A stretch of 64,000 nt of DNA from Bradyrhizobium sp. NFR13 (lineage in GTDB: Bacteria; Pseudomonadota; Alphaproteobacteria; Rhizobiales; Xanthobacteraceae), in NCBI RefSeq assembly GCF_900114605.1, contig NZ_FOTP01000002.1, positions 806,001-870,000 on the forward strand, read 5' to 3'. Below are positions 1-64,000 of this stretch, in pieces. Each line of letters begins with the position of its first letter. Positions within the stretch are counted from its first letter, which is position 1. A program made the position numbers and the translations under genes. The notes under the pieces are model-generated. The model was given only the letters and a program-made list of their open reading frames with translations. It ran no database searches and was not told where the DNA came from.

Positions 1-539
1 TCGACGGCCTGTCGCGCCTCGGCGCCGCGCTCCACGAGCGGCATGGCAAGCTCGATATTCTGGTCGGCAATGCCGGCGTCGCAGGCCCCTCGTCGCCGCT
101 CGGCCATATCGAGCTGAAGGCCTGGAACGACACTATGGCGACCAACCTTACGGCGAACTTCCAGCTCATTCGCTGCATGGAGCCGCTGCTGCAGCAGTCC
201 GATGCCGGCCGCGCGGTGTTCCTTACATCCGGCACCGCCAGCAAGGCCTCCGCCTATCGCGGCCCCTATGCCGTCTCCAAGGCTGCGCTGGAAACGCTGG
301 TGCGCGTCTGGGCCAACGAGACCGCCACGACGCCGCTGCGTGTGAACCTGTTCAATCCCGGCCCGATCCGCACCCACATGCGCGCCATCGTGATGCCCGG
401 CGAAGATCCGGAGACGCTCGACACTCCCGCACAGGCTGCGGAAGCCATCTTGCGACTGTGTCTGCCGTCGTGGACGGAGACCGGGAAATTCGTCGACTAC
501 AAGACCGGCAAAGTGATGGGCTTCCACCCGCCGGCGTGA
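1..539 (+). CDS. SDR family oxidoreductase, 3' part (5' end outside window)
   Basis: The reading frame is already open at base 3 and runs to TGA at 537-539, so about 178 C-terminal residues are visible and the start lies upstream of the window. Short-chain dehydrogenases are NAD(P)-dependent oxidoreductases. Seen here are the NAG motif of the fourth strand (LVGNAG, codons near bases 63-80) and the catalytic YAVSK (YxxxK) near base 270, plus the PG motif (FNPGPIRTHM) after it. The N-terminal TGxxxGIG cofactor loop would lie upstream and cannot be checked. The substrate cannot be inferred. A palindromic intergenic repeat follows the stop. Confidence 0.85.
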   Translation, partial: DGLSRLGAALHERHGKLDILVGNAGVAGPSSPLGHIELKAWNDTMATNLTANFQLIRCMEPLLQQSDAGRAVFLTSGTASKASAYRGPYAVSKAALETLVRVWANETATTPLRVNLFNPGPIRTHMRAIVMPGEDPETLDTPAQAAEAILRLCLPSWTETGKFVDYKTGKVMGFHPPA

Positions 540-565
540 CGATTTCGCAGAACGACCCACACTCT

Positions 566-672
566 GTCATGGCCGGGCAAAGCGCGAAGCGTAGCTCCGC
601 TAGATGTCCCGGCCATCCACGTCCTACGTTGCGGCCAAGGCGTGGATGCCCGAAATAAATCCGGGCATGACG
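566..672. repeat. REP-like palindromic intergenic element
   Basis: The outer arms gtcatggccggg (566-577) and ccgggcatgac (661-671) are inverted copies with one mismatch. The inner arms cggccatccacg (610-621) and cgtggatgcccg (641-652) also pair with one mismatch. This nested cloverleaf-like design and wording match a palindromic intergenic repeat I recognise from Bradyrhizobium-group genomes. It lies between the SDR gene and the NHL protein gene and could act as a transcript 3' structure. Confidence 0.6.
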
Positions 673-762
673 ACCGAAAGTGCACAGGATTGACTCTTCC
701 CAATCTCAAGCCTTCACTCCCTCCCAAGCGGAACAACCCGCACCGACATCAGGGAGGTCATT

Positions 763-1893
763 ATGGCGTCGCCAACTCGCGCGCGGTCACTGCGTGCACT
801 TGCTATAGCCGCACTCACGCTCGCTGCGCTCTCTCTCGCACCTCCCCGGTCCCGCGCCGCCGACATCCCCCGCTTCGAGGTCGATGCGTCCTGGCCGAAA
901 CCGCTGCCGAACAACTGGATCCTCGGCCAGGTCGGCGGCATCACCACCGACAAGGACGGCCATATCTGGGTGATCCATCGCCCGCGCTCGCTGACCGATG
1001 ACGAGAAAGGCGCAGCGCTCAATCCGCCGCGCTCGAAATGCTGCGTCTCCGCACCGCCCGTATTGGAGTTCGATGCCGCCGGCAATCTGCTGCGCTCATG
1101 GGGCGGGCCCGGCGAAGGCTATGAATGGGTCGGCCGCGAGCATGGCATCGAGGTCAGCGACGATGGTTTCGTCTGGGTCGGCGGCAATCTGGACAACGAC
1201 AATGCAATCCTGAAATTCACCACCGACGGCAAGTTCGTGATGCAGATCGGCAAGATCGCGCCGAGCAAGGGCAGCAACGACACCACGCAGCTCGGCAAGC
1301 CCGCTGAAACTGCCATCGACAAGGAGGCCAACGAAATCTACGTCGCCGACGGCTATGGCAACCGCCGCGTCATCGTGTTCGACGCCACCACCGGCGCCTA
1401 CAAGCGCCACTGGGGCGCCTATGGCAACAAGCCGAATGACGACAAGCAGGCGGCTTACGATCCGAACGCGCCAGTGTCACAGCAATTCGCCAACCCCGTC
1501 CATTGCGTAAAGCTCGCCAATGACGGCCTCGTCTATGTCTGCGACCGCATCAACAACCGCGTGCAGGTGTTCAAGAAGGACGGCTCATTCGTGAAAGAAT
1601 GGTTCTACGAAAAGGCTACGCTCGGCAACGGCGCGGTGTGGGATCTCGCGGTGTGGCCCGATCCGAAGCAGACATGGCTACTGACGGCGGACGGCGAGAA
1701 CAACGAGATCCGCGTCATCAATCGCGACGACGGCAAGGTCGTCGGCACCTTCGGCCGCAACGGCCGCCAGGCCGGCCAGTTCCACTGGATTCACGCCATG
1801 GCGGTGGACGCCAAGGGCAATGTCTACACGGCCGAGGTCGACACCGGAAAGCGCATCCAGAAATTCAAACTGGTATCGGATGCGCTGAAGTAG
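763..1893 (+). CDS. Secreted NHL-repeat beta-propeller protein
   Basis: This 376-residue protein starts at ATG 763 behind a strong Shine-Dalgarno (agggagg, 751-757). Residues 1 to about 33 form a signal peptide (Arg-rich start, Leu/Ala core, cleavage near SRA-AD), so it acts outside the inner membrane. The rest contains at least five NHL-type blades with the recurring pattern of hydrophobic-Asp-x-x-Gly-x-hydrophobic-x-V (for example near residues 65, 130, 185, 245 and 340). Such propellers resemble peptidyl-alpha-hydroxyglycine alpha-amidating lyase-like proteins, but I see no basis for assigning an enzymatic reaction. It stands alone, with no operon partner in the same frame region. Confidence 0.8.
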   Translation: MASPTRARSLRALAIAALTLAALSLAPPRSRAADIPRFEVDASWPKPLPNNWILGQVGGITTDKDGHIWVIHRPRSLTDDEKGAALNPPRSKCCVSAPPVLEFDAAGNLLRSWGGPGEGYEWVGREHGIEVSDDGFVWVGGNLDNDNAILKFTTDGKFVMQIGKIAPSKGSNDTTQLGKPAETAIDKEANEIYVADGYGNRRVIVFDATTGAYKRHWGAYGNKPNDDKQAAYDPNAPVSQQFANPVHCVKLANDGLVYVCDRINNRVQVFKKDGSFVKEWFYEKATLGNGAVWDLAVWPDPKQTWLLTADGENNEIRVINRDDGKVVGTFGRNGRQAGQFHWIHAMAVDAKGNVYTAEVDTGKRIQKFKLVSDALK

Positions 1894-2051
1894 CCGTCGC
1901 GATCGCCGTCGATCGCAGCCTGATCGACGCGCGTCGTTCCCCGACGATGCGCGCCGCATGCTCATGCATGCGGACAATCACGCTGTCCGTCATCGAGTCG
2001 GACGGCGCTAACAATATATGCTAGTCTCGTGCGCCATCAAACGGACGACGG

Positions 2052-2873
2052 GTGATAGCAATGCTGGAAACGGACAAGTTGTTCGCTGGCTCGATTCCGG
2101 AAAACTACGACCGCTATATGGTGCCGTTGATCTTCGAGCCATACGCTGCAGATCTCGCACAACGCGCAGCGTCTTTCTCGCCGAGCACCGTTCTGGAAAT
2201 CGCCGCGGGCACCGGAGTTGTCACCCGCGCGTTGGCGCCAAAATTATCTCCCGGCGCAAGCTATATTGTCACCGATCTCAATCAGCCGATGCTCGACTAC
2301 GCCGCGTCACGACAAGCTCCGGACAATCGCATCACATGGCGACAGGCGGATGCTCTGGCACTCCCGTTTGAAAATGCGACCTTCGATCTCGCATGTTGCC
2401 AGTTCGGCGCGATGTTCTTTCCCGACCGCTCATCCGCCTACCGCGAAGCAAAGCGAGTTCTGAAACCCGGAGGGCATTTTTTGTTCAATGTATGGGATCG
2501 CATCGAGGACAATGTATTTGCTGACGATGTGACGAATGCTCTTGCAGATCTTTTTCCGGACAATCCGCCGCGCTTTCTGGCGCGCACGCCGCACGGTTAT
2601 CACGATACGGCACTGATCCGTCTCGAGTTGGAAGGCGCAGGTTTTTCCCATGTGACGATCGAGACGAGAGCCGAACAAAGCCGTGCATCCTCGCCGCGCC
2701 TTCCGGCCGTTGCGTATTGTCAGGGAACTGTCCTTCGCAGCGAAATCGAGGCCAGAGACGTAGGAAAACTGGAAGCTGCGACCGACTACGCCGCACTTGA
2801 AATTGCGCGCAGACATGGCAACGGCGAGATTGCTGCCAAGATTCAGGCGCACGTGATCGTAGCTGCGGTCTGA
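2052..2873 (+). CDS. Class I SAM-dependent methyltransferase
   Basis: About 270 residues. The SAM-binding motif I is clear (VLEIAAGTG, near residue 45), followed by an acidic motif II region (VTDLNQPML) and a post-motif region typical of UbiE/Methyltransf_11 proteins (RVLKPGG near residue 135). The start is either GTG 2052 or ATG 2061; neither has a strong ribosome site, so the first three residues are uncertain. The substrate is unknown. The codon use is somewhat less GC-biased than in its neighbours, and a hairpin directly follows the stop codon. Confidence 0.85.
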   Translation: MIAMLETDKLFAGSIPENYDRYMVPLIFEPYAADLAQRAASFSPSTVLEIAAGTGVVTRALAPKLSPGASYIVTDLNQPMLDYAASRQAPDNRITWRQADALALPFENATFDLACCQFGAMFFPDRSSAYREAKRVLKPGGHFLFNVWDRIEDNVFADDVTNALADLFPDNPPRFLARTPHGYHDTALIRLELEGAGFSHVTIETRAEQSRASSPRLPAVAYCQGTVLRSEIEARDVGKLEAATDYAALEIARRHGNGEIAAKIQAHVIVAAV

Positions 2874-2898
2874 GTGTCGGAATATCCCGCTCCGGCAC
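2874..2898 (+). terminator. Hairpin after methyltransferase gene
   Basis: gtgtcgga (2874-2881) pairs with tccggcac (2891-2898) with one G-U pair around a 9-base loop, starting at the base after the TGA. There is no T-run, so intrinsic termination is only possible, not shown. Confidence 0.35.
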
Positions 2899-2960
2899 GT
2901 CGCGTAGCCAGGCTTCCGTGAGTTTCGAACCGTTCTATGTCATGTGCTCATCAATAACTT

Positions 2961-2987
2961 GAGATGGACGGTGGTACCGTCTATCTC
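2961..2987. other. Strong hairpin upstream of the has cluster
   Basis: gagatggacgg (2961-2971) and ccgtctatctc (2977-2987) form an 11-bp stem (10 matches) with a 5-base loop. It sits in the 311-base gap 2874-3184 between the methyltransferase and the sigma factor gene, upstream of the small reading frame at 3028. It could be a terminator without U-tract or a regulatory hairpin in the has leader. Nothing else in this gap is recognisable. Confidence 0.35.
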
Positions 2988-3027
2988 TGCCGGACAATCA
3001 GGAATGTCCTGACCGCAGGAACCGGTG

Positions 3028-3180
3028 ATGAGCGAGATTTCCGATAGCGACATTGGCGCCGTCGGTGACATGATCGACGATCTCGTCATACAGACAACAT
3101 ATCGTCTGTATCGATCAGCTATTGTCCTGTTCTCAACGATCATCGCAACGCATCGAATCCCGTCTTGTTCGAACGCGTGA
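3028..3180 (+). CDS. Possible 50-residue leader ORF before sigma factor
   Basis: A short frame runs from ATG 3028 to TGA 3178-3180, four bases before the sigma factor start. A Shine-Dalgarno-like cagga lies at 3016-3020. The product would begin MSEISDSDIG and contain an acidic first half and a hydrophobic stretch (YRSAIVLFSTIIA). I do not recognise it. The tight spacing to the next gene suggests translational coupling if it is real, but short frames of this size also occur by chance. Confidence 0.3.
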   Translation: MSEISDSDIGAVGDMIDDLVIQTTYRLYRSAIVLFSTIIATHRIPSCSNA

Positions 3181-3184
3181 CATC

Positions 3185-3715
3185 ATGACCCTCTGGAAGA
3201 GCACGATCGCGAGGCTCTTTGCGTCACATCGCGCTCACCTCGAAACGCTCGTGCGTCGCCGGGTCCGCGATCGTGAAGTAGCTTCGGAGATCGTCCAGGA
3301 CGTCTTCGCCCGGGTAATTGCCGCCGGCACAAATGGCTCGGATGAAGACAACAAGCGCGTTCTCTATGCTGCAGCTCGCAACGCCGCAATCGATCATAAC
3401 CTGACGACATCGCGGCGACATCATATGCTCGCCGATGTACTGCCTGAACAGCTCAGTCCCGGACAACCATCGGAAGACACGGCACTACAAGCGCGCGAAG
3501 CCGTTGCCGCACTGGATCGCGCGCTCGCGCAGCTCCCTGCCAGAACCCGCGAGATTTTCATTCGCCGACGTGTCAATGGCGAGTCCAATGCCGAGATCGG
3601 ACAGCGGTTCGGCATTTCCGTGAGTGCCGTCGAAAAACATCTGCTACGCGCCATGCAACACTGCCGCGCCGCCGTGGACGATCATCTCAATCTCGCCAGC
3701 AAAGATTTCCGCTAA
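3185..3715 (+). CDS. hasI: ECF sigma factor, FecI/HasI type
   Basis: This 176-residue RNA polymerase sigma factor is expected to direct transcription of the downstream heme-uptake genes when the outer-membrane receptor signals substrate binding. Region 2 is seen near residues 25-45 (REVASEIVQDVFARV) and region 4 near residues 120-165 (LPARTREIFIRRR, then AEIGQRFGISVSAVEKHL). ATG 3185 is chosen over an upstream TTG because the protein then begins as usual for the family (MTLWKS...). The anti-sigma gene follows and hasR comes next, the canonical FecI-FecR-receptor order. The has name rests on that synteny. Confidence 0.85.
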   Translation: MTLWKSTIARLFASHRAHLETLVRRRVRDREVASEIVQDVFARVIAAGTNGSDEDNKRVLYAAARNAAIDHNLTTSRRHHMLADVLPEQLSPGQPSEDTALQAREAVAALDRALAQLPARTREIFIRRRVNGESNAEIGQRFGISVSAVEKHLLRAMQHCRAAVDDHLNLASKDFR

Positions 3716-3827
3716 AATGGATGTGGGTTCTTTCTCGCCGCTCGTTGTAAAGGTAGGAGTAGCTGGAACGCTTCTAACGGCAGGGGCATTTCCGCGTCGC
3801 CTTTACGATCGATCGAAGGAATTGCTG

Positions 3828-4772
3828 ATGAAACCTGGCGAACGGCCGACGAAGGCACAGTGCGCCGCCGCTGATCTCTGGCTCATTCGACGCGACGGGA
3901 CCACGACCGAGGCCGACGACGCGTCCTTTCGGCAATGGCTCGACGAGGATCATCGTCATCAACTTGCCTATCGCGAAGCAGCGGCGATCTGGCAGCAGCT
4001 TGAAGAGCCTGCCACCCGACTGGCGGCATCCGGCCATCGTCGCAGCGACATCGCAGCCCGGCGCCAGATGGGATGGTGGCCGGCATTGCCCGCAGCGATC
4101 GCCGCGGCCTGCGTCATCTGGTTCGTCAATCCGTCGATGGTCGAGAACTGGCAGGCGGATATTGTCACGGCGCGTGGTCAGGTGGTCGTCCGCGACCTGC
4201 CGGACGGCTCCCGCCTGAACATTGGCGCCGACACTGCCCTGGACCTGGACTTCAAGGATGGTCGACGCCGGGTCGTTCTGCGCCGTGGCGAGGCCTTCTT
4301 CGATGTCAAACCCGACCAGACGGCCTTCACGGTCGACAGCGGCGCAGGTGAAATCCGCGTGCTTGGTACCGCTTTCAATATCGACCGGACGGCTGATAGT
4401 GTCGAGGTAACAGTTCAGCGCGGACTGGTGTCGGTCGCCGGCCAGGACCGCGACACGAGTGTCAAGCTATCGGCAAACCAGCATGTGCGCGTGTCCGGCG
4501 GAAAACTTAGTACCGTCGAAACCGGAGACATTGATGCCAAACTGGCCTGGATATCTGGCCGCCTGGTCTTCGACCGCGTTCCGCTATATCGGGTCGTCGA
4601 AGCGCTGCAGCGCCAGACATCAAGTCGCATCGTCATCCGCGGTCGCTTCAGCGATTTGCTCGTCTCCGGCACATTCCCGACCACGAATGTCGATGAAAGC
4701 CTCACAGCCATTGCCGGCATGGTCGAGGGCAACATTACCCAGGTCACTCCCTGGGTGACCGTCATCTACTGA
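3828..4772 (+). CDS. hasS: FecR-type anti-sigma factor (HasS)
   Basis: A 314-residue single-span inner-membrane regulator that holds the sigma factor and receives the signal from the HasR N-terminal domain. Seen: an N-terminal DUF4880 cytoplasmic segment (ADLWLIRRD ... FRQWLDEDHRHQLAYREA), one membrane helix near residues 80-100 (PALPAAIAAACVIWFV), a FecR periplasmic domain (LPDGSRLNIGADTAL, then VLGTAFNI) and a C-terminal DUF4974 fold related to STN domains (VFDRVPLYRVVEALQ). ATG 3828 has a good ribosome site (gaagga, 3815-3820). An open frame extends further upstream into hasI but lacks family-like sequence. Confidence 0.88.
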   Translation: MKPGERPTKAQCAAADLWLIRRDGTTTEADDASFRQWLDEDHRHQLAYREAAAIWQQLEEPATRLAASGHRRSDIAARRQMGWWPALPAAIAAACVIWFVNPSMVENWQADIVTARGQVVVRDLPDGSRLNIGADTALDLDFKDGRRRVVLRRGEAFFDVKPDQTAFTVDSGAGEIRVLGTAFNIDRTADSVEVTVQRGLVSVAGQDRDTSVKLSANQHVRVSGGKLSTVETGDIDAKLAWISGRLVFDRVPLYRVVEALQRQTSSRIVIRGRFSDLLVSGTFPTTNVDESLTAIAGMVEGNITQVTPWVTVIY

Positions 4773-4778
4773 ACTCTG

Positions 4779-4795
4779 TTTACCGGAATTCTAAA
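4779..4795 (+). promoter_or_regulatory. Candidate iron-control (Irr/ICE-like) box upstream of hasR
   Basis: The 17-mer TTTACCGGAATTCTAAA has a perfect right half (TTCTAAA) and the TTTA of the left half of the ICE motif bound by Irr in Rhizobiales (TTTAGAA-n3-TTCTAAA). It lies just after the hasS stop and about 125 bases before hasR, where an iron-responsive promoter for hasR would be expected. The middle three bases of the left half do not match. Confidence 0.35.
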
Positions 4796-4918
4796 CGGCA
4801 ACACACACGACCCTGATGTGGGTTTGATTTCGTGACTCGTTGAACTGGGTGAAGAGCAGAAGCTCTTCGCGGCGCTGGGGCGGCGCACAGCAAACAACGA
4901 GAGCGGAGTTCGTGCGTA

Positions 4919-7561
4919 ATGCGGTTCGGGGGTAGACGGGGCGTCGCTCGCCATGTGGCGGGCGGGCTGATCGGCATGTTGCCGTTGATCACGACAATAC
5001 CGGCCTTTGGCCAAAACAGTGTCGACGCAACAGCGACCGCTTCTACGACCTACCCACTCAACATTCCCGCCAAGCCTCTTGCAGCGGCAATCGCCGATCT
5101 CGGCGCCAGCAGTGGCTGGCGCATCCTCTACACGATCCAGCTCGCACCAGACATGCGTAGCCGGCCGTTGAACGGCAATTACACGATGGCCCAGGCGCTC
5201 GCACAGCTCCTGGCCGGTACGGGAATCACATATCGCATCACCGGTGCGAAAGCCGCGTTGCTGATCGATCCGTCGCAGAGCCGTGCAGGTCCGGTTCCTT
5301 CCTCCACCGACGGCGTTCAGCTCGACACGATTGTCGTCGACGCCAACAGGAACGATAATACGACGGGCTCCGGCTATCAGGGAACGCCAGACTGGGTCTA
5401 TCAGCGCCCGGCCGCGGTCAGCGTGATTTCCCGTGAGGCGATCGAGAGCAGCCCGACGCGCAACGCGCGCGATCTCCTGGACAACGTGGCCGGCGTCTAT
5501 GCCAATCGCTCGGCGGCGCAGAACCCTGGCATCAGCGTCAATATCCGCGGCCTGCAGGATCAGGATCGCATTGCCACCATGATCGATGGCGCGCGGCAGA
5601 ATTTCCAGCGAAGCGGCCACGGTGCGACCCAGCGGACCTATGTCGACACTGCCTTCCTGCGCCAGATCGATGTGGAGAAAAGTACGACGTCGGGCGTTGG
5701 AAGCGCCGGTGCGCTTGGCGGCCTGGTCAATTTCCGCACCTTTATCGCCGACGACCTGATAAAGCCCGGCAACCAGTATGGCGGCGTGGTGAATGCCACC
5801 ACGGGCACCAATGCGTATAATTTCGACGGCTCGACGGCGGCAGCCGTCCGCGTATCGGAGCGCTTCTCGGTGCTCGGCGGCGTCAGCTACAAGAATATCG
5901 GCGCCTACGATATCGGCAAGAACGGCACGATCGGTGGCGGCACGACGGCCTATGACGGCAATGTCTTCCTGTTCTCCGGCCAGGAGGTGTTCTCGACAAT
6001 TCTCAAGGCCGAGGCGCTAACGACCGAAGACGTTAAGATGACGATCGGCTGGCTGCATAACGATTCCCGGTACAATACCGGAAACTATGACAACACGATC
6101 GCTCGCGGTGGCATCCTGAAGTCCAGCGAGCAAGTCGCCAACGACACGTTCACGTCAGCGCTCGACTGGAATCCAGGCAACGACATCGTCGATCTGAAGG
6201 CAAAGCTCTACTACAACCACCTCAAGAATGACACAGTCTCCGACGGCGCCTTTGCGCTGACCGGGCCCTCGAACTTCGTGTTCTCGACGCTGGGCGGCAG
6301 CGTCGAGAACACCAGCCGCTTCCACACGATGCTCGGCGCGCTGGCGTTCAATTACGGCCTGGAAGCATTCAGCGACACCGGCAAGACAACACTGCAGCGC
6401 GGCTTCACCGGCGCTAATGGCGTCGACTATTCCAGCACACTAACCGGCGGCACGCCGAGCGGAAACCGCGACGTTGCCAGCGGTTTCGGCACCGCGACTC
6501 TCAAGCCTGCGGAATGGGTGACCCTGATCGGCGGCATGCGTTACGACTGGTATCATATCGCTGGCATGACGACGATCTACGGCGCAAGGCAGGAGATCAT
6601 CGGGCAATTGATGACCAATCCCGGAAGACCGGCCATCTGCAATGCGCGCGGCTGCGGCGCAGCTGTTCCACCGACATATGTCCCCATCTATGGCACCGTT
6701 TATAGGCCGTATGATCTTGATGTCGATAAATCGGGCGGCGCCTGGCTCCCAAATTTCACGATCGCGTTTCAGCCGGTCGATTGGCTGCAGCCCTTTATAA
6801 AATATTCCAAGAGCTATCGGCCGCCCACGGTCATGGAATCATTCTTGAACGGCGGCCATGATGCAAATGAGATCAATGGCTACGCCCCGAACCCGTTCCT
6901 GCGTCCGGAACGCGGCGACACCTACGAGGCCGGATTCAATGTCCTCGCCAACGGCATCCTGACCGAGCGCGACACCGTCCGCTTCAAGGCCGTCGGCTTC
7001 TATCGCGAGATCACCGACTATATCAGCTTCGGATATATCCAGAACGCGCAAGCCGCCAGTCAATACCAGAGCTATGTCAATCTCAACGGCGTCACGCGCA
7101 TGAAGGGCGTCGAGATCGAGGCGAATTACGACGCGCGCTTCCTCTATATCGGTGGCACCGTCACTCGCATCGACACGGATTTCGCCGACAGTTTCACCAG
7201 CCCGACAGGACGGGACACTCCGATCAACAGTGGCCTCGGCGCTGCCGTCATCTTCGAGCAGCCGAAGCTCCGCGTGACGCTCGATGCCGGCATCCGTCTG
7301 TTCGACGAGAAGCTGACGCTGGGAGCGCGCGTCGTCGACGTCTCGAAGACCGTCCCTGCCCTGGGCTCGCTGCGCAGCGGCTACGAGATGCCGGGCTACC
7401 GCGTCTACGACATCTACGGATCCTATGCCTTCGACGAGGCGACAAAGCTGCGCTTTGCGGTGAACAATGTCACCGATCTCGCTTACGCGCCGGCGGTCGG
7501 CGCCAATTTCTACGCCGCCCCGGGCCGTACCGCGACAGTGTCGCTGAATTACAAGTTCTAG
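4919..7561 (+). CDS. hasR: TonB-dependent heme/hemophore receptor HasR
   Basis: An 880-residue outer-membrane receptor taking heme from HasA or heme proteins, powered by TonB. Order: signal peptide (1-32, ending near AFG-Q), STN signalling domain (about 45-120, YPLNIPAKPLAAAIADLG), plug (about 135-270, with RPAAVSVISREAI and NIRGLQDQDR), then a beta-barrel ending in NYKF. Between the FRAP-like (YRPPTVMESF) and NPNL-like (PNPFLRPE) motifs there is a His (GGHDAN), matching the heme-ligand position of HasR/HemR receptors. A plug His lies in QRSGHGA. The STN domain fits surface signalling through HasS and HasI. Length is close to the 899 residues of Serratia HasR. No hasB (dedicated TonB) is present in the cluster. 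Confidence 0.92.
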   Translation: MRFGGRRGVARHVAGGLIGMLPLITTIPAFGQNSVDATATASTTYPLNIPAKPLAAAIADLGASSGWRILYTIQLAPDMRSRPLNGNYTMAQALAQLLAGTGITYRITGAKAALLIDPSQSRAGPVPSSTDGVQLDTIVVDANRNDNTTGSGYQGTPDWVYQRPAAVSVISREAIESSPTRNARDLLDNVAGVYANRSAAQNPGISVNIRGLQDQDRIATMIDGARQNFQRSGHGATQRTYVDTAFLRQIDVEKSTTSGVGSAGALGGLVNFRTFIADDLIKPGNQYGGVVNATTGTNAYNFDGSTAAAVRVSERFSVLGGVSYKNIGAYDIGKNGTIGGGTTAYDGNVFLFSGQEVFSTILKAEALTTEDVKMTIGWLHNDSRYNTGNYDNTIARGGILKSSEQVANDTFTSALDWNPGNDIVDLKAKLYYNHLKNDTVSDGAFALTGPSNFVFSTLGGSVENTSRFHTMLGALAFNYGLEAFSDTGKTTLQRGFTGANGVDYSSTLTGGTPSGNRDVASGFGTATLKPAEWVTLIGGMRYDWYHIAGMTTIYGARQEIIGQLMTNPGRPAICNARGCGAAVPPTYVPIYGTVYRPYDLDVDKSGGAWLPNFTIAFQPVDWLQPFIKYSKSYRPPTVMESFLNGGHDANEINGYAPNPFLRPERGDTYEAGFNVLANGILTERDTVRFKAVGFYREITDYISFGYIQNAQAASQYQSYVNLNGVTRMKGVEIEANYDARFLYIGGTVTRIDTDFADSFTSPTGRDTPINSGLGAAVIFEQPKLRVTLDAGIRLFDEKLTLGARVVDVSKTVPALGSLRSGYEMPGYRVYDIYGSYAFDEATKLRFAVNNVTDLAYAPAVGANFYAAPGRTATVSLNYKF

Positions 7562-7635
7562 GAATTCCCCGCCCCATTGGCGTGGATGGAGGCCCGCCAC
7601 AAGGCAGGCAAAACAAGCAGAGAAGGGTTTCGAGA

Positions 7636-8451
7636 ATGGCACTCAATCTTCAGCTTACGGCAGCAAGCAGCGACCTCGCAACATATCTGGCGTCGTACGA
7701 CGCCAACTTCACCTACAATGGAAACGGCTGGTTCTCCACCTCGTTCACCGGCCAGGATCAGTGGTCGGCCGGTGTCGATACCGAAGGAACAGACAATAAT
7801 CTGCCTTCCGTCATCATGAACATCCATGACTACAGCTATTCGCCCGGTACATTCAACGGCGACGTGGAATCGCTCACGCTCGGCCATAATCTTGAATATG
7901 TACCGGCCACGGATCTGTGGGTGCAAGATCAGGACCTAATCATCACCAATAGCAGTGGCTACATGCCCGTCACCACCACCTTCAATCAGGCGATCTATTC
8001 GCTATCGCATGGCGGGCTGGTCGATGGTGGGACGTTCTTCGGTCAGTCATTCGCTGGTCTGACCGACTACTTCGCCGAACAGGGCACGAACCAGACCGGC
8101 ACGACAAACGATGACGTCCTTGTCAGTTTCGCCGGCGACGACGTTCTGACCGGCAATGGAGCTGTGCTGGTCGATACGTTCCTCTGGAACGCGAATTACT
8201 ACGATACTGCCGCAGGTACAGCAGCACAGGGCTGGGGCGACGACGTCATCACGGACTTCTTCGACGGAGCCGACCAGATCCAGCTCTCCGGCTTCGGTTG
8301 GGCCAATGCCACGGCATTCCAGAGCGCCGGCGGCAGCCTGTCCGGCAATGTCATCACCTATGCCGACGCGACGAACGGGCTGACCAGCACCATCACAGTG
8401 AACTTCACTGGATCGGGCACGCTGGACTGGAGCGATATCGCCTTCGTCTAA
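7636..8451 (+). CDS. hasA: HasA hemophore 1 with RTX-like C-terminal extension
   Basis: A 271-residue secreted heme-binding protein. Residues 1-165 follow the HasA fold (ATYLASYDANF, then DVESLTLGHNL, then QAIYSLSHGG ... YFAEQG). The conserved heme Tyr is probably Tyr68 (DYSYSPG). The usual His loop contains Tyr27 instead (FTYNGNG), and the His that normally pairs with the Tyr is missing. Residues 170-271 are an extension absent from the 188-residue Serratia protein: Asp-rich RTX-like segments (GTTNDDVL, FAGDDVLTG), a serralysin-like DDVITDFFDGADQIQL and a terminal SDIAFV resembling type I secretion signals. ATG 7636 has aagg upstream (7622-7626). There is no Sec signal, as expected for HasDE export. 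Confidence 0.88.
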   Translation: MALNLQLTAASSDLATYLASYDANFTYNGNGWFSTSFTGQDQWSAGVDTEGTDNNLPSVIMNIHDYSYSPGTFNGDVESLTLGHNLEYVPATDLWVQDQDLIITNSSGYMPVTTTFNQAIYSLSHGGLVDGGTFFGQSFAGLTDYFAEQGTNQTGTTNDDVLVSFAGDDVLTGNGAVLVDTFLWNANYYDTAAGTAAQGWGDDVITDFFDGADQIQLSGFGWANATAFQSAGGSLSGNVITYADATNGLTSTITVNFTGSGTLDWSDIAFV

Positions 8452-8485
8452 CAGGCTTCGCTGCGAACGGGCGGCCACGCGACCT

Positions 8486-8513
8486 GCTGACGCGACGCTG
8501 ATGTCGCGTCAGC
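8486..8513 (+). terminator. Perfect hairpin between the two hasA genes
   Basis: gctgacgcgac (8486-8496) and gtcgcgtcagc (8503-8513) make a perfect 11-bp stem with a 6-base loop. It lies in the 145-base gap between hasA1 and hasA2. Without a T-run it is more likely a partial terminator or an mRNA-stabilising 3' structure that raises hasA1 above the downstream genes. Confidence 0.5.
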
Positions 8514-8596
8514 CCCTCCAATCGGGATCGCCTGCAGTGATCACGACACGCCGCTGGATCACGACGTCCCGACAACCCAAATTCTGAGGAACGACA

Positions 8597-9352
8597 ATGG
8601 CACTGACCATCACCTATAGCGAAGCAAGCAGCAACCTGCCCGCTTATCTGGACAACTGGATCGACAATTTCGAATACCGCGGCACTGGAAATTTTAACGC
8701 CGTGAAGAACACCACCGACCAATGGTATGCCGGCACACGCATCGGCGGCGGCGTCGATAACGACAAGTCGTCGGTCATCGTGAGCGGTGATGACTTCTCC
8801 TATACGCCGGGCGTCATCGACGGGACGGTGACGATGATGACCCTCGGCAGCAATCTGGCCTATGTCGCCTCGACCGATCTGTGGGTGCAGGACCCGGGGC
8901 TCTCGATCGGCTTCAGCGGCGCAACGCTGACACCGACCTTCGATGCTGCGATCACCGATCTGTCGCAGAATGGCAGCCTGAACGGCCTTTACGGCTACTT
9001 TGCCGAACAGGGTACGATCCAGATCGGCACCGCCGGCAACGATGTCATGCTGAGCTTCGGCGGGGCTGACAGCTTCACCGGCGGGCTCGGCAACGACACC
9101 TTCACCTTCGCCGATGACTGGGATGACGATGCCGTCGTCGACTTCAACACGGTGGACGGCGATTCTGACGTCATCGACCTGCAGGCGGTGACCAACATCA
9201 CCGGCTATGTCGACCTGTTCTTCAACCACAGCAACTGGTGGGACAACACCAATGTCCTGACCATCACCGATGGCGACAACACGATCCAGCTCAGCGGCTA
9301 TGTCGGCACCGACATGCTGGAACTGATCCTGGACGGCCACTTCACCGTCTGA
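8597..9352 (+). CDS. hasA: HasA hemophore 2 with RTX C-terminal domain
   Basis: A 251-residue paralogue of the preceding gene, starting at ATG 8597 behind gagga (8586-8590). The HasA core is residues 1-150 (LPAYLDNWIDNF, DFSYTPG, TMMTLGSNL, YGYFAEQG). The presumed heme Tyr is Tyr69; Tyr27 occupies the His-loop region, and no His is present at either usual histidine site. The tail carries a canonical RTX nonapeptide (GGLGNDTF), a serralysin-like segment (VVDFNTVDGDSDVIDL) and ends LDGHFTV. Only 11 bases separate it from hasD, so the two are co-transcribed. The two hemophores agree best in the N-terminal 30 residues and in the ExGT junction before the RTX part. Confidence 0.88.
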   Translation: MALTITYSEASSNLPAYLDNWIDNFEYRGTGNFNAVKNTTDQWYAGTRIGGGVDNDKSSVIVSGDDFSYTPGVIDGTVTMMTLGSNLAYVASTDLWVQDPGLSIGFSGATLTPTFDAAITDLSQNGSLNGLYGYFAEQGTIQIGTAGNDVMLSFGGADSFTGGLGNDTFTFADDWDDDAVVDFNTVDGDSDVIDLQAVTNITGYVDLFFNHSNWWDNTNVLTITDGDNTIQLSGYVGTDMLELILDGHFTV

Positions 9353-9363
9353 GCAGAGCTGTC

Positions 9364-11211
9364 GTGGTGAAAACTCCGCATCGCATTCCGTCGCAGCCAT
9401 TGGCTGCGGCGGTTGTCTCGCCACTCAAATCCGCCGTCGCGGGGATCGCCGTGATCAGCGGCATCGTGAACGTGCTCGCGCTGACCGCGCCGCTATTCAT
9501 GCTGCAGGTCTATGACCGCGTCCTGGCCAGTCGCAGTGTCTCGACACTGATCGGCCTCGGCGTACTGGCGACAACCCTCTACGCCTTTCAGTCCCTTTTC
9601 GACATCATTCGATCGCGCATCCTGCTTCGTATCGGCGAGCGTTTCGATCACCAGCTCTCCGGCCGCGTGCATGATGCCGTTGTCGGCCTGCCGCTTGAGA
9701 TGCCGTTGCCCGGTGATGGCCTGCAGCCCCTGCGCGATCTCGACAACGTGCGCGGCTTCCTGTCCGGGCCCGGTCCCACCGCCTTCTTCGACCTGCCGTG
9801 GATGCCGTTCTACCTCGCCATCTGTTTCGTGTTTCATTTCTGGATCGGCATCACGGCGCTCGTGGGGGCCGTTATCCTCGTTTCCCTCACCCTTCTCACC
9901 AATGCCCGCTCCAGGGGACCTGCCCGCGAGACCGTGCAACACGGCATGTTTCGCAACGCGCTGATGGAGGCCAGCCGTCGCAATGCCGAAGTGGTTCGCG
10001 CGATGGGCCTCGGCGGTCGGATGGCGGCGCGCTGGCATCGCACCAACTCGGATTATCTGGCGGCCAATCGCCGGGCTGGCGATGTGACGGGAGGCCTCGG
10101 TGGCATATCCCGCGCGCTGCGTGCGCTGCTGCAGTCGACCATGCTCGGCGTCGGTGCCTATCTCGTGATCGGGCAGGAAGCCAGCGCCGGCGTGATGGTG
10201 GCGAGTTCGATCATGATGGGCCGCGCGCTCGCGCCCGTGGAACTGGCTATCTCGACATGGAAGCCGTTTCTGATGGCGCGGCAGAGCTGGGCACGGCTCG
10301 ATGATTTGCTGGCGCACATGCCGGAAGCCGCAAAGACGATGGCACTGCCACGCGCCCATATCGATCTGCGCGTCGAGGCGATGACCATCGCTCCGCCCGG
10401 AGAGAAACGGCCGATAGTCACGGGGCTAAGCTTTAACGTCTCCGCCGGAAGCGCTCTTGGCATCATCGGCCACAGTGGCAGCGGCAAGTCCACGCTGGCA
10501 CGCGCGCTGGTCGGCGCCTGGCGACCGGCCAGCGGCAAAGTACGCATCGACGGCGCCAGCTTCGACCAGTGGGATCGCGAGATGATCGGTCGTGATATCG
10601 GTTATCTGCCGCAGGGCGTCGAACTGTTTGATGGCAGCATTGCCGAGAATATCTCCCGCTTCGAAGACAAGCCGGACTCCGAGACCATCGTCGCCGCGGC
10701 CAAGGCTGCCGGCGTGCACGATCTCATCCTTCGCCTGGAAAATGGCTACCAGACGCGGATCGGGGAAGCCGGCTCCGCCCTCTCCGCCGGCCAGCGCCAG
10801 CGCGTCGGACTGGCACGCGCGCTTTATGGCGATCCGTTCCTGGTCGTTCTCGACGAGCCCAACGCCAATCTCGACGTCGAGGGCGAAGCGGCGGTCATCC
10901 GTGCCATCGCTGCCATCCGCGAGCGCAAGGGCATCGCCATCGTCATCGCGCATCGTCCAAGCGCAATCGGGGCCGTTGATCTCGTCCTGGTGATGGAGGG
11001 CGGTCGTGCCAAGGCATTCGGCCCGCGCGCGGACGTCCTCGGCAAAGCGCTGAAAGCCCCTGTTCCCGCAGCACACGGCAGCGGCACGCTGACCGGCCAT
11101 ACAGCCACCGCGCGGTCTCTGACGCCGCTGCGGGTGATCGCCAATCCCGCCGACAAGTCGGGAGTGAGCACCCATCCTCATGACGATACGGAAGATCGCG
11201 ATGCCCGATAG
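9364..11211 (+). CDS. hasD: Type I secretion ABC permease/ATPase HasD
   Basis: About 615 residues; the inner-membrane ABC exporter of the hemophore type I system (PrtD/HasD family). An N-terminal transmembrane domain with roughly six helices (VAGIAVISGIVNVLALTAP, then FHFWIGITALVGAVILVS) is followed by an ATPase domain with Walker A GHSGSGKST, a signature LSAGQRQRVGLARAL and Walker B LVVLDEPNANLD. GTG 9364 or GTG 9367 is the likely start; the frame upstream overlaps hasA2 and is not family-like. It should form a channel with HasE and an outer-membrane TolC protein, which is not encoded here. Confidence 0.92.
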   Translation: MVKTPHRIPSQPLAAAVVSPLKSAVAGIAVISGIVNVLALTAPLFMLQVYDRVLASRSVSTLIGLGVLATTLYAFQSLFDIIRSRILLRIGERFDHQLSGRVHDAVVGLPLEMPLPGDGLQPLRDLDNVRGFLSGPGPTAFFDLPWMPFYLAICFVFHFWIGITALVGAVILVSLTLLTNARSRGPARETVQHGMFRNALMEASRRNAEVVRAMGLGGRMAARWHRTNSDYLAANRRAGDVTGGLGGISRALRALLQSTMLGVGAYLVIGQEASAGVMVASSIMMGRALAPVELAISTWKPFLMARQSWARLDDLLAHMPEAAKTMALPRAHIDLRVEAMTIAPPGEKRPIVTGLSFNVSAGSALGIIGHSGSGKSTLARALVGAWRPASGKVRIDGASFDQWDREMIGRDIGYLPQGVELFDGSIAENISRFEDKPDSETIVAAAKAAGVHDLILRLENGYQTRIGEAGSALSAGQRQRVGLARALYGDPFLVVLDEPNANLDVEGEAAVIRAIAAIRERKGIAIVIAHRPSAIGAVDLVLVMEGGRAKAFGPRADVLGKALKAPVPAAHGSGTLTGHTATARSLTPLRVIANPADKSGVSTHPHDDTEDRDAR

Positions 11212-12511
11212 CAATGTCTCGGCGGTCTCCCACTCGATCCTGCGCCACCTCGGCATCGCCGCGCTGGCAGGTGTTGTGCTGGTTGGCGGCATCGGCGGAT
11301 GGGCGGCGGCGACCAATCTAGCCGGCGCGGTCGTCGCCTCAGGGCACTTCGTCGTGGATAGCAACGTCAAGAAGGTCCAGCACCCGACCGGCGGCGTGGT
11401 CGGCGAAATTCTGGTTCGCGAAGGACAACGCGTCACTGCAGGCGACACTGTGATGCGCCTCGACGCAACGCAAACGCGCGCCAATCTCGCCATCGTCACC
11501 AAACGGCTCGATGAATTCGCGGTGCGACGGGCGCGGCTCCGCGCCGAGCGCGACGAGGCCAGTGTCATCGCCTTCCCCGACGAAATCAGATTCCGCGCCG
11601 CCGATCCGGAGATCGCGCAGCTCATGGCAGGCGAGAACAGGCTGTTCGAACTGCGCCGCGACGCCCGCCTCGGCCAGAAGGCACAGCTTCGCGAACGCGC
11701 CCTTCAATACGGCAAGGAAGTGCGCGGCCTGGTGGCTCAGGAAGAAGCGAAAATTCGCGGCATCGGCCTGATCCAACGCGAACTGACAGGTGTCCGCGAA
11801 CTCTGGGAGAAAGGGTTGGTGCCCATTCAGCGCATGATGGCGCTGGAACGCGAAGCGGCAAACCTCGACGGCGAACGTGGCCGGCTCGTCGAGGCGCAGG
11901 CGCAATCGGGCGGCAAGATCTCCGAAACACAGTTGCAGATGATTCAGGTCGACCAGGACCTCCGCAGCGAAGTCGCCAGCAGCCTGCGCGACATCGAGGG
12001 CCAGACGGCGGAATATGTCGAACGAAAAGTGACCGCAGAAGATCAGCTCAAGCGGATCGACATTATCGCGCCACAAAGCGGACTGGTCCACGAACTCGCG
12101 GTACACACCGTTGGCGGCGTGATTTCGCCGGCCGATACGGTCATGCTGATCGTGCCCGACAGCGACAGCCTGGCACTTGAAGTACAGATCAACCCGCAGG
12201 ACATCGACCAGATGCGGCTCGGCCAGCCGGCCGTGCTGCGCATGTCGGCCTTCAACCAGCGCACCACTCCCGAACTAAACGGCAGCGTTAGCCGCATTGC
12301 CGCCGACCTGACGCTGGATCAGAAGTCCGGGGTTTCCCATTACATCGTGCGGATCACCATCCCGCCGCAGCAACTGGCGCGCCTCGGCAAACTCGCTCTG
12401 GTTCCCGGGATGCCTGCGGAAGCCTTCATTCAGACCGGCGAGCGCACCGTCCTGTCTTTTCTGGTCAAGCCCATCGGCGACCAGATCGCACGATCATTTC
12501 GCGAGGAGTAG
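11201..12511 (+). CDS. hasE: HlyD-family membrane fusion protein HasE
   Basis: A 436-residue periplasmic adaptor linking HasD to TolC. Seen: one N-terminal membrane helix (IAALAGVVLVGGIGGWAAATN), a lipoyl-like half (VQHPTGGVVGEILVREGQRV), a long coiled-coil hairpin (about residues 90-290, rich in Arg/Glu/Gln), the second lipoyl half (IDIIAPQSGLVHELAVHT) and a beta-barrel domain ending in FLVKPIGDQI. ATG 11201 has a Shine-Dalgarno (ggaag, 11190-11194); ATG 11180 is in frame but poorly spaced. It overlaps the hasD end by 11 bases. It is the last gene of the cluster and converges on an AraC-type gene. Confidence 0.9.
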   Translation: MPDSNVSAVSHSILRHLGIAALAGVVLVGGIGGWAAATNLAGAVVASGHFVVDSNVKKVQHPTGGVVGEILVREGQRVTAGDTVMRLDATQTRANLAIVTKRLDEFAVRRARLRAERDEASVIAFPDEIRFRAADPEIAQLMAGENRLFELRRDARLGQKAQLRERALQYGKEVRGLVAQEEAKIRGIGLIQRELTGVRELWEKGLVPIQRMMALEREAANLDGERGRLVEAQAQSGGKISETQLQMIQVDQDLRSEVASSLRDIEGQTAEYVERKVTAEDQLKRIDIIAPQSGLVHELAVHTVGGVISPADTVMLIVPDSDSLALEVQINPQDIDQMRLGQPAVLRMSAFNQRTTPELNGSVSRIAADLTLDQKSGVSHYIVRITIPPQQLARLGKLALVPGMPAEAFIQTGERTVLSFLVKPIGDQIARSFREE

Positions 12512-12527
12512 CCGGTTCAAACCGAGT

Positions 12528-13568
12528 TCAGCCCCTGCGCATGGGCCTCGGATACGGCTTCGCCGACTTCGCGCCGTCGCGCCAGCGACCCGGCGCGACG
12601 CCGGTGACGCGCTTGAACGCGCGATTGAAGGCCGCCTCGGAGTCGTAGCCGACATCGCTGGCGATGACAGCAAGACTGTCGGCACCCGTTCGCATGCGCT
12701 CCGCTGCCAGTTGCATCCGCCAACTGGTCACATATTCGATCGGCGCCTGTCCCAATACATCGTTGAAGCGCTCGGCCAGCACGGTGCGGGACGTGCCGCA
12801 TTCGCGGGCCAGATCGTCAACCGTCCAGCGATGACCGGGATTGCCGTGGACATGCCACATCGCACGTCCAAGCACGGGATCGTTCAGCGCCGCGAACCAG
12901 CCATGCGCGCTTGGCGGCAATCCCGCGGCGTAGCGACGCAGCACCTCGACGAATAGCAGCTCCATCAGCCGGCCGAGCATGATTTCACTGCCGGGCGTCG
13001 CGTCTTCCGTCAGTGAAAGGATTTCGCGCACGGTTGTGGCCAGAACCGCGCTCACCTTGTCGTCGCCGGCGCGATCGATCAGCATCGGCGGCAGGGTTCG
13101 AAATACCGGAGAGTGCAGCAGCTCCGACGATTCGATGAAGCCGCAGACCATGCGGGTCTCCCGACCTCCGCCGCCATGCTCGATCGTCCACATGCCGGAC
13201 AGTGGACCGGCGCGCACCAACTCCATCGCGGAACACATTTCCGCGTCATCGGCGCTGTAGAACCTGTGAGTGTCGGCGAACGGCATCAGCAGAATGTCGC
13301 CCGCGGCAATGGTGCCGCGCTCGCCGGAGGCGAGTTCGACGGTGCATCCACCCGCCGCAATCAGATGAAAAATACTGACATGGCGCAAATGCGCCATCGG
13401 CGTGCGCTCGTCGAAGTGTTTCGGACTGATGAGGCCGAAGGGCTCGGTCAGGCTGGCGTTCAGAAATACCGATCCGCTGAGCCGTATCGACCGCAGCATA
13501 TCCGCGAGCAAATCGCCACCGCGATCAATATCCGGCGTCGCTGCAAATGATGGCGGTGTCTCGATCAT
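12528..13568 (-). CDS. AraC family transcriptional regulator with cupin-type sensor
   Basis: 346 residues. The N-terminal half is an AraC-type cupin (cupin_6) sensor domain (RHVSIFHLIAAGGCTVEL, GDILLMPFADTHRF). The C-terminal 100 residues are the double helix-turn-helix (VDDLARECGTSRTVLAERFNDVLGQ, then VASDVGYDSEAAFNRAFKR and PGRWRD). ATG 13568 is preferred over an upstream start. It is convergent with hasE, and its promoter faces the small gene at 13650, so there is no evidence that it controls has. Related proteins often regulate a neighbouring oxidoreductase, which is absent here. Confidence 0.87.
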   Translation of the reverse strand: MIETPPSFAATPDIDRGGDLLADMLRSIRLSGSVFLNASLTEPFGLISPKHFDERTPMAHLRHVSIFHLIAAGGCTVELASGERGTIAAGDILLMPFADTHRFYSADDAEMCSAMELVRAGPLSGMWTIEHGGGGRETRMVCGFIESSELLHSPVFRTLPPMLIDRAGDDKVSAVLATTVREILSLTEDATPGSEIMLGRLMELLFVEVLRRYAAGLPPSAHGWFAALNDPVLGRAMWHVHGNPGHRWTVDDLARECGTSRTVLAERFNDVLGQAPIEYVTSWRMQLAAERMRTGADSLAVIASDVGYDSEAAFNRAFKRVTGVAPGRWRDGAKSAKPYPRPMRRG

Positions 13569-13649
13569 GCGAGGTCCTGAACCTCCGACCGTCGTCAGCA
13601 GCCCCAACCATGCGCGGCATGTAGCGTCGCATTGTATCCGATGGAGACG

Positions 13650-14288
13650 ATGATGATCAAGAAACGGCTGTCCAAAGCCGCCGATCGTAGCTTCCGCTTG
13701 ATTGCAGCACTGTTGATGCGGCGCGCCATTGCGCGACTGACCGGTATCGACGACAGCTCGCTATCAGAAGCGGGACTATCGCGCGCTGCTGTAGCCGATT
13801 TCCTCAAGAGTCCGCTTCGAACCGACCCACACCGCTTCTTCAGCCGCAAACATGTGCAGCGCGATGTGCAAGACGTCGGTACCGCCCTTGAGTCGGGTCA
13901 AGTATCGCCGCCCCAACCGGACCCGCTCCACCGTGCCGCAGATAGCTCGATCGCTATCGACGGCCATTGCGCGCAGACCAATACGCTTCGCCGGGGAACC
14001 ATCATGCGTGCGATCCGACAAATGGTGAGCTTCCGCATTCGGATACTTACAGCTGGCGTCGTCGTTGCCGTCTGCGCCCTGAGTGCCTGCTCTGGCAGCC
14101 TACCCGATCGTGACGCGGCACAAATCCGCCGTGATCACCCCGCGCGTTGTCGGCTGCAGCCCGATGCCATTCCGCTAGCGCCGACGATGCGGCCGAATGT
14201 GCGCGTGGTCGAAGCATCCGCCATACCCAGGCAGCCGCGCGCCAGGCAATCCGAAGCGCGCGCGGGTCCTCCCGAAGGGACCGGCTGA
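13650..14288 (+). CDS. Unrecognised ORF: DUF1127-like start and lipoprotein-like end
   Basis: One open frame of about 212 residues that looks like two pieces. Residues 1-65 resemble short DUF1127-type proteins (ARLTGIDDSSLSEAGLSRAAV). The middle is low in order. From an internal ATG at 14004 a separate lipoprotein-like protein of 94 residues could begin (signal helix ILTAGVVVAVCALSAC, with LSAC as lipobox). gggga lies at 13993-13997, giving that ATG a possible ribosome site. It may therefore be two genes, a fusion or partly spurious. It ends 47 bases before mddA. Confidence 0.4.
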   Translation: MMIKKRLSKAADRSFRLIAALLMRRAIARLTGIDDSSLSEAGLSRAAVADFLKSPLRTDPHRFFSRKHVQRDVQDVGTALESGQVSPPQPDPLHRAADSSIAIDGHCAQTNTLRRGTIMRAIRQMVSFRIRILTAGVVVAVCALSACSGSLPDRDAAQIRRDHPARCRLQPDAIPLAPTMRPNVRVVEASAIPRQPRARQSEARAGPPEGTG

Positions 14289-14335
14289 GGAAACGTCTGT
14301 TTCAAGCGACAAGACAACCAGCAAAGGATAGTTCC

Positions 14336-15118
14336 ATGACCCGCCTCGTTGCACTCCTCTACGGGCTCGCGTCCTACGCGATCTTCTTCATCACGATCCT
14401 CTATGCCATCGGTTTCGTCGACGGAATGATGGTACCAAAAGACATCAACGCGGGAACGCAGGTTCCGTGGCTGGAAGCTGCGCTCGTCAATCTCGCGCTG
14501 ATGTCGCTGTTTGCAATCCAGCACAGCGTCATGGCGCGAAAGTCATTCAAGCAGTGGTGGACGCAATATGTCCCGGCTTCGGTCGAGCGCAGCACCTACG
14601 TGCTGTTCGCAAGCCTGAGCCTTCTGCTACTGTTCTGGCAGTGGCGGCCGATGCCGGCGCTCGTCTGGCAGATCAGCAATCCACAACTGGCCACGGCCAT
14701 GACAGGGCTGTCCCTGGTCGGATGGGTCCTCGTCTTCACCAGCACGTTCCTGATTAATCATTTCGAGTTGTTCGGAGTGCAGCAGGTGGTACAGAATCTA
14801 TCTGACCAGAAGCCATCTGCGCCGGTGTTTCGCACACCGCTCTACTACAAATTTGTGCGCCACCCGATCTATCTCGGCTTCATCATCGCCTTCTGGGCGA
14901 CGCCGCTCATGACGGTCGGGCATCTGTTATTCGCGGCCGTCACGACCGCCTACATCTTTGTCGGGATCTTTCTGGAAGAACGCGATCTCGTCGACCTGTT
15001 CGGCGACGACTATCGCCGCTACCGCGATCGGGTATCGATGCTGGTGCCATGGCGCAGATCAGCGCGTCCGCCTGCGCAGAGGCACGTCAATCCGTTCGGG
15101 GTCAGCGGTGAGCGATAG
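14336..15118 (+). CDS. mddA: Methanethiol S-methyltransferase (MddA)
   Basis: 260 residues; a membrane methyltransferase converting methanethiol to dimethyl sulfide with SAM, in the NnrU/isoprenylcysteine methyltransferase-like superfamily. Family wording is seen at the N-terminus (ALLYGLASYAIFF, FVDGMMVPKDINAG) and middle (LALMSLFAIQHSVMAR, INHFELFGVQQV). The C-terminal SAM-binding motif is present (FVRHPIYLGFIIAFWATP, then FLEERDLVDLFGDDYRRYR). Five or six membrane helices are visible. ATG 14336 has aaagga upstream (14323-14328); a longer frame begins at 14147 but is not family-like. It ends at a shared terminator with der. Confidence 0.88.
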   Translation: MTRLVALLYGLASYAIFFITILYAIGFVDGMMVPKDINAGTQVPWLEAALVNLALMSLFAIQHSVMARKSFKQWWTQYVPASVERSTYVLFASLSLLLLFWQWRPMPALVWQISNPQLATAMTGLSLVGWVLVFTSTFLINHFELFGVQQVVQNLSDQKPSAPVFRTPLYYKFVRHPIYLGFIIAFWATPLMTVGHLLFAAVTTAYIFVGIFLEERDLVDLFGDDYRRYRDRVSMLVPWRRSARPPAQRHVNPFGVSGER

Positions 15119-15132
15119 GATACAAAATAGAA

Positions 15133-15163
15133 ACGCCGGATCGCGTGCACCGCGATCCGGCGT
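15133..15163. terminator. Bidirectional rho-independent terminator between mddA and der
   Basis: acgccggatcgcg (15133-15145) and cgcgatccggcgt (15151-15163) form a perfect 13-bp stem with a 5-base loop. On the minus strand the stem is followed by ttctatttt, a good U-tract for der; on the plus strand by ctttc, weaker for mddA. Confidence 0.85.
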
Positions 15164-15177
15164 CTTTCACTGGCCGA

Positions 15178-16563
15178 TCAGTTCGGCCGCTTGCGCTTAT
15201 GCGCGAACGGGTTGGCCTTCTCGCGCAGCGTGATGCGGATCGGCGTGCCCGGCAGGTCGAAGGCCTCGCGCAGCGTATTGGTGAGATAGCGCAGATAGCT
15301 CGTCGGCACGGCGTCGGCACGCGAGCAGAACACCACGAAGCTCGGCGGGCGCGCCTTGTTCTGGGTGACGTAGTTCAGCTTCAGCCGGCGACCGGACACC
15401 GCCGGCGGCGGATTGTTGCCGATGGCATCCTCGAACCAGCGATTGAGACCTGCCGTCGGAATGCGGCGATTCCAAACCGCGTAAGCATCCTCGATCGCCT
15501 TCATGAGGCGTTCGACGCCCTCGCCCATCAGGCCGGAGATCGCGACGATCGGCACGCCCCGCACCTGCGGCAGCCAGTGATCGGCATCGGTGCGCAACTG
15601 ACCGATCATGCCACCCTGCTTCTCGACGAGATCCCATTTGTTGACCGCGATCACCAGCGCGCGCCCTTCGCGCTCGATCAGGTCGGCGATGCGCAGATCC
15701 TGTTCCTCGAACTTGTTCTGCGAATCCATCATCAGCACGACGACTTCGGCGAAACGCACGGCGCGCAGCGTGTCGGCGACGGAGAGCTTCTCCAGCTTTT
15801 CCTCGATGCGCGAGCGGCGGCGCAGGCCGGCGGTATCGAAGATGCGGAAGTCGCGGCCCTTGTAGTTGACCTCGACCGAAATGCTGTCGCGCGTGGTGCC
15901 GGCTTCCGGAGAGGTCAGCAGGCGCTCTTCGCCAAGCAGATAGTTGATTGTCGTCGACTTGCCGGCATTGGGGCGGCCAACGATGGCGACGCGGATCGGC
16001 CGCGTCTCGATCTCGTCCTCGGGAATGATGATGTCGTCATCGTCGAACTGCTCGGGCTCGTCTTCCGGCTCCGGCATCAGCACGCGCAGCGCATCATAGA
16101 GCTCGCCCAGGCCCTCACCGTGTTCGGCTGAGATCTGGATGGGGTCGCCGAGGCCCAGCGCGTAGGATTCCATTGCGCCAAGCTCGCCGTGCTTGCCTTC
16201 ACTCTTGTTCGCGAGCAGCAGCACCGGCTTGTTGGCCCGGCGCGCGAAATCCGCAAAGGCGCGGTCGTTCGGCGTCAGGCCCATGCGCGCATCGATGACG
16301 AAGAACAGCGCGTCCGCCAGCGCGATCGCCGTCTCGGTCTGTTCCTGCATGCGCGCGGTGAGCGAGCCCTTCGGGCCTTCGTCGAGACCGGCGGTGTCGA
16401 CCAGCGTGAATTCGAGATCGCCGAGCTTGCCCTCGCCTTCGCGGCGGTCGCGAGTAACGCCAGGGGTGTCATCGACCAGCGCAAGCTTCTGCCCGACCAG
16501 ACGGTTGAACAGCGTGGACTTGCCGACATTTGGCCGGCCGATAATGGCGATCGTGAAGGACAT
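15178..16563 (-). CDS. der: Ribosome biogenesis GTPase Der (EngA)
   Basis: 461 residues, the usual length. Der carries two GTPase domains in tandem and acts in 50S subunit assembly. Domain 1: GRPNVGKST (residues 9-17), DTAG near 58, NKSE near 120. Domain 2: GRPNAGKST near 197, DTAGLRRR near 245, NKWD near 311. A C-terminal KH-like domain follows (residues 370-450), ending in a basic tail. ATG 16563 is the start. A hairpin terminator follows. It lies downstream of the TPR protein and lipoprotein genes, an order resembling yfgM-bamB-der of other proteobacteria but without a BamB propeller. Confidence 0.97.
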
Positions 16564-16621
16564 AGGTGATCCGTGCGCCCTTTACGGACAGCCTGTCAAT
16601 GAGAGGGCGCGCGATACAACA

Positions 16622-16720
16622 GCGTTTTCCAGCAAAGTGGTTGCCGGTTCGCGTGCAGAAAACGCGTCAAAACAAGAATCTAGAAACCGCGTTGCGATTG
16701 GATCAGAACGCGGTTTCTAG
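16622..16720. repeat. Bradyrhizobium-type intergenic palindromic repeat
   Basis: The 150-base gap between der and the lipoprotein gene holds gcgttttc (16622-16629) inverted as gaaaacgc (16658-16665), followed by a 14-bp perfect inverted repeat (16680-16693 and 16707-16720). The wording (gcaaagtggttgccggttcg, aaacgcgtcaaaacaagaat) matches a dispersed repeat I recognise from Bradyrhizobium-group intergenic regions. The copy number in this genome cannot be judged from the window; no second copy was seen here. Confidence 0.55.
16680..16720 (-). terminator. 14-bp hairpin at the end of the lipoprotein gene
   Basis: ctagaaaccgcgtt (16680-16693) and aacgcggtttctag (16707-16720) are exact inverted copies with a 13-base loop. 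The lipoprotein stop codon (complement of 16717-16719) is inside the stem, so the repeat has been recruited as the gene end. It is part of the larger repeat at 16622-16720. Confidence 0.55.
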
Positions 16721-17235
16721 CGCGAGAAACTACCCGACGGCACTGGTGCCGGGAATGGTGTGGTGGCCTGCTGGGCCGGCGCGGCCGCTGCCGGCTCATC
16801 CGGTGGCGGCGCGGTGGTGCTGCGGCGGCGAGCGAGCTTCTTGCCTTGTGGCGGAGGCGGCGCAGCAGCGGTGCTGCCTTCCTCGACCGGTGCGGCATCA
16901 GGATCGGCGGGAGCTGCGCTCGGAGCGGCGGCTGCGCGGTTCTTCGATTTCCGGCCCTTGGGTTCAGCGGGCGGCGGTGCTGCAGCGACCGGCGGCGGCG
17001 GGGTCTGTTGCTGCTGCTCGACATTGCCCTTGTAGAGATCGCGCGGCACGCCCTGCTCGAGGCCGGGGACGCCGTCAGGGAACACCGGCTTGCGGTCACC
17101 GGGCAGCTTCTTCTTGGTGTCGAGGAAGTCCAGCAGATCGGACGGGTCCCAGCCGGTCATGCTGCCGCAGCCCGACAGCGCTGATGACAGCGCGACCAGG
17201 ACGGCGGCGGAAACGAGGCGTTGCATCGGGCGCAT
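16717..17235 (-). CDS. Pro/Ala-rich lipoprotein of unknown function
   Basis: 172 residues from ATG 17235 (gagaag upstream; a TTG at 17253 is less likely). A lipoprotein signal is visible (VSAAVLVALSSALSGC, lipobox LSGC at about residue 23). The mature part starts with a conserved-looking block (DPSDLLDFLDTKKKLPGDRKP, then FPDGVPGLEQGVP) and passes into a Pro/Ala/Gln/Lys-rich low-complexity tail containing a KNRAAAAP segment. It lies between the TPR protein and der, where many proteobacteria have bamB. It is not a beta-propeller, so a BamB role cannot be claimed. It may be an envelope or BAM-associated lipoprotein in this family. Confidence 0.75.
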   Translation of the reverse strand: MRPMQRLVSAAVLVALSSALSGCGSMTGWDPSDLLDFLDTKKKLPGDRKPVFPDGVPGLEQGVPRDLYKGNVEQQQQTPPPPVAAAPPPAEPKGRKSKNRAAAAPSAAPADPDAAPVEEGSTAAAPPPPQGKKLARRRSTTAPPPDEPAAAAPAQQATTPFPAPVPSGSFSR

Positions 17236-17307
17236 GGACGACTTCTCACTCAACTCGTGATCTGAACGATCGGCTTCAGGTCAGCTTTAATTCAGCTCTT
17301 GTCTTGC

Positions 17308-17961
17308 TCAGCTTTTCGCGGCGGGCGGCAACAACGCTTGCAACGCTTCGGCACGGGTACGCAGGCTCGCCGGCGTCTCCGCATCGTTGGACATCATGTC
17401 CAGCCACTGCCGCGTCGCCACGGCGTTGTTGGCCTTCCATGCCGACAGCGCCAGCAGTTCACGCGCCGAATGACGATAGGTGCTGGTATTGGTCGTCGCC
17501 GGCTCCAGGCGGGTCAGCATCGCTTCATAGGGCGTGGTTTCCAGCAACAGGCTGCCAGCGCGGATACGCGCGAGATCCTGCTCGGGTGCTGGAACGGTGC
17601 GGTCGGCGATAATGTCGTCATAGAGCTTCACGGCGGCCTGCGGGTCGCGTGCAGCGGCCTCAGCAGCGGCGCGCAGACGGGCTAGCGTGCGGTAACCGGA
17701 CGGCGCCTCGGCAGCGAGTTTGGTGAAGGCAGCTTCCGCCTCGGCATGCTTGTTTTGTTCGGCTAGCTCGACCGCACGGTCGAACGCCGCACCAGCCACA
17801 GCGGCCTTCTTGGCCTCGAGATACATATAGCCCCGGTAGCCGCCGACGCCGACCACGATCAGAATCGCAACCGCGATGATCAGGAGCGAGTACTTGTCCC
17901 AGATCTTCCTGAGCTGCTCGCGACGCAGGTCTTCGTCGACTTCGTTAAATAATTCAGACAC
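17308..17961 (-). CDS. TPR-containing inner-membrane protein (YfgM-like)
   Basis: 217 residues from GTG 17961. A short acidic cytoplasmic N-terminus (SELFNEVDEDLRREQ) precedes a single membrane helix (residues 25-45, YSLLIIAVAILIVVGVGGY). A periplasmic TPR-like helical domain follows (AFDRAVELAEQNKHAEAEAAF and further repeats). The topology and position upstream of der match YfgM/TPR_21 proteins, ancillary factors of the Sec translocon that help periplasmic chaperone traffic. It is probably the first gene of the unit running through the lipoprotein towards der. Confidence 0.82.
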   Translation of the reverse strand: MSELFNEVDEDLRREQLRKIWDKYSLLIIAVAILIVVGVGGYRGYMYLEAKKAAVAGAAFDRAVELAEQNKHAEAEAAFTKLAAEAPSGYRTLARLRAAAEAAARDPQAAVKLYDDIIADRTVPAPEQDLARIRAGSLLLETTPYEAMLTRLEPATTNTSTYRHSARELLALSAWKANNAVATRQWLDMMSNDAETPASLRTRAEALQALLPPAAKS

Positions 17962-18722
17962 TTAAAGGTATCCTGTCCCCGATGGGCCGCGCTCACCCCG
18001 AGCGGCGCCGGGCATATACGCCCCGGCATGGCGGCGGCGATACCCTAGCGTTATGGCGCTGGCAAGGCAAAGCCAGCGCGATCAAAGCGTTATCCCGAAA
18101 TGCTTAATTCTGAGACCCGGACAATAGGTCAGTGTCGCTGCTCATTGTGTCGCACGATGACAACAGATCACAAGAAACACCAACGCTCCGGTTGCATGCC
18201 ACACATATGGCAATTTATGCAGGCATCGTCGCTTCCATAATTTCATACTCGATTGGCAAGTTTTTGGCACGCACCGCGATCCCGAGCGATCCGGTGAGGT
18301 TCCGGTTAGGGCATTTGCGTCGACCCAATCCACGTTTTTTTCGCCGTCCCATTCATTGACCGCGAACGTGGCAACCGGCGCCGGAGCCGATTGCGATGAT
18401 CAATGCATCTCCAAAGGACGAGAAAGAAAGTAGTTGTGCAGAGATATCGGGAGAGATCGATGGGAAGCGAACATCGCAACGCATCTTTGAAGAAACGGAG
18501 ACATGTCTTCATCCGATCGGCCTCTCTCAATTCTTCGCCGACGCCGGTCGCCGTCGCAGCGCAACGTGCCGCAACGTCAGTATTCGCTGCGCGGTTAGCC
18601 GACTTTGGCAAAGACGCGTCTATCGCCTTGGAGCAGCGCCATTAGGGTTAGCAGCGGCAGGGCTCCGGTCGCTCATCGGCACCAGAGGGAAGCAGCAATG
18701 TCCAAGTTTCATCATTACTCAG
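17962..18722. other. Long intergenic region without a convincing gene
   Basis: This 760-base stretch separates two divergent genes. A perfect hairpin, gcgctggc (18056-18063) with gccagcgc (18072-18079), and twin copies of agcgttat (18047 and 18086 areas) are seen near the left end. The part 18130-18260 is less GC-rich and may hold the autotransporter promoter. An open frame in the autotransporter phase extends back to 18396, but its composition is not protein-like. An ATG at 18698 with a strong ribosome site (agaggga, 18684-18690) is discussed with the autotransporter. Confidence 0.5.
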
Positions 18723-21431
18723 GTGCGGAGCCGGGTGATTTCCCCCATGCTCGTTGCAATACCGGCGCTGTTTGCGGCAGGTGCGGCGCAGGCGCAGGTG
18801 TCGACCTGCGCGGGGCAGACTGGCGGCTGCAGAATTGACCAAGCACAATTCGGCAACTCACCGGCAACCGCGCCCATCGGCAACGACACTGCCGGGGGGC
18901 TGACCGTAGGCTATACGAGCACAGGCGGTCTCACCATCGAGAACGGCGCGACGGTCACCAGCGGCTTCCAATTCAATGGTATTGGAAACACTATTGGAGA
19001 CCAGGCATCTGGCTCCGGCACGGTGACGGTAAGCGGCCTCAGCTCGGCCTGGAACGCTTCCGTCAATGCTCTTATTGTCGGCAACGCCGGAACAGGCACG
19101 CTCACAATCGAGAACGGCGCGACGGTTACTAGCAGCTCGGGCGGAATCATTGGGAACGCCATATCCGGCGTGGGCACGGCGACGGTAAGCGGGCCCGGCT
19201 CCGCCTGGAACACCGGCAGCGCTAGCATGATAATCGGCAGCGCGGGAAAGGGCACACTCACAATCGAGAACGGCGCAACCGTCACCACCAACTTCGGCGA
19301 TATCGGAAGCGGCACATCCGGCTCGGGCGCGGTGACGGTGAATGGCGCGGGCTCCACCTGGACAATGGGGGGTATGCGTGTCGGCACTCAAGGAGCGGGC
19401 ACGCTTACGATCGAGAACGGCGCGCGTGTCATCAACAGCGGAAACGCATTTATTGCGAACAGCTCATCCGGTTCGGGTACGGTGACGGTAAGCGGCCCCG
19501 GCTCCACCTGGAACGCCGGCGGCATTTTTGTCGGCTACTTCGGAGCGGGCACGCTCACGATCGCGGACGGCGCAACGGTCACCGCTCCCCCCGTCACCGT
19601 GGCTGCGCAAGCCGGAAGTCGGGGCACGCTCAACATTGGCGCACCCGCCGGCGCGCCGGCGGCCGCGCCGGGAACGCTGAAGACGACGTCCGTCGGATTC
19701 AGTGCTGGTACCGGCCTCATCGTCTTCAACCACACCGCAACCGACTATGTGTTAGCACCCGGCATCACCGGTCCCGGCTCGGTTAACGTGCTTGCCGGCA
19801 CGACCATTTTCGCAGCCAGCAAGACCTACACCGGTCAGACGACGATCAGCGGCGGCACGCTTGCGGCGGGCGTCGCTGATGTGTTCAGTGCGGCGTCACA
19901 TACCGTTGTGCAGAGTGGCGGCACGCTCGCCCTGCGAGGCTTCAACCAGACACTCAACAACGGCCTTGACAACGCGGGTATGGTGCAGCTCGGAGTTCCA
20001 GGCGTAACGCCTCCGGGCACTACGCTGACTGTCGCCGGCAATTATGTCGGCAACGGCGGCACGTTGAGTCTCAACACGTTCCTCGGCGGCGACGGCTCCC
20101 CTTCCGACAAACTGATCATCAATGGCGGCATCGCTGACTCTTCATTGATCCGTATCACCAATGCAGGCGGCCCCGGTGCAGAGACCACCGGCAAGGGCAT
20201 CCTGGTGGTGCAGACGATCAACGGCGGCACCACGACAGTCGATGCCTTCGCTCTCGCCGGCGAGGTGCGTGGCGGTGCCTACGACTATCGCCTGTTCCGC
20301 GGCAGCCCGGTGAACTTGCCCGATCCCAGTGTCGCAAACGATTGGTTCCTGCGCTCGACCTTCGTCAATGGGCCCGGGCCGGAGCAGCCGATTGGTCCCG
20401 CTCCACCGACGGACCCGCTGCCGCCGGGCATTTGGCCAATCATCGGGCCCGAGCTTGCGACCTACGGCGTGGTGCAGCCGATCGCCCGACAGATGGGGCT
20501 CACCACACTCGGCACGCTGCATGAGCGCCGCGGCGATACGGCAGCGGACGCTGCGTGCTCGAACGACAATTGCCGGTCGCCCGTTTGGGGGCGGTTGTTC
20601 GGTCAGCAGATCAACAACCGATATCAGGCCTTCGCTGATCCGCACGCCAGCGGCCAGGTGGCCGGCATCCAGAGCGGCGCCGATATCTGGCGCGGCAGCC
20701 TGATCCCGGGTCACAGCGACGCTGCCGGCCTCTACTTCGCTTACGGTAACGGCAACGCCAGCGTGAACGGTCTGGTCACCAATCCGGCGGCAACCGCCTA
20801 TGTCCTGCAACACACCGGTTCGCTGAACCTCAATGCCTATTCGCTGGGGGGATACTGGACCCACTATGGCCCCACCGGCTGGTACATCGACGCGGTGCTG
20901 CAGGGCTCGTTCTACAGTGGCAACGGCGTGACACAATTTGCCAACCTGCCGATCGGTGGCACGGGGTTTACCTCCTCGCTGGAGGCGGGCTATCCGATCT
21001 CGCTACCGTGGTTCGGGCCAGGCTTCGTGCTGGAGCCGCAAGGGCAGATCATCTGGCAGAGGGTTTCCTTCCGCGATGATAATGATGGCTTGGGTCCGGT
21101 CGGGCTCGGCACGACGTCCGGCGCCACCGGGCGGCTTGGCATGCGTGGCAAGTGGACCATCACCGATTCCTCGGAGCGGGTGTGGCAGCCTTACGTGCTT
21201 GCCAATGTCTGGCGTGACTGGGGCGCCAACGCAACGACGACCTTCGGCGGCGACCCAGTGCTCTTGTCCGAGCAGGCGACGCGGCTGGAGTTCGCCGGCG
21301 GCCTGAGCGCGAAGCTTCTCCCGGGCGTGAGCCTCTATGCCCAAGGCGGCTACCAGTTCGCGGTGAGCGGCACCGACGGCGGCCGGCGCGATGGCGTCAG
21401 GGGAGACCTCGGTCTGCATTACACGTGGTGA
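18723..21431 (+). CDS. Autotransporter (type Va) with repeat-built passenger
   Basis: About 900 residues: a self-exported outer-membrane protein. A signal sequence (ISPMLVAIPALFAAGAAQAQ) is followed by a passenger with about four 50-residue units, each starting TLTIENGA and containing GTVTVSG and GSAWN, predicted to stack as a beta-helix. A more variable section follows (TISGGTLAAG, GGTLSLNTFLGGDGSPSDKL), then a Pro-rich linker near residue 570 and a C-terminal autotransporter beta-barrel ending in YTW, the usual terminal aromatic. The start is problematic: the best ribosome site serves ATG 18698 (MSKFHHYS), which is one base out of frame with the signal peptide. GTG 18723 is given here as a minimal in-frame start. 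The passenger function is unknown. Confidence 0.8.
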   Translation: MRSRVISPMLVAIPALFAAGAAQAQVSTCAGQTGGCRIDQAQFGNSPATAPIGNDTAGGLTVGYTSTGGLTIENGATVTSGFQFNGIGNTIGDQASGSGTVTVSGLSSAWNASVNALIVGNAGTGTLTIENGATVTSSSGGIIGNAISGVGTATVSGPGSAWNTGSASMIIGSAGKGTLTIENGATVTTNFGDIGSGTSGSGAVTVNGAGSTWTMGGMRVGTQGAGTLTIENGARVINSGNAFIANSSSGSGTVTVSGPGSTWNAGGIFVGYFGAGTLTIADGATVTAPPVTVAAQAGSRGTLNIGAPAGAPAAAPGTLKTTSVGFSAGTGLIVFNHTATDYVLAPGITGPGSVNVLAGTTIFAASKTYTGQTTISGGTLAAGVADVFSAASHTVVQSGGTLALRGFNQTLNNGLDNAGMVQLGVPGVTPPGTTLTVAGNYVGNGGTLSLNTFLGGDGSPSDKLIINGGIADSSLIRITNAGGPGAETTGKGILVVQTINGGTTTVDAFALAGEVRGGAYDYRLFRGSPVNLPDPSVANDWFLRSTFVNGPGPEQPIGPAPPTDPLPPGIWPIIGPELATYGVVQPIARQMGLTTLGTLHERRGDTAADAACSNDNCRSPVWGRLFGQQINNRYQAFADPHASGQVAGIQSGADIWRGSLIPGHSDAAGLYFAYGNGNASVNGLVTNPAATAYVLQHTGSLNLNAYSLGGYWTHYGPTGWYIDAVLQGSFYSGNGVTQFANLPIGGTGFTSSLEAGYPISLPWFGPGFVLEPQGQIIWQRVSFRDDNDGLGPVGLGTTSGATGRLGMRGKWTITDSSERVWQPYVLANVWRDWGANATTTFGGDPVLLSEQATRLEFAGGLSAKLLPGVSLYAQGGYQFAVSGTDGGRRDGVRGDLGLHYTW

Positions 21432-21441
21432 GACTCACGGC

Positions 21442-21699
21442 CTAGTTCATGCCGCCGGCGCCGCCGCTGGTGCGGCCATTGGCATTGGACCCGGCGCTGT
21501 TGTCGCCGAAGGCCGAATTGGCGTTGTTGCCGCCCAGCGCCGCATTGCCACGGGTGTCGTTGAGCGGGTTGTAGACCGGGCGCGGCTCCTCGACGCGATA
21601 ATGGGGCTTGCGCTCCTTTTTGGCCGGCTCGGCGTGCGAAACCGCGGGAAGCAGCGCCAAAACGGCGATAAAGCTCAGGAATTTCAAGGCCTTCATCAT
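21442..21699 (-). CDS. Small secreted Asn/Gly-rich protein
   Basis: 85 residues from ATG 21699 with gaagga upstream. A signal peptide is clear (MKALKFLSFIAVLALLPAV, then SHA-EP). The mature part is basic, then Asn/Ala/Gly-rich (NAALGGNNANSAFGDNS). I do not recognise a family. It is convergent with the autotransporter gene, with 10 bases between the stops. Confidence 0.65.
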   Translation of the reverse strand: MMKALKFLSFIAVLALLPAVSHAEPAKKERKPHYRVEEPRPVYNPLNDTRGNAALGGNNANSAFGDNSAGSNANGRTSGGAGGMN

Positions 21700-21779
21700 C
21701 AATATCCTTCGCATTGCCCCTGCTCTTTCAACCCCGGCCGAACCGTAAAATTCCTGCGGAAATCTTGCGGCCTCTTGCG

Positions 21780-22628
21780 TCAGCCCTTCGGCTTGCCGCC
21801 ATAGACATGTTCCGGCCCCGGAAACGCGCGCGAACGCACATCGGTTGCATAGCCCTCGATGGCCGCCTCGATCATGGGTCCGAGATTGCCATAGCGCTTG
21901 ACGAATTTCGGCACCCGCGCCGACAGGCCGAGCATGTCCTCGAGCACCAGCACCTGACCGTCGCAGGCCGGACTGGCGCCGATGCCGATTGTCGGGATCG
22001 GAATCGTCTCGGTGATTTTGCGCGCCAGCGGTTCAGCCACCGCTTCGATCACCACCGAAAACGCGCCGGCCTGCGCCACGGCAATCGCATCGTTCTGGAT
22101 TGGGCCTGGCACGTTCTCGCCGCGCGCAATCGCTTCGGCCTCTTCCTTGCCTTGCGAGCGGAAAGAGCCGAGTGCGGCAATCGACTGCGGCGTCAAACCG
22201 ATATGCGCCATCACCGGAATGCTGCGCTCGGTGAGAAATGCAATGGTCTCGGCCATGCGGGCCCCGCCTTCGAGCTTCACCGCACCGCAATGGGTCTCTT
22301 TCAGGATGCGCGCCGCGGAATGAAATGCCTGTTCCTTCGACGCTTCATAGGAGCCGAACGGCATGTCGACCACAACCAGCGACTGCTTCGAGCCGCGCAT
22401 CACCGCGTGTCCCTGCAGAATCATCATGTCGAGCGTCACCGGGATCGTGGTCTCGAAGCCGTGCATCACATTGCCAAGCGAGTCGCCGACCAGGATCACG
22501 TCGCAATAGCGATCGACCAGCGAGGCCGTATGCGCATGATACGAGGTGAGCATCACGATCGGCTCGCCGTTCTTGCGTGCGAGAATATCCGGTGCGGTCT
22601 TGCGCCTGATGGCTGACTGAACTGACAT
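21780..22628 (-). CDS. panB: 3-Methyl-2-oxobutanoate hydroxymethyltransferase
   Basis: 282 residues, full family length. PanB transfers a hydroxymethyl group from 5,10-methylene-tetrahydrofolate to alpha-ketoisovalerate to give ketopantoate, the first step of pantothenate synthesis. The metal-binding aspartates are visible in [11 protein letters not shown] and [10 protein letters not shown], and the VKLEGG motif and the catalytic [13 protein letters not shown]-type region (here [13 protein letters not shown]) follow. It starts four bases after the nnrU-like gene, so the two are probably co-transcribed. panC is not adjacent. Confidence 0.96.
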
Positions 22629-22632
22629 GAAC

Positions 22633-23217
22633 TTAAGCTCCGAACACGGGAACGCCGATCACCACCGGATGGAAAGCAAAACCCAACGCGATATAGGCGA
22701 CGATGCCAACCGCGACCGCGATTGCGTCATTCATCGGACCGCCCACCGGGATCGGCGGGCCGCCGGCATCGGCGCGGTGCTTCAGCGAAATGCGATCGAT
22801 CACCGCCCAGGCCAGGAACGATCCGAACAGAATGATCGAGCCGAGATCACCATTAGCAAGCAGATGCGCCGCGGCCCACAGCTTGATGCCGGCGAGCATC
22901 GGATGTTTCAGCGTAGTGTAGATGCGGCCGCGGATATAGGACGCGGCGACCATGATCACCGCCGGCAGCATCAGGGCGACGGTGATGTGCTTCATGGCCA
23001 GCGGCGGCGTCCAGACATTGATCCAGCCGGTCGCGCGATATTGCGCAAAACCCCAGATGATCAGCGCGAGGCCGACAGCGGAGATCAGCGCAAAGCCAAG
23101 CTTGTAGACGCTCTCGCCAAGGCGGGCGATCAGCTCCGCGCGCGCCTCGCGCCTGGTGATGAACAGGTGAATGCCGAGAAACAGCACGAGGCCGAGGATC
23201 ATCACGATCAGTCCCAT
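22633..23217 (-). CDS. NnrU family membrane protein
   Basis: 194 residues with five to six membrane helices. It carries the NnrU signature ([16 protein letters not shown] at the N-terminus, [31 protein letters not shown] in three parts of the middle, and a conserved His-Pro). NnrU-like proteins are membrane proteins first linked to nitric oxide metabolism in Rhodobacter, and some relatives are methyltransferase- or isomerase-like. The role here is not shown. It sits directly upstream of panB. Confidence 0.87.
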
Positions 23218-23367
23218 GATGTTCAGTCCTCTCGCCCGGGCGGTTGCGTGCCGGATGGGTTGCCCGCCCTGAAATTCCCACTATGGTCCCGCCCGGCCAA
23301 CGGATTTTAGCCGCCTTTGGCGCCGGTCAGATGGTTTCCGGGTATCACTTTTCAGGGGACGCACGCA

Positions 23368-24363
23368 ATGCTGCGAAACGACACGACACCTGCCCGCTTT
23401 CGCCTTGCGCTCGCAGCGCTGCTGTTCGCGACGCTGCCCTTCGCGGCGCACGCGCAGGCGCCCGTCTGGCCACCGAAATTCGTGCGCATCATCGTGCCGT
23501 TCGGCGCCGGCGCTAGCCCGGACATTGTCGGCCGTGTGCTCGCCGACAGTCTGCAGGCGCGGCATCCCGGCACCAATTTCGTGGTGGAGAATAAGCCCGG
23601 CGCGTCCGGCAATATCGGCACCGACGCCATCGCGAAATCGACGCCTGACGGTTCGACCATCGGCATCTCGCTCGGCGGCCCGCTCGCCATCAACACGCTG
23701 CTGTTTACCAAGCTGCCCTACAATCCCGATACCGACATCGCGCCGATTACATTGCTTACGCAGCTTCCGAGCGTGCTCGCGGTGCCAACCAGCCTCGGCG
23801 TCAATACGGTCGCGGAATTTCTCGCCAAGGCGAAGGCCGATCCGAAAGGCCTCGGCTACGGCTCGATCGGCGTTGGCACGCTGTCGCAGCTCTGCATGGA
23901 AGCCATCGCGCAGAAGGCCGGCGCCAATATGGTGCACATCCCCTATCCGTCATCGCCTGCCGCGACCACCGCGCTGATCCGCGGCGACGTGCAGGTCGCG
24001 TGCCTCCCCGCCATCGGTGTCACGCCGCAACTCGCCACCGGCGCCGTGAAGATCCTCGCCGTCACCACCGCGAAGCGCTCGCCGTTCCTGCCGGATGTCC
24101 CAACGCTGACCGAGAGCGGCATCGACGTGCAGTCCGACGCCTGGAATGCGCTGGTCGGTCCCGGCGGATTGCCTGGGGACGTTGTGGCGAAGATCAATGC
24201 GGAAGTCGTGCAGACGCTAAGCGAGCCCGCGGTGATCGAGAAGCTGAAGCTGCAGCTCATCACGCCCTCGCCGACCACGCCGGACGAACTGCGCAAGCGC
24301 ATGGCCGACGAGAAGGCACTGTGGGCCGAGGTGATCAAGGCGGCGAAGATCAGGATCGATTGA
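23368..24363 (+). CDS. Tripartite tricarboxylate transporter binding protein (Bug/TctC)
   Basis: 331 residues from ATG 23368 with aggggac upstream (23354-23360). A signal peptide (ALAALLFATLPFAAHA) precedes a Bug-family periplasmic binding fold (IVPFGAGASPDIVGRVLAD, NKPGASGNIGTD, VPTLTESGID). These proteins capture small carboxylates. No TctA/TctB membrane genes are adjacent, which is common for the many orphan bug genes of this group. Its last 305 bases are repeated downstream of the STAND gene (26946-27251) at about 96 percent identity. Confidence 0.9.
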   Translation: MLRNDTTPARFRLALAALLFATLPFAAHAQAPVWPPKFVRIIVPFGAGASPDIVGRVLADSLQARHPGTNFVVENKPGASGNIGTDAIAKSTPDGSTIGISLGGPLAINTLLFTKLPYNPDTDIAPITLLTQLPSVLAVPTSLGVNTVAEFLAKAKADPKGLGYGSIGVGTLSQLCMEAIAQKAGANMVHIPYPSSPAATTALIRGDVQVACLPAIGVTPQLATGAVKILAVTTAKRSPFLPDVPTLTESGIDVQSDAWNALVGPGGLPGDVVAKINAEVVQTLSEPAVIEKLKLQLITPSPTTPDELRKRMADEKALWAEVIKAAKIRID

Positions 24364-24366
24364 GGG
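24061..24366 (+). repeat. Left copy of a 305-bp direct repeat (tctC 3' end)
   Basis: Nearly identical to 26946-27251; about a dozen differences are visible, mostly concentrated in the last 110 bases and mostly synonymous. The two copies flank the STAND NTPase gene at a distance of 2,885 bases. Identity stops at gattgagg just past the stop codon. Confidence 0.9.
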
Positions 24367-24525
24367 ACCGGATCAAGGCTTAACCTTTACAGTCAACTCC
24401 AAAGCTCTCAAATATCTCATCCTAAAGGACCAACGACGAAAGCTTGGTGCACAAACCGTAGACAACAACTTTAGTTTGCGCCACAGTTGCACTTGTCGAA
24501 TAAGAACGAACGGCACGGGGGAAAC

Positions 24526-26361
24526 GTGGGTCGTATCAAACAAGAAGTGCGATTGGAACACTTGTCACGGTTTCCCGCCGAAGAGGCACAACTTGAACCA
24601 TTGCTAAATGGGTTCGAAGTTAGTTGGGCACGAGAACGCAAAGCATATAATACGTCGCTTTCAGTATATATTCTTACCCCCGAAAACCACCTTGCTGAAA
24701 CGTTTGGATTGAACACCCAAATCGCTCTTTTCATACCGCATTATGCATCGTTTCAACCTCGCCTCTTCCAAGCAATCTACCAACTGCTAAACGAAGACCC
24801 CTTAAATGGCCGCGTCGATCGAAATACGTTTCTCCTGCTTTGCGGAAATGAAGCAGACAAAAAAATTGTATTTGACTACATTACCGAGCACGCTCGCAAT
24901 TGGATTCCAATACTACTTACTTCTGAAGATTTAGCCGAAGCTAAGCGGGCCCGCTGGGGGATACGTCACCCCCTTGCCTCTCAGATATTCACCAGAGATT
25001 TATTCAACCAAGAACTTCCGCTAAAAACAGACATTGACTTCTTTGGGCGAGAGAGCCTGCTCTTCGACTTTCGCGATGCGATCAGTAAATCTCAAAATAG
25101 AGCAATCTTTGGGCTGCGGAAAACCGGAAAAACTTCTGTTCTGTTCAAAGCCATGCGTAGCTTGAGCGAAAAAGACCAGATTGCCCTGTACTATGATTGC
25201 AAAAAGCCACGAATAAGAAGACTCACGTATCCTGATTTTTTGTCTCTTATCTGCAACGACATCTCGGAAAAACTTGGTATTTCCAGCCAATTCAAAAACC
25301 TTGAACCCGATGAGCGCATTGAAAGGATTGCGCAGCACATCGGAAAAAAACGCCGAGTCTGCCTGATCTTTGATGAGATCGAGTACGTGTCTTTCTTAGC
25401 AAAACTCGACCCGCACTGGCACATTGATTTTATCAACTTGTGGCAAACTCTCTGGTCCCTACAAAGCGAGTTTAGAAATTTCTCATTCTTCATCTCGGGC
25501 GTGAATCCGACGGTAGTTGAAATCGATAAAATCTCCGGGATACAAAATCCACTTTTTGGCATAGTTTCCTATCAATATTTGACAGGATTGAACCTTAGCG
25601 AACTCCGGAGAATGCTTCACATACTTGGACGGAGAATGGGACTAGAGTTTACGGAGAGCGCCACACTCGCACTTCACCGAAAGTACGGCGGCCACCCACT
25701 CCTCACTCGAAAGGCGTGCAGCTTCATTCATACTGCCGTTCAGATCGAAGGCACCGAGAGGCCAGTTAGCATATCTTCCGAATTTATCTCTATGCATGAA
25801 GATATTCTGGACGAGAACATGGAGTTCTACTTCAAACACGTTCTCACAGAACTGGAGGATTTCTATCCGGACGAGTATGAGATGCTGAAAATGGCCGTCG
25901 CTGGTCAACGTCTCGATTTTTCTGAGTTTGCAACCGATGCTTCGCTGCGGCGGCACTTGGAGAGTTACGGTCTCGTCAGCATTGATCCTAAGACAAATAT
26001 TCCAACATTCATGATTGATTGTTTGCGCTCCTACCTAGAGAGGGAGACAGCTCGGAAAGAGGGACGTCAGTACCGCATAAGGCTAACAACAGGTGACGAA
26101 CGAGCATCTTGGCTGAAGGCCCGCTGCCACCAAATCGTAAAGGAATTTCGAGCTCTCAACGTCGCTATAGAGGACGCTATGGTTACGAGTTATTCCCGAA
26201 TGGACACATTTTTCATCCGGAAGATTTTGTTGATGTCCGATCGAGCGATACAGTCGCTTCTTTCGAAGCATTCATCAACGTTTGCTATAAGTCGCTCATT
26301 GAGGAAATTGATCGAGTTGCGAAGAATCGCGGAAAACGAGACTATTTCTTTTCCGATTTGA
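24526..26361 (+). CDS. STAND/AAA-type NTPase, frameshifted before its C-terminal domain
   Basis: 611 residues from GTG 24526 (ribosome site cgggggaaa), in DNA clearly less GC-rich than its surroundings. Residues 1-165 are an unassigned N-terminal domain. An FGRE box (173-176) leads into an ATPase with P-loop GLRKTGKTS (196-204), Walker B VCLIFDE (278-284) and a sensor-like FFISGVNP (about 323-330). A winged-helix GGHPLLTRKAC region follows, as in nSTAND/ORC-like ATPases. From about residue 551 the frame loses family-like sequence, and the expected continuation appears in the -1 frame (26178-26597). The last 60 residues here are therefore probably out-of-frame translation. Proteins of this plan are often anti-phage or signalling NTPases; that role is inference. 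Confidence 0.7.
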   Translation: MGRIKQEVRLEHLSRFPAEEAQLEPLLNGFEVSWARERKAYNTSLSVYILTPENHLAETFGLNTQIALFIPHYASFQPRLFQAIYQLLNEDPLNGRVDRNTFLLLCGNEADKKIVFDYITEHARNWIPILLTSEDLAEAKRARWGIRHPLASQIFTRDLFNQELPLKTDIDFFGRESLLFDFRDAISKSQNRAIFGLRKTGKTSVLFKAMRSLSEKDQIALYYDCKKPRIRRLTYPDFLSLICNDISEKLGISSQFKNLEPDERIERIAQHIGKKRRVCLIFDEIEYVSFLAKLDPHWHIDFINLWQTLWSLQSEFRNFSFFISGVNPTVVEIDKISGIQNPLFGIVSYQYLTGLNLSELRRMLHILGRRMGLEFTESATLALHRKYGGHPLLTRKACSFIHTAVQIEGTERPVSISSEFISMHEDILDENMEFYFKHVLTELEDFYPDEYEMLKMAVAGQRLDFSEFATDASLRRHLESYGLVSIDPKTNIPTFMIDCLRSYLERETARKEGRQYRIRLTTGDERASWLKARCHQIVKEFRALNVAIEDAMVTSYSRMDTFFIRKILLMSDRAIQSLLSKHSSTFAISRSLRKLIELRRIAENETISFPI

Positions 26362-26597
26362 AGGTCGAGCTACCAAAACTTTTTGATGCACTCTATCGAA
26401 TAAGAGCGTACCGACACTGGCGTTTCCACTCAGAGGTTTATCCCAGCGTACAAGCAGCAATTAGCTCATACTTCAAGCGAGATTTTGGGGAAGATAGGGA
26501 AGCGATCACCGCCTCAGATTTTATGGTTCTTCAACAGATTATCTTAGATGAGTTATTACTCGCCATCCAAGAAGAACTAGCAAATCTGTCTGACTAA
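26178..26597 (+). pseudogene. Out-of-frame C-terminal domain of the STAND protein (HEPN-like)
   Basis: In this frame 139 codons encode a well-ordered helical sequence (YGYELFPNGHIFHPEDF, FEAFINVCYKSLIEEID, FFSDLKVELPKLFDALYRI, IILDELLLAIQEELANLSD). It joins naturally to the upstream protein if the frame slips back one base at 26178, reading ...AIEDA then YGYEL. It contains YRHWRFH, an RxxxxH motif as in HEPN ribonucleases. No slippery heptamer is visible at the junction, so a one-base deletion (or a sequencing error) is more likely than programmed frameshifting. The repaired protein would be about 690 residues. Confidence 0.6.
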
Positions 26598-26856
26598 TAC
26601 AGCGCTGAAAAATCGCAATTATGGGCTTCGTCGATCAATCTCTTCGGTCAGAAAAGAAGGTTGAATACGTGATGCCGCCTCATTGCCGCGCGCAAACGAG
26701 ATGTACTGGCGTATGTCTTCGGCACTTGGCCGCGATGAGCGCGCAGGCACCGTACCGACGTCGATGGAGCGATCAAGCTCCTATTGGCAGATCCGCTTCT
26801 TCATCTTTACCGTCTTATCGTCATCGATGAATGTCTCGGCCACCGACTTGGTCGTA
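26598..26856. other. Unassigned spacer between STAND gene and tctC remnant
   Basis: A 259-base segment of intermediate GC content. Several short frames cross it, but none has a ribosome site or recognisable domain. It includes a stretch translating as AARKRDVLAYVFGTWPR followed by a stop. It probably contains the right junction of the inserted segment, since tctC-like sequence begins at about 26857. Confidence 0.4.
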
Positions 26857-27248
26857 CCGGCACGCTGTCGCAGCTCTGCATGGAATCCATCGCGCGGAGG
26901 GCCGACGCCAGTATGAAGCACATCCCCTATCCGCCATCGCCCCCCGTCACCACCGCGAAGCGCTCGCCGTTCCTGCCGGATGTCCCAACGCTGACCGAGA
27001 GCGGCATCGACGTGCAGTCCGACGCCTGGAATGCGCTGGTCGGCCCCGGCGGATTGCCTGGGGACGTTGTGGCGAAGATCAATGCGGAAGTCGTGCAGAC
27101 GCTAAGCGAGCCCGCGGTGATCGAGAAGCTGAAGCTGCAGCTCATCACGCCGTCGCCGACCACGCCCGATCAGCTCCGCAAGCGCATGGCCGACGAAAAG
27201 GCGCTGTGGGCCGAGGTAATCAAGGCCGCGAAGATCAGGATCGATTGA
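26857..27248 (+). pseudogene. Truncated tctC-like gene remnant
   Basis: The sequence from about 26859 (ggcacgctgtcgcagctctg) corresponds to the tctC gene from about 23875 on. It lacks the signal peptide and the first half, and carries an in-frame internal deletion: PYPPSPPVTTAKRSP here against PYPSSPAATTALIRGD and onward in the intact gene. The deletion ends sit at a short repeated tcgcc. The last 100 codons are intact and end at the same TGA context. It cannot encode a functional binding protein. Its divergence from the intact copy suggests it is the older, displaced allele. Confidence 0.85.
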
Positions 27249-27251
27249 GGT
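26946..27251 (+). repeat. Right copy of the 305-bp direct repeat
   Basis: Partner of 24061-24366, in the same orientation. The first 190 bases differ at only one position that I can see; the last 110 hold the remaining differences, mostly at third codon positions. Confidence 0.9.
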
Positions 27252-27253
27252 CC

Positions 27254-27282
27254 AACCTCTCCCCGCATTGTGGGGAAAGGTT
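27254..27282. terminator. Intergenic hairpin
   Basis: aacctctcccc (27254-27264) pairs with ggggaaaggtt (27272-27282) at 10 of 11 positions around a 7-base loop. It lies between the tctC remnant and a convergent small gene and resembles the cctctcccc-type hairpins common between genes in this family. Confidence 0.55.
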
Positions 27283-27293
27283 ACGAAGCTGGC

Positions 27294-27671
27294 TCACACG
27301 AACCGGCAGTTTCGCGCGGTTTGCGCCATGCCGGACGACGACGATGTCGGAATGCTGTAGCTCGCCTCGCTCGGCGTTTGGCCACGTGCCGGGATGATCA
27401 CCGTGCCGTGGTCCTTCACCGAGCCCTTGGCGCTGGTTACCGTGACGTCGATGCCGCAGGCGATCTTGCGGGCGCAATTGTTCTCGAAGTCCATCTTGAA
27501 CGAATACTTGCCGTTGTCCTGCCAGAAGCCGACATACTTGTCGCCGACGCAGGCTTTGGCTTCCTCGGTCCAGTTGTCGGCTTCAGGCCAGAGCAGCAAG
27601 GCGCTGCCGCCGATGAGCGCACCGACGGCGCCAACAATCGTCGCAATCAATACAAACCTGCGTCCAAACAT
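27294..27671 (-). CDS. Single-span membrane-anchored protein of unknown function
   Basis: 125 residues from ATG 27671 with ggagg upstream. One N-terminal membrane helix (FVLIATIVGAVGALIGGSALLLW) is followed by an extracytoplasmic domain with four or five Cys (KACVGDKYVGFWQDN, NNCARKIACGIDV, ARNCRFV) that could form disulfides. I do not recognise the family. It probably follows the secreted protein at 28339-27734 in one transcript (62-base gap). Confidence 0.7.
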   Translation of the reverse strand: MFGRRFVLIATIVGAVGALIGGSALLLWPEADNWTEEAKACVGDKYVGFWQDNGKYSFKMDFENNCARKIACGIDVTVTSAKGSVKDHGTVIIPARGQTPSEASYSIPTSSSSGMAQTARNCRFV

Positions 27672-27733
27672 CGCCGCCTCCGGAGTGGTTTCCCCTTCGT
27701 CGCGGCGGGTGGCGCAGTGGTTCACGGCGCACG

Positions 27734-28339
27734 CTACTTCCCGGACTGCTTCTCCAGCTCCCGGTTATCGACATAGCGGATCATGATCGGCCGCCCGGCG
27801 ATCGCGCCGCCGAGGCCCTTGGTCAGCTTCAGCGGCAGGCAACCATCGAGCGAACCGTCGATGGCCTTGAGATAGGTGCCGCGCGTGTCCTGCGGCGCGT
27901 CCTTGCTCGCGAATGTTACGCGCGGCGGCGCGATCGGCCTGCCCGCCGTGTTGAACGAGAACATCACCGACATCTGCATGCCCTCACGCGCAACGTCCGT
28001 CGCGGGCGGCGACCAGCACGACCGCAAGGCTGCAAACAGGTCGCCGATCGTATCGAGATCATGATCGGGCCGACGGTAGAGAGCCTGCTGATCACCCGGC
28101 GGCACGCTCAGCACCGTGACCTGCAGGTTCTGACCGATCGGATAATCGATCTCGGGAATGCACGGTCCGTGATCGAACACGCTGCAGGTGGAGGGCGTGC
28201 ACGGTTCGCCATCGAGTACGCTGCACGGCCTGTGCGAAAACGGCACTGCATCGCCGGCGCGCAGCCGCCGCGCCCCTGCCTGCCCGGCGGATGCCGCCAA
28301 TACGCCGGCGATCAACAGCAACGTGAGGTTCCGTGTCAT
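27734..28339 (-). CDS. Secreted Cys-containing protein of unknown function
   Basis: 201 residues with a signal peptide (LTLLLIAGVLAASAGQAGA). The mature N-terminus contains Cys/His/Pro-rich segments (HRPCSVLDGEPC, CSVFDHGPCIPEI), and the rest has a beta-rich body with a FSFNTAGRPIAPPRVTF segment of the type found in TonB-C-like or envelope proteins of Bradyrhizobium. No enzymatic motif is seen. It is upstream of, and probably co-transcribed with, the 125-residue membrane protein. Confidence 0.7.
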   Translation of the reverse strand: MTRNLTLLLIAGVLAASAGQAGARRLRAGDAVPFSHRPCSVLDGEPCTPSTCSVFDHGPCIPEIDYPIGQNLQVTVLSVPPGDQQALYRRPDHDLDTIGDLFAALRSCWSPPATDVAREGMQMSVMFSFNTAGRPIAPPRVTFASKDAPQDTRGTYLKAIDGSLDGCLPLKLTKGLGGAIAGRPIMIRYVDNRELEKQSGK

Positions 28340-28538
28340 TCGGACACCCTTGCAAATGCGCCCTCACCTGAAATGATACAGGCGTGTGGCGTCATCAAGA
28401 TCGGGATGGGTCACAACTGCACGAGCAGACCAGCAAGCGGAACGCCGGCCGAACGATCGATTGCGGACATTGTTGCGCCTGCGCGCAGCCCGGCACCACA
28501 CGTCGTCGTCATCACACCCCAACCTCAGGAGACCTGAC

Positions 28539-29204
28539 ATGAGCAGTCCCCAGGTGCATCGTGACGCTTCCGTCACCATGAAGCTCGAAATCGTCGTCAT
28601 TCCCGTGTCGAATGTCCACACGGCCAAGAGTTTTTACGCAAATCTCGGCTGGAGGCTCGACGCCGACTTCGTGGTCGGCGACGACTATCGCGTGATCCAG
28701 TTCACGCCACCGGGTTCGGATTGCTCAGTCATCTTCGGCAAGAACGTCACTGCCGCAACGCCCGGCTCGGCACAGGGCCTGTATCTGATCGTCTCCGACA
28801 TCGAGGCCGCCCGTGCAGACCTGCTCGGCCGCGGCATCAAGGTGAGCGACGCCTTCCACGCCGGAGATGTCAATGTCGGGCCGGACGAGCCCTATCTGTT
28901 CGGCCGGCTTCGGGTGAATGGCCCGGATCCCGCGCGGGCCAGCTATCGCTCCTTCGCATCATTCAGCGACCCTGACGGCAACGGCTGGCTGTTTCAGGAG
29001 ATCACCGCGCGCTTGCCCGGACGTGTCGATGGCAGTGCCACAACTTTCAACTCATCCGCTGACCTCGCAGCCGCCTTGCGGCGAGCGGCCGTCGCCCATG
29101 GCGAGCACGAAAAGCGCACCGGCGGCCAGCATGACGAGAACTGGCCGGACTGGTATGCCGACTATATCGTGCGCGAGCAGACCGGCGAGTCGTTGCCGAC
29201 ATAG
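28539..29204 (+). CDS. VOC (glyoxalase/bleomycin-resistance fold) family protein
   Basis: 221 residues from ATG 28539 (caggag upstream at 28526-28531). A VOC metal-binding module covers residues 14-155: LEIVVIPVSNVHTAKSFYANLGW begins the first beta-alpha-beta unit (broken here as VSNVHTAKSFYANLGW), and FSDPDGNGWLFQEIT ends the second. A 55-residue helical tail with GEHEKRTGGQHDENWPDWYAD in two parts follows; this HDENWPDWYA tail recurs in a subset of actinobacterial and rhizobial VOC proteins. The substrate is unknown. An SRPBCC gene follows in the same direction. Confidence 0.85.
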   Translation: MSSPQVHRDASVTMKLEIVVIPVSNVHTAKSFYANLGWRLDADFVVGDDYRVIQFTPPGSDCSVIFGKNVTAATPGSAQGLYLIVSDIEAARADLLGRGIKVSDAFHAGDVNVGPDEPYLFGRLRVNGPDPARASYRSFASFSDPDGNGWLFQEITARLPGRVDGSATTFNSSADLAAALRRAAVAHGEHEKRTGGQHDENWPDWYADYIVREQTGESLPT

Positions 29205-29248
29205 CGGCCGCATCGCATGGAATACGTATACGACAAGGGAAATGCCGG

Positions 29249-29710
29249 ATGACCACGACCGTATCGACCCATCCGTTCGAACGCAGCCATTCCATCGTGA
29301 TCGCGGCTGCGCCCGAAGCTGTGTTCGATTACGTCACCAATCCGAAATCATGGCCGCAATGGTTGCCCTCCTCGCACGACATCGAGTGCGAGGATCGCCC
29401 GATGCGCTTCGGCGACACGTTTCACGAACACTGGTCGACGCGATCGGGTCCGGTCGCGCTCGACTGGCTGGTGATCGCCTGCGAGCGTCCACGGCTGTGG
29501 ATCGGCCTGACGCATATGAGCGTCACCGGCCCGATCATGGTGCAATATGTCTGCGCCGTCGTCGATGGTGGGACGAAGTTCACGCGTACTGTGCGTAACC
29601 CCGCGCGGCCAAAGCCACCGACGCCGGAAATGATTGCACGGATCGATGAGGAGGCGGAGCTGGGATTGGGGAATATCAAAAGGATTGTGGAGGCGCGCGA
29701 CACCCCGTAG
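29249..29710 (+). CDS. SRPBCC family (START-like) protein
   Basis: 153 residues. The N-terminal beta-strand and helix (HSIVIAAAPEAVFDYVTNP, then WPQWLPSS) are typical of polyketide cyclase/dehydrase-type SRPBCC proteins, which bind hydrophobic ligands in a deep cavity. The ligand cannot be predicted. It lies 44 bases downstream of the VOC gene, so the two may be one unit. ATG 29249 has gggaaa upstream. Confidence 0.8.
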   Translation: MTTTVSTHPFERSHSIVIAAAPEAVFDYVTNPKSWPQWLPSSHDIECEDRPMRFGDTFHEHWSTRSGPVALDWLVIACERPRLWIGLTHMSVTGPIMVQYVCAVVDGGTKFTRTVRNPARPKPPTPEMIARIDEEAELGLGNIKRIVEARDTP

Positions 29711-29834
29711 AGCGGAAAGCTCAGTGCAAGCCGGCAATAGACATCGCAACTGAATCGTCTGACGCAAAACTGGATGATCCACCCCCATCTTTGCGGAACG
29801 GAACTCCACCTCAGAGGCGAGCGCCGTCCTGGCT

Positions 29835-31040
29835 CTACAGCTCCTGGAGCGCGGATCCGGCGACAGGCGCGTCGGCAGAGACGCTCGATAGCGAATGGGA
29901 AATCGTGCGGTTGCGGCCGGTCCGCTTCGCTTCGTAAAGTCGTCCATCGACCCGTTTGTACAGGCTCGGCCAGCTATCTCCCGGCCGCAGCGCGCCGACG
30001 CCGAAGCTCGCAGTGACCTGCCTCGCTCCCCCCAGAACGGCAAAACTGTTCTGCTCGATCGCGATCCTTAACCGTTCGGCATAATCAACCGCTTCCTGTT
30101 CGTCCGTGTCAGGAAGGAACACCGCAAATTCCTCGCCGCCCAGCCGCCCGACAATATCGCGTTTGCGCGACGCGTTGCGCAGCATGCGCCCCACCTCTCC
30201 GAGGACATCGTCCCCGGCGTCATGACCGAGGGTGTCATTGATACTCTTGAAGTTGTCGATGTCGCACAAGGCGAGCGCAGTACGGCTCGGTCCGTATTTG
30301 CGCAGATGGGCGGATACCCGTTCTTGAAAGCCGCGCCGGTTCAGGATGCCGGTCAACAGATCGAGATCGCGTTCGCGACGGAGATCGTCGATCATGTCGG
30401 ATACCGCCGCAGCGAGGATGGCCAGCGCCAGGCCGACACCGAGCACGGCGAGCGAAAGCTGGAGTGCTTGCCAAAATATCGAATTGCCGAACGCGGTTCT
30501 GTCGATCGGCGCGGAAAATCCGACCGTGAGCAGGGTTCGCGGAAAAAAATGCAAGCCGAACAGCAACAGTATCCAGAACAGGACCCGATCGACATACGGA
30601 CCGCGCGCCAAGGCAGTGAGCCGCGACGCTGCGATCAACATCAGGAGGCCGTAGCCGAAATTCTGAACGTAGACTCGGGCGATGAGACGGCGATCGATAT
30701 AAAAGAAATAGGCGATCAGAAGAACGAAGCCGGCAAGAATTGCAAGGTCGATGACCGGACCGAGCCCCTTTCCCGAACGCACCAGAATGCCCTCCACGGC
30801 GGCGATAACCGCCGACGTGTAGAGCGCGCCCGATACGATGGCATTGGGCCCCGCGCCGGGAGGCAAGCTCAAAATCTGCGACATCGCGCCGAGGGCAAAC
30901 AGGACGCACGCGCCGGCCAGCAACAGCAGGTAGTTGCGCTTTTTCTCGATGAGCCACGCGCAGATGAAGGCAAGCCCGAAGACGAACAATATTCCGGGCG
31001 TGATCAGTTGGAGCGTAGTCTTGACGATGACCCCATCCAT
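29835..31040 (-). CDS. Membrane-anchored diguanylate cyclase (GGDEF)
   Basis: 401 residues from ATG 31040. Six or seven N-terminal membrane helices (residues 5-230, for example TLQLITPGILFVFGLAFICAW and LQLSLAVLGVGLALAILAAAV) form a sensor of MASE-like layout. The C-terminal GGDEF domain makes cyclic di-GMP from two GTP: DLLTGILNRRGF marks its start, and the catalytic loop is GRLGGEEF. An RKRD motif five residues before it matches the product-inhibition I-site (RxxD), so feedback control is likely. No EAL domain is present. Confidence 0.93.
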   Translation of the reverse strand: MDGVIVKTTLQLITPGILFVFGLAFICAWLIEKKRNYLLLLAGACVLFALGAMSQILSLPPGAGPNAIVSGALYTSAVIAAVEGILVRSGKGLGPVIDLAILAGFVLLIAYFFYIDRRLIARVYVQNFGYGLLMLIAASRLTALARGPYVDRVLFWILLLFGLHFFPRTLLTVGFSAPIDRTAFGNSIFWQALQLSLAVLGVGLALAILAAAVSDMIDDLRRERDLDLLTGILNRRGFQERVSAHLRKYGPSRTALALCDIDNFKSINDTLGHDAGDDVLGEVGRMLRNASRKRDIVGRLGGEEFAVFLPDTDEQEAVDYAERLRIAIEQNSFAVLGGARQVTASFGVGALRPGDSWPSLYKRVDGRLYEAKRTGRNRTISHSLSSVSADAPVAGSALQEL

Positions 31041-31303
31041 CTCGCTCGAACTTTCCAATAGGCCTTGGCCGTCGTGATGCACGACCCAAGCACCAGTGTC
31101 TCGTAGCCAAAGAACACTATCAAATTTGACGGGAAATGCCTCAAATGAGAGGCGATCGGGAACCGGGTCGCCACAAAATGCCCCGTCGGGCGCTCGGTTC
31201 GCAAGGGAAGACGGGTTGCCGTGTCAGCTGGCGAGGCTGCGCTTCGCACTATGCCCGGCAACAACGTGGGGAGAGGACATTTCCCGCGAAATTCGCGGTG
31301 GTC

Positions 31304-32923
31304 TCACCCCTGCTTCTTCACGTCCTTGATATCAGAGAACACAATCCCCTCGGCGCGTTCCTTCGTGTAATTCAGATAGAAATCGTTCTTCGCCAGGAAC
31401 ACCGGATCGCCGTCGACATCATCCGCGACGCCGGAATTGTTGTTCGACATGAACGTCTCGAGCTTCTTCTTGTCATCCGATGAGATCCAGCGTGCCAGCG
31501 AGAATTCCGAGACTTCGAAGCTGACCGGCAACTGATATTCCGCGTCCAGCCGCGCCTTCAGCACGTCGAGCTGCAGCGGGCCGACGACGCCGACCAGCGC
31601 CGGCGCGCCGTCGCGCGGGCGAAACACTTGGACGACGCCCTCTTCCGACATCTGCTGCAAAGCCTCTTTCAGCTTCTTCGCCTTCATCGCATCGCCGAGG
31701 CGTACGCGGCGCACGATTTCCGGCGCGAATGACGGCACACCGATGAAGGTGATGTCTTCGCCATCGGTCAGCGTGTCGCCGATGCGCAGCGTGCCGTGAT
31801 TGGGAATGCCGACCACGTCGCCGGCATAGGCTTCGTCCGCAATGGCGCGGTCCTGCGCGAAGAAGAATTGCGGCGACGACAGCGACATGTTCTTGCCGGT
31901 GCGCACCAGCTTGGCCTTCATGCCCCTTGTCAATTTGCCCGAGCACAGCCGCGCAAAGGCGATACGGTCGCGGTGGTTGGGGTCCATGTTCGCCTGGATC
32001 TTGAACACGAAGGCCGACATCCGGGGCTCGTCGGCCTCGACCTTGCGAAGATTGCTCTCCTGCGCGCGCGGCGACGGCGCGAAACGGCCGAGGCCTTCGA
32101 GCAGATCGCCGACGCCAAAGTTACGAAGGGCCGAGCCGAAATAGACCGGGGTCATGTGGCCTTCGCGGAACGACTGCAGGTCGAACGGCTTGCCGGCTTC
32201 CTTCACCAGTTCGAGTTCGCCGGCGATTTCATCCGCGTCGAGATTGGGATTGCGTCCGGCGAGTTCTGCGATGGTGATCTGCTCCGCCGCGCCGGTCTTG
32301 GCACCGCCGCCTTCTAGCAGGCGGATGCCACCAGTTTCGATGTCATAGGTGCCAACGAAATCGCGGCCGCGGCCGACGGGCCAGTTGATCGGCACGGTGT
32401 CGAGCGCCAGCGTCTTCTCGATCTCGTCGAGCAGATCGAAGATGTCGCGGCTCTCGCGGTCCATCTTGTTGACGAAGGTGATGATCGGGATATCGCGCAG
32501 ACGGCAGACCTCGATCAGTTTCAGCGTGCGCGCCTCGATGCCCTTGGCGGCGTCGATCACCATGATGGCGCTGTCCACCGCGGTGAGCGTTCTGTAGGTG
32601 TCTTCCGAGAAGTCCTCGTGGCCTGGCGTGTCCAGCAGGTTGAAGACGTGGCCCTGGAATTCGAAAGTCATCACCGAGGTGACGACGGAGATGCCGCGGT
32701 CGCGCTCGATCTTCATCCAGTCTGAGCGCGTGTTGCGGCGCTCGCCCTTGGCCTTGACCTGACCGGCGAGATTGATGGCGCCGCCGAACAGCAGCAGCTT
32801 TTCGGTCAGCGTGGTCTTGCCGGCGTCAGGATGCGAGATGATCGCGAAGGTGCGGCGGCGGGCGACCTCGGCGGCAAGCGGCGATTGCACGGGCGAGTCG
32901 GCAGAAAGGGCGATGTCGGACAT
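31304..32923 (-). CDS. prfC: Peptide chain release factor 3
   Basis: 539 residues, normal for RF3, a GTPase that recycles RF1/RF2 from the ribosome after termination. GTPase motifs: [15 protein letters not shown] (G1), a GISVVTSV region (G2), DTPGHEDF (G3) and NKMDRE (G4). The C-terminal RF3-specific domains follow ([20 protein letters not shown]). ATG 32923 begins MSDIALSAD; the longer frame upstream is not family-like. The 263-base gap to the cyclase gene holds nothing recognisable. Confidence 0.96.
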
Positions 32924-33052
32924 AAACGTGCCTGTGGCAGGGAAAACGGGCGCAATCAAGGGATTTGCGCGGGATTCGAACGGGATTCGCCTGATTATGG
33001 CGACCATCGGCCGCGTTGCGATCCGGCTGCGCCGCCTCCATATACCCCCTGC

Positions 33053-33095
33053 GAGGACGACCTCCAAATCATCATCAAGAGCAGGGACGGCCCTG
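33053..33095 (+). promoter_or_regulatory. Guanidine-II (mini-ykkC) riboswitch
   Basis: Two short hairpins with the diagnostic ACGR loops lie in the leader of the exporter gene. P1 is GAGG (33053-33056), loop ACGA (33057-33060), CCTC (33061-33064). P2 is CAGGG (33082-33086), loop ACGG (33087-33090), CCCTG (33091-33095). This is the signature of the guanidine-II class, which commonly precedes SugE/Gdx genes. The CCTCC at 33061-33065 is complementary to the ribosome site GGAGG at 33107-33111. Folding of P1 on guanidine binding could therefore release translation (inference). Confidence 0.88.
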
Positions 33096-33118
33096 TACTT
33101 TCATCAGGAGGCCGTTCC

Positions 33119-33433
33119 ATGGCTTGGTTGTTGCTGTTCATCGCGGGTTTGCTCGAAGTCGGCTGGGCTGTCGGGCTGAAATATACCGAGGGCTTCACCC
33201 GCCTCGTCCCCTCCGTCCTCACTTTGATCAGCATGACCGCGTCCGTCGGCATGCTCGCCCTCGCCCTTAAGGAACTGCCGATGGGAACCGCTTACGCGGT
33301 GTGGACCGGCATCGGCGCGGTCGGCACCGCAGCGCTGGGCATGTATTTGTTCGGCGACCCGGCCACCGTCGCGCGGATCAGCTGTATCGGGTTGATCGTG
33401 GCGGGCATTGCCGGGCTGAAGCTGGTGTCGTGA
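33119..33433 (+). CDS. gdx: Guanidinium exporter Gdx (SugE), SMR family
   Basis: 104 residues with four membrane helices, the small multidrug resistance fold. The family Glu is present ([17 protein letters not shown], Glu13), along with the conserved [16 protein letters not shown] segment that marks the Gdx/SugE subfamily. It works as a dual-topology dimer exchanging guanidinium for protons. The guanidine-II riboswitch directly upstream supports guanidinium as the physiological substrate. The ribosome site caggagg at 33105-33111 is well spaced from ATG 33119. Confidence 0.93.
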
Positions 33434-33439
33434 CCTGCG

Positions 33440-34456
33440 TCAGATGAAGCTCAGATGCAGCAGCTTCACGATCCAGTACGTCGCGGCGGCCACCACCGCC
33501 GCGGCCGGGATCGTGATCACCCAGGCATAAACGATCGAACTCGCCACGTTCCAGCGCACCGCTGAGACACGACGCGCCGCACCGACGCCGACGATTGCGC
33601 CGGTGATGGTGTGGGTCGTGGAGACTGGCACGCCCAGGAACGTCGCTGCGAATAGCGTCGCTGCGCCGCCGGTTTCGGCGCAGAAACCCTGCATCGGCGT
33701 GAGTTTGGTGATGCGCAGGCCCATGGTGCGCACGATGCGCCAGCCGCCCATCAGCGTGCCCAGCGCCATCGCCGCCTGACATGACAGCACGACCCAGAAC
33801 GGCACCGAGAATTCCGTGCCGAGATGGCCCTGCGAATACAGCAGCACCGCGATGATGCCCATGGTCTTCTGCGCATCATTGCCGCCATGGCCGAGCGAAT
33901 AGAGCGAGGCCGAGACGAACTGCAGGATGCGGAAGGCGCGGTCCACGGCGAAGGGCGTCGAGCGCACCGAGGCCCATGACACGATAGCCACCAGCACCAG
34001 CGCCAGCAGGAAACCCACCAGCGGCGACAGCACAATGGCCAGCAGTGCCTTGGACAGTCCGGTCCAAAGCGCTGCAGAGATACCCGCCTTGGCAACACCT
34101 GCCCCGAGCAACCCGCCGATCAGCGCATGCGACGAGCTCGAGGGGATGCCGAGGCCCCAGGTGATCACATTCCAGACGATGGCGCCCATCAGGGCCGCAA
34201 AGATCACCGCGGGATCGATCACGCTCGGCTCGATGATCCCGGTGCCGATGGTATTGGCCACATGCAGGCCGAACACCAGAAAGGCGATGAAGTTGAAGAA
34301 TGCCGCCCAGAACACCGCATATTGCGGGCGCAGCACGCGCGTCGAGACGATCGTCGCGATCGAATTGGCGGCGTCATGCAAGCCGTTGAGAAAGTCGAAC
34401 AGCAGTGCGATGGCGATGAGGCCGATCAGCACCGGAAAGGCGAGCGTGGCGTCCAC
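33440..34456 (-). CDS. pit: Inorganic phosphate transporter, PiT family
   Basis: 338 residues from GTG 34456 with about ten membrane helices. PHO4-family signature copies are seen near each end (NGLHDAANSIATIVSTR and GVPVSTTHTITGAIVG). PiT carriers take up metal-phosphate with protons. The long frame upstream of 34456 overlaps the DUF47 gene and is not real. It starts 14 bases after the DUF47 stop; the DUF47-pit pair is a standard operon. It is convergent with gdx. Confidence 0.94.
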   Translation of the reverse strand: MDATLAFPVLIGLIAIALLFDFLNGLHDAANSIATIVSTRVLRPQYAVFWAAFFNFIAFLVFGLHVANTIGTGIIEPSVIDPAVIFAALMGAIVWNVITWGLGIPSSSSHALIGGLLGAGVAKAGISAALWTGLSKALLAIVLSPLVGFLLALVLVAIVSWASVRSTPFAVDRAFRILQFVSASLYSLGHGGNDAQKTMGIIAVLLYSQGHLGTEFSVPFWVVLSCQAAMALGTLMGGWRIVRTMGLRITKLTPMQGFCAETGGAATLFAATFLGVPVSTTHTITGAIVGVGAARRVSAVRWNVASSIVYAWVITIPAAAVVAAATYWIVKLLHLSFI

Positions 34457-34470
34457 CTGATGGCCCTGCC

Positions 34471-35118
34471 TTATACTTGTTCGATGACGATGCTGTTGAT
34501 CTCGTTCGCGACGTCGTCGAAGCGGTCGGCCACCTTTTCGAGGTGCTTGTAGATCTCGGCGCCGACCACGAAGTCCATGGTGTTGGCGTCGCGATGTTTG
34601 AGGTAGAGTTCCTTGAGACCGATGTCGTGCAGATCGTCGACGCGGCCCTCGAGCTTGCCGACCTCTTCCGTGATCGCAGTGAGCAGACCGACATTGTCGC
34701 CGATGGCGCTCATCAGCGGTACGGCGCGACCGACAAGATTGGCGCACTCCACCAGCAGCGTGCCGATTTCGCGCATCGGCGGCTCGAACTGGCGCACTTC
34801 GAACAGCATCACCGCTTTCGCGGTCTGCTGCATCTGATCGATGGAATCATCCATCGCCGTGATGAGGTTCTTGATGTCGACGCGGTCGAACGGCGTGATG
34901 AAGGTGCGGCGGACAGCGGTCAGCACCTCGCGGGTGATGGCGTCGGCGTCGTTCTCGAACTGGTTGACGCGCTGGCAGTAGACCGGCGTCTCGTCGCCGC
35001 CTTCCATCATGCCGGACAGCGCCTTGGCCCCCTCGACCACCGTCACCGAATGGCGGGCAAACAGGTCGAAAAACCTTTCTTCCCGGGGCAGAAAGGACCG
35101 GAACCAGCGCAGCATCAT
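34471..35118 (-). CDS. DUF47 (PhoU-like) phosphate transport accessory protein
   Basis: 215 residues, all-helical, with the PhoU-like DUF47 signature (MLRWFRSFLPREERFFDLF at the start, ITPFDRVDIKNLI in the middle, VADRFDDVANEINSI at the end). Such proteins pair with PiT transporters and modulate phosphate uptake. TTG 35127, ATG 35118 and ATG 35115 are all in frame; ATG 35118 is chosen, without a strong ribosome site. A PHO-box-like pair of half-sites lies about 80 bases upstream. Confidence 0.93.
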   Translation of the reverse strand: MMLRWFRSFLPREERFFDLFARHSVTVVEGAKALSGMMEGGDETPVYCQRVNQFENDADAITREVLTAVRRTFITPFDRVDIKNLITAMDDSIDQMQQTAKAVMLFEVRQFEPPMREIGTLLVECANLVGRAVPLMSAIGDNVGLLTAITEEVGKLEGRVDDLHDIGLKELYLKHRDANTMDFVVGAEIYKHLEKVADRFDDVANEINSIVIEQV

Positions 35119-35196
35119 CACATCCAACTGTCAGGAAAACGCGGTGACCGGACCGCCAGAGGCGGGCATAGTCTCGCGGGGCCACGGCAAGGCCCT

Positions 35197-35214
35197 GTGT
35201 CACACGGCTGTCAT
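35197..35214 (+). promoter_or_regulatory. Candidate PHO box upstream of DUF47-pit
   Basis: GTGTCAC (35197-35203), ACGG, CTGTCAT (35208-35214) gives two half-sites spaced 11 bases, against the PhoB consensus CTGTCAT-n4-CTGTCAT. The second half is perfect and the first has five of seven matches. It lies 79 bases upstream of the DUF47 start but reads on the opposite strand to that gene, which lowers confidence. Confidence 0.4.
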
Positions 35215-35310
35215 AAAGCATTTCCGGCCAAGACGGGCAATCGCCCACCTTTTAGACGCGATCATCCACCGCTTTATGACGTTCTGCTTTTCCTGAGGCA
35301 GTGCCTGGAT

Positions 35311-35368
35311 TTAGAGCGAGTGCTTGAAGTAATAAGCGATTTCGCCACTGCCCCCGCGGCGGAAGGTC
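35311..35368 (-). repeat. Displaced copy of the livM 3' end
   Basis: Read on the minus strand this 58-base segment encodes TFRRGGSGEIAYYFKHSL followed by TAA, matching the end of LivM (TFRRGVIGEIAHYFKRSL, 36071-36128) at 47 of 58 bases. It begins 20 bases after the stop of the methyltransferase gene. No further livM sequence is found upstream of it, so it is a tail fragment only. Confidence 0.85.
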
Positions 35369-35388
35369 GGCCCACCCCATTGACGGCG

Positions 35389-36066
35389 CTACGCCTTGTA
35401 GGCGACCCAGCCCCTGAACGTGAATCCCGCATAGAACAAGGTGACGTCGGCGAAGCCGGCATCCCGCAACAGAGCTTCGTCCTGTTCCGGCGACAGCAGC
35501 GGCAAGCGTTCGCCGATCGCCGAGATCGCATTCTCCGCATTGGCGGCCGATACGCCGGATGCCGCCGCAAAAGCTGCGTAACGGGACAGCCATCTGGTCT
35601 TCTCCCCGCCGTGCTGCGGAAAGCTGTGGTGGGCGACGACGAAGGGAGCCCCGGGTTTGAGCCGCCGGTGCACCTCAGCCAGCGTATGACGACGTTCCTC
35701 CTCCGGAATGAAATGCAGGGTCAGGATGCACGTCGCCGCATCGAACGGCCCCTCGGGCGCGCCGTCGATATAGCCCTCATGGAGGTCGACGCGCGATGCG
35801 AGCGGACCGAGCGTCCGCTTAGCCAATCCGAGCATCTCGGCCGACGGATCAACGCCGCAAAAGCGCCATCCGGGCTGCGTCTCAGCGAATGCCTTCAGCT
35901 CGAGCCCGCCGCCCGCCCCAAGCACGAGCACATGGGCGTCGTCCGGCGTTCGTTCCGCGAGGAGAATACCCGCCATCTGCAGCAGACCGAGAAAGCCCGG
36001 CACTTGCCGCACCGGGCCTTCCGCATAGCGAGCCACCGCCTCCGGATCGGAGAAGTAGGACGCCAA
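35389..36066 (-). CDS. Class I SAM-dependent methyltransferase
   Basis: 225 residues. SAM motif I is VLVLGAGGGLELKAF (residues 46-60), with an acidic motif CGVDPSAEM and a post-I region CILTLHFIPEEER. The nearest plan is of small Methyltransf_25-type enzymes; the substrate is unknown. The frame begins at TTG 36066, only four bases after the livM stop, and no ATG occurs before residue 31, so translation may be coupled to livM. The gene is enclosed by the true livM end and a second, diverged livM end (35311-35368), indicating insertion into the liv operon. Confidence 0.82.
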   Translation of the reverse strand: MASYFSDPEAVARYAEGPVRQVPGFLGLLQMAGILLAERTPDDAHVLVLGAGGGLELKAFAETQPGWRFCGVDPSAEMLGLAKRTLGPLASRVDLHEGYIDGAPEGPFDAATCILTLHFIPEEERRHTLAEVHRRLKPGAPFVVAHHSFPQHGGEKTRWLSRYAAFAAASGVSAANAENAISAIGERLPLLSPEQDEALLRDAGFADVTLFYAGFTFRGWVAYKA

Positions 36067-36070
36067 CGAA

Positions 36071-37039
36071 CTACAGCGACCGCTTGAAGTAATGCGCGAT
36101 TTCGCCGATGACGCCGCGACGGAAGGTCAGCACGCAGACCACGAAGATCACGCCCTGGATCACCGTCACCCACTGGCCGAAGCCAGCGAGATATTGCTGC
36201 ATGGCGATAATCACGAAGGCGCCAACCACCGGCCCGAACAGGGTGCCAAGGCCGCCGACCAGCGTGATCAGCACGATTTCACCGGACATGGTCCAGTGCA
36301 CGTCGGTGAGCGAGGCGTTCTGCGCCACGAACACTTTCAGCGCGCCGGCGAAGCCCGCCAGCGTGCCGGACAGGATATAGGCCAGCAGCTTGTATTGATC
36401 GGTCTTGTAGCCAAGCGATACCGCGCGCGGCTCGTTCTCGCGGATTGCCTTCAGCACCTCGCCGAACGGCGAGTTGATGGCGCGGTAGATGATCAGGAAG
36501 CCGAGCAGGAAGCCGGCCAGGATCACGTAATACAGCGTGATCGGCTTCGACAGATTGAACAGGCCGAACAGGATGCCCTGCGGAATGCCCTGGATACCGT
36601 CTTCACCATGGGTGAACGGCGTCTGCAGATAGACAAAGAACAGCAGCTGCGACAGCGCCAGCGTGATCATGGCGAAGTAGATGCCCTGGCGACGAATGGC
36701 GATCAGACCCGTAACAACGCTGAGCGCCGCGGCCGCAACGACACCGATGACGATGCCGAGCTCGGGCGTCACCCCCCACACTTTCAGCGCATGGGCGGTG
36801 CAGTAACCGGCGGTGCCCAGGAACATCGCATGGCCGAAGGACAGCAGACCTCCATAGCCGATCAGCAGGTTGAAAGCGCAGGCAAGCAACGCAAAGCACA
36901 GCGCCTGCATCACGAAGAACGGATAAACACCGGTCAGCGGGACGACCAGCAGCAGCGCGGTCATGATCGCAAAGGCGACCATCTCGTCCTTGACGGTGCG
37001 GCGGGGTGCGGGAATCGCGTTTTCAGTGATCGTTGTCAT
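36071..37039 (-). CDS. livM: Branched-chain amino acid-type ABC permease LivM
   Basis: 322 residues with about ten membrane helices; LivM-family permease (LLIGYGGLLSFGHAMFLG, then the GxLAGFAGAL segment GTLAGFAGALKVF and GGLGTLFGPVVGA). With LivH it forms the membrane channel fed by the binding proteins upstream. It starts one base after the livH stop. The last 58 bases recur at 35311-35368. Confidence 0.93.
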   Translation of the reverse strand: MTTITENAIPAPRRTVKDEMVAFAIMTALLLVVPLTGVYPFFVMQALCFALLACAFNLLIGYGGLLSFGHAMFLGTAGYCTAHALKVWGVTPELGIVIGVVAAAALSVVTGLIAIRRQGIYFAMITLALSQLLFFVYLQTPFTHGEDGIQGIPQGILFGLFNLSKPITLYYVILAGFLLGFLIIYRAINSPFGEVLKAIRENEPRAVSLGYKTDQYKLLAYILSGTLAGFAGALKVFVAQNASLTDVHWTMSGEIVLITLVGGLGTLFGPVVGAFVIIAMQQYLAGFGQWVTVIQGVIFVVCVLTFRRGVIGEIAHYFKRSL

Positions 37040-37040
37040 A

Positions 37041-37916
37041 TCAGGCAGCCCGTCCCGTCAGTCCGGATGGTTTCACAAGGAGCACCAGCACCATCAGCAC
37101 GAAAACGACAGTGTTGGAGGCCTCGGGGTAAAAATACTTGGTGAGACCCTCGATGATGCCGAGGGTGAAACCGGTGATAATCGACCCCATGATCGAGCCC
37201 ATGCCGCCGATCACGACGACCGCGAACACGACGATGATGAGGTCGGCGCCCATCAGCGGGCGAACCTGGTTGATCGGCGCCGACAGCACGCCGGCCAGAG
37301 CCGCAAGACCGACGCCGAGGCCGTAGGTCAGCGTAATCATCAGCGGCACGTTGATGCCGAAGGCGCGGACTAGCGTGGGGTTTTCCGTCGCGGCGCGCAG
37401 GTACGCGCCAAGCCGCGTGCGCTCGATCAGGAACCAGGTCGCGAGACAGACCACCAGCGAGAAGATGACGACCCAGCCGCGATAGATCGGCAGGAACATG
37501 AAGCCGAGATTCATGCCGCCCTTGAGCGCATCCGGGATGGCGTAGGGCAGGCCCGACGAGCCGAAATAGTTCTGGAACACGCCCTGGATGATCAGCGCCA
37601 GACCGAAGGTCAGCAGCAGGCCGTAGAGATGGTCGAGATTGGCGATCCATTTCAGCATGGTGCGTTCCATCACCATGCCGAACAGGCCGACCGCCAGCGG
37701 CGCCAGGATCAGCGCCGGCCAGTAGCCGATGCCCGCCAGATTGAGCAGGAAGTAAGCCGCGAACGCACCCATCATATAGACGGCGCCATGGGCGAAATTG
37801 ATGATGTTCAGCATGCCGAAGATCACGGCGAGGCCGAGACTTAACAGCGCATAGAACGAGCCGTTGATGAGTCCGACCAGCAATTGCGCAGACAGGGCCT
37901 GTAGATTGATCGACAT
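37041..37916 (-). CDS. livH: Branched-chain amino acid-type ABC permease LivH
   Basis: 291 residues, typical LivH length, with about eight membrane helices (LINGSFYALLSLGLAVIFG, MLNIINFAHGAVYM, GGMGSIMGSIITGF). It partners LivM. It is preceded by a hairpin in the gap after the second binding-protein gene. The transported ligand cannot be determined from permease sequence; relatives carry branched-chain or other small amino acids, amides or urea. Confidence 0.94.
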   Translation of the reverse strand: MSINLQALSAQLLVGLINGSFYALLSLGLAVIFGMLNIINFAHGAVYMMGAFAAYFLLNLAGIGYWPALILAPLAVGLFGMVMERTMLKWIANLDHLYGLLLTFGLALIIQGVFQNYFGSSGLPYAIPDALKGGMNLGFMFLPIYRGWVVIFSLVVCLATWFLIERTRLGAYLRAATENPTLVRAFGINVPLMITLTYGLGVGLAALAGVLSAPINQVRPLMGADLIIVVFAVVVIGGMGSIMGSIITGFTLGIIEGLTKYFYPEASNTVVFVLMVLVLLVKPSGLTGRAA

Positions 37917-37946
37917 GTTGTTCTCAACTTTTATCGCAGGAGAGTC

Positions 37947-37977
37947 TTGGCCCGGCAGCGTGACGCCGCCGGGCCAA
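37947..37977 (-). terminator. 10-bp perfect hairpin between binding-protein gene and livH
   Basis: ttggcccggc (37947-37956) and gccgggccaa (37968-37977) are exact inverted copies with an 11-base loop. No U-tract follows in the direction of transcription. A structure here probably stabilises the upstream binding-protein mRNA or gives partial termination, lowering permease expression. Confidence 0.55.
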
Positions 37978-37982
37978 CGATC

Positions 37983-39203
37983 TTATTTCTTCAGCAGCGC
38001 ACAGGTGCTCTTCTCGATCGGTGTAAAGGCCTGATCGGCTGGCACTGTACCGGCAAGCTTGTAGAAATCCCACGGCGCCTTCGATTCCGACGGCTTCTTC
38101 ACTTCGAACAGATAGCCCGGGTGAATCTTGCGGCCATTGGCTTCGATCTTGCCCTGCCCGAACAGCGGATCGTCGGTCGGCAATTCCTTCATCTTGGCAA
38201 CGATCTTCACGCCATCATGCGGATTGCTGCCGAGCGCTTCCAGCGCCTTGAAGTAGTGGATCAGGCCGGCATACACGCCCGCCTGTACCATCGACGGCGG
38301 AGCGCCGTTCTTCATGCGCGCCGCGAACTTCTTGGAGAATTCACGGGTCTTGTCGTTCAGGTCCCAGTAGAAGGTCTCGGTGAAGCTGAGGCCCTGCGCG
38401 GTTTCGAGACCGATCGCCTTGACGTCCGTGATGAACAGCAGCAAGGCCGCGAGCTTCTGACCGCCCTTGGAGATGCCGAATTCAGCTGCCTGCTTGATCG
38501 AGTTGGTGGTGTCGCCGCCGGCATTGGCCAAGCCGATGACCTTGGCCTTTGACGACTGCGCCTGCAGCAGGAAGGAGGAGAAGTCCGCGGTGTTGAGCGG
38601 ATGCTTCACGCCGCCGACCACCTTGCCGCCCGAGGATTTGACGACTTCCGAGGTATCGCGCTCAAGCGCGGCACCAAAAGCGTAGTCGGCGGTCAGGAAG
38701 AACCAGCTGTCGCCGCCGGCCTTCACCATCGCCTGCCCGGTCGAATGCGCCAGCATGTAGGTGTCGTAGGTCCAGTGCACGGTATTCGGCGAACACTGTG
38801 CATTGGTGAGATCCGACGTCGCGGCGCCCGAATTGATGTAGACGCCGTTCTTCTCCTTGACGATGTTGTTCACCGCCAGCGCCACGCCGGAATTCGGCAC
38901 GTCGACGATGGTGTCGACCTTGTCGACGTCGAACCACTGCCGCGCGATGTTGGAGCCGATGTCCGGCTTGTTCTGGTGATCGCCGGAGATGATGTCGATC
39001 TTCCAGCCCTTGGCCATCAGACCGGAGTCCTCCGCCGCCATCTGCGCAGCCAGGGTCGAGCCCGGGCCGCCGAGATCGGCATAGAGACCGGACTGATCGC
39101 TGAGCGCGCCGATCTTGACGGTCTTGTCCTGGGCCATGGCGATGCCAGCCATGGCCAGCGAAAGCGCCGTGCCGAGAAGTGCGGTTGAAATCTTATTTTT
39201 CAT
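37983..39203 (-). CDS. ABC transporter periplasmic binding protein (LivJ-like) B
   Basis: 406 residues. A signal peptide (STALLGTALSLAMAGIAMA) precedes a type I periplasmic binding fold of the Peripla_BP_6 class (VKIGALSDQSGLYADLGG, AAQMAAEDSG, VDVPNSGVALAVNNI, FFLTADYAFGAALERD). It delivers ligand to LivHM. It is a close paralogue of the adjacent upstream protein A: most of the two sequences align without gaps. The ligand is unknown; the pair probably differ in specificity or regulation. Confidence 0.92.
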   Translation of the reverse strand: MKNKISTALLGTALSLAMAGIAMAQDKTVKIGALSDQSGLYADLGGPGSTLAAQMAAEDSGLMAKGWKIDIISGDHQNKPDIGSNIARQWFDVDKVDTIVDVPNSGVALAVNNIVKEKNGVYINSGAATSDLTNAQCSPNTVHWTYDTYMLAHSTGQAMVKAGGDSWFFLTADYAFGAALERDTSEVVKSSGGKVVGGVKHPLNTADFSSFLLQAQSSKAKVIGLANAGGDTTNSIKQAAEFGISKGGQKLAALLLFITDVKAIGLETAQGLSFTETFYWDLNDKTREFSKKFAARMKNGAPPSMVQAGVYAGLIHYFKALEALGSNPHDGVKIVAKMKELPTDDPLFGQGKIEANGRKIHPGYLFEVKKPSESKAPWDFYKLAGTVPADQAFTPIEKSTCALLKK

Positions 39204-39240
39204 GACTTCCTCTCAATGATTTGGACGACGGGCTTCTAAA

Positions 39241-40464
39241 CTAGGTCTTCTTCAAAAGCGGACAAGCGCTCTTGTCGAGCGGCGTGAAGGCCTGATCGGC
39301 AGGGATCGTCGCCACCAACTTGTAGTAGTCCCAGGGTCCCTTCGACTCCTCGGGCTTCTTGACCTCGAACAAATAGGCCGGATGCAGCTTGCGGCCGTTC
39401 GGCTGGATGGTGCCCTTGCCGAAGATGATGTCATCGGTCGGAGCCGCCTTCATCGCATTGACGATCTTCAACCCGTCATGGGAGTTGCCGCCCATGGCAT
39501 CCAGTGTCTTGAAGTAATGGATCAGGGACGAATAAACGCCGGCCTGCACGGTGGTCGGCATGTTCTTGTTCTTCATGCGCGCCTGGAAGCGCTTGGAGAA
39601 CCCGCGCGTGCCGTCGTTGAGATCCCAATAGAACGTCTCGGTAAAGCTCAGACCGTTCGCGACCGGCAGTCCGAGCGCATGGACGTCGGTAATGAACATC
39701 AAGAGGCCAGCCAATTTCTGCCCGCCCTTGACGATACCGAATTCCGACGCCTGCTTGATCGAGTTGATAGTGTCGCCGCCGGCATTGGCGAGGCCGATCA
39801 CCTTGGCCTTGGACGCCTGCGCCTGCAGCAGGAACGACGAAAAGTCCGCCGTGTTGAGCGGCGGCCGGACGCTGCCGATGATCTTGCCGCCCTTCGCAGT
39901 GACAGCGTTGGTGGTATCGCGCTCCAGCGCGGTGCCGAAAGCATAATCCGCCGTCAGGAAGAACCAGGTGTCACCACCGTTCTTGACCATCGCCGAGCCG
40001 GTGCCGTTGGCGAGCTGAAAGGTGTCGTAAGCCCAGTGAATGGTGTTGGGCGAACACTGTGCGTTCGAGAGGTCGGAGGTGCCTGATCCCGAATTCAGAT
40101 AGACGCCGTTCTTTTCCTTGACGATATTGTTGACCACAAGGCCCACCGACGACGTCGGCACATCGACAATGGCATCGACCTTGTCGACGTCGAACCATTG
40201 ACGCGCGATGTTGGAGCCGACGTCGGGCTTGTTCTGGTGATCGCCGATCACGACGTCGATCTTCCAGCCTTTGGCCAGTAGCCCGGAGTCCTCGACGGCC
40301 ATTTGGGCCGCGACCACCGAACCCGGACCGGTCACGTCGGCATAAAGACCCGACTGGTCGTTCAGCACGCCGATCTTGGCGGTCTTGTCCTGAGCGAACG
40401 CAAGCGAGCTTGCGCTCATCATCAGTGCGAGACCCAGCAGCGACGTCGAAACGGCTTTTTTCAT
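39241..40464 (-). CDS. ABC transporter periplasmic binding protein (LivJ-like) A
   Basis: 407 residues with signal peptide (LLGLALMMSASSLAFA). Same fold and motifs as protein B, including VKEKNGVY, NAQCSPNT and NGRKLHPAYLFEVKKPEES. The two genes are separated by 37 bases and arose by tandem duplication. Both precede the permeases and follow livF, so a single operon livG-livF-SBP A-SBP B-livH-livM is likely. Confidence 0.92.
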   Translation of the reverse strand: MKKAVSTSLLGLALMMSASSLAFAQDKTAKIGVLNDQSGLYADVTGPGSVVAAQMAVEDSGLLAKGWKIDVVIGDHQNKPDVGSNIARQWFDVDKVDAIVDVPTSSVGLVVNNIVKEKNGVYLNSGSGTSDLSNAQCSPNTIHWAYDTFQLANGTGSAMVKNGGDTWFFLTADYAFGTALERDTTNAVTAKGGKIIGSVRPPLNTADFSSFLLQAQASKAKVIGLANAGGDTINSIKQASEFGIVKGGQKLAGLLMFITDVHALGLPVANGLSFTETFYWDLNDGTRGFSKRFQARMKNKNMPTTVQAGVYSSLIHYFKTLDAMGGNSHDGLKIVNAMKAAPTDDIIFGKGTIQPNGRKLHPAYLFEVKKPEESKGPWDYYKLVATIPADQAFTPLDKSACPLLKKT

Positions 40465-40533
40465 TCTGTGCTCCCTACCCGTATTGATGGTTGTGTCTAT
40501 CGTCGGACCGTTGGCTCGGTCCGTTATTCGATA

Positions 40534-41280
40534 TTAGACGCCGAGATACGTATGCAGTTTGTCCATATTCGCCGAGAGCTCGGAATTGGCGAAGCCATCG
40601 ATGATCTTGCCGTGCTCGACGATGTAGTAGCGATCCGCCACTGTCGCCGCGAAACGGAAGTTCTGTTCGACCAGCAGGATGGTGAAGCCCTCCGATTTCA
40701 GCCGCGCGATGGTGTGGCCGATCTGCTGGATGATGACTGGCGCAAGGCCCTCGGTCGGCTCGTCCAGCATCAGGAAGCGCGCGCCGGTACGCAGGATGCG
40801 GCCGATCGCCAGCATCTGCTGCTCACCGCCGGAGAGTTTTGTCCCCTGGCTGTTGAGACGCTCTTTCAAATTTGGAAACAGCTCGAAGATCTGATCCAGC
40901 GACAACCCGCCCGGCCGGATCGTCGGCGGCAGCATCAGGTTCTCTTTCACGTCGAGGCTGGAGAAGATGCCGCGTTCTTCCGGGCAGAATGCGATGCCCT
41001 GCTTCGCGATCTTGTCCGACGAGGTCTTGATGATCTCGTTGCCTTCGAACTTCACCGAGCCGGTGCGCTTGCCGATGATGCCCATAATGGACTTCAACGT
41101 CGTGGTCTTGCCGGCGCCGTTGCGACCGAGCAGCGTGACGACTTCGCCCGGCTTCACGTTGAAATTGATACCGTGAAGGATGTGCGACTCGCCATACCAC
41201 GCTTCGAGGTTCTCGACGGTGAGAATGGGATTGCCTGTCGCTGCAGTCTTTGCCGGTGCGGCCATTGTGATCTCAGCCAT
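40534..41280 (-). CDS. livF: Liv-type ABC transporter ATP-binding protein LivF
   Basis: 248 residues. Walker A GRNGAGKTT, signature LSGGEQQMLAIGR, Walker B FLMLDEPTEGLAP; the LivF family C-terminus is present (VEQNFRFAATVADRYYIVEHG). It energises LivHM with LivG. The start ATG 41280 overlaps the livG end by 8 bases, indicating translational coupling. Confidence 0.94.
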   Translation of the reverse strand: MAEITMAAPAKTAATGNPILTVENLEAWYGESHILHGINFNVKPGEVVTLLGRNGAGKTTTLKSIMGIIGKRTGSVKFEGNEIIKTSSDKIAKQGIAFCPEERGIFSSLDVKENLMLPPTIRPGGLSLDQIFELFPNLKERLNSQGTKLSGGEQQMLAIGRILRTGARFLMLDEPTEGLAPVIIQQIGHTIARLKSEGFTILLVEQNFRFAATVADRYYIVEHGKIIDGFANSELSANMDKLHTYLGV

Positions 41281-42043
41281 GCCCGGCTCCCAGATAAGCT
41301 TCCTTGACGCGCTCGTCCTTGGTCAGATCGGCGTAGCTGCCTTCCGCAAGAACCCTTCCGCGAGTCAGAACGGTAATGATGTCCGACAGGTTGGACACGA
41401 CGCTGAGGTTATGTTCGACCATTAGGATGGTATACTTCGCCGAGATGCGCTTGATCAGCGCGGCGATCTTGTCGATATCCTCATGGCCCATGCCGGCCAT
41501 CGGCTCATCGAGCAGCATCATCTCGGGGTCGAGCGCCAGCGTGGTGGCGATCTCCAGCGCGCGCTTACGGCCATAGGGCATTTCCACGGCGGGCGTATTT
41601 GCGAATTCGCTAAGGCCGACGTCGTCGAGGAGCTCGGCGGCGCGTTGATTGTACTGATCCAGCACACTCTTGGAGCGCCAGAAGTCGAACGACGATCCAT
41701 GCTGACGCTGCAGTGCAACACGGACATTTTCCAGCGCCGTCAGATGCGGAAACACCGCGGAGATCTGGAACGAACGTACGAGGCCAAGGCGTGCCACGTC
41801 GGCAGGCGCCGTCGCGGTGATATCCTTGCCCTTGTAGAAAATCTGGCCGGCGGACGGCTGCATGAACTTGGTCAGCAGATTGAAACAGGTCGTCTTGCCG
41901 GCGCCGTTAGGGCCGATCAAGGCGTGAATAGTACCGCGGCGAATTTTGAGACTGACATCGCGGACTGCGAAAAAGCCCGCAAATTCCTTGGTCAATCCGT
42001 TGGTTTCGAGAATGAACTCATCGGTCAAGCAAATTTCCCCCAT
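41273..42043 (-). CDS. livG: Liv-type ABC transporter ATP-binding protein LivG
   Basis: 256 residues. Walker A GPNGAGKTT, a signature-like VEMPYGRKRALEIATTLA (the family has a YGxQR or YGRKR form), Walker B MMLLDEPMAGM, and the LivG end VLTRGRVLAEGSYADL. It is the first gene of the liv operon; ATG 42043 or an internal start a few codons later is possible. Confidence 0.93.
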   Translation of the reverse strand: MGEICLTDEFILETNGLTKEFAGFFAVRDVSLKIRRGTIHALIGPNGAGKTTCFNLLTKFMQPSAGQIFYKGKDITATAPADVARLGLVRSFQISAVFPHLTALENVRVALQRQHGSSFDFWRSKSVLDQYNQRAAELLDDVGLSEFANTPAVEMPYGRKRALEIATTLALDPEMMLLDEPMAGMGHEDIDKIAALIKRISAKYTILMVEHNLSVVSNLSDIITVLTRGRVLAEGSYADLTKDERVKEAYLGAGHG

Positions 42044-42432
42044 CGACCTTCCCAGCGCGTGTCTTCGCCAGTGGCCAACTTTTTGCGCAGCCGCATTTCA
42101 GGGAAAACTGGAAGTCATCCCCGCGCGGCCACATCGAGTGGCGCGAATATGCCGTCAACGCGACGGCGAACGCAAGGTGCAATGCGGCAGAATTGGGTGG
42201 ACCGCCTGTCGCACCGACTTCGCCCTTAGTCGTAGGCAGTTAGCGCCCTGCACATGCAGAAAGCAGAGTCCGCCTGCGATCGGTCCACCGCGCAGAAGGC
42301 ACCACCTGTTTGCGCCGCAAGGAGGTTTGAAAATCGCTCGTTAATTGTATTGCGAGGCGACTTCCCGCGTTCATTGATTATTTGCTCGCTGTACTCATAC
42401 TCCCCTTGATCAATATCAGGGGGATCGTTGCC
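42044..42432. other. Divergent intergenic region upstream of livG
   Basis: 389 bases between the divergent livG operon and the PAS-domain gene, expected to contain both promoters. I found no gene. A hairpin made of tccccttgat (42401-42410) and atcaggggga (42415-42424, one bulge) overlaps the purine-rich ribosome site of the PAS gene and could limit its translation. No clear operator for the liv operon was recognised. Confidence 0.4.
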
Positions 42433-43035
42433 GTGGACTTCCAGAGCGCCGACGCGTCCGTGGTGAAGTCCATTCGGCAGCGCGATCTGCTGAACTGCTG
42501 GCTGCGGCTCTATGCGCCGCAACAGGCCCTGCCCGACATCACCAACTATCGCCCGGACCGGATGGACGAGGAACGTCCCGATCTCGTCGACTACATCGTC
42601 GATCACAGCACGGCACCGCCACGGCTCATCATCGATAGCAATGGGACCCGCATGGCGAGCGCCTATGGTACCACCGGCAAGGGCCGCTATCTCGACGACT
42701 ATCTCGGCCCGATCCTCGGTCCTGTCGTGCTGCCGGCCTATCATGAATGTATCGCGCGCGAACTGCCGACCTACACCGTCTCGATGATTGACGATGTCAA
42801 CGGTCGTGTTGTCGCCTATGAACGAATGCTGATGCCGTTCTCGTCAGGTGACGGCGTCACGCACATCATCGCATCGCTCAAAACCATCAGCGAGGACGGT
42901 GGCTTCGAAATCAAAAACCTGATGCGCGGCCATCACAGCGTGCCGGTACCGAAACTCCGTGCCGTGATCGATCGCAGCCTGTCTTATCGTGCGCCGCATC
43001 GGCTCGCGGCCGCCGACGTCGTCGAGATCGACTGA
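42433..43035 (+). CDS. PAS-domain protein, PAS_5 type
   Basis: 200 residues from GTG 42433; a TTG at 42382 would add 17 residues. The sequence (SIRQRDLLNCWLRLYAPQ, LPDITNYRPDRM, RLIIDSNGTRMASAYG, ARELPTYTVSMIDDVNGRVVAYERMLMPFS in two parts) follows the PAS_5 family of alphaproteobacteria: single-domain PAS-like proteins, probably sensory or regulatory, without an output domain. No signal peptide is present with the GTG start. The partner is unknown. Confidence 0.75.
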   Translation: MDFQSADASVVKSIRQRDLLNCWLRLYAPQQALPDITNYRPDRMDEERPDLVDYIVDHSTAPPRLIIDSNGTRMASAYGTTGKGRYLDDYLGPILGPVVLPAYHECIARELPTYTVSMIDDVNGRVVAYERMLMPFSSGDGVTHIIASLKTISEDGGFEIKNLMRGHHSVPVPKLRAVIDRSLSYRAPHRLAAADVVEID

Positions 43036-43038
43036 TCG

Positions 43039-43386
43039 CTATTTCACATCTTTTGCATAAATCTCCGGCTTGAAGCCGACCACGAGCTTGCCGCCAAGAT
43101 CGAGCACAGGCCGCTTGATCATCGAGGGCTGTTCGAGCATCAGCGCGATCGCACGGCTCTCGTTCAGACCTTCTTTGGCTGCGTCATCGAGCTTGCGGAA
43201 CGTCGTGCCGGCGCGATTGAGCAGCGTCTCCCAGCCGACCTCCTTGGCCCAGCGCTGCAGCCGCGCCTTGTCGATGCCCTCGGCCTTGTAGTCATGGAAA
43301 CTGTAGGCGACGCCATGGCTGTCGAGCCAGACGCGCGCCTTCTTCATCGTGTCGCAATTCTTGATGCCGTAGATGGTGATGGCCAT
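43039..43386 (-). CDS. ArsC/Spx-fold reductase family protein (YffB-like)
   Basis: 115 residues of thioredoxin-like ArsC fold. The N-terminal YGIKNCDTMKKARVWL carries the single Cys (Cys11), and the conserved Arg-Pro segment is IKRPVLDLGGKLVVGF. This is the YffB branch, glutathione-dependent reductase-like proteins rather than proven arsenate reductases. It is convergent with the PAS gene, with three bases between the stops. Confidence 0.85.
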   Translation of the reverse strand: MAITIYGIKNCDTMKKARVWLDSHGVAYSFHDYKAEGIDKARLQRWAKEVGWETLLNRAGTTFRKLDDAAKEGLNESRAIALMLEQPSMIKRPVLDLGGKLVVGFKPEIYAKDVK

Positions 43387-43526
43387 GAGATGTCGCCATG
43401 CCTGCCAGAAGTGATCGCCGTTCTGACCTGACTAGCAGATCAGCCAGCGGCGGCTGACAGCAAATCCGCGATCATCCACAGAGGCCACCGATGATGCACG
43501 CCGGCATCATCGGCTTGTCTCCAATC

Positions 43527-44102
43527 TCAGGCCGTGCGCCTGCGCTTCGAGAAGATCAGCCACAGCGCCGACACCAGGAAATAGAAGGCGCCGAAGCCCG
43601 CATAAGGCGCAATATCCAGGATCGTCGGCACTGTGGCGCCGCCGGCACTATGCACAAATACCGCCCCGGCCAGGGTCGACTGCGCTCCACTCAGGATCAT
43701 CGCCCATTGCGCGCCAAACTTGCGCCAACGGCGAATGCCGGTGACGAGTTGCGCCAGACCTGCCAGCGCAGCCCATACGCCGAACACAGCGAGCACGGCG
43801 TTCATCCCCGACCGCAAAGCAACGGCGACAGCTAGCGCAGCAACAAGGCTGACGACGACATTCAGTGCCTGTGGAGGATTGGCCAATAGTCCGCCGCTGC
43901 CATTGGCGTCGAACCAGTTCGCAAGGGCATCCCAGGCGGGATAGCTGACAAGCAGCACAGCCGCCACTGCCGGATTCGCGGTGCCGATCGCGACAGCGGC
44001 CGCCACCCAGCCCACCGCCACGATGCCGCGGGTGAGGTAATAACGTGCGAGATCTCCGGCTGCCACGGCCTGCAGGCTGGCGGTTCCCTGTGAGATGGTC
44101 AT
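43527..44102 (-). CDS. DUF308-type multi-span membrane protein
   Basis: 191 residues from ATG 44102 (ggaga upstream). Six membrane helices occur in pairs (YYLTRGIVAVGWVAAAVAI, VVSLVAALAVAVALRSGM, MILSGAQSTLAGAVFVH, APYAGFGAFYFLVSALWLIF), as in the HdeD/DUF308 family, and it ends in a basic tail. It is transcribed divergently from a MarR-type regulator, and palindromic operators lie between, so it is the probable target of that regulator. Confidence 0.75.
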   Translation of the reverse strand: MTISQGTASLQAVAAGDLARYYLTRGIVAVGWVAAAVAIGTANPAVAAVLLVSYPAWDALANWFDANGSGGLLANPPQALNVVVSLVAALAVAVALRSGMNAVLAVFGVWAALAGLAQLVTGIRRWRKFGAQWAMILSGAQSTLAGAVFVHSAGGATVPTILDIAPYAGFGAFYFLVSALWLIFSKRRRTA

Positions 44103-44186
44103 GTTGGTCTCCATCGAAGCTGGGACCGGGCACCCTCAACCAGCATGGCGAATGAACCTCGGCCGCATTACATACTGCGATAACTA

Positions 44187-44247
44187 ATATCGCGATATAT
44201 TTATTTGGCCAAATCACCTACCTTGTCCAGCATTATTTATCGCGATA
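44187..44247. promoter_or_regulatory. Twin palindromic operators between DUF308 and MarR genes
   Basis: The palindrome atatcgcgatat occurs at 44187-44198 and its core tatcgcgata again at 44238-44247; a degenerate third copy, tattgtgata, follows near 44253-44262. A possible promoter for the regulator, ttgtcc (44223-44228) and atatac (44245-44250), overlaps the second copy. This layout fits autoregulation by the MarR protein and repression of the divergent membrane gene. Confidence 0.65.
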
Positions 44248-44282
44248 TACATTATTGTGATATTGACGTGAGGAGAATTGCC

Positions 44283-44756
44283 GTGGCGCCCGCCGACATT
44301 CCGCTGGATCACCAGCTCTGTTTTTCGCTCTACAGCGCCAGCATGGCCATCGGCCGGGCCTACAAGCCGCTGCTCGACGCGCTCGAGATCACCTACCCGC
44401 AATATCTCGTGCTGAGCACATTGTGGGAGGGCGGTGCACAGAGCGTGGGCGGCATAGCCGACCGGCTGGCGCTGGAATCGAGCACGGTCACGCCGCTGGT
44501 GAAGCGGCTCGAACAGGCCGGCTTCGTCGCGCGCAAGCGCAATCCGGAAGATGAGCGACAAGTTGTCGTCAGCCTCACAGCCAAAGGCACGGGGCTGCGC
44601 GAAAAATCCCGCTGCCTTGGCGAGACGTTGTTCGCCGCGGCCGGCATGACGCCAGAACGGTTGATCGCCCTGAACAGCGAGGTCCATGCCTTTCGCGATG
44701 CCGTGGCCAACTACACCGGCAAGACGGGCGCGACCGCGACGGAGCTCGCGGACTGA
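44283..44756 (+). CDS. MarR family regulator, OhrR-like
   Basis: 157 residues from GTG 44283, with gaggaga at 44270-44276. The winged helix is clear (SVGGIADRLALESSTVTPLVKRLEQAGF, in two adjoining parts, then RNPEDERQV wing). An N-terminal Cys (LDHQLCFSLYSAS) matches the reactive Cys of OhrR, which senses organic peroxides. OhrR usually controls an ohr peroxidase gene, but the divergent gene here is a DUF308 membrane protein, so the output may differ. A second Cys (KSRCLGE) could form a disulfide. Confidence 0.87.
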   Translation: MAPADIPLDHQLCFSLYSASMAIGRAYKPLLDALEITYPQYLVLSTLWEGGAQSVGGIADRLALESSTVTPLVKRLEQAGFVARKRNPEDERQVVVSLTAKGTGLREKSRCLGETLFAAAGMTPERLIALNSEVHAFRDAVANYTGKTGATATELAD

Positions 44757-44826
44757 TGCAGATGGCGCGACATGTCATCTGCGAATCTGACGTAAGATAC
44801 CGGACCCATTCAGCGCCGGAGCGACC

Positions 44827-44985
44827 ATGGAATTCACCGCCCTCTTTCTGGCGATCGCCATCACGATGCTTGTTGCATGGTATGGCAGCCGCAGCCTCGC
44901 ATACTCTCTCTTCGCCGTTGTGCTGATCGCCTGCGTAGCAACCTTTCTGCACCACGCCACTGACGCGCTGAAACTGTCGTTCTGA
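44827..44985 (+). CDS. Small membrane protein, DUF5993-like
   Basis: 52 residues from ATG 44827, ending TGA 44983-44985. Two membrane helices (FTALFLAIAITMLVAW and YSLFAVVLIACVATF) are followed by HHATDALKLSF. This tail and length match the DUF5993 proteins that sit directly before dsbB-like genes. The stop codon overlaps the ribosome site of dsbB, so the two are translated together. It may assist or assemble with the oxidase (inference). Confidence 0.75.
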   Translation: MEFTALFLAIAITMLVAWYGSRSLAYSLFAVVLIACVATFLHHATDALKLSF

Positions 44986-44992
44986 GGCTATG

Positions 44993-45541
44993 ATGACGCC
45001 CACCCGCGCTATCGCCCTCAACGTCCTCGCTCTCTACGTCCTCGCGGCGCTGCTTGCCGGCGCCTTTGCTGCACAGCTGCTGCTCGGCGAGTTACCCTGC
45101 CCGCTGTGTCTGTTGCAGCGGATCATGTTCGCACTGCTCGCCGTAGGCCCGATCCTCAACATCCGCTTCGGCCCGCGTCCAAGCCATTATGCGTTATCAC
45201 TGCTTGCAGCCGTCGTCGGCGCCAGCGTCTCGACGCGGCAGGTGCTGCTGCACATCATGCCCGGCGACGCCGGCTATGGCACTGCGCTGTTCGGCTATCA
45301 CTATTACACCTGGGCACTGATCGGCTTTATTGCGGCCATCGTTCTGTTGTCGCTGGTGCTGCTGTTCGACCGGCAATTCGAGAAGGCCCCCACCGCTCAC
45401 CCAACGCCCGGTGTCATCGCGCATGTTGCCGTCTGCTTCGTGATCGGCCTGACAGCCGCGAATGTCGCCTCGACCCTGCTCGAATGCGGCTTCAAGGCCT
45501 GCGCGGACGATCCGGTGGTCTATGAACTGTTGAAGCGATAG
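44993..45541 (+). CDS. dsbB: DsbB-like disulfide bond formation protein
   Basis: 182 residues from ATG 44993 (ATG 44990 is also possible). Four to five membrane helices; the quinone-proximal catalytic pair is LPCPLCLLQR (CxxC). The second DsbB cysteine pair is not in the usual loop; the only other cysteines are near the C-terminus (LLECGFKACADD) and in the last membrane helix. This belongs to a shorter DsbB-like branch found with DUF5993. It would reoxidise a DsbA-type protein in the inner membrane; no dsbA is adjacent. Confidence 0.85.
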   Translation: MTPTRAIALNVLALYVLAALLAGAFAAQLLLGELPCPLCLLQRIMFALLAVGPILNIRFGPRPSHYALSLLAAVVGASVSTRQVLLHIMPGDAGYGTALFGYHYYTWALIGFIAAIVLLSLVLLFDRQFEKAPTAHPTPGVIAHVAVCFVIGLTAANVASTLLECGFKACADDPVVYELLKR

Positions 45542-45567
45542 CCACCGCGATACTCGATCACCGCCAG

Positions 45568-47145
45568 CTACAACTGTAGTCGTCGTGTGATCCCGACATT
45601 CTCCAGAAACGTCTCGTCGTGGCTGACGATCAGGAGCGCGCCGTCATAGGCACGCAGACCCGCTTCCACGGCCTCGATGGAATCGACATCGAGATGGTTG
45701 GTCGGCTCATCGAGGATCAGCAATGGCGGCGGTGACACGCCGCCCATGACGCAGGCGAGACCGGCGCGCAACATCTGCCCTCCGCTCAGCGTGCCAACCA
45801 TCTGAAGCGCAGCATCCGCGCGAAACATGAATCGCGCCAATGCTGCGCGGCAAGCATTCTCGTCCGCTTGCGGATGAAGCCGTCGAAAATTATCACGGAT
45901 CGTCCGCGACGGATCGAGCAGACTGACCTGCTGATCGAGCATGGCAAAGTTGACCATCATCCGCACCACACCCGCCACCGGCCGGATCGCTCCAGTGATA
46001 AGACTTAACAGCGTTGTCTTGCCGGATCCGTTGGGACCCGTGACGGCCACACGTTCAGGCCCGGTGATGGAAAACGACAGGTCGCAAATGATCGGCGCCG
46101 CCGCTGGATAACAGAAGCTCACGCCATCGAGCTGCAGGACCATCCTTTGGGCCGGAAGCCCGGTTGGCGAAACCGCAACTGACAACGGCTGCAGGACTTC
46201 GATCTGCTCCCGCGCAGCAGCCAGCGCATCCTCCGCCCGGGACTGCTGACGCTCTGCCAGCCGCGTCTGCTCGCCACCTGTATCCTCGCTGCGGTCCTTC
46301 ATGCCGCCAAGCACGATCCGCGGCGCGCCGCCCTTTGCACTTTTGATACGCCCTGCCCGATCCCGGCGCGCTTGACGCTCGGCCGTTGCCTGTGCCCACC
46401 GTGCAAGACCATCGATACGCTTTTCCGCATCCGACAGATCGCGTTGCGCAGCTGCAAGCTCGCGCGTCTTGCGGGTGCGATAATGCGTCCAGTTGCCGCC
46501 ATAACGCGTGGCACCGAGCGAGGTCAGCTCAACGATGGCATCCATCGTGTCGAGCAATTCGCGATCATGACTGACGACAATGGCTCCCGCACGCCAGCCG
46601 GCCAGCAGATCGATGACCGCCCGTCGGCCGTCACGGTCGAGATTGTTGGTCGGCTCATCCAACAGCAGAAAACCGGGATCCGCAAAGACCAGCGCGGCCA
46701 GCGCGACGCGCGTCCGCTGGCCGCCAGAGAGCACCGACAGCGCAGTATCATGGCTAACGTCGAGTCCAACGCGCCCGAGTGATCTGGCCATCCTGGTTTC
46801 AACGTCCCAATCGGCTCGCGCCAGCTCTTCGGCCGTAGCCGTGCCGGTTTCCGCGCGGGCGAGAAGACCCAGCGCATCGGTGACGCCGAACAGATCGGCG
46901 ATTGTCTCGCCAGGACGAAGCTGCAGCGCCTGCTGCAACACCGCGAGCCGGCCGTGGACACTCACATCGCCCTGACCGGGTACGAAATCGCCGGATATCA
47001 CGCGCAACAGCGTGGATTTCCCGACACCGTTGCGGCCGACCAGGCCGGTACGCTCGGCGCCAAAACTGAGATTGAGGTTGGTGAAAAGCGAACGGCCGTC
47101 AGCCGTCGCGACAGACAGACCGGATACAGTGATGTGGGCAGGCAT
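45568..47145 (-). CDS. ABC-F type ATPase
   Basis: 525 residues from ATG 47145 (ggagaag upstream). Two ABC domains without membrane segments: Walker A GRNGVGKST and GPNGSGKTT, signatures LSGGQRTRVALAAL and LSGGQMLRAGLACV, Walker B LLLDEPTNNLD and LILDEPTNHLD. Between them is a charged, Arg/Ala-rich linker of about 80 residues in the position of the ribosome-contacting arm. ABC-F proteins act on ribosomes in translation or antibiotic protection; the specific role is unknown. It is convergent with dsbB. Confidence 0.93.
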   Translation of the reverse strand: MPAHITVSGLSVATADGRSLFTNLNLSFGAERTGLVGRNGVGKSTLLRVISGDFVPGQGDVSVHGRLAVLQQALQLRPGETIADLFGVTDALGLLARAETGTATAEELARADWDVETRMARSLGRVGLDVSHDTALSVLSGGQRTRVALAALVFADPGFLLLDEPTNNLDRDGRRAVIDLLAGWRAGAIVVSHDRELLDTMDAIVELTSLGATRYGGNWTHYRTRKTRELAAAQRDLSDAEKRIDGLARWAQATAERQARRDRAGRIKSAKGGAPRIVLGGMKDRSEDTGGEQTRLAERQQSRAEDALAAAREQIEVLQPLSVAVSPTGLPAQRMVLQLDGVSFCYPAAAPIICDLSFSITGPERVAVTGPNGSGKTTLLSLITGAIRPVAGVVRMMVNFAMLDQQVSLLDPSRTIRDNFRRLHPQADENACRAALARFMFRADAALQMVGTLSGGQMLRAGLACVMGGVSPPPLLILDEPTNHLDVDSIEAVEAGLRAYDGALLIVSHDETFLENVGITRRLQL

Positions 47146-47307
47146 GGATAAACTTCTCCCGGGAAACAAAGCGAAGCGGCGTTGTCACCTGGGCGAAATC
47201 CATCGAAGCACACATCCTGTTGAAATGACGATGGCGGCTCACTAATCGCCAACTGCGGCGCGCTTGTGGCGTTGGCAAAATCGCCCGGTCCCTCTAACAA
47301 CGACACC

Positions 47308-47970
47308 ATGACCGAGATCATCGCTATCGCTGCCGCCTTCGCTCCGTTCGAAACGCTGGCCTCTTCGCTTCTGCATCACGTCAAGACCGACGACGGCTCG
47401 CATGACGTCGCGCATCTGGCGCGTGTCTGGTCCAACGTCCGCGCCATCCAGAAAATCGAAGGTGGCGATCCCGAGATTCTGGCGGCGGCGACGCTGCTTC
47501 ACGACTGCGTCGCCGTCGAGAAGAGCTCACCGCTCCGCGCCAGTGCGTCCCGCCTCGCTGCCGAACATGCGGTTACCCTTCTGGCGCCGTTCGGCTGGAC
47601 AAGCGATCGGTTAGACCGCATTGCCCATGCCATCGCGGCGCATAGTTTCTCGGCAAAGATCACACCTGAAACGATCGAGGCGCAGATCCTGCAGGATGCG
47701 GATCGACTCGATGCGATTGGCGCCGTCGGCATCGCACGCTGTTTCTACACCGCGGGGCGGATGCAATCCTACCTGTACGATCCGGAAGACCCGGCAGCAC
47801 GCCACCGCCCGTTCGACGACCGCAATTTTGCGATCGACCATCTGCCGGCGAAACTGCTGACGCTCGCGGAAGGCCTTAACACCGCCACCGGTCGACGGAT
47901 GGCGCAGGAGCGCCACGCGCGGACCGAGGCTTTCCTGGCGGCGTTTCTGGCCGAGGTCGGCGTCTCGTGA
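47308..47970 (+). CDS. HD-domain phosphohydrolase (YedJ-like)
   Basis: 220 residues from ATG 47308. The HD metal-binding residues are in order: His and Asp in DGSHDVAHLARV, His-Asp in LLHDCVAVEK, and Asp in LQDADRLDAIGAVGIAR. The YedJ/YpgQ branch hydrolyses nucleotides or small phosphates in vitro; the true substrate is unknown. The conserved FYTAGRMQSYLYDPED end of the domain is present. It is divergent from the ABC-F gene. Confidence 0.88.
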   Translation: MTEIIAIAAAFAPFETLASSLLHHVKTDDGSHDVAHLARVWSNVRAIQKIEGGDPEILAAATLLHDCVAVEKSSPLRASASRLAAEHAVTLLAPFGWTSDRLDRIAHAIAAHSFSAKITPETIEAQILQDADRLDAIGAVGIARCFYTAGRMQSYLYDPEDPAARHRPFDDRNFAIDHLPAKLLTLAEGLNTATGRRMAQERHARTEAFLAAFLAEVGVS

Positions 47971-47979
47971 AATGGGCGC

Positions 47980-48486
47980 TTACGGCGCCCACTTCGTGAA
48001 CACGTAGTCCCTCTCCTTCACGCGTGCCTCGTGGCACGCAAAGCAGGTTTCGTGCTGGGCTTGATCGACCGGCTTGCCGTCGATGAACCGGCCGAACCCC
48101 CAGCCGCCTGACGCGGGGTACTTCTTCGAATCCTTCACCATCACCTGCACGGTGGTCGCGGCGCCGGGGATCGAGGCGGATTCGAATTCCGGTGACTGGG
48201 TGTGCTTCCAGGCCAGCTTCACCAGCACCGTGCCATCGGGAAACGGCAGCTTGCCATCCCGATAGGCCTTGATGGCAATGTCATTGCCGACCACGGCGCG
48301 CAGCTCGTTCAGAGGCTCGGCCTCCTGCGCGGGCGCGATCAACTCCCATTTGCGGTAACCGTCGGGAAGGCCGACGCCGTAGATCGGCGACAGGTTGGCG
48401 GGATTGGCCGTGTTGGCGGCGAAGGCCGCCGCCACCGCGGATGACACCACACCTGCGGCAAGGCTTGCTGCGAGAATCCATCGCAT
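47980..48486 (-). CDS. Cytochrome P460-family secreted heme protein
   Basis: 168 residues with signal peptide (AASLAAGVVSSAVAAAFA). The C-terminal CFACH is the CxxCH heme attachment site, and the body (SPIYGVGLPDGYRKWELIAP, FPDGTVLVKLAWKH, GWGFGRFIDGKP) follows the cytochrome P460/c'-beta family. Such proteins oxidise hydroxylamine or bind NO in nitrifiers and methanotrophs. Here the crosslinking Lys typical of true P460 is not identifiable by eye. It lies 12 bases downstream of the hydrolase gene in the same direction. Confidence 0.86.
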   Translation of the reverse strand: MRWILAASLAAGVVSSAVAAAFAANTANPANLSPIYGVGLPDGYRKWELIAPAQEAEPLNELRAVVGNDIAIKAYRDGKLPFPDGTVLVKLAWKHTQSPEFESASIPGAATTVQVMVKDSKKYPASGGWGFGRFIDGKPVDQAQHETCFACHEARVKERDYVFTKWAP

Positions 48487-48498
48487 CGCGGATCTCCC

Positions 48499-49566
48499 TC
48501 AGCGTGCCATCGCGTCGGCGTCGATGATGGCCTGGGCGAATTCGCGCGGCGCTTCCTGCGGTAGGTTGTGACCGATGCCGCCATTCACCGTGCGATGCTC
48601 ATACTTGCCGGTGAACTTCTTCGCATAGGCCTTGGGATCAGGATGCGGCGCGCCATTGGCGTCGCCTTCCATGGTGATGGTCGGCACCGCGATCACCGGC
48701 CCCTGCGCCAGCCTCTTCTCCAGCTCGTCATACTTCGCCTCGCCCTGGGCGAGTTCGAGCCGCCAACGATAGTTGTGGATGGTAATGGCGACGTGATCGG
48801 GATTCTCGAACGCCTTGGCCGAGCGATCATAGGTGGCGTCGTCGAAATTCCACTTGGGCGAGGCCAGCTTCCAGATCAGCTTGGCGAAGTCATGCCGGTA
48901 CTTGTCATAGCCCAGCCGGCCACGCTCCGTGGTGAAGTAGAACTGGTACCACCATTCCAGCTCCGCCTTCGGCGGCAGCGGCATGCGGTTGCCCTCCTGG
49001 CTGCCGATCAGATAGCCACTGACGGCGACCAGCGCCTTGACGCGCTCGGGCCAGATCGCGGCGAGGATGTCGGCCGTGCGGCCGCCCCAGTCGTAACCGC
49101 CGACCACGGCCTTCTCGATCTTCAACGCGTCCATGAAATTGATGATGTCAGTGGCCAGCGCCGCTGGCTGGCCGTTGCGCACCGTCGCATCGGACAGGAA
49201 GCGCGTCCCGCCATAGCCGCGCAGATACGGGATGATGACGCGGTAGCCGGCCGAGGCCAGCAGCGGCGCGACATCCACATAGCTGTAGATGTCATAGGGC
49301 CAGCCGTGCAGCAGCAACACAACGGGCCCGTTGGCCGGACCGTCCTCGGCATAGGCGACGCTGAGGTCGCCAGCATTGATCTGCTTCAGCGGCTTGAACG
49401 ACGTATGCGTGCCGCGCTTGACGGCAGGGAGCTGCTTGCCGGTCTTGGCGGCCTGTGCCGCCGCCGAGCCAATGCCAGCGAACGGAGCCGCTGCCAGGCC
49501 CATGATCGCCGCGCCCAGCAGGCTGCGGCGGTTGAGATGCGGGCTGTTGGGATTGTCGTTCGTCAT
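48499..49566 (-). CDS. Tat-exported alpha/beta hydrolase (epoxide hydrolase-like)
   Basis: 355 residues from ATG 49566. A twin-arginine signal is visible (NRRSLLGAAIMGLAAAPFAG), so the folded enzyme is exported to the periplasm. The alpha/beta-hydrolase core has an oxyanion HGWP motif, the nucleophile elbow GGYDWGG (Asp nucleophile, as in epoxide hydrolases and haloalkane dehalogenases) and a late catalytic His (GGIGHNLPQEAP). It forms a unit with the cytochrome P460 gene and faces a divergent CadC-like regulator. The substrate is unknown. Confidence 0.88.
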   Translation of the reverse strand: MTNDNPNSPHLNRRSLLGAAIMGLAAAPFAGIGSAAAQAAKTGKQLPAVKRGTHTSFKPLKQINAGDLSVAYAEDGPANGPVVLLLHGWPYDIYSYVDVAPLLASAGYRVIIPYLRGYGGTRFLSDATVRNGQPAALATDIINFMDALKIEKAVVGGYDWGGRTADILAAIWPERVKALVAVSGYLIGSQEGNRMPLPPKAELEWWYQFYFTTERGRLGYDKYRHDFAKLIWKLASPKWNFDDATYDRSAKAFENPDHVAITIHNYRWRLELAQGEAKYDELEKRLAQGPVIAVPTITMEGDANGAPHPDPKAYAKKFTGKYEHRTVNGGIGHNLPQEAPREFAQAIIDADAMAR

Positions 49567-49754
49567 GGTGCGCTCTCCGGGCAATGACGGCTGCGGCCGT
49601 CGATGCCCGGACCATGCTCCCGCCCCGGCACCGCCGCTTGAAGAATCCGTTGGTTTTCTCTTGAGAACGCCATGATTTGTCGTTGAGACGGGGTGTGCTA
49701 GGGACGGTCCTGCACACAAGCCCTTGGTGTGACAATAGGAAATGGACCCCTATC

Positions 49755-51335
49755 TTGCTGTTCCGGTTCGACGAATTCGTGCTCGACACTGACCGGCGGG
49801 AGCTGCGGCGGGGCACCGACACGGTGGCGGTGGAACCGCAGGTGTTCGACGTGCTGGAATTCCTGATCCGGGCGCGGGACAAGGTGGTCAGCCGTGACGA
49901 TCTGCTGGCCGAAGTCTGGCATGGCCGCATCGTGTCCGAGGCGACGCTCAGCAGCCGGGTCAATGCGGCCCGCACGGCCATCGGCGACAATGGCGAGCAG
50001 CAGCGGCTGATCCGCACCTTGCCGCGGAAGGGATTTCGCTTCGTCGGCGAAGTCTTCGAACAAACCGACAGCCCCTCTCCGCTCGCGGTGACGGCGCCAG
50101 CAACTGCGCTCCAGCCCGCTACCGCCGATCCCGAAGGGCTGTCGATCGCGGTGCTGCCCTTCACCAATATGAGCGCCGACCCCGAACAGGATTATTTTGG
50201 CGACGGCATCGCCGAGGAGATCATCACCGACCTGTCGCGCTGCAGTGGCCTGTTTGTGATCGCGCGCAATTCGTCATTCACCTACAAGAACAAGCCGGTC
50301 GATATCCGTGAGGTCGGCCGCACGCTTGGCGTCAATTATGTTCTGGAAGGCAGCGTCCGCCGTGTCGGCGAACGGCTGCGTATCATCGCGCAACTGATCG
50401 ACGCGCGCTCCGGCGCGCATCTGTGGGCCGACCGTTTCGATGGTGATCGCAGCGACGTGTTCGACCTGCAGGACCGCATCACCGAACGCGCCGTGGCCGC
50501 CATCGAGCCGACACTCCGCATCGCCGAGATCGAACGGCGCAGGCACAGCCGCCCGAACAAGCCAGATTCCTATGATCTGCTGCTGCGCGCCTCAGGTTAC
50601 GAACACGACTTCACGCCGGAGAGCATGAATGCGGCGCTCGATTGCCTGCATCAGGCGCTTGAGCTCGATCCGACCTATGCGCCAGCGATGGCGGCCGCCG
50701 CCTATTGCCATGCGCAGCGGCATTTCCAGGGCTGGATCAGTGCTGACGATGCCCATCGCGCCGAGGGTCTCGTGCTCGCGCAACGCGCCATCGAGCGGAT
50801 GCCCAACGATCCACAGATCCTCTGGATGGCCGCCTTCGCGATCTGGAATCTCGCCGAAACGCAAACGGCGAAAGACGCGGCCATTGAGCTGTTCAGCCGC
50901 TCCCTGGCCATCAATCCAAATTCTGCGACCGCGCTCGCGCTCGCCGGCTGGATCGAGACCATGCGCGGCCAGCAGCAGGCCGGTCGTGCGCTGCTCGATC
51001 GTGCGCGACGTTTGAACCCGCTCGATCCGCACGGCTGGTTCGTTTCCGGTGCATTGGCGATCGCAGCGATCATCGACGAGAACTACACCGAGGCGATCGG
51101 CTGGGCTGACAAGGCGCTGCTGCAGAACCGCCGCTTCGCCGTCGCACTCCGCGCGCTCGCCGTAGCACTCGTCAAAACCGACGCGCACGAACGCGCCGCA
51201 CAGGTGGTCGAGGAACTGCTCACGATCGAACCGGAACTCACGGTCTCCGCTTTCTTTGCGCGCATCCCCGTCCCCGTGGAGTCAATGGCGCAAACCTATG
51301 CCGCCGCCCTGAAAGCGGCTGGGCTGCCGGAATGA
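49755..51335 (+). CDS. CadC-like winged-helix regulator with TPR domain
   Basis: About 526 residues. An OmpR-type winged helix at the N-terminus (FDEFVLDTDRRELRRG, PQVFDVLEFLIRARDKVVSRD in two parts, RTLPRKGFRFVG) is followed by a TolB-like segment (IAVLPFTNMSADPEQDYFGDGIAEEI) in which nucleotide-cyclase-associated regulators share wording, given here in parts, and then TPR-like repeats to the end. No membrane helix is visible, unlike true CadC. The frame is open from TTG 49677; TTG 49755 is chosen because the domain begins there. It is divergent from the Tat hydrolase and overlaps the next gene by four bases. Confidence 0.8.
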   Translation: MLFRFDEFVLDTDRRELRRGTDTVAVEPQVFDVLEFLIRARDKVVSRDDLLAEVWHGRIVSEATLSSRVNAARTAIGDNGEQQRLIRTLPRKGFRFVGEVFEQTDSPSPLAVTAPATALQPATADPEGLSIAVLPFTNMSADPEQDYFGDGIAEEIITDLSRCSGLFVIARNSSFTYKNKPVDIREVGRTLGVNYVLEGSVRRVGERLRIIAQLIDARSGAHLWADRFDGDRSDVFDLQDRITERAVAAIEPTLRIAEIERRRHSRPNKPDSYDLLLRASGYEHDFTPESMNAALDCLHQALELDPTYAPAMAAAAYCHAQRHFQGWISADDAHRAEGLVLAQRAIERMPNDPQILWMAAFAIWNLAETQTAKDAAIELFSRSLAINPNSATALALAGWIETMRGQQQAGRALLDRARRLNPLDPHGWFVSGALAIAAIIDENYTEAIGWADKALLQNRRFAVALRALAVALVKTDAHERAAQVVEELLTIEPELTVSAFFARIPVPVESMAQTYAAALKAAGLPE

Positions 51336-51823
51336 CCGTCCGCCCGCTCGTCCGCTATCCCGATCCGCGCCTCGCGCAGCCGGCCGCACCTGTCACGGTA
51401 TTCGACGATGCGCTGCGCGCTCTCGCCGACGATCTGCGCGACACCATGCGTGCCGCTCCCGGCATCGGCATCACCGCGCCGCATATCGGCGTATCCCTGC
51501 GCGTCGTCGTGCTCGATCTCGGCGATGGCGCCAGGACCTATGTGAATCCGGAGATCACATGGGCCTCGCCCGAACTGATCATGCATCAGGAAGGCAGCGT
51601 CTCGATGCCCGGTGTGAATGACGACATCCAGCGCCATGCGGGCATCCGGATCGGCTATCGGGATCTCGACGGAAATATGCAAACAGAAGAGTCCGACGGC
51701 CTGCGGGCGGTCTGCCATCAACACGAGATCGACCAGCTCAACGGCATGTTCTGGATTCAACGCCTGTCGCGCCTCAAGCGCGAGCGGCTGATCAAGCGGT
51801 TCGAGAAGTCGTCGCGCGCCTGA
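51332..51823 (+). CDS. Peptide deformylase homologue lacking metal ligands
   Basis: 163 residues with the peptide deformylase fold. Normal enzymes use the motifs GxGxAAxQ, EGCxS and QHExDH, the Cys and two His binding Fe/Zn. Here motif 1 is GIGITAPH (44-51), motif 2 is EGSVS with Ser89 for Cys, and motif 3 is HEIDQ with Gln135 for the second His. His131 and Glu132 remain. Two of three metal ligands are lost, so deformylation is unlikely and the protein may bind something else. ATG 51332 overlaps the stop of the CadC-like gene (ATGA), so the two are coupled. The housekeeping def is not in the window. Confidence 0.9.
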   Translation: MTVRPLVRYPDPRLAQPAAPVTVFDDALRALADDLRDTMRAAPGIGITAPHIGVSLRVVVLDLGDGARTYVNPEITWASPELIMHQEGSVSMPGVNDDIQRHAGIRIGYRDLDGNMQTEESDGLRAVCHQHEIDQLNGMFWIQRLSRLKRERLIKRFEKSSRA

Positions 51824-51833
51824 AGCGCGCGAC
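51811..51833 (+). terminator. Hairpin over the stop codon of the deformylase-like gene
   Basis: gtcgcgcgc (51811-51819) pairs perfectly with gcgcgcgac (51825-51833); the 5-base loop holds the TGA stop. No T-run follows, so termination strength is uncertain. Confidence 0.5.
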
Positions 51834-51838
51834 AGCCG

Positions 51839-52129
51839 TTACGTCCGCCACTGCGATTGGCGGTATCGGCCGGATATCAGCCTGAGCCAGGGCACGGTGT
51901 GGAACAAGCTCATGAAGGCATACATCACCGCCATTCCACTCCACGGCGATGAATGCGACGTTAAACAGAGCAAATCCGGCGAGCTGCCATCGAGCACCCC
52001 CGTCAGCAGCGCCATCAGTGCGAAGGCCGGTGCGGCCGCAAGGCATAGCCAGTCGGCGGCCGGCGCAAGGTTACCGATTTTCCGGCGATAGGCCTTCGCG
52101 TGATCGACGTTGTCGATGGCGCTACTCAT
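51839..52129 (-). CDS. Small two-span membrane protein
   Basis: 96 residues from ATG 52129 with ggaag upstream. Two membrane segments are seen (WLCLAAAPAFALMALLTGVL and GMAVMYAFMSLFHTVPWLRLI). It overlaps the end of the DUF899 gene by 8 bases, so it is translated together with it. The family is not named with certainty; similar small membrane proteins accompany DUF899 genes. Confidence 0.65.
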   Translation of the reverse strand: MSSAIDNVDHAKAYRRKIGNLAPAADWLCLAAAPAFALMALLTGVLDGSSPDLLCLTSHSSPWSGMAVMYAFMSLFHTVPWLRLISGRYRQSQWRT

Positions 52130-52871
52130 CGGTCTTCCGGAATGTCGCCTCTCCTGCGGCCGAGACCTCAACCCATTTCTTGTCGGGTGCGGCGCCAGCG
52201 ACATAGTTGTCGTGCCAGTTCCACCATTTGTAGGTCGGAGTCTGAGGATAGCCCTCTGGTGAATCCTCCCAGACCTCCTGGCGGCCGAGCGGCGTCGCGT
52301 CGAGATAGCTCCAGGTGGTCCCCATCGCCTCGTCGCCGCGGCTGTTGATGAAATAGGTGCGGAATACGCGGTCACCGTCGCGGAAGAACACGTTGTGGCC
52401 GTGCCACTCATCGACGCCGAAGTCGGCGTCGAAACTGTCCGTGATGGTGACCCAGGGCATCGCCCAGTCCATCCGCGCCTTCAGGCGTGCGATGTCCGCC
52501 TGCGGTGCCCGCGAGGCGTAGACGAGCGTGGTGTCGCGGGCATTCAGGTGTGCGAGATGGGCGACCTGATCGGCCCCGAGCGAACAGCCGCGGCAGGCGT
52601 GATCGGGCCAGCCGAACACGCCCGGCTCGAAGAAGGCGCGGTAGACGATCAACTGCCGGCGGCCGTCGAACAGGTCGAGCAGGCTGGCTTTGCCGTCAGG
52701 CCCTTCGAACGCATACGCCTTCTCCACCGCCATCCACGGCATCCTCCGACGCTCGGCCGCCAGTGCATCGCGCGCGCGCATCACAGCCTTCTCCTTCACG
52801 AGCATGTCCGTTCGCGCGGCCTCCCATGCCTGCGGTGACACAATCGGTGGTGTTTTCATCGGTGTCGTCAT
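52122..52871 (-). CDS. DUF899 (thioredoxin-like) protein
   Basis: 249 residues from ATG 52871 (ggagaag upstream). DUF899 proteins have a thioredoxin-like fold; seen are RRRMPWMAVEKAYAFEGPDG in two parts, LIVYRAFFEPG, and CRGCSLGADQV in place of the usual metal- or redox-type CxxC (C-R-G-C at about residue 94). The C-terminal WWNWHDNY block is also typical. The function is unknown. It is divergent from the HTH-domain protein at 52992 and overlaps a small membrane protein gene downstream. Confidence 0.87.
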   Translation of the reverse strand: MTTPMKTPPIVSPQAWEAARTDMLVKEKAVMRARDALAAERRRMPWMAVEKAYAFEGPDGKASLLDLFDGRRQLIVYRAFFEPGVFGWPDHACRGCSLGADQVAHLAHLNARDTTLVYASRAPQADIARLKARMDWAMPWVTITDSFDADFGVDEWHGHNVFFRDGDRVFRTYFINSRGDEAMGTTWSYLDATPLGRQEVWEDSPEGYPQTPTYKWWNWHDNYVAGAAPDKKWVEVSAAGEATFRKTDE

Positions 52872-52991
52872 GGTCTTCTCCACTTTCGTCCATCGTCATG
52901 CGTTGCCGACACGACTTGCCGGTTGATCGTCGTAAGGTAGATTAGGACCGGACAATTTGAGGGTGGGAGTGACAAGTGTGGCGGGATTCAG

Positions 52992-54212
52992 ATGGACTCC
53001 CTGATCACCGCCGCAGGACAGGCGCTTGCGGCGGGTGACCCGCTCGGTGCCTTGAAGCGCGTTGCGTTGCGCGATGACCCGCCGGCGCTCGCGCTGCGCG
53101 GGATCGCAATGGCACAGCTCGGCGATTTCGCACGCGCGAAGGATCTCGTAAAACGGGCCGCCCGCGCCTTCGGTGCGAAGGAACCGGTGGCGCGTGCGCG
53201 GTGCATCGTCGCCGAGGCCGAGATTGCGCTTGTCTCGCGCGATCTCCATTGGCCCAGCAAAACTCTCGACGCCGCGCGACGGACGCTCGACGCTCATGGC
53301 GACCGGCTCAATGCCGCCTATGGCGGTTATCTCGACGTCAGGCGTCTTCTGCTCATCGGGCGTCTGGACGAAGCCGAGCGAAAGCTCGGCGCCCTCGATC
53401 CGGCCCCCTTTCCGCCCGCCTTGCGCACGGCTCACGCGCTGGTCGTCATGGGCATTGCGATGCGGCGGCTCCATGCGAGAACCGCACGTACGGCCCTCGC
53501 CGACGCACAGCGCGCCGCACGCCTTGCCGGCATTCCTGCGCTGACGGCCGAAGTCGACAGTGCATCCCGTCTCCTCAACGCCCCCGCAGCGCGCCTGATC
53601 GCGCGCGGTGACGAACGACCGTTACTGCTCGACGAAGTCGAGGAGTTGCAGCATTCGAAAGCCATCGTCATCGATGCCTGCCGGCATGTCGTCCGCCACA
53701 GAAAGATCGAGCTGTCGCTGGCCACGCGCCCGGTTCTGTTTACACTCGCACGCGCGCTTGGCGAGACATGGCCGGCGGACGTCGCGCGGGAGACGCTGCT
53801 GGCACGGGCCTTCCGCGCCCGGCACGCCGATGACTCGCATCGCGCGCGGCTTCGCGTCGAGATGGGACGCCTGCGCAAACTGCTTGCGCCTCTGGCCGAC
53901 GTGAAGGCGACCAGGCATGGCTTCGTGCTGGCGCCGCGCATGGCACGCGAGGTCGTCGTGCTGGCACGGCCCGTCGAGGAAGAACATGCCGCCGTACTCG
54001 CCCTTCTGTCCGATGGCGAAAGCTGGTCGAGTTCGGCGCTCGCGCTGGCACTCGGAGCGAGCCAACGCAGCGTTCAGCGAACGCTCGAAACGCTGGCTGT
54101 CAACAACAAGGTGCAGCCGCTCGGTCGCGGCCGCGCACGCCGCTGGACATCGCCGTCCCTGCCCGGACTCGCGACGATGTTGTTACTCCCGCCGTCGCTG
54201 CCGGATCATTAG
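52992..54212 (+). CDS. Helical-repeat protein with C-terminal winged helix
   Basis: 406 residues. The first 200 are TPR-like helix pairs (ALRGIAMAQLGDFARAKDLV, LLIGRLDEAERKLGAL, MGIAMRRLHARTARTALAD). The C-terminal half has a winged-helix-like region (VARETLLARAFRAR ... RLRVEMGRLRKLLAPLA) and a second one near residue 340 (SSSALALALGASQRSVQRTLETL). It is therefore probably a DNA-binding regulator. It is divergent from DUF899, and similar HTH/TPR genes sit next to DUF899 in Bradyrhizobium-group genomes, which suggests control of that unit. Confidence 0.75.
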   Translation: MDSLITAAGQALAAGDPLGALKRVALRDDPPALALRGIAMAQLGDFARAKDLVKRAARAFGAKEPVARARCIVAEAEIALVSRDLHWPSKTLDAARRTLDAHGDRLNAAYGGYLDVRRLLLIGRLDEAERKLGALDPAPFPPALRTAHALVVMGIAMRRLHARTARTALADAQRAARLAGIPALTAEVDSASRLLNAPAARLIARGDERPLLLDEVEELQHSKAIVIDACRHVVRHRKIELSLATRPVLFTLARALGETWPADVARETLLARAFRARHADDSHRARLRVEMGRLRKLLAPLADVKATRHGFVLAPRMAREVVVLARPVEEEHAAVLALLSDGESWSSSALALALGASQRSVQRTLETLAVNNKVQPLGRGRARRWTSPSLPGLATMLLLPPSLPDH

Positions 54213-54243
54213 GGTTGTCGCCATCGTCACGAGGGAAATGCGC

Positions 54244-54882
54244 ATGAAAACATCGGCAGCAGAAATCATCCGTGAATATGGCCCCTTCGAAGGCGTCGAC
54301 GGCGTGCACGGCGTCACCTATGATGGCCAGCATGTCTGGTTCGCCTCTGGCGACAAGCTCAACGCGCTCGATCCCGCAAGCGGCAAGACGGTGCGCGCTA
54401 TCGACGTCGCTGCCCATGCCGGCACCGCCTTCGACGGCACGCATCTGTTCCAGATCGCCGAGGACCGTATCCAGAAGATCGATCCTCAAACCGGCCGCGT
54501 GCTCGCCACCATCCCAGCGCCCGGCAAGGGCGGCGATTCCGGCATGGCCTGGGCCGAGGGCGCGCTGTGGGTCGGGCAGTATCGCGAGCGCAAGATCCAC
54601 CAGATCGATCCCGACACCGGCAAGATTCTGCGCACCATCGAGAGCAACCGCTTCGTCACCGGCGTCACCTGGGTCGACGGCGAACTCTGGCACGGCACCT
54701 GGGAGAACGACGAGAGCGATGTGAGACGCATCGATCCGCAGACAGGCGAAGCGCTGGAGAAGCTCGCACTACCGGCAGGCAGTGGCGTCTCCGGCCTCGA
54801 GTCCGATGGCGCTGATCAGTTCTTCGCTGGCGGCGGCAAAAGCGGCAAGGTGCGTGCGATCAGGCGACCGAAGCGGAAGTAA
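54244..54882 (+). CDS. Cytoplasmic beta-propeller (glutamine cyclotransferase/Vgb-like)
   Basis: 212 residues from ATG 54244; gagggaa lies 5' at good spacing, and ATG 54238 is too close to it. Propeller blades recur with DP(A/Q/D)(S/T)GK and LWVGQY/LWHGTW wording (LNALDPASGKTVRAI, IQKIDPQTGRVLATI, IHQIDPDTGKILRTI, VRRIDPQTGEALEKL). No signal peptide is seen. Catalytic residues of streptogramin lyase or glutaminyl cyclase are not evident. It lies 31 bases after the HTH protein and may belong to its transcript. Confidence 0.8.
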   Translation: MKTSAAEIIREYGPFEGVDGVHGVTYDGQHVWFASGDKLNALDPASGKTVRAIDVAAHAGTAFDGTHLFQIAEDRIQKIDPQTGRVLATIPAPGKGGDSGMAWAEGALWVGQYRERKIHQIDPDTGKILRTIESNRFVTGVTWVDGELWHGTWENDESDVRRIDPQTGEALEKLALPAGSGVSGLESDGADQFFAGGGKSGKVRAIRRPKRK

Positions 54883-54903
54883 AAAGCAACGAGTGACGCC
54901 ACT

Positions 54904-55503
54904 TCACTTCCTGGTTTGCGGATAGATCGTCTCGCCCTTCTTGAGCATCTCGACAAAGGCTGCGATCCGCTTCTTGCGGCCGGCTTCGGTCTTCATATTG
55001 TGCACCCGAAAGGCCAGCGAGAAGCGGTTCTGCGCACTGAGCTTTGCCAGCATCGCGCGGGCCTTCGGCTCGGCGTCGATGGCCGCCTGTAGGTCGGCGG
55101 GGATTGCCATGTCCTTGCCGCTCGCATAGGCGCGGTCCCAGCGGCCATCGGCCTTCGCCGCCTCGACATGGACGAGGCCGTGCCCGGTCATGCGCTCTTC
55201 CTCAATGAGGCGCGCAATATTGTCGACATTGATCTTGCTCCAGACGCTCTTCTTGCCGCGCGGCGAATAGCGTTGCAGGAAGCTCACATCGTCCAGCCCC
55301 TTGCGGATGCCGTCGATCCAGCCCCAGCACAGCACGACATCGATCGCCTCCTTCGGCGTGATCGATGGGAGGCCGGATTTCAGTTTGTGAATCTTGATCC
55401 AGACCTCGCCGGCCTTGTCGTGGTTCTTGCCGAGCCACTTGTAGAAGGCGTCGGCTGTCTTGAACTCACGCACATTCGCGGGATCGATCTTGACGGGTGC
55501 CAT
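54904..55503 (-). CDS. YdeI/OmpD-associated family protein
   Basis: 199 residues. Conserved blocks: ADAFYKWLGKNHDKAGEVWI (in two parts), ITPKEAIDVVLCWGWIDG, RYSPRGKKSVWSKIN, and a C-terminal KKRIAAFVEMLKKGETIYP of the YdeI type. These small cytosolic proteins of unclear biochemistry are linked to bacteriocin or polymyxin tolerance in enterics. It is convergent with the propeller gene and lies downstream of tenA on the same strand. Confidence 0.87.
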   Translation of the reverse strand: MAPVKIDPANVREFKTADAFYKWLGKNHDKAGEVWIKIHKLKSGLPSITPKEAIDVVLCWGWIDGIRKGLDDVSFLQRYSPRGKKSVWSKINVDNIARLIEEERMTGHGLVHVEAAKADGRWDRAYASGKDMAIPADLQAAIDAEPKARAMLAKLSAQNRFSLAFRVHNMKTEAGRKKRIAAFVEMLKKGETIYPQTRK

Positions 55504-55530
55504 GCTCTGCCCTGCTCCGGCGCGTCGCCG

Positions 55531-56190
55531 TTAGCGCGCCTCCAGCCCCATTTGCCAGAAATCCGCTTCCAGCCTTGAGGCCTGACCAAACAGTTTTGCG
55601 AGCTCCGTGAAACGCCGCTCGGTCATCGCGCGCGCGGCGAGATCGTCGAGATGGCGGCGCGCTTTCATCGCGATGTCCTGATAGGCCTCGCCGGCATATT
55701 CACCGATCCATTCGCGATACGGATGATCGCCAAGCGCGTCGGCACCGTCAGGCGCAAGTTTCTTGCCGATCTCGGCATAACCGATCACGCACGGCGCCAG
55801 CGCCACATGCAGATCGAGCAAATCGCCGGCAGCGCCGCAGTCCAACACGAAGCGCGTATAGGCCACCGTCGCCTGCAGCTCGGGCGCGGCCTCGATATCG
55901 GCGGGCGACAGCCCCCAACGTCCGCACAGTTTTACGTGAAGCTCCATCTCGCCGAGGATGGCCGCAAGCCCACCCTGCGCCGACTTCATGTCATCGAGGG
56001 TGCGGCTCTTGTAGGTCGCCAGCGCATAGGCGCGCGCGAACTGGATCAGGAACAGATAGTCCTGCACCAGATAGGTGCGAAACGCAGGCTCTGGCAGCGT
56101 GCCGGCACCGAGCTGACGGACGAAATCGTGGTCGACATAGCTGGCCCACGCGTCGGACGCGGCGGCTTTGAGGCGATCGAAGATGTCCAT
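55531..56190 (-). CDS. tenA: Thiaminase II / aminopyrimidine aminohydrolase TenA
   Basis: 219 residues from ATG 56190, an all-helical TenA. It hydrolyses aminopyrimidine fragments of thiamine for salvage. The catalytic Cys is in LAPCVIGYAEIG, the active-site Asp/Tyr region is YLVQDYLFLIQFARAYA in two parts, YREWIGEYAGEAY is conserved, and a C-terminal Glu lies in EADFWQMG. No thiamine riboswitch was found upstream and no other thiamine gene is adjacent, so salvage rather than biosynthesis is the likely context. Confidence 0.92.
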   Translation of the reverse strand: MDIFDRLKAAASDAWASYVDHDFVRQLGAGTLPEPAFRTYLVQDYLFLIQFARAYALATYKSRTLDDMKSAQGGLAAILGEMELHVKLCGRWGLSPADIEAAPELQATVAYTRFVLDCGAAGDLLDLHVALAPCVIGYAEIGKKLAPDGADALGDHPYREWIGEYAGEAYQDIAMKARRHLDDLAARAMTERRFTELAKLFGQASRLEADFWQMGLEAR

Positions 56191-56314
56191 GAGGACCAAT
56201 TCAGGTTGTCGGCGAAGGTGCCATCGGCATGCAGCCGAAACCTAACTCACGGGAGCCTGACCGGCAATCGACGACACGAACATCGCGTGCGTGGCTACAT
56301 CCCGACTTGCTTCG

Positions 56315-56536
56315 TTATCCTTGCGCACCCACCTCCGCTTGGCTTCGCCATTTTGCGGCGTGGGGCAGCACGAACATATAGAGGCCACTGAACAACAGCA
56401 GAAACAACGGCAGCAAAGGCGCGTATGTCACCCAGGCTGGAGGCTCGCCAAATCCGCGGACCACGAAATTGGCGACAACCGTGATGGTGAAAGCGAGGGA
56501 CAGCCAGCGGTGAGCCTGTCGAATCCATTTACTCAT
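56315..56536 (-). CDS. Small two-span membrane protein in ArsR-SRPBCC operon
   Basis: 73 residues from ATG 56536 with aaggag upstream. Two membrane helices (LSLAFTITVVANFVV and PLLPLFLLLFSGLYMFVLP). Similar 70-80 residue proteins with a WIRQAHRWLS start occur beside ArsR/SRPBCC pairs in rhizobia. It is the third gene of the unit starting at 57329; the gap to the SRPBCC gene is 62 bases. Confidence 0.7.
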   Translation of the reverse strand: MSKWIRQAHRWLSLAFTITVVANFVVRGFGEPPAWVTYAPLLPLFLLLFSGLYMFVLPHAAKWRSQAEVGAQG

Positions 56537-56598
56537 GACCAAAACAACTCCTTATGATTGTACGGCAAGGCCGTATGTGCGCATCGTGCCGGCCGAGA

Positions 56599-57009
56599 TC
56601 AGTCGAGCCGTTGCAGGAGCTGCTCCATTGCTGCGAAAAATCGCGGCCACCCGAATGTCGCGCCCTGATAGGCCTGCTGCTGATCCGGCCGGAAACCGAT
56701 CTGCTCCATGCGCAGCACAGTTCCGGTGCCTGACGGCGTGAGAGTCCAGGTCACGACGCTCTCGAGACCCATCGCCTCCCACGTGTACGCGAGCCTCCTG
56801 TGCAGCTCGACTTCCGTGACGCGACAGTCGACCGTCCCCCAGTCTGCGCGAAGATCGAACCGATGGCCGATGACGGGCTGGAAATCGCTCTTCATGAGCC
56901 ACTCGGCAATCAGATGTGGCTGTGTGAGCGCGCGCCAGATTTTTTCCGGTGCGTGGCCAAGCTCCCGTTCAACAACGACGGAACGCGTTTCGGATGCTGT
57001 ATTGGTCAA
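56599..57009 (-). CDS. SRPBCC (AHSA1-type) protein
   Basis: 136 residues from TTG 57009, which shares bases with the ArsR stop (TTGA). The AHSA1/START-like fold is shown by VVERELGHAPEKIWRALTQP, HLIAEWLM and a W-rich strand (VVTWTLTPSGTGTVL). In ArsR-SRPBCC operons this protein binds hydrophobic ligands or stress products; the ligand is unknown. gagga upstream supports the TTG start. Confidence 0.87.
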   Translation of the reverse strand: MTNTASETRSVVVERELGHAPEKIWRALTQPHLIAEWLMKSDFQPVIGHRFDLRADWGTVDCRVTEVELHRRLAYTWEAMGLESVVTWTLTPSGTGTVLRMEQIGFRPDQQQAYQGATFGWPRFFAAMEQLLQRLD

Positions 57010-57329
57010 TTATCCATCCTCTTCAGTAGTTGTTCGAGATCGTCGAACCGGCTCTCCCAGAACCCAGCCATCTGGTTCGTCCAGTCGAGCAATGGAGCCA
57101 GCGCCGCAGGCCTGGATCGATAGTGCGTCTGACGCCCCTGATGCCGGTCGAGCACAAGTCCGGCCTGCTTCAACACGCCAAGATGCTTGGAGACAGCCGG
57201 CTGCGAGACCCCGGCTTGCGCGGTCAGAGCCGCGACCGTCTGCTCCCCGTCACGGCATAGCCGCTCGAAGATGGCCCGCCGCGTCGGATCGGCCAGCGTC
57301 TTGAAAAGCGTGTCATAGGTGTCCGGCAT
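57006..57329 (-). CDS. ArsR family helix-turn-helix repressor
   Basis: 107 residues. The winged helix is clear (FKTLADPTRRAIFERLCRDGE in two parts, AQAGVSQPAVSKHLGVLKQAGLV in two parts, RQTHYRS wing). There is no CVC metal site, so this is the non-metal group commonly paired with SRPBCC proteins. A perfect inverted repeat upstream (57349-57369) is the likely operator, implying autoregulation of the three-gene unit. Confidence 0.92.
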   Translation of the reverse strand: MPDTYDTLFKTLADPTRRAIFERLCRDGEQTVAALTAQAGVSQPAVSKHLGVLKQAGLVLDRHQGRQTHYRSRPAALAPLLDWTNQMAGFWESRFDDLEQLLKRMDN

Positions 57330-57332
57330 TGA

Positions 57333-57385
57333 AATCCATAATCCGTCAGTTATCGATCAAATCGATAACCCGTAAGCTATGGATT
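57333..57385. promoter_or_regulatory. Nested inverted repeats upstream of arsR (operator)
   Basis: Inner repeat: gttatcgat (57349-57357) and atcgataac (57361-57369), perfect, with a 3-base spacer. Outer repeat: aatccata (57333-57340) and tatggatt (57378-57385), perfect. They lie 4 to 56 bases upstream of the ArsR start codon, a typical place for autoregulatory ArsR binding. Confidence 0.75.
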
Positions 57386-57450
57386 AGTCAAGCGAGAATG
57401 GGACAGACGGATGCCTGGAATGCGAGCCGGACGTCGGCCGATCAGACGAT

Positions 57451-57795
57451 TTACTTGCCGTCGTCGAGGCTCACCAGCACCGCCGCGTTGGCAATGAGAA
57501 TGCCGTCGCTGCCGCTCTCAGCGGGAATGTCGAGGCCACCCTTGACTGCCGTGACCGTCACGGTGCCGTAAGGCAACTCCTTCGCGACAGCCGATGTGTC
57601 GACGTCATCCGGATTGGGCACGGCGATGGTGACATCGACAAACATGTCGTGCGGCGTCTTGCCGACCATCCGGAAGAAGCCGACGCTGGAATGGCGGATC
57701 GCATCGGAGACCGCGCGTTTCGCAGCCTTGGTGGCATCGCGGCCGTGAACATCGACGCCCATGCCCATCTCGGTGATACAGCGCACCTTTGCCAT
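57451..57795 (-). CDS. Lin0512 family protein
   Basis: 114 residues from ATG 57795 (ggagac upstream). Conserved blocks: CITEMGMGVDVHGRDATKAA in parts, RHSSVGFFR, VDVTIAVPNPDDVD and GYGTVTVTAVKGGL-type (here PYGTVTVTAVKGG). Lin0512 proteins often sit near cyanuric acid, biuret or allophanate metabolism genes, none of which is here. The function is unknown. Confidence 0.88.
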   Translation of the reverse strand: MAKVRCITEMGMGVDVHGRDATKAAKRAVSDAIRHSSVGFFRMVGKTPHDMFVDVTIAVPNPDDVDTSAVAKELPYGTVTVTAVKGGLDIPAESGSDGILIANAAVLVSLDDGK

Positions 57796-57889
57796 CTGTT
57801 GTCGTCTCCACATATTCCCAATTGCATTGCGGCGAACTTAAGCAATCTCCTGCAGCGCGCGCCAGTCCCTTGCCGTCACGTGGATGCTA

Positions 57890-59047
57890 TCAGCGACCGG
57901 CAATGGTGCAGCCTGGCTGTGGCGCGATTGCGCCCAGCCCGCGGACCGGAACGAGTTCGGCCCCCTGCGTTCTGGCGATGAACATGTTCATCGTTGCATA
58001 GTGGTTCGCATCGATGGTGACAGGACCTGTCGGCGACGGGATGGTGATGCCCGCCAGTGCATCGACAATGGCTTCCCTGTCGACCTTCCCTGCTTTCTCG
58101 ATTGCAGCCTTGAGCGCGATCAACGTGTTGTAGTGAGTCATGACATAGTTCGACACCAGCACGTCGTTTCCGGCTGCAGCGCGCACGTTGGCGACGAATG
58201 CCTTCATGGCCGGCGCATCGCTGGTTGCCAGCGACGGCACCACGGTGATCATGTTCTGACCCTTGCCCTTGAAAATGCCGAGATCGATCTCAGACAATCC
58301 CAGGAATGCGACCGTGGTGTCCTTGAACAGGCCCTGATCGTCGGCCTGCCGGATGAAATCCATGCCGTCGCCTTTCAGCGCGAACAGCAGCACTTTCGGC
58401 TTGGCCGCCGCCACCTGTTTGATCAGCGGCGTGAAATCCGTCTCGGTGCCCAGCGTGTATTGCGTTCCGACGATGGTGCCGCCGAGTTTTGCGATCAGCG
58501 GCTTGGCGATATCGAACATCTGATGCGGCCAGACCCGGTCGGCGCCGAGCAGGAAGTACGTGTTGCCGACATCCTCGTTCACATAGGGCAGCAACTGGCC
58601 GAGATCCTGGTTCGGCACCGTACTGAACGAGAAGATATACCGGCTGCATCTGCCGCCTTCGAAATTCGTCGCATAGAGCAGCGGCGTCTTCGTGCTCTCG
58701 GCGAGCGGCGTGACCGCATTGAAGTTGGCCGAGGTGACAGGGCCGACAACCGCAACGACGCCGTTCTCTATCACCGACCGCATCGCGCTCTCGGCGGAGG
58801 CCGGCCGGGTCTTGTCATCGACATAGATGACCTCAAGCGGCCTGCCGAGAATGCCGCCCGCGGCGTTGATCTCCTTCGCAGCGAGATCGAGTCCGAGTTT
58901 TGCCTGCTGGCCATAAAGTTCGACGCCACCGGAGAACGGCAGCACGGCGCCGACGCGGATGGGATCGGCGACCGCCGCTGCGGAGCCTGACACTGCCGAA
59001 CCCAGCAGCAATGCGAATATCACGAAATGTGCGACAGGAAACTTCAT
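57890..59047 (-). CDS. Orphan ABC-type periplasmic binding protein
   Basis: 385 residues with signal peptide (HFVIFALLLGSAVSGSAAAVA). Peripla_BP_6 fold: IRVGAVLPFSGGVELYGQQA in parts, AKEINAAGGILGRPL, VVGPVTSANFNAV, FVANVRAAAG. The relatives carry amides, urea or branched-chain amino acids. No permease or ATPase gene is adjacent, so it either works with a distant transporter or as a sensor input. It lies downstream of a gap containing nothing else. Confidence 0.9.
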   Translation of the reverse strand: MKFPVAHFVIFALLLGSAVSGSAAAVADPIRVGAVLPFSGGVELYGQQAKLGLDLAAKEINAAGGILGRPLEVIYVDDKTRPASAESAMRSVIENGVVAVVGPVTSANFNAVTPLAESTKTPLLYATNFEGGRCSRYIFSFSTVPNQDLGQLLPYVNEDVGNTYFLLGADRVWPHQMFDIAKPLIAKLGGTIVGTQYTLGTETDFTPLIKQVAAAKPKVLLFALKGDGMDFIRQADDQGLFKDTTVAFLGLSEIDLGIFKGKGQNMITVVPSLATSDAPAMKAFVANVRAAAGNDVLVSNYVMTHYNTLIALKAAIEKAGKVDREAIVDALAGITIPSPTGPVTIDANHYATMNMFIARTQGAELVPVRGLGAIAPQPGCTIAGR

Positions 59048-59153
59048 GCACGTTGCTCCGCCCTGCGCCTCGCCATCGGCGAGTCGGAAATCACGGCAAT
59101 GATTGAGCCGGAAACATCGGGAGGTGCAAGAGCCGTTCGCTTATCCAGAGCTC

Positions 59154-59852
59154 TTAAGGCGATGACGGAGCCCGCGGCACCGGGGCAATCGGAAGAGGAC
59201 CCACAGACGCAGGCGCGTCACTCACGGGAGCTCCGATGGTGGGAGCTTCCGTGGCTGGAGCCACCGCCACTGGCGCAATGTCCATCGGCGCCGCCGCGGC
59301 AGCGGCTGGCGGCGCGATGGACACGGGCGCGGCCGGGGCTGGAGCCGCGGTCGGTAGGTTAGCAGTAGGGATGTCAGCCGGAGGCACGTTGCTCGGACGC
59401 GCAGGAGCCGGAGGCGCTGCCGCCCTGTTGATGATCGGCTTGCAGATCATCACGGCTGCCGCCGATGCGATCATCGACGCCATGATCTGCAGGTCCGAGG
59501 GTTGTTTGGGGTCGCTCGCGACCGCGGCGGCTTCCTCGCGCAGTTGGATATTGCAATCGCAATCGGGAATGCCGCTTGCCGGCGTGCATGCGTCATGATG
59601 CATGCAGGCAACATCGAGCGCGTCGATCGGTGACTTGCCCGGCCGCGAGCCGAGGCCGCAATAATTGCCGTGGACCAGATTTGCGCCATTGGTCCGCGGA
59701 TCGAGATTGATCCTGCTGTCACTGGCCGGTTTCTGACTGCGGGGCGCCGCTTCCTGGGCAAGACTTGGCGATGATGCGATGGCGGCCGAACACAGCACCA
59801 CCGCAACGCTGGAACGGCGCAGCCACGAGGCAGCGCGCAAAGGCTTGATCAT
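59154..59852 (-). CDS. Secreted phospholipase A2-like protein with Ala/Pro-rich tail
   Basis: 232 residues. A basic, hydrophobic signal peptide ends near SLA-QE (residue 32). Residues 58-102 hold the PLA2 signature: a calcium-loop-like NYCGLGSRPGKSPIDALD followed by ACMHHDACT, i.e. CxxHDxC with His86-Asp87 and Cys83/Cys89. More Cys (DCDCN) follow. After one helical segment with an IMASMIASAAAVMICK stretch, the last 90 residues are Ala/Pro/Val-rich and repetitive (APVSIAPP, PMDIAPVAVAP). This is inferred to be a secreted lipase or lipid-binding relative; the tail is unusual for PLA2. Confidence 0.75.
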   Translation of the reverse strand: MIKPLRAASWLRRSSVAVVLCSAAIASSPSLAQEAAPRSQKPASDSRINLDPRTNGANLVHGNYCGLGSRPGKSPIDALDVACMHHDACTPASGIPDCDCNIQLREEAAAVASDPKQPSDLQIMASMIASAAAVMICKPIINRAAAPPAPARPSNVPPADIPTANLPTAAPAPAAPVSIAPPAAAAAAPMDIAPVAVAPATEAPTIGAPVSDAPASVGPLPIAPVPRAPSSP

Positions 59853-59957
59853 CGCGTTCAGATCCGCATGGCCCCGACGGGATGTGTCGGCCGCGAAGGA
59901 TACGCGCGACGGCTTCTTAGGTTCCCGATCAGGTTCCCTTTGTGGGAACCCAATCGA

Positions 59958-61214
59958 TCAGCCTTCCGCCATCAGCTCCTTCGCCAGCGCCATATAGGCC
60001 GGCAGCGTCACCGGATCGTTGGCGGCATTGCCGGCGACCGGATGAGACGCATAGCGCGCGATCACCATCTCGGCCTTCGGATCGATATAGAGCCCCTGCC
60101 CGTAGACGCCGCGCGCCATATAGGCGCCGTGTTCATTGTGGGTCACCCACCATTGATTGCGATAGGAGCCACCGGGCAGTGTGACGTAACCGGCGGGCTT
60201 GAACTTCGCGGGATCGGCGCCGCGTTCGATATCCTCGACCACCGCTGCCGGCACGATCTGCCGGCCGTTGAAATGGCCGTGATTGCGCATCACCTCGCCG
60301 AAGCGCGCGAGATCGCGCAGGGTCGTCGACAGTCCGCCACCACCGCTCTCGGTGCCGATGCGGTCGACGTGATAATGCGCGTCTTCCTCCGCACCCATCG
60401 GCTGCCAGATGCGCTCGGAGAGCAGATCGCTCAGCGCCGTGCCGCTGGCGCGCCGGACGATGAAGGCGAGCACGTCAGTGTTGACGGTCTTGTAGGCGAA
60501 GGCCTTGCCGTGCTCGCCCTGCTTCCCCTGCTTGCACAGCAAAGCGAAGATATCGGTCGCGCCCTGATAGTCAGACGGGATCGGCGCCATGCCGTTAGCG
60601 CGGCGCAAGCTCCACACGTCGGAATTCCTGTCGGCATAGACCTCAGTGTATTTCAGCCCGGTGGTCATATCCATGACCTCATGCACGCAGGCATCGCCGA
60701 AGGCCGTGGCCTTCAGCTCCGGCACATAATCGGTGACCGGCGCCTGCGGATCGATCTTGCCTTCCTCGACCAGAATGCCGGCCAGCGTGCCGGTGAAAGA
60801 CTTGGTCACCGACATCGCGATATGCGGCTTGTGTGGCTTCAGCGCGCCGGCATATCGCTCATAAATCAGCTTGCCCTTGTGCAGCACGGCGATGCCGTCA
60901 GCATAGGTCTCGTCGAACATCTTTGCGAAGGTCATCGGCCGGCCATCCATGGTCGTCGATGTCGACCCGCCGATATCGCGCTCCCCGCGCGGCAGCACGG
61001 ATGCGCCACTCGCGCCGCGCCAGACATTCACCGTGGGCACGAGCGAGCGCACATTGCTCCAGGCCCAGCGCAGCTCGGGAAAATTGCGGAACGAGTCGTC
61101 GTGAAAGCGGATGGTCTTGTCCGGCGCCGGCGGAAAGCCCTTCATCCAGCCGAGCGTCTCGGGATCGGTCTCGGCGGCGGTGGGGACTTGGTTCGGTGCA
61201 GGTGCGTCAGACAT
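59958..61214 (-). CDS. Class C-type serine hydrolase (NylB/EstB-like)
   Basis: 418 residues from ATG 61214. The beta-lactamase-fold motif SxxK is SVTK (AMSVTKSFTGTLAG), and the second motif region is YKTVNTDVL, similar to the YxxxNTDVL of 6-aminohexanoate-dimer hydrolase NylB. No signal peptide is seen, so it is cytosolic or loosely exported, unlike true beta-lactamases. It probably acts as an esterase or amidase on unknown small substrates. ATG 61214 is preferred over the longer frame. Confidence 0.88.
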   Translation of the reverse strand: MSDAPAPNQVPTAAETDPETLGWMKGFPPAPDKTIRFHDDSFRNFPELRWAWSNVRSLVPTVNVWRGASGASVLPRGERDIGGSTSTTMDGRPMTFAKMFDETYADGIAVLHKGKLIYERYAGALKPHKPHIAMSVTKSFTGTLAGILVEEGKIDPQAPVTDYVPELKATAFGDACVHEVMDMTTGLKYTEVYADRNSDVWSLRRANGMAPIPSDYQGATDIFALLCKQGKQGEHGKAFAYKTVNTDVLAFIVRRASGTALSDLLSERIWQPMGAEEDAHYHVDRIGTESGGGGLSTTLRDLARFGEVMRNHGHFNGRQIVPAAVVEDIERGADPAKFKPAGYVTLPGGSYRNQWWVTHNEHGAYMARGVYGQGLYIDPKAEMVIARYASHPVAGNAANDPVTLPAYMALAKELMAEG

Positions 61215-61398
61215 GAAGGGGCTCCGGTAAGGCGGCAAGTAAGTTGGTCGTAACATGCGACGCGGCGGGGCACATCAAACACAACAGCCGGGCTGCATTC
61301 GGCAGCTGCATGTCGCAGGCTCACTCAAGGCGGTCGGCCCAGACTGACGCATGTGCCCCGAACACTTCAGCCGACACACAAAACCCGATAATCAGGCC

Positions 61399-62367
61399 TC
61401 ATGGGATCAGCAGCAGCTTGCCGGTCGTCTTGCGGTTTTCCATGTCGGCGTGGGCCTTCGCGGCGTTCTCCAAACGATATTCTCCGCCGATGTGGAGCTT
61501 GAGCTCTCCCGTCGCGATCCAGTTGAACAGCCGCTCCGAACGCGCACGCAGCAGTTCGGGCGTGTGGATATGATCAAAGAAGGTTGCGTAACCGATCTTG
61601 ATGCTTCTCGGCAGGCTCATGATGTCGAGTGGTCCCGGTCCCCCGAGCACCGGACCGTACCAGCAGAACGTGCCTGACCTGCGCAGCACATCGAGCGAGC
61701 CCTGGAAGGTCGTCGGCCCTGAGCCGTCATAGACGACATGCACGCCCTGGCCATCTGTCAGGCGTAGGGTCTCCTCGGCGAACCGGCCTTCGGTATCGAC
61801 GATCACATGGTCGGCGCCAGCCTCCCTGGCTGCAGCGACCTTCTCCTGCGACGACACACGTCCGATGACATGGCCGCCCCGCAATTTGATGATCTGGGTC
61901 AGCAGCAGTCCCACGCCGCCTGCCGCCGCATGGACGAAAGCGATGTCGCCGTGCTGCACCGGATAGAAGTCAGTGGCGAAATGGCTGGCAGTGAGACCCT
62001 GCATCATCACCGACGCCGCCGTGCGATCATCGATCGCGTCAGGAACCGGCACCAGAGACGTGACAGGGATCGCGATTCGCTCCGCATAACTTCCCGGCGC
62101 ATAAACCCAGGCGACGCGCTGGCCGGGCCTGATGCCTTCGACACCATCCCCGACCGCCAGCACACGCCCCACACCCTCGACGCCAAGAATTTTGGGATCA
62201 GGAATCTCGGTCCAGGCCATGCCCTGGCGCACGCCGATGTCCATGAAGTTCACCCCCGCAAAGACAACCTCGACCAGCGCCTCGCCCGGTCTAGCGAGAG
62301 GGGCCGGACGTTCGACATAGTCCAGCACCTCGCGACCGCCCATTCCGGTCATCACAACAGCTCTCAT
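61399..62367 (-). CDS. NADPH:quinone oxidoreductase, zeta-crystallin type
   Basis: 322 residues from ATG 62367. An MDR-family enzyme without zinc ligands. The GroES-like N-half (RPGEALVEVVFAGVNFMDIGVRQG in parts) is followed by a Rossmann domain with AAAGGVGLLLTQI and RVSSQEKVAAAREAGADHVI in parts. It reduces quinones or enones with NADPH. It lies 50 bases downstream of a TetR gene, and the same 19-base operator is found before both genes, so it is probably the regulator's target. Confidence 0.92.
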   Translation of the reverse strand: MRAVVMTGMGGREVLDYVERPAPLARPGEALVEVVFAGVNFMDIGVRQGMAWTEIPDPKILGVEGVGRVLAVGDGVEGIRPGQRVAWVYAPGSYAERIAIPVTSLVPVPDAIDDRTAASVMMQGLTASHFATDFYPVQHGDIAFVHAAAGGVGLLLTQIIKLRGGHVIGRVSSQEKVAAAREAGADHVIVDTEGRFAEETLRLTDGQGVHVVYDGSGPTTFQGSLDVLRRSGTFCWYGPVLGGPGPLDIMSLPRSIKIGYATFFDHIHTPELLRARSERLFNWIATGELKLHIGGEYRLENAAKAHADMENRKTTGKLLLIP

Positions 62368-62377
62368 CACTTGCTCC

Positions 62378-62396
62378 GTTCTTGAATAATCGTTCC
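62378..62396 (-). promoter_or_regulatory. Operator copy upstream of quinone oxidoreductase
   Basis: On the minus strand this reads ggaacgattattcaagaac. It matches 16 of 19 bases of ggaacgaatgttcaataac (63006-63024) upstream of the TetR gene. It is 11 bases upstream of the oxidoreductase start codon, overlapping its leader. Confidence 0.65.
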
Positions 62397-62417
62397 ATAA
62401 TTTCCCAAAAAAAGGGG

Positions 62418-62984
62418 CTATCGCAGCGCCCTCATGGCCATATCGGACAGCCTGGCCAGAGCCGCGCGTGCAGCGCCGCCCCGTCCCGCGACGCGAATGC
62501 CAGCGATGTTCGCAATCAGAAATTCCGAGGTTGCTTCCGGGTCGAGACCAGCGGCGACATCGCCTTCACGCTGCGCATCGCGAATGCGCGCTGCGATGGC
62601 AACTCGCAAGCTTTTCGCCAGCAGTCCATTGATCTCCTGAAGGTCAGGTTCGGACACGCCGAATTCATAGATCGAGCCAACGCCAAGACACGGCCGATCG
62701 GCTGTTTTCACGACACGGCGCAACATCGCGCCGATGCCATCGATCGCGCGCGGTCCGCTTCGGAGCGCGTCGATATGTGCAGCACATTCGCCCATTCCAT
62801 AGCGACGCACAGCCGCGCAATAAAGCTGCCACTTGTCGCCGAAGGCAGCGTAAAGGCTCTGTCGCCCGATCCCCATTGCATCGACGAGCATCTGGGCCGA
62901 ACTGCCCTCATATCCATGCCCGCTAAAGACATTGATCGCGCCGTCGAGCGCGGCGTCCGTGTCGAATTCCCGTGGTCTAGCCAT
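62418..62984 (-). CDS. TetR/AcrR family repressor
   Basis: 188 residues from ATG 62984. The N-terminal helix-turn-helix is clear (ALDGAINVFSGHGYEGSSAQMLVDAMGIGRQSLYAAFGDK in overlapping parts). The C-terminal domain resembles the TetR group that controls quinone or alkene-stress genes (SLRVAIAARIRDAQREGDV). It is first in a unit with the oxidoreductase. Operator copies before both genes suggest autoregulation. Confidence 0.92.
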   Translation of the reverse strand: MARPREFDTDAALDGAINVFSGHGYEGSSAQMLVDAMGIGRQSLYAAFGDKWQLYCAAVRRYGMGECAAHIDALRSGPRAIDGIGAMLRRVVKTADRPCLGVGSIYEFGVSEPDLQEINGLLAKSLRVAIAARIRDAQREGDVAAGLDPEATSEFLIANIAGIRVAGRGGAARAALARLSDMAMRALR

Positions 62985-63005
62985 AAACGGCAAGATAGCA
63001 ATTCA

Positions 63006-63024
63006 GGAACGAATGTTCAATAAC
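63006..63024 (+). promoter_or_regulatory. Operator copy upstream of TetR gene
   Basis: ggaacgaatgttcaataac lies 22 bases before the TetR start codon and includes the imperfect palindrome gaac-gaat-gttc. A near copy, inverted in the window, lies at 62378-62396 before the oxidoreductase. Confidence 0.65.
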
Positions 63025-63107
63025 TTTATAGCGCCGCGGCACGTAAATTCGATAAACCGGCCCGCGCCGCTGTTGCGGTCCTCAAAGGCTGTCCTGAGGG
63101 ATTCCCG

Positions 63108-63758
63108 TCAGCCGCCCGACGCAGCGGTGAAAACCGCCAATTGAGCGGCGAAAGCACGCTTGTAGGCAGGCCGGGCTTCGCCGCGGGCGACATAGGCGGA
63201 GAGGTTGGGATATTCATCCAACAGGCCCGACGCCCCCAACCTGAGCAGCACCGACACCATCAGCAGGTCACCGGCGCTGAACGCACCGTCGAGCCAGTCG
63301 GCATCGCCAAGGTGCTTGGAAAGTTCGCCCAGCCGCCCGCGGATGCGATCCTTGACCATTGCCAGGCGCTGCTCATACCAGGTCTTGTCGCGTTCCAGGA
63401 GCGTGACGATGACGAGATCGACGATCGGCGGCTCGACCGTATTGAGTGCGGCAAACATCCATGTGACTGCTCGCGCCCGGGCGTTCGCATCATCGGGCAG
63501 CAGGCCAGCATGGCGCTCTGCGATATGGAAGACGATCGCCCCTGACTCGAACAGGACAAGATCGCCCTCCTCGTAGGTCGGAATCTGCCCGAAAGGATGA
63601 CGCGCCTGATGCGGAGGTCCCTTCATCTCATCGAACGAAAGAAGTCGAACGTCGTAAGGCTGATCCACTTCTTCGAGCGCCCAGCGAACGCGCATGTCCC
63701 GCGCCAATCCCCTGCCGCGATCGGGCGACCGTTCAAAGGCGGTAATGGTGGGGTTCAT
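63108..63758 (-). CDS. Glutathione S-transferase family protein
   Basis: 216 residues from ATG 63758 (gggag upstream). A thioredoxin-like N-domain (RVRWALEEVDQPYDVRLL in parts, PFGQIPTYEEGDLVLFESGAI) with the Glu-Ser of the glutathione site (FESGAI) is followed by an all-helical C-domain (DWLDGAFSAGDLLMVSVLLRL in parts). The catalytic residue is not obvious in the first 25 residues (the usual Ser/Tyr/Cys site reads SPDRGRG). Conjugation or a binding role is likely; the substrate is unknown. Confidence 0.88.
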   Translation of the reverse strand: MNPTITAFERSPDRGRGLARDMRVRWALEEVDQPYDVRLLSFDEMKGPPHQARHPFGQIPTYEEGDLVLFESGAIVFHIAERHAGLLPDDANARARAVTWMFAALNTVEPPIVDLVIVTLLERDKTWYEQRLAMVKDRIRGRLGELSKHLGDADWLDGAFSAGDLLMVSVLLRLGASGLLDEYPNLSAYVARGEARPAYKRAFAAQLAVFTAASGG

Positions 63759-63825
63759 AGGCAGACTCCCGGCGAATGCATGCGCTATCCAGTGTGACAT
63801 GGGCCACGACGATGGTCTTCCGCAT
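63733..63825 (-). pseudogene. Stub of a dihydrofolate-reductase-like gene
   Basis: From ATG 63825, behind a strong ribosome site (cgggagaga), a frame begins MRKTIVVAHVTLD, the standard start of RibD-C/dihydrofolate-reductase-fold proteins of this group (MRKxIVxxxVTLDG). The match ends after 13 codons, where sequence leading to the GST ribosome site begins; the frame stops 17 codons later inside the GST gene. The rest of the gene has been deleted, leaving its start region upstream of the GST. Confidence 0.6.
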
Positions 63826-63912
63826 CGTCTCTCCCGGCTCTTTGTCTCCCAAGGACGCATGACGGGCGGGCTTCCCGACACAGGCGGGCCTTTTTCTCGC
63901 GGCAGCAGCCAT

Positions 63913-63937
63913 AGGGACGGCGAAGCTGGCCGTCCCT
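63913..63937. other. Hairpin near the window end
   Basis: agggacggc (63913-63921) and gccgtccct (63929-63937) are exact inverted copies with a 7-base loop. The rest of 63826-64000 contains no gene that I recognise. Confidence 0.45.
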
Positions 63938-64000
63938 CGCCAGGACAGCGGATCGCCAAGCGGGTCCGGAGAATGGATACCGCCCAACGAACACTCCCAG

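Follow-up and report, generated by a model that had tools for sequence, protein, structure and literature searches.

How did a low-GC NTPase gene come to lie between a complete tctC gene and a second copy of the tctC 3' end? The question arises in a 64,000-nucleotide stretch of the Bradyrhizobium sp. NFR13 genome, here called the window, for which an initial annotation had proposed that a foreign segment arrived with a replacement tctC end and displaced the original tail. The features of the locus are listed in Table 1.

Table 1. Features of the tctC locus, in window positions.
Feature	Position	Strand	Evidence
tctC-like periplasmic binding protein gene, complete	23368..24363	+	ORF 23317-24363; PF03401 3.3e-54; left repeat forms its final ~300 bp
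Left repeat copy, tctC 3' end	24059..24366	+	repeat comparison, site alignment
Low-GC island, 2.5 kb	24367..26857	.	GC computation
STAND-like P-loop ATPase gene, putative, first frame	24487..26361	+	family match residues 14-567; relative's fold
Same ATPase gene, remainder in other frame, with probable C-terminal HEPN domain, R-x4-H (RHWRFH)	26109..26597	+	
Dead 3' piece of an Ala/Lys/Pro-rich exported-protein-like gene	26675..26854	-	congener matches
Illegitimate junction, dead gene piece to tctC interior	26855..26859	.	alignments
Decayed head of right tctC copy, 88 percent to left copy	26859..26957	+	repeat and site comparison
Right repeat copy: truncated tctC 3' end, native-type tail, then host sequence	26944..27251	+	repeat comparison, PF03401, congener alignment
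Host gene directly after tctC in four sister species	27294..27725	-	congener alignments

Both repeat copies encode the end of the TctC protein. The main repeat pairs 24059-24358 with 26944-27243 (300 nt, 96 percent identical, spacing 2885), in agreement with the roughly 305 bp at about 96 percent first annotated. A second piece pairs 23875-23973 with 26859-26957 at a spacing of 2984, and the difference between the two spacings reveals a deletion in the right copy, bounded by two 9-bp ACCACCGCG repeats; the internal deletion described earlier is real, but its size is 99 bp and not about 110 bp. As annotated, only the left tctC, whose start ATG was picked from the sequence, is a full gene, while the right copy, with its reading frame open, matches PF03401 over profile positions 177-272 only (1.3e-13). 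The right copy also runs into host sequence, as had been claimed, with 91.8 percent identity downstream of its start to the same place in congener G016. In the left copy, the patch 24169-24231 has 15 sites in common with the right copy that occur in none of the four sister species. This patch could reflect either gene conversion or an older feature, and no DNA donor better than the sister species was found for it among 296 family genomes.

The composition of the island bears out its description as a low-GC segment. Its GC content is 0.464, against 0.617 for the window, and GC3 is 0.50 in the first NTPase frame and 0.42 in the second, compared with 0.73-0.82 in eight neighbouring frames and 0.84 in tctC. 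The P-loop gene reported in this segment is present, but a frameshift near 26160-26190 splits it over two frames: the family match runs through the first, and its last ~140 positions lie in the second. Judged from its sequence, the gene is apparently broken. The NTPase was absent at E 0.001 from all 17 congeners, some of whose genomes are incomplete drafts, and on this basis the segment looks acquired.

A single tctC tail was found at all 15 congeneric loci compared, which come from other species of the genus and in some cases extend only a short way past tctC (about 230 bp in G010). The next gene after tctC in the four closest species is the one that follows the right copy in the window, as the initial annotation had expected of island-free relatives. 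This gene starts 71, 74, 216 and 270 bp behind tctC in G016, G008, G003 and G004, respectively, and its protein identity is 66 percent in G004 and 94-95 percent in the other three. G003 is also similar to the window just after the tctC stop codon. Neither two full tandem tctC genes nor a lack of island-free relatives, the two situations named as contrary to the proposed insertion, was seen in this comparison of other species. No donor genome carrying the island was found.

Between the NTPase and the right tctC copy lies a dead gene piece that matches, with a stop, a gene of only four of the 17 congeners compared (G001, G002, G005 and G015). In these four, the counterpart gene sits behind tctC. 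In the window, the piece abuts the middle of tctC at the illegitimate junction. A tail-to-head junction would also arise if the tctC-neighbour region had been duplicated in tandem and its second unit later deleted, the NTPase being acquired separately. However, this scenario needs the loss of a second NTPase/neighbour unit, with sister-like sequence resuming right after the stop codon, and we consider it very unlikely.

The presence in the island of a chromosomal gene fragment from the congeners' tctC neighbourhood points to chromosomal DNA as the vehicle. This argues against site-specific integration, in which a phage, satellite or integrative element would have brought a replacement gene end and later lost its integrase. 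The usual att cores are shorter than repeats of 300 bp and more, such as those seen here. A search with PF00589, the only integrase profile used, gave no tyrosine integrase match in the window and six elsewhere in the genome, consistent with the lack of an integrase noted at first, and no other mobile-element gene was recognised among the island frames inspected. On the other hand, 10 IMG/VR contigs contain relatives of the NTPase, two plasmids inspected carry such relatives only a few kb from integrase or recombinase genes, and the layout resembles that of e14 in icd, with its duplicated 163-bp icd' piece (PMC6379469). The e14 element is a 15-kb cryptic prophage integrated site-specifically in icd. 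As proposed for tctC, the element gives the host gene a new end and displaces the original end to the far side; unlike e14, the window island has a longer repeat and no integrase was found (PMC6379469). Taken together, we regard site-specific integration as highly improbable. Two candidates were rejected: an integrase-driven island, for lack of PF00589 within the window, and a tRNA as insertion site, the window containing no tRNA.

The right copy is itself a mosaic of a decayed head, the 99-bp deletion and an undecayed tail. Counting as private those changes absent from the four sister species, the head carries 8 right-private changes, all at codon positions 1/2 (8/60 such sites), against 0/201 in the middle and tail together (Fisher 5e-6) and 0/64 in the tail alone (p 0.002); the zone borders were set after inspection of the data, the diagnostic sites are few and linked, and a right-private change at 24058 (codon position 1, at the deletion border) was excluded from the tests. 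The tail has 3 private changes, all third-position. Some of the 11 outgroups share two of the head changes (23915 in 1, 23927 in 6) and two of the tail changes (24282 in 2, 24312 in 3). The head and the left copy share bases at 23904 and 23952 that were found in none of 15 congeners, suggesting that the head derives from the tctC of a close relative. At tail sites 24285, 24286 and 24291, the right copy is sister-like and the left base occurs in no sister, which fits an imported left tail and a displaced native right tail; lying within 7 bp, these three sites are weak evidence for displacement on their own.

The middle zone shows one difference between the copies in about 205 bp, and the tails differ at 11 sites. 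An old in-place insertion of the NTPase with target duplication, after which the right copy decayed and its middle was refreshed by conversion from the left, would account for this near-identical middle beside a decayed head, and the NTPase and neighbour fragment are likewise decayed. However, conversion from the left copy cannot yield the tail, with its 11 differences and no private changes at positions 1/2, and another strain would have to be the source of a further conversion. Furthermore, neither the NTPase nor the dead neighbour gene occurs in any of the four sister species. An old in-place event therefore appears unlikely to us.

The imported tctC end and displaced native tail of the initial annotation are supported by the absence of the NTPase from 17 congeners, the empty sites and the three sister-like sites. 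The single arrival it implied did not hold up, since one clean arrival fails to explain a right copy with a decayed head and an undecayed tail, or the dead gene fragment ahead of it. The best reading is that the native tctC tail was displaced, but in more than one step.

We favour, with moderate confidence, an origin in which the cargo entered via tctC homology, through host homologous recombination and one illegitimate join, without an integrase. DNA with a tctC end would have joined the chromosome by homologous recombination inside tctC, bringing in a low-GC, single-gene foreign cargo, the STAND-like ATPase with its probable HEPN RNase domain. Illegitimate end-joining would have linked the tctC interior to that of the gene which some congeners carry downstream of tctC. 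This tail-to-head join could be the product of circularisation of a linear donor, or of an equivalent homology-facilitated illegitimate event. A single crossover would then leave a complete tctC with an imported end, the cargo, the dead neighbour fragment, a headless tctC fragment and the native downstream sequence. The contrast between decayed head and undecayed tail suggests that the right part of the right copy was renewed later, as the cassette moved again through tctC recombination or by conversion. Clean excision of the island by putative recombination between the repeats, as first suggested, is plausible. We think it distinctly unlikely that the cassette is a recombinase-free mobile unit, leaving as a circle and re-entering any relative's single tctC by a RecA crossover that swaps the ends; if it were, the right copy's phase switch would record a second such move, and core-gene ends could serve defence genes as an integrase-free route of spread.

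A direct repeat, one illegitimate join and, in other species, an empty site place the locus among partial target-gene duplications. There is a laboratory precedent in E. coli: a partial lacZ duplication was present in 56 of the 60 clones examined, and the 14 sequenced ranged from 109 to 950 bp. The authors attribute these to a circular molecule integrating by a single crossover, the circle most likely having been linearised, degraded and closed again beforehand (PMC3240628). The tctC locus, whose repeat before the 99-bp deletion measures ~0.5 kb, resembles the lacZ duplication and homology-facilitated illegitimate recombination (HFIR) in having an insert between direct partial repeats of the homology-giving gene, one illegitimate join and no recombinase. 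In contrast to the lacZ case, the locus is natural and partly decayed, bears signs of more than one recombination step and has a postulated intermediate (PMC3240628). Old 3' modules are displaced in Vibrio T6SS immunity arrays and Rhs loci too, for which the authors propose HFIR (PMC5361080). There, and in the reading favoured here, incoming DNA is anchored upstream in the conserved part and takes the place of a gene or gene end, while the ancestral part is pushed downstream as an orphan. The tctC case differs in that the target is an ordinary transporter gene with an end that has changed little, and in that the cargo is a separate gene and no new end with a new function (PMC5361080).

With respect to the cargo, intact relatives of the NTPase turn up sporadically in bacteria and archaea and on plasmids and viral contigs. 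The NTPase sequence alone as query found no relatives in GTDB or IMG/VR contigs, whereas an alignment query recovered them in both. A sequence search of the PDB returned no match. The F-G-L-R, G-K-T-S and D-E-x-E columns are invariant across 48 sequences, including the window frame, in keeping with the Walker A and B motifs of STAND P-loop NTPases. The window frame exceeds the curated cut-off for AAA_22 and AAA_14; nSTAND1 matches 22 of the 48 members and nSTAND6 matches 7. A model of a Zoogloea relative (pLDDT 92.3) aligned with 2qen at Z 20.3 (rmsd 5.0, 318 aligned), with a plant NLR at Z 18.7 (4.5, 299) and with CED-4 at Z 18.0 (4.6, 303). ORC2 scored equally (Z 18.0) and ORC1 topped the Foldseek results, so the fold supports AAA+/STAND broadly and not STAND alone.

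Sequence and modelling together suggest a family of STAND-like ATPases with a probable C-terminal HEPN domain. At least 90 percent of the 43 C-terminal domains share one arginine. The close subfamily that includes the window has R-x4-H, in line with the R-x4-6-H motif, while many distant members have R-x3-H (e.g. RxDAH), beyond the strict spacing. Four of the 48 members matched PF18731 at E 0.01 or better (best 5.4e-4), and neither window frame did. Folded alone, the C-terminal domain of the Zoogloea relative (pLDDT 93.6) had no Foldseek match at E 0.001. It aligned with HEPN proteins at Z 3.8-4.8 (7bxo: 4.8, rmsd 4.3, 104 aligned) and with unrelated helical bundles up to Z 6.4; in these structure searches, HEPN scored no better than other helical bundles. 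The family resembles the class of STAND ATPases fused to Swt1-like HEPN domains in its P-loop STAND-like core, probable HEPN domain, sporadic distribution and occasional proximity to restriction-modification genes. The examples described for that class are STAND-ATPase/TPR/S1 fusions and N-terminal HEPN cases (PMC3710099); unlike these, the present family has its probable HEPN domain at the C-terminus, after an N-terminal alpha/beta part and the ATPase.

In PADLOC, the matches of the window frame were all partial and weak (at best 2.1e-4 over ~50 residues). No more than 8 of the 48 members matched any one family (PDC-S01, best 2.5e-5), and the strongest matches were PDC-S27 in 4 members (6.2e-10) and CSD_V in 1 (8.9e-13). 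NCBIfam gave no match near the cut-off for six proteins. No conserved partner gene was found, the largest shared neighbour group covering 4 of 90 loci (frames of at least 100 aa). Some relatives adjoin restriction-modification or other defence genes: all 10 neighbouring proteins scanned matched, but they came from 8 loci picked by eye out of 32 for which the nearest frames were compiled (two choices via the 90-locus comparison), and the rate is not unbiased. Going by the sequences and predicted structures of relatives, the role of the NTPase is most likely anti-phage. Judged from titles and abstracts, no paper was recognised as describing the family or the locus, which does not prove that none exists.

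The tctC locus is a known kind of event in an unusually legible form, and its NTPase is a member of an under-described, defence-like family. It offers a natural, readable case of a lone defence-like gene entering the chromosome without an integrase, in which the mosaic right repeat allows the steps to be partially ordered. If cassettes between core-gene ends are common, they would explain part of the singleton accessory genes that lack visible mobility genes. As the family is widespread, with no conserved partner and no close match to a named system in the libraries searched, its intact relatives are candidate single-gene anti-phage systems.

The tctC-derived direct repeats and the low-GC segment between them, described in the initial annotation, are real features of the locus. 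The last 300 bp of the complete tctC gene recur downstream at 96 percent identity, and the inter-repeat segment has a GC content of 0.464 vs 0.617 for the whole window, which begins 806 kb into its contig (genome of 6.2 Mb in 17 contigs). A second tctC piece recurs as well. The spacing differs between the two repeat pieces, revealing a deletion of 99 bp in the truncated right copy, which is in-frame and bounded by 9-bp direct repeats.

Coordinates of features around the tctC repeats (window numbering)
Feature	Position	Strand	Observation
Complete tctC gene	end at 24363		
NTPase, first frame	24487-26361		profile of 12 intact relatives matches residues 14-567
NTPase, second frame	26109-26597		same profile, remaining ~140 positions
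Dead neighbour	26675-26854	minus	matches 3' part of Ala/Lys/Pro-rich gene
Right copy, second tctC piece	26859-26957		88 percent identity
Right copy, last 300 bp of tctC	26944-27243		

The left flank is 91-93 percent identical between the window and the four closest species (the sister species). Each of these has a single tctC, followed at 71, 74, 216 and 270 bp (tctC stop codon to gene, from locus coordinates) by the gene that here lies 45 bp past the right copy; in G004, one of the four, its protein identity is only 66 percent. Exactly one tctC tail was found at each of the 15/15 compared loci, some with little sequence behind tctC, bearing out the expectation that relatives without the island would show one. 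A 16th locus (L049, from G011), outside this count, also has a single tctC; the 17th congener (G014) gave a partial match only and was left out of the comparison. What lies behind tctC varies across the genus. Different reading frames occupy this position in G005, G015, G002, G001 and G009 (loci L038, L039, L040, L041 and L044, respectively), among them a 690-aa frame in G001 that resembles a TonB receptor, so the spot looks like a small variable site.

An Ala/Lys/Pro-rich gene stands behind tctC in G001, G002, G005 and G015, the only four of the 18 genus genomes to carry it, and the window retains a remnant of it with a stop codon. This dead neighbour passes into the tctC interior at 26855-26859. 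A piece from downstream of tctC adjoining the tctC middle is an illegitimate join of the sort expected from circle closure or a tandem duplication. The initial annotation overlooked this fragment, which marks the join.

To dissect the right copy, we compared each site across both tctC copies, the four sister species and a further 11 congeners, and grouped sites by the bases present in each. In the head of the right copy (equivalent to 23875-23963) 8 changes are right-private, every one of them at codon position 1 or 2; the middle zone has 0 such changes and the tail 3, the latter all at codon position 3. A private change at 24058, on the deletion border, was excluded from the tests. Position-1/2 changes affect 8/60 head sites vs 0/201 in middle plus tail (Fisher 5e-6) and 0/64 in the tail alone (p 0.002), p-values that serve only as guides because zone borders were chosen post hoc, sites are linked and outgroups have some of the 'private' bases. 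From this confinement to the head, the tail seems to have belonged to a working tctC until recently, and the head to have been decaying without constraint for a long time. The left copy stands apart from every sister at three tail sites, and at each of them a sister base is present in the right copy. These sites agree with the earlier reading of the right copy as a displaced tail; its composite nature, a decayed head and an undecayed tail, had been missed. In a 63-bp patch (24169-24231 / 27054-27116) the two copies share 15 bases found in none of the four sisters; within this patch only 77-79 percent identity to the sisters remains, against 96 percent between two sisters.

The broad history was also inferred well at first, with the breakage of the NTPase gene going unnoticed. 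One profile is split over two reading frames, which means either a frameshift in the gene near 26160-26190 or a sequence error at that place. Relatives are mostly 660-750 aa long, with a few near 620 (longest open frame taken). In Bradyrhizobium sp. JYMT SZCCT0180 (L095, ~5240-8056), a relative is likewise split across several frames; the window is therefore not alone in showing decay of this gene.

The predicted model of a Zoogloea relative (pLDDT 92.3) resembles STAND and AAA+ ATPases. Structure comparison placed archaeal 2qen first (Z 20.3), followed by plant NLR and CED-4, with ORC2 equal to CED-4; Foldseek ranked ORC1 first. The C-terminal domain has an arginine shared by at least 90 percent of 43 sequences, with a histidine after it; the close group has the spacing R-x4-H (RHWRFH in the window), and many distant members have R-x3-H. 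The PF18731 (Swt1-like HEPN) profile matched 4/48 family members. Structure comparison of this domain did not set HEPN proteins apart from other helical bundles. Of 32 inspected loci, the scan for defence genes covered 8, with neighbours picked by eye; in these 8, the neighbours matched restriction-modification, OLD, Lamassu-type or candidate defence families. No conserved partner gene was found among the neighbours compared. Taken together, we read the NTPase as a putative single-gene, ATP-gated, HEPN-type abortive defence effector with a presumed enzymatic role; the gene is intact in relatives and apparently dead in the window.

The NTPase was found in 0/17 congeners (18 genomes searched, own included; 11/18 with completeness of at least 90 percent and contamination of no more than 5 percent). 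Counting its own genome, matches occur in 3/296 genomes of the taxonomic family (E 1e-5) and 5/397 order genomes (E 1e-20, alignment query). That family takes in Bradyrhizobium and Blastochloris, since stretches in two of its members (G224, G060) are identical to records from these genera. Relatives are encoded on 135 stretches of GTDB contigs, 80 of them kept, and on 10 of IMG/VR contigs. The family also matched 21 plasmid records (16/21 Klebsiella); Klebsiella pneumoniae plasmid pF13_1 (L065) carries a distant relative at 5941-7944.

Elsewhere in the window, a Guanidine-II (mini-ykkC) riboswitch match (33049-33095, plus strand; 32.1 bits vs a cut-off of 32) lies shortly upstream of a frame (32831-33433) with an end that resembles a SugE/Gdx-type small exporter, an expected pairing.

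Alongside the established repeats, island-free tctC loci of other species, mosaic decay, illegitimate join and frameshift, we propose that incoming DNA would have carried a tctC end, the NTPase and the neighbour piece, joining the chromosome by a crossover within tctC plus one end-joining event. For a decayed head to be followed by an undecayed tail, the right border must have been renewed later, either through a second cassette move or through conversion from another strain. An E. coli study describes partial lacZ duplications in 56/60 analysed clones, of 109-950 bp in 14 sequenced clones, explained by single crossover of circular, most likely recircularised, molecules, the same product class as proposed for the window (PMC3240628). 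The displaced-end logic is also proposed for Vibrio T6SS arrays (PMC5361080), and for e14 in icd the displaced end is a known feature (PMC6379469). The event type is already known; the window offers an unusually legible example, and the NTPase gene family deserves a functional test.
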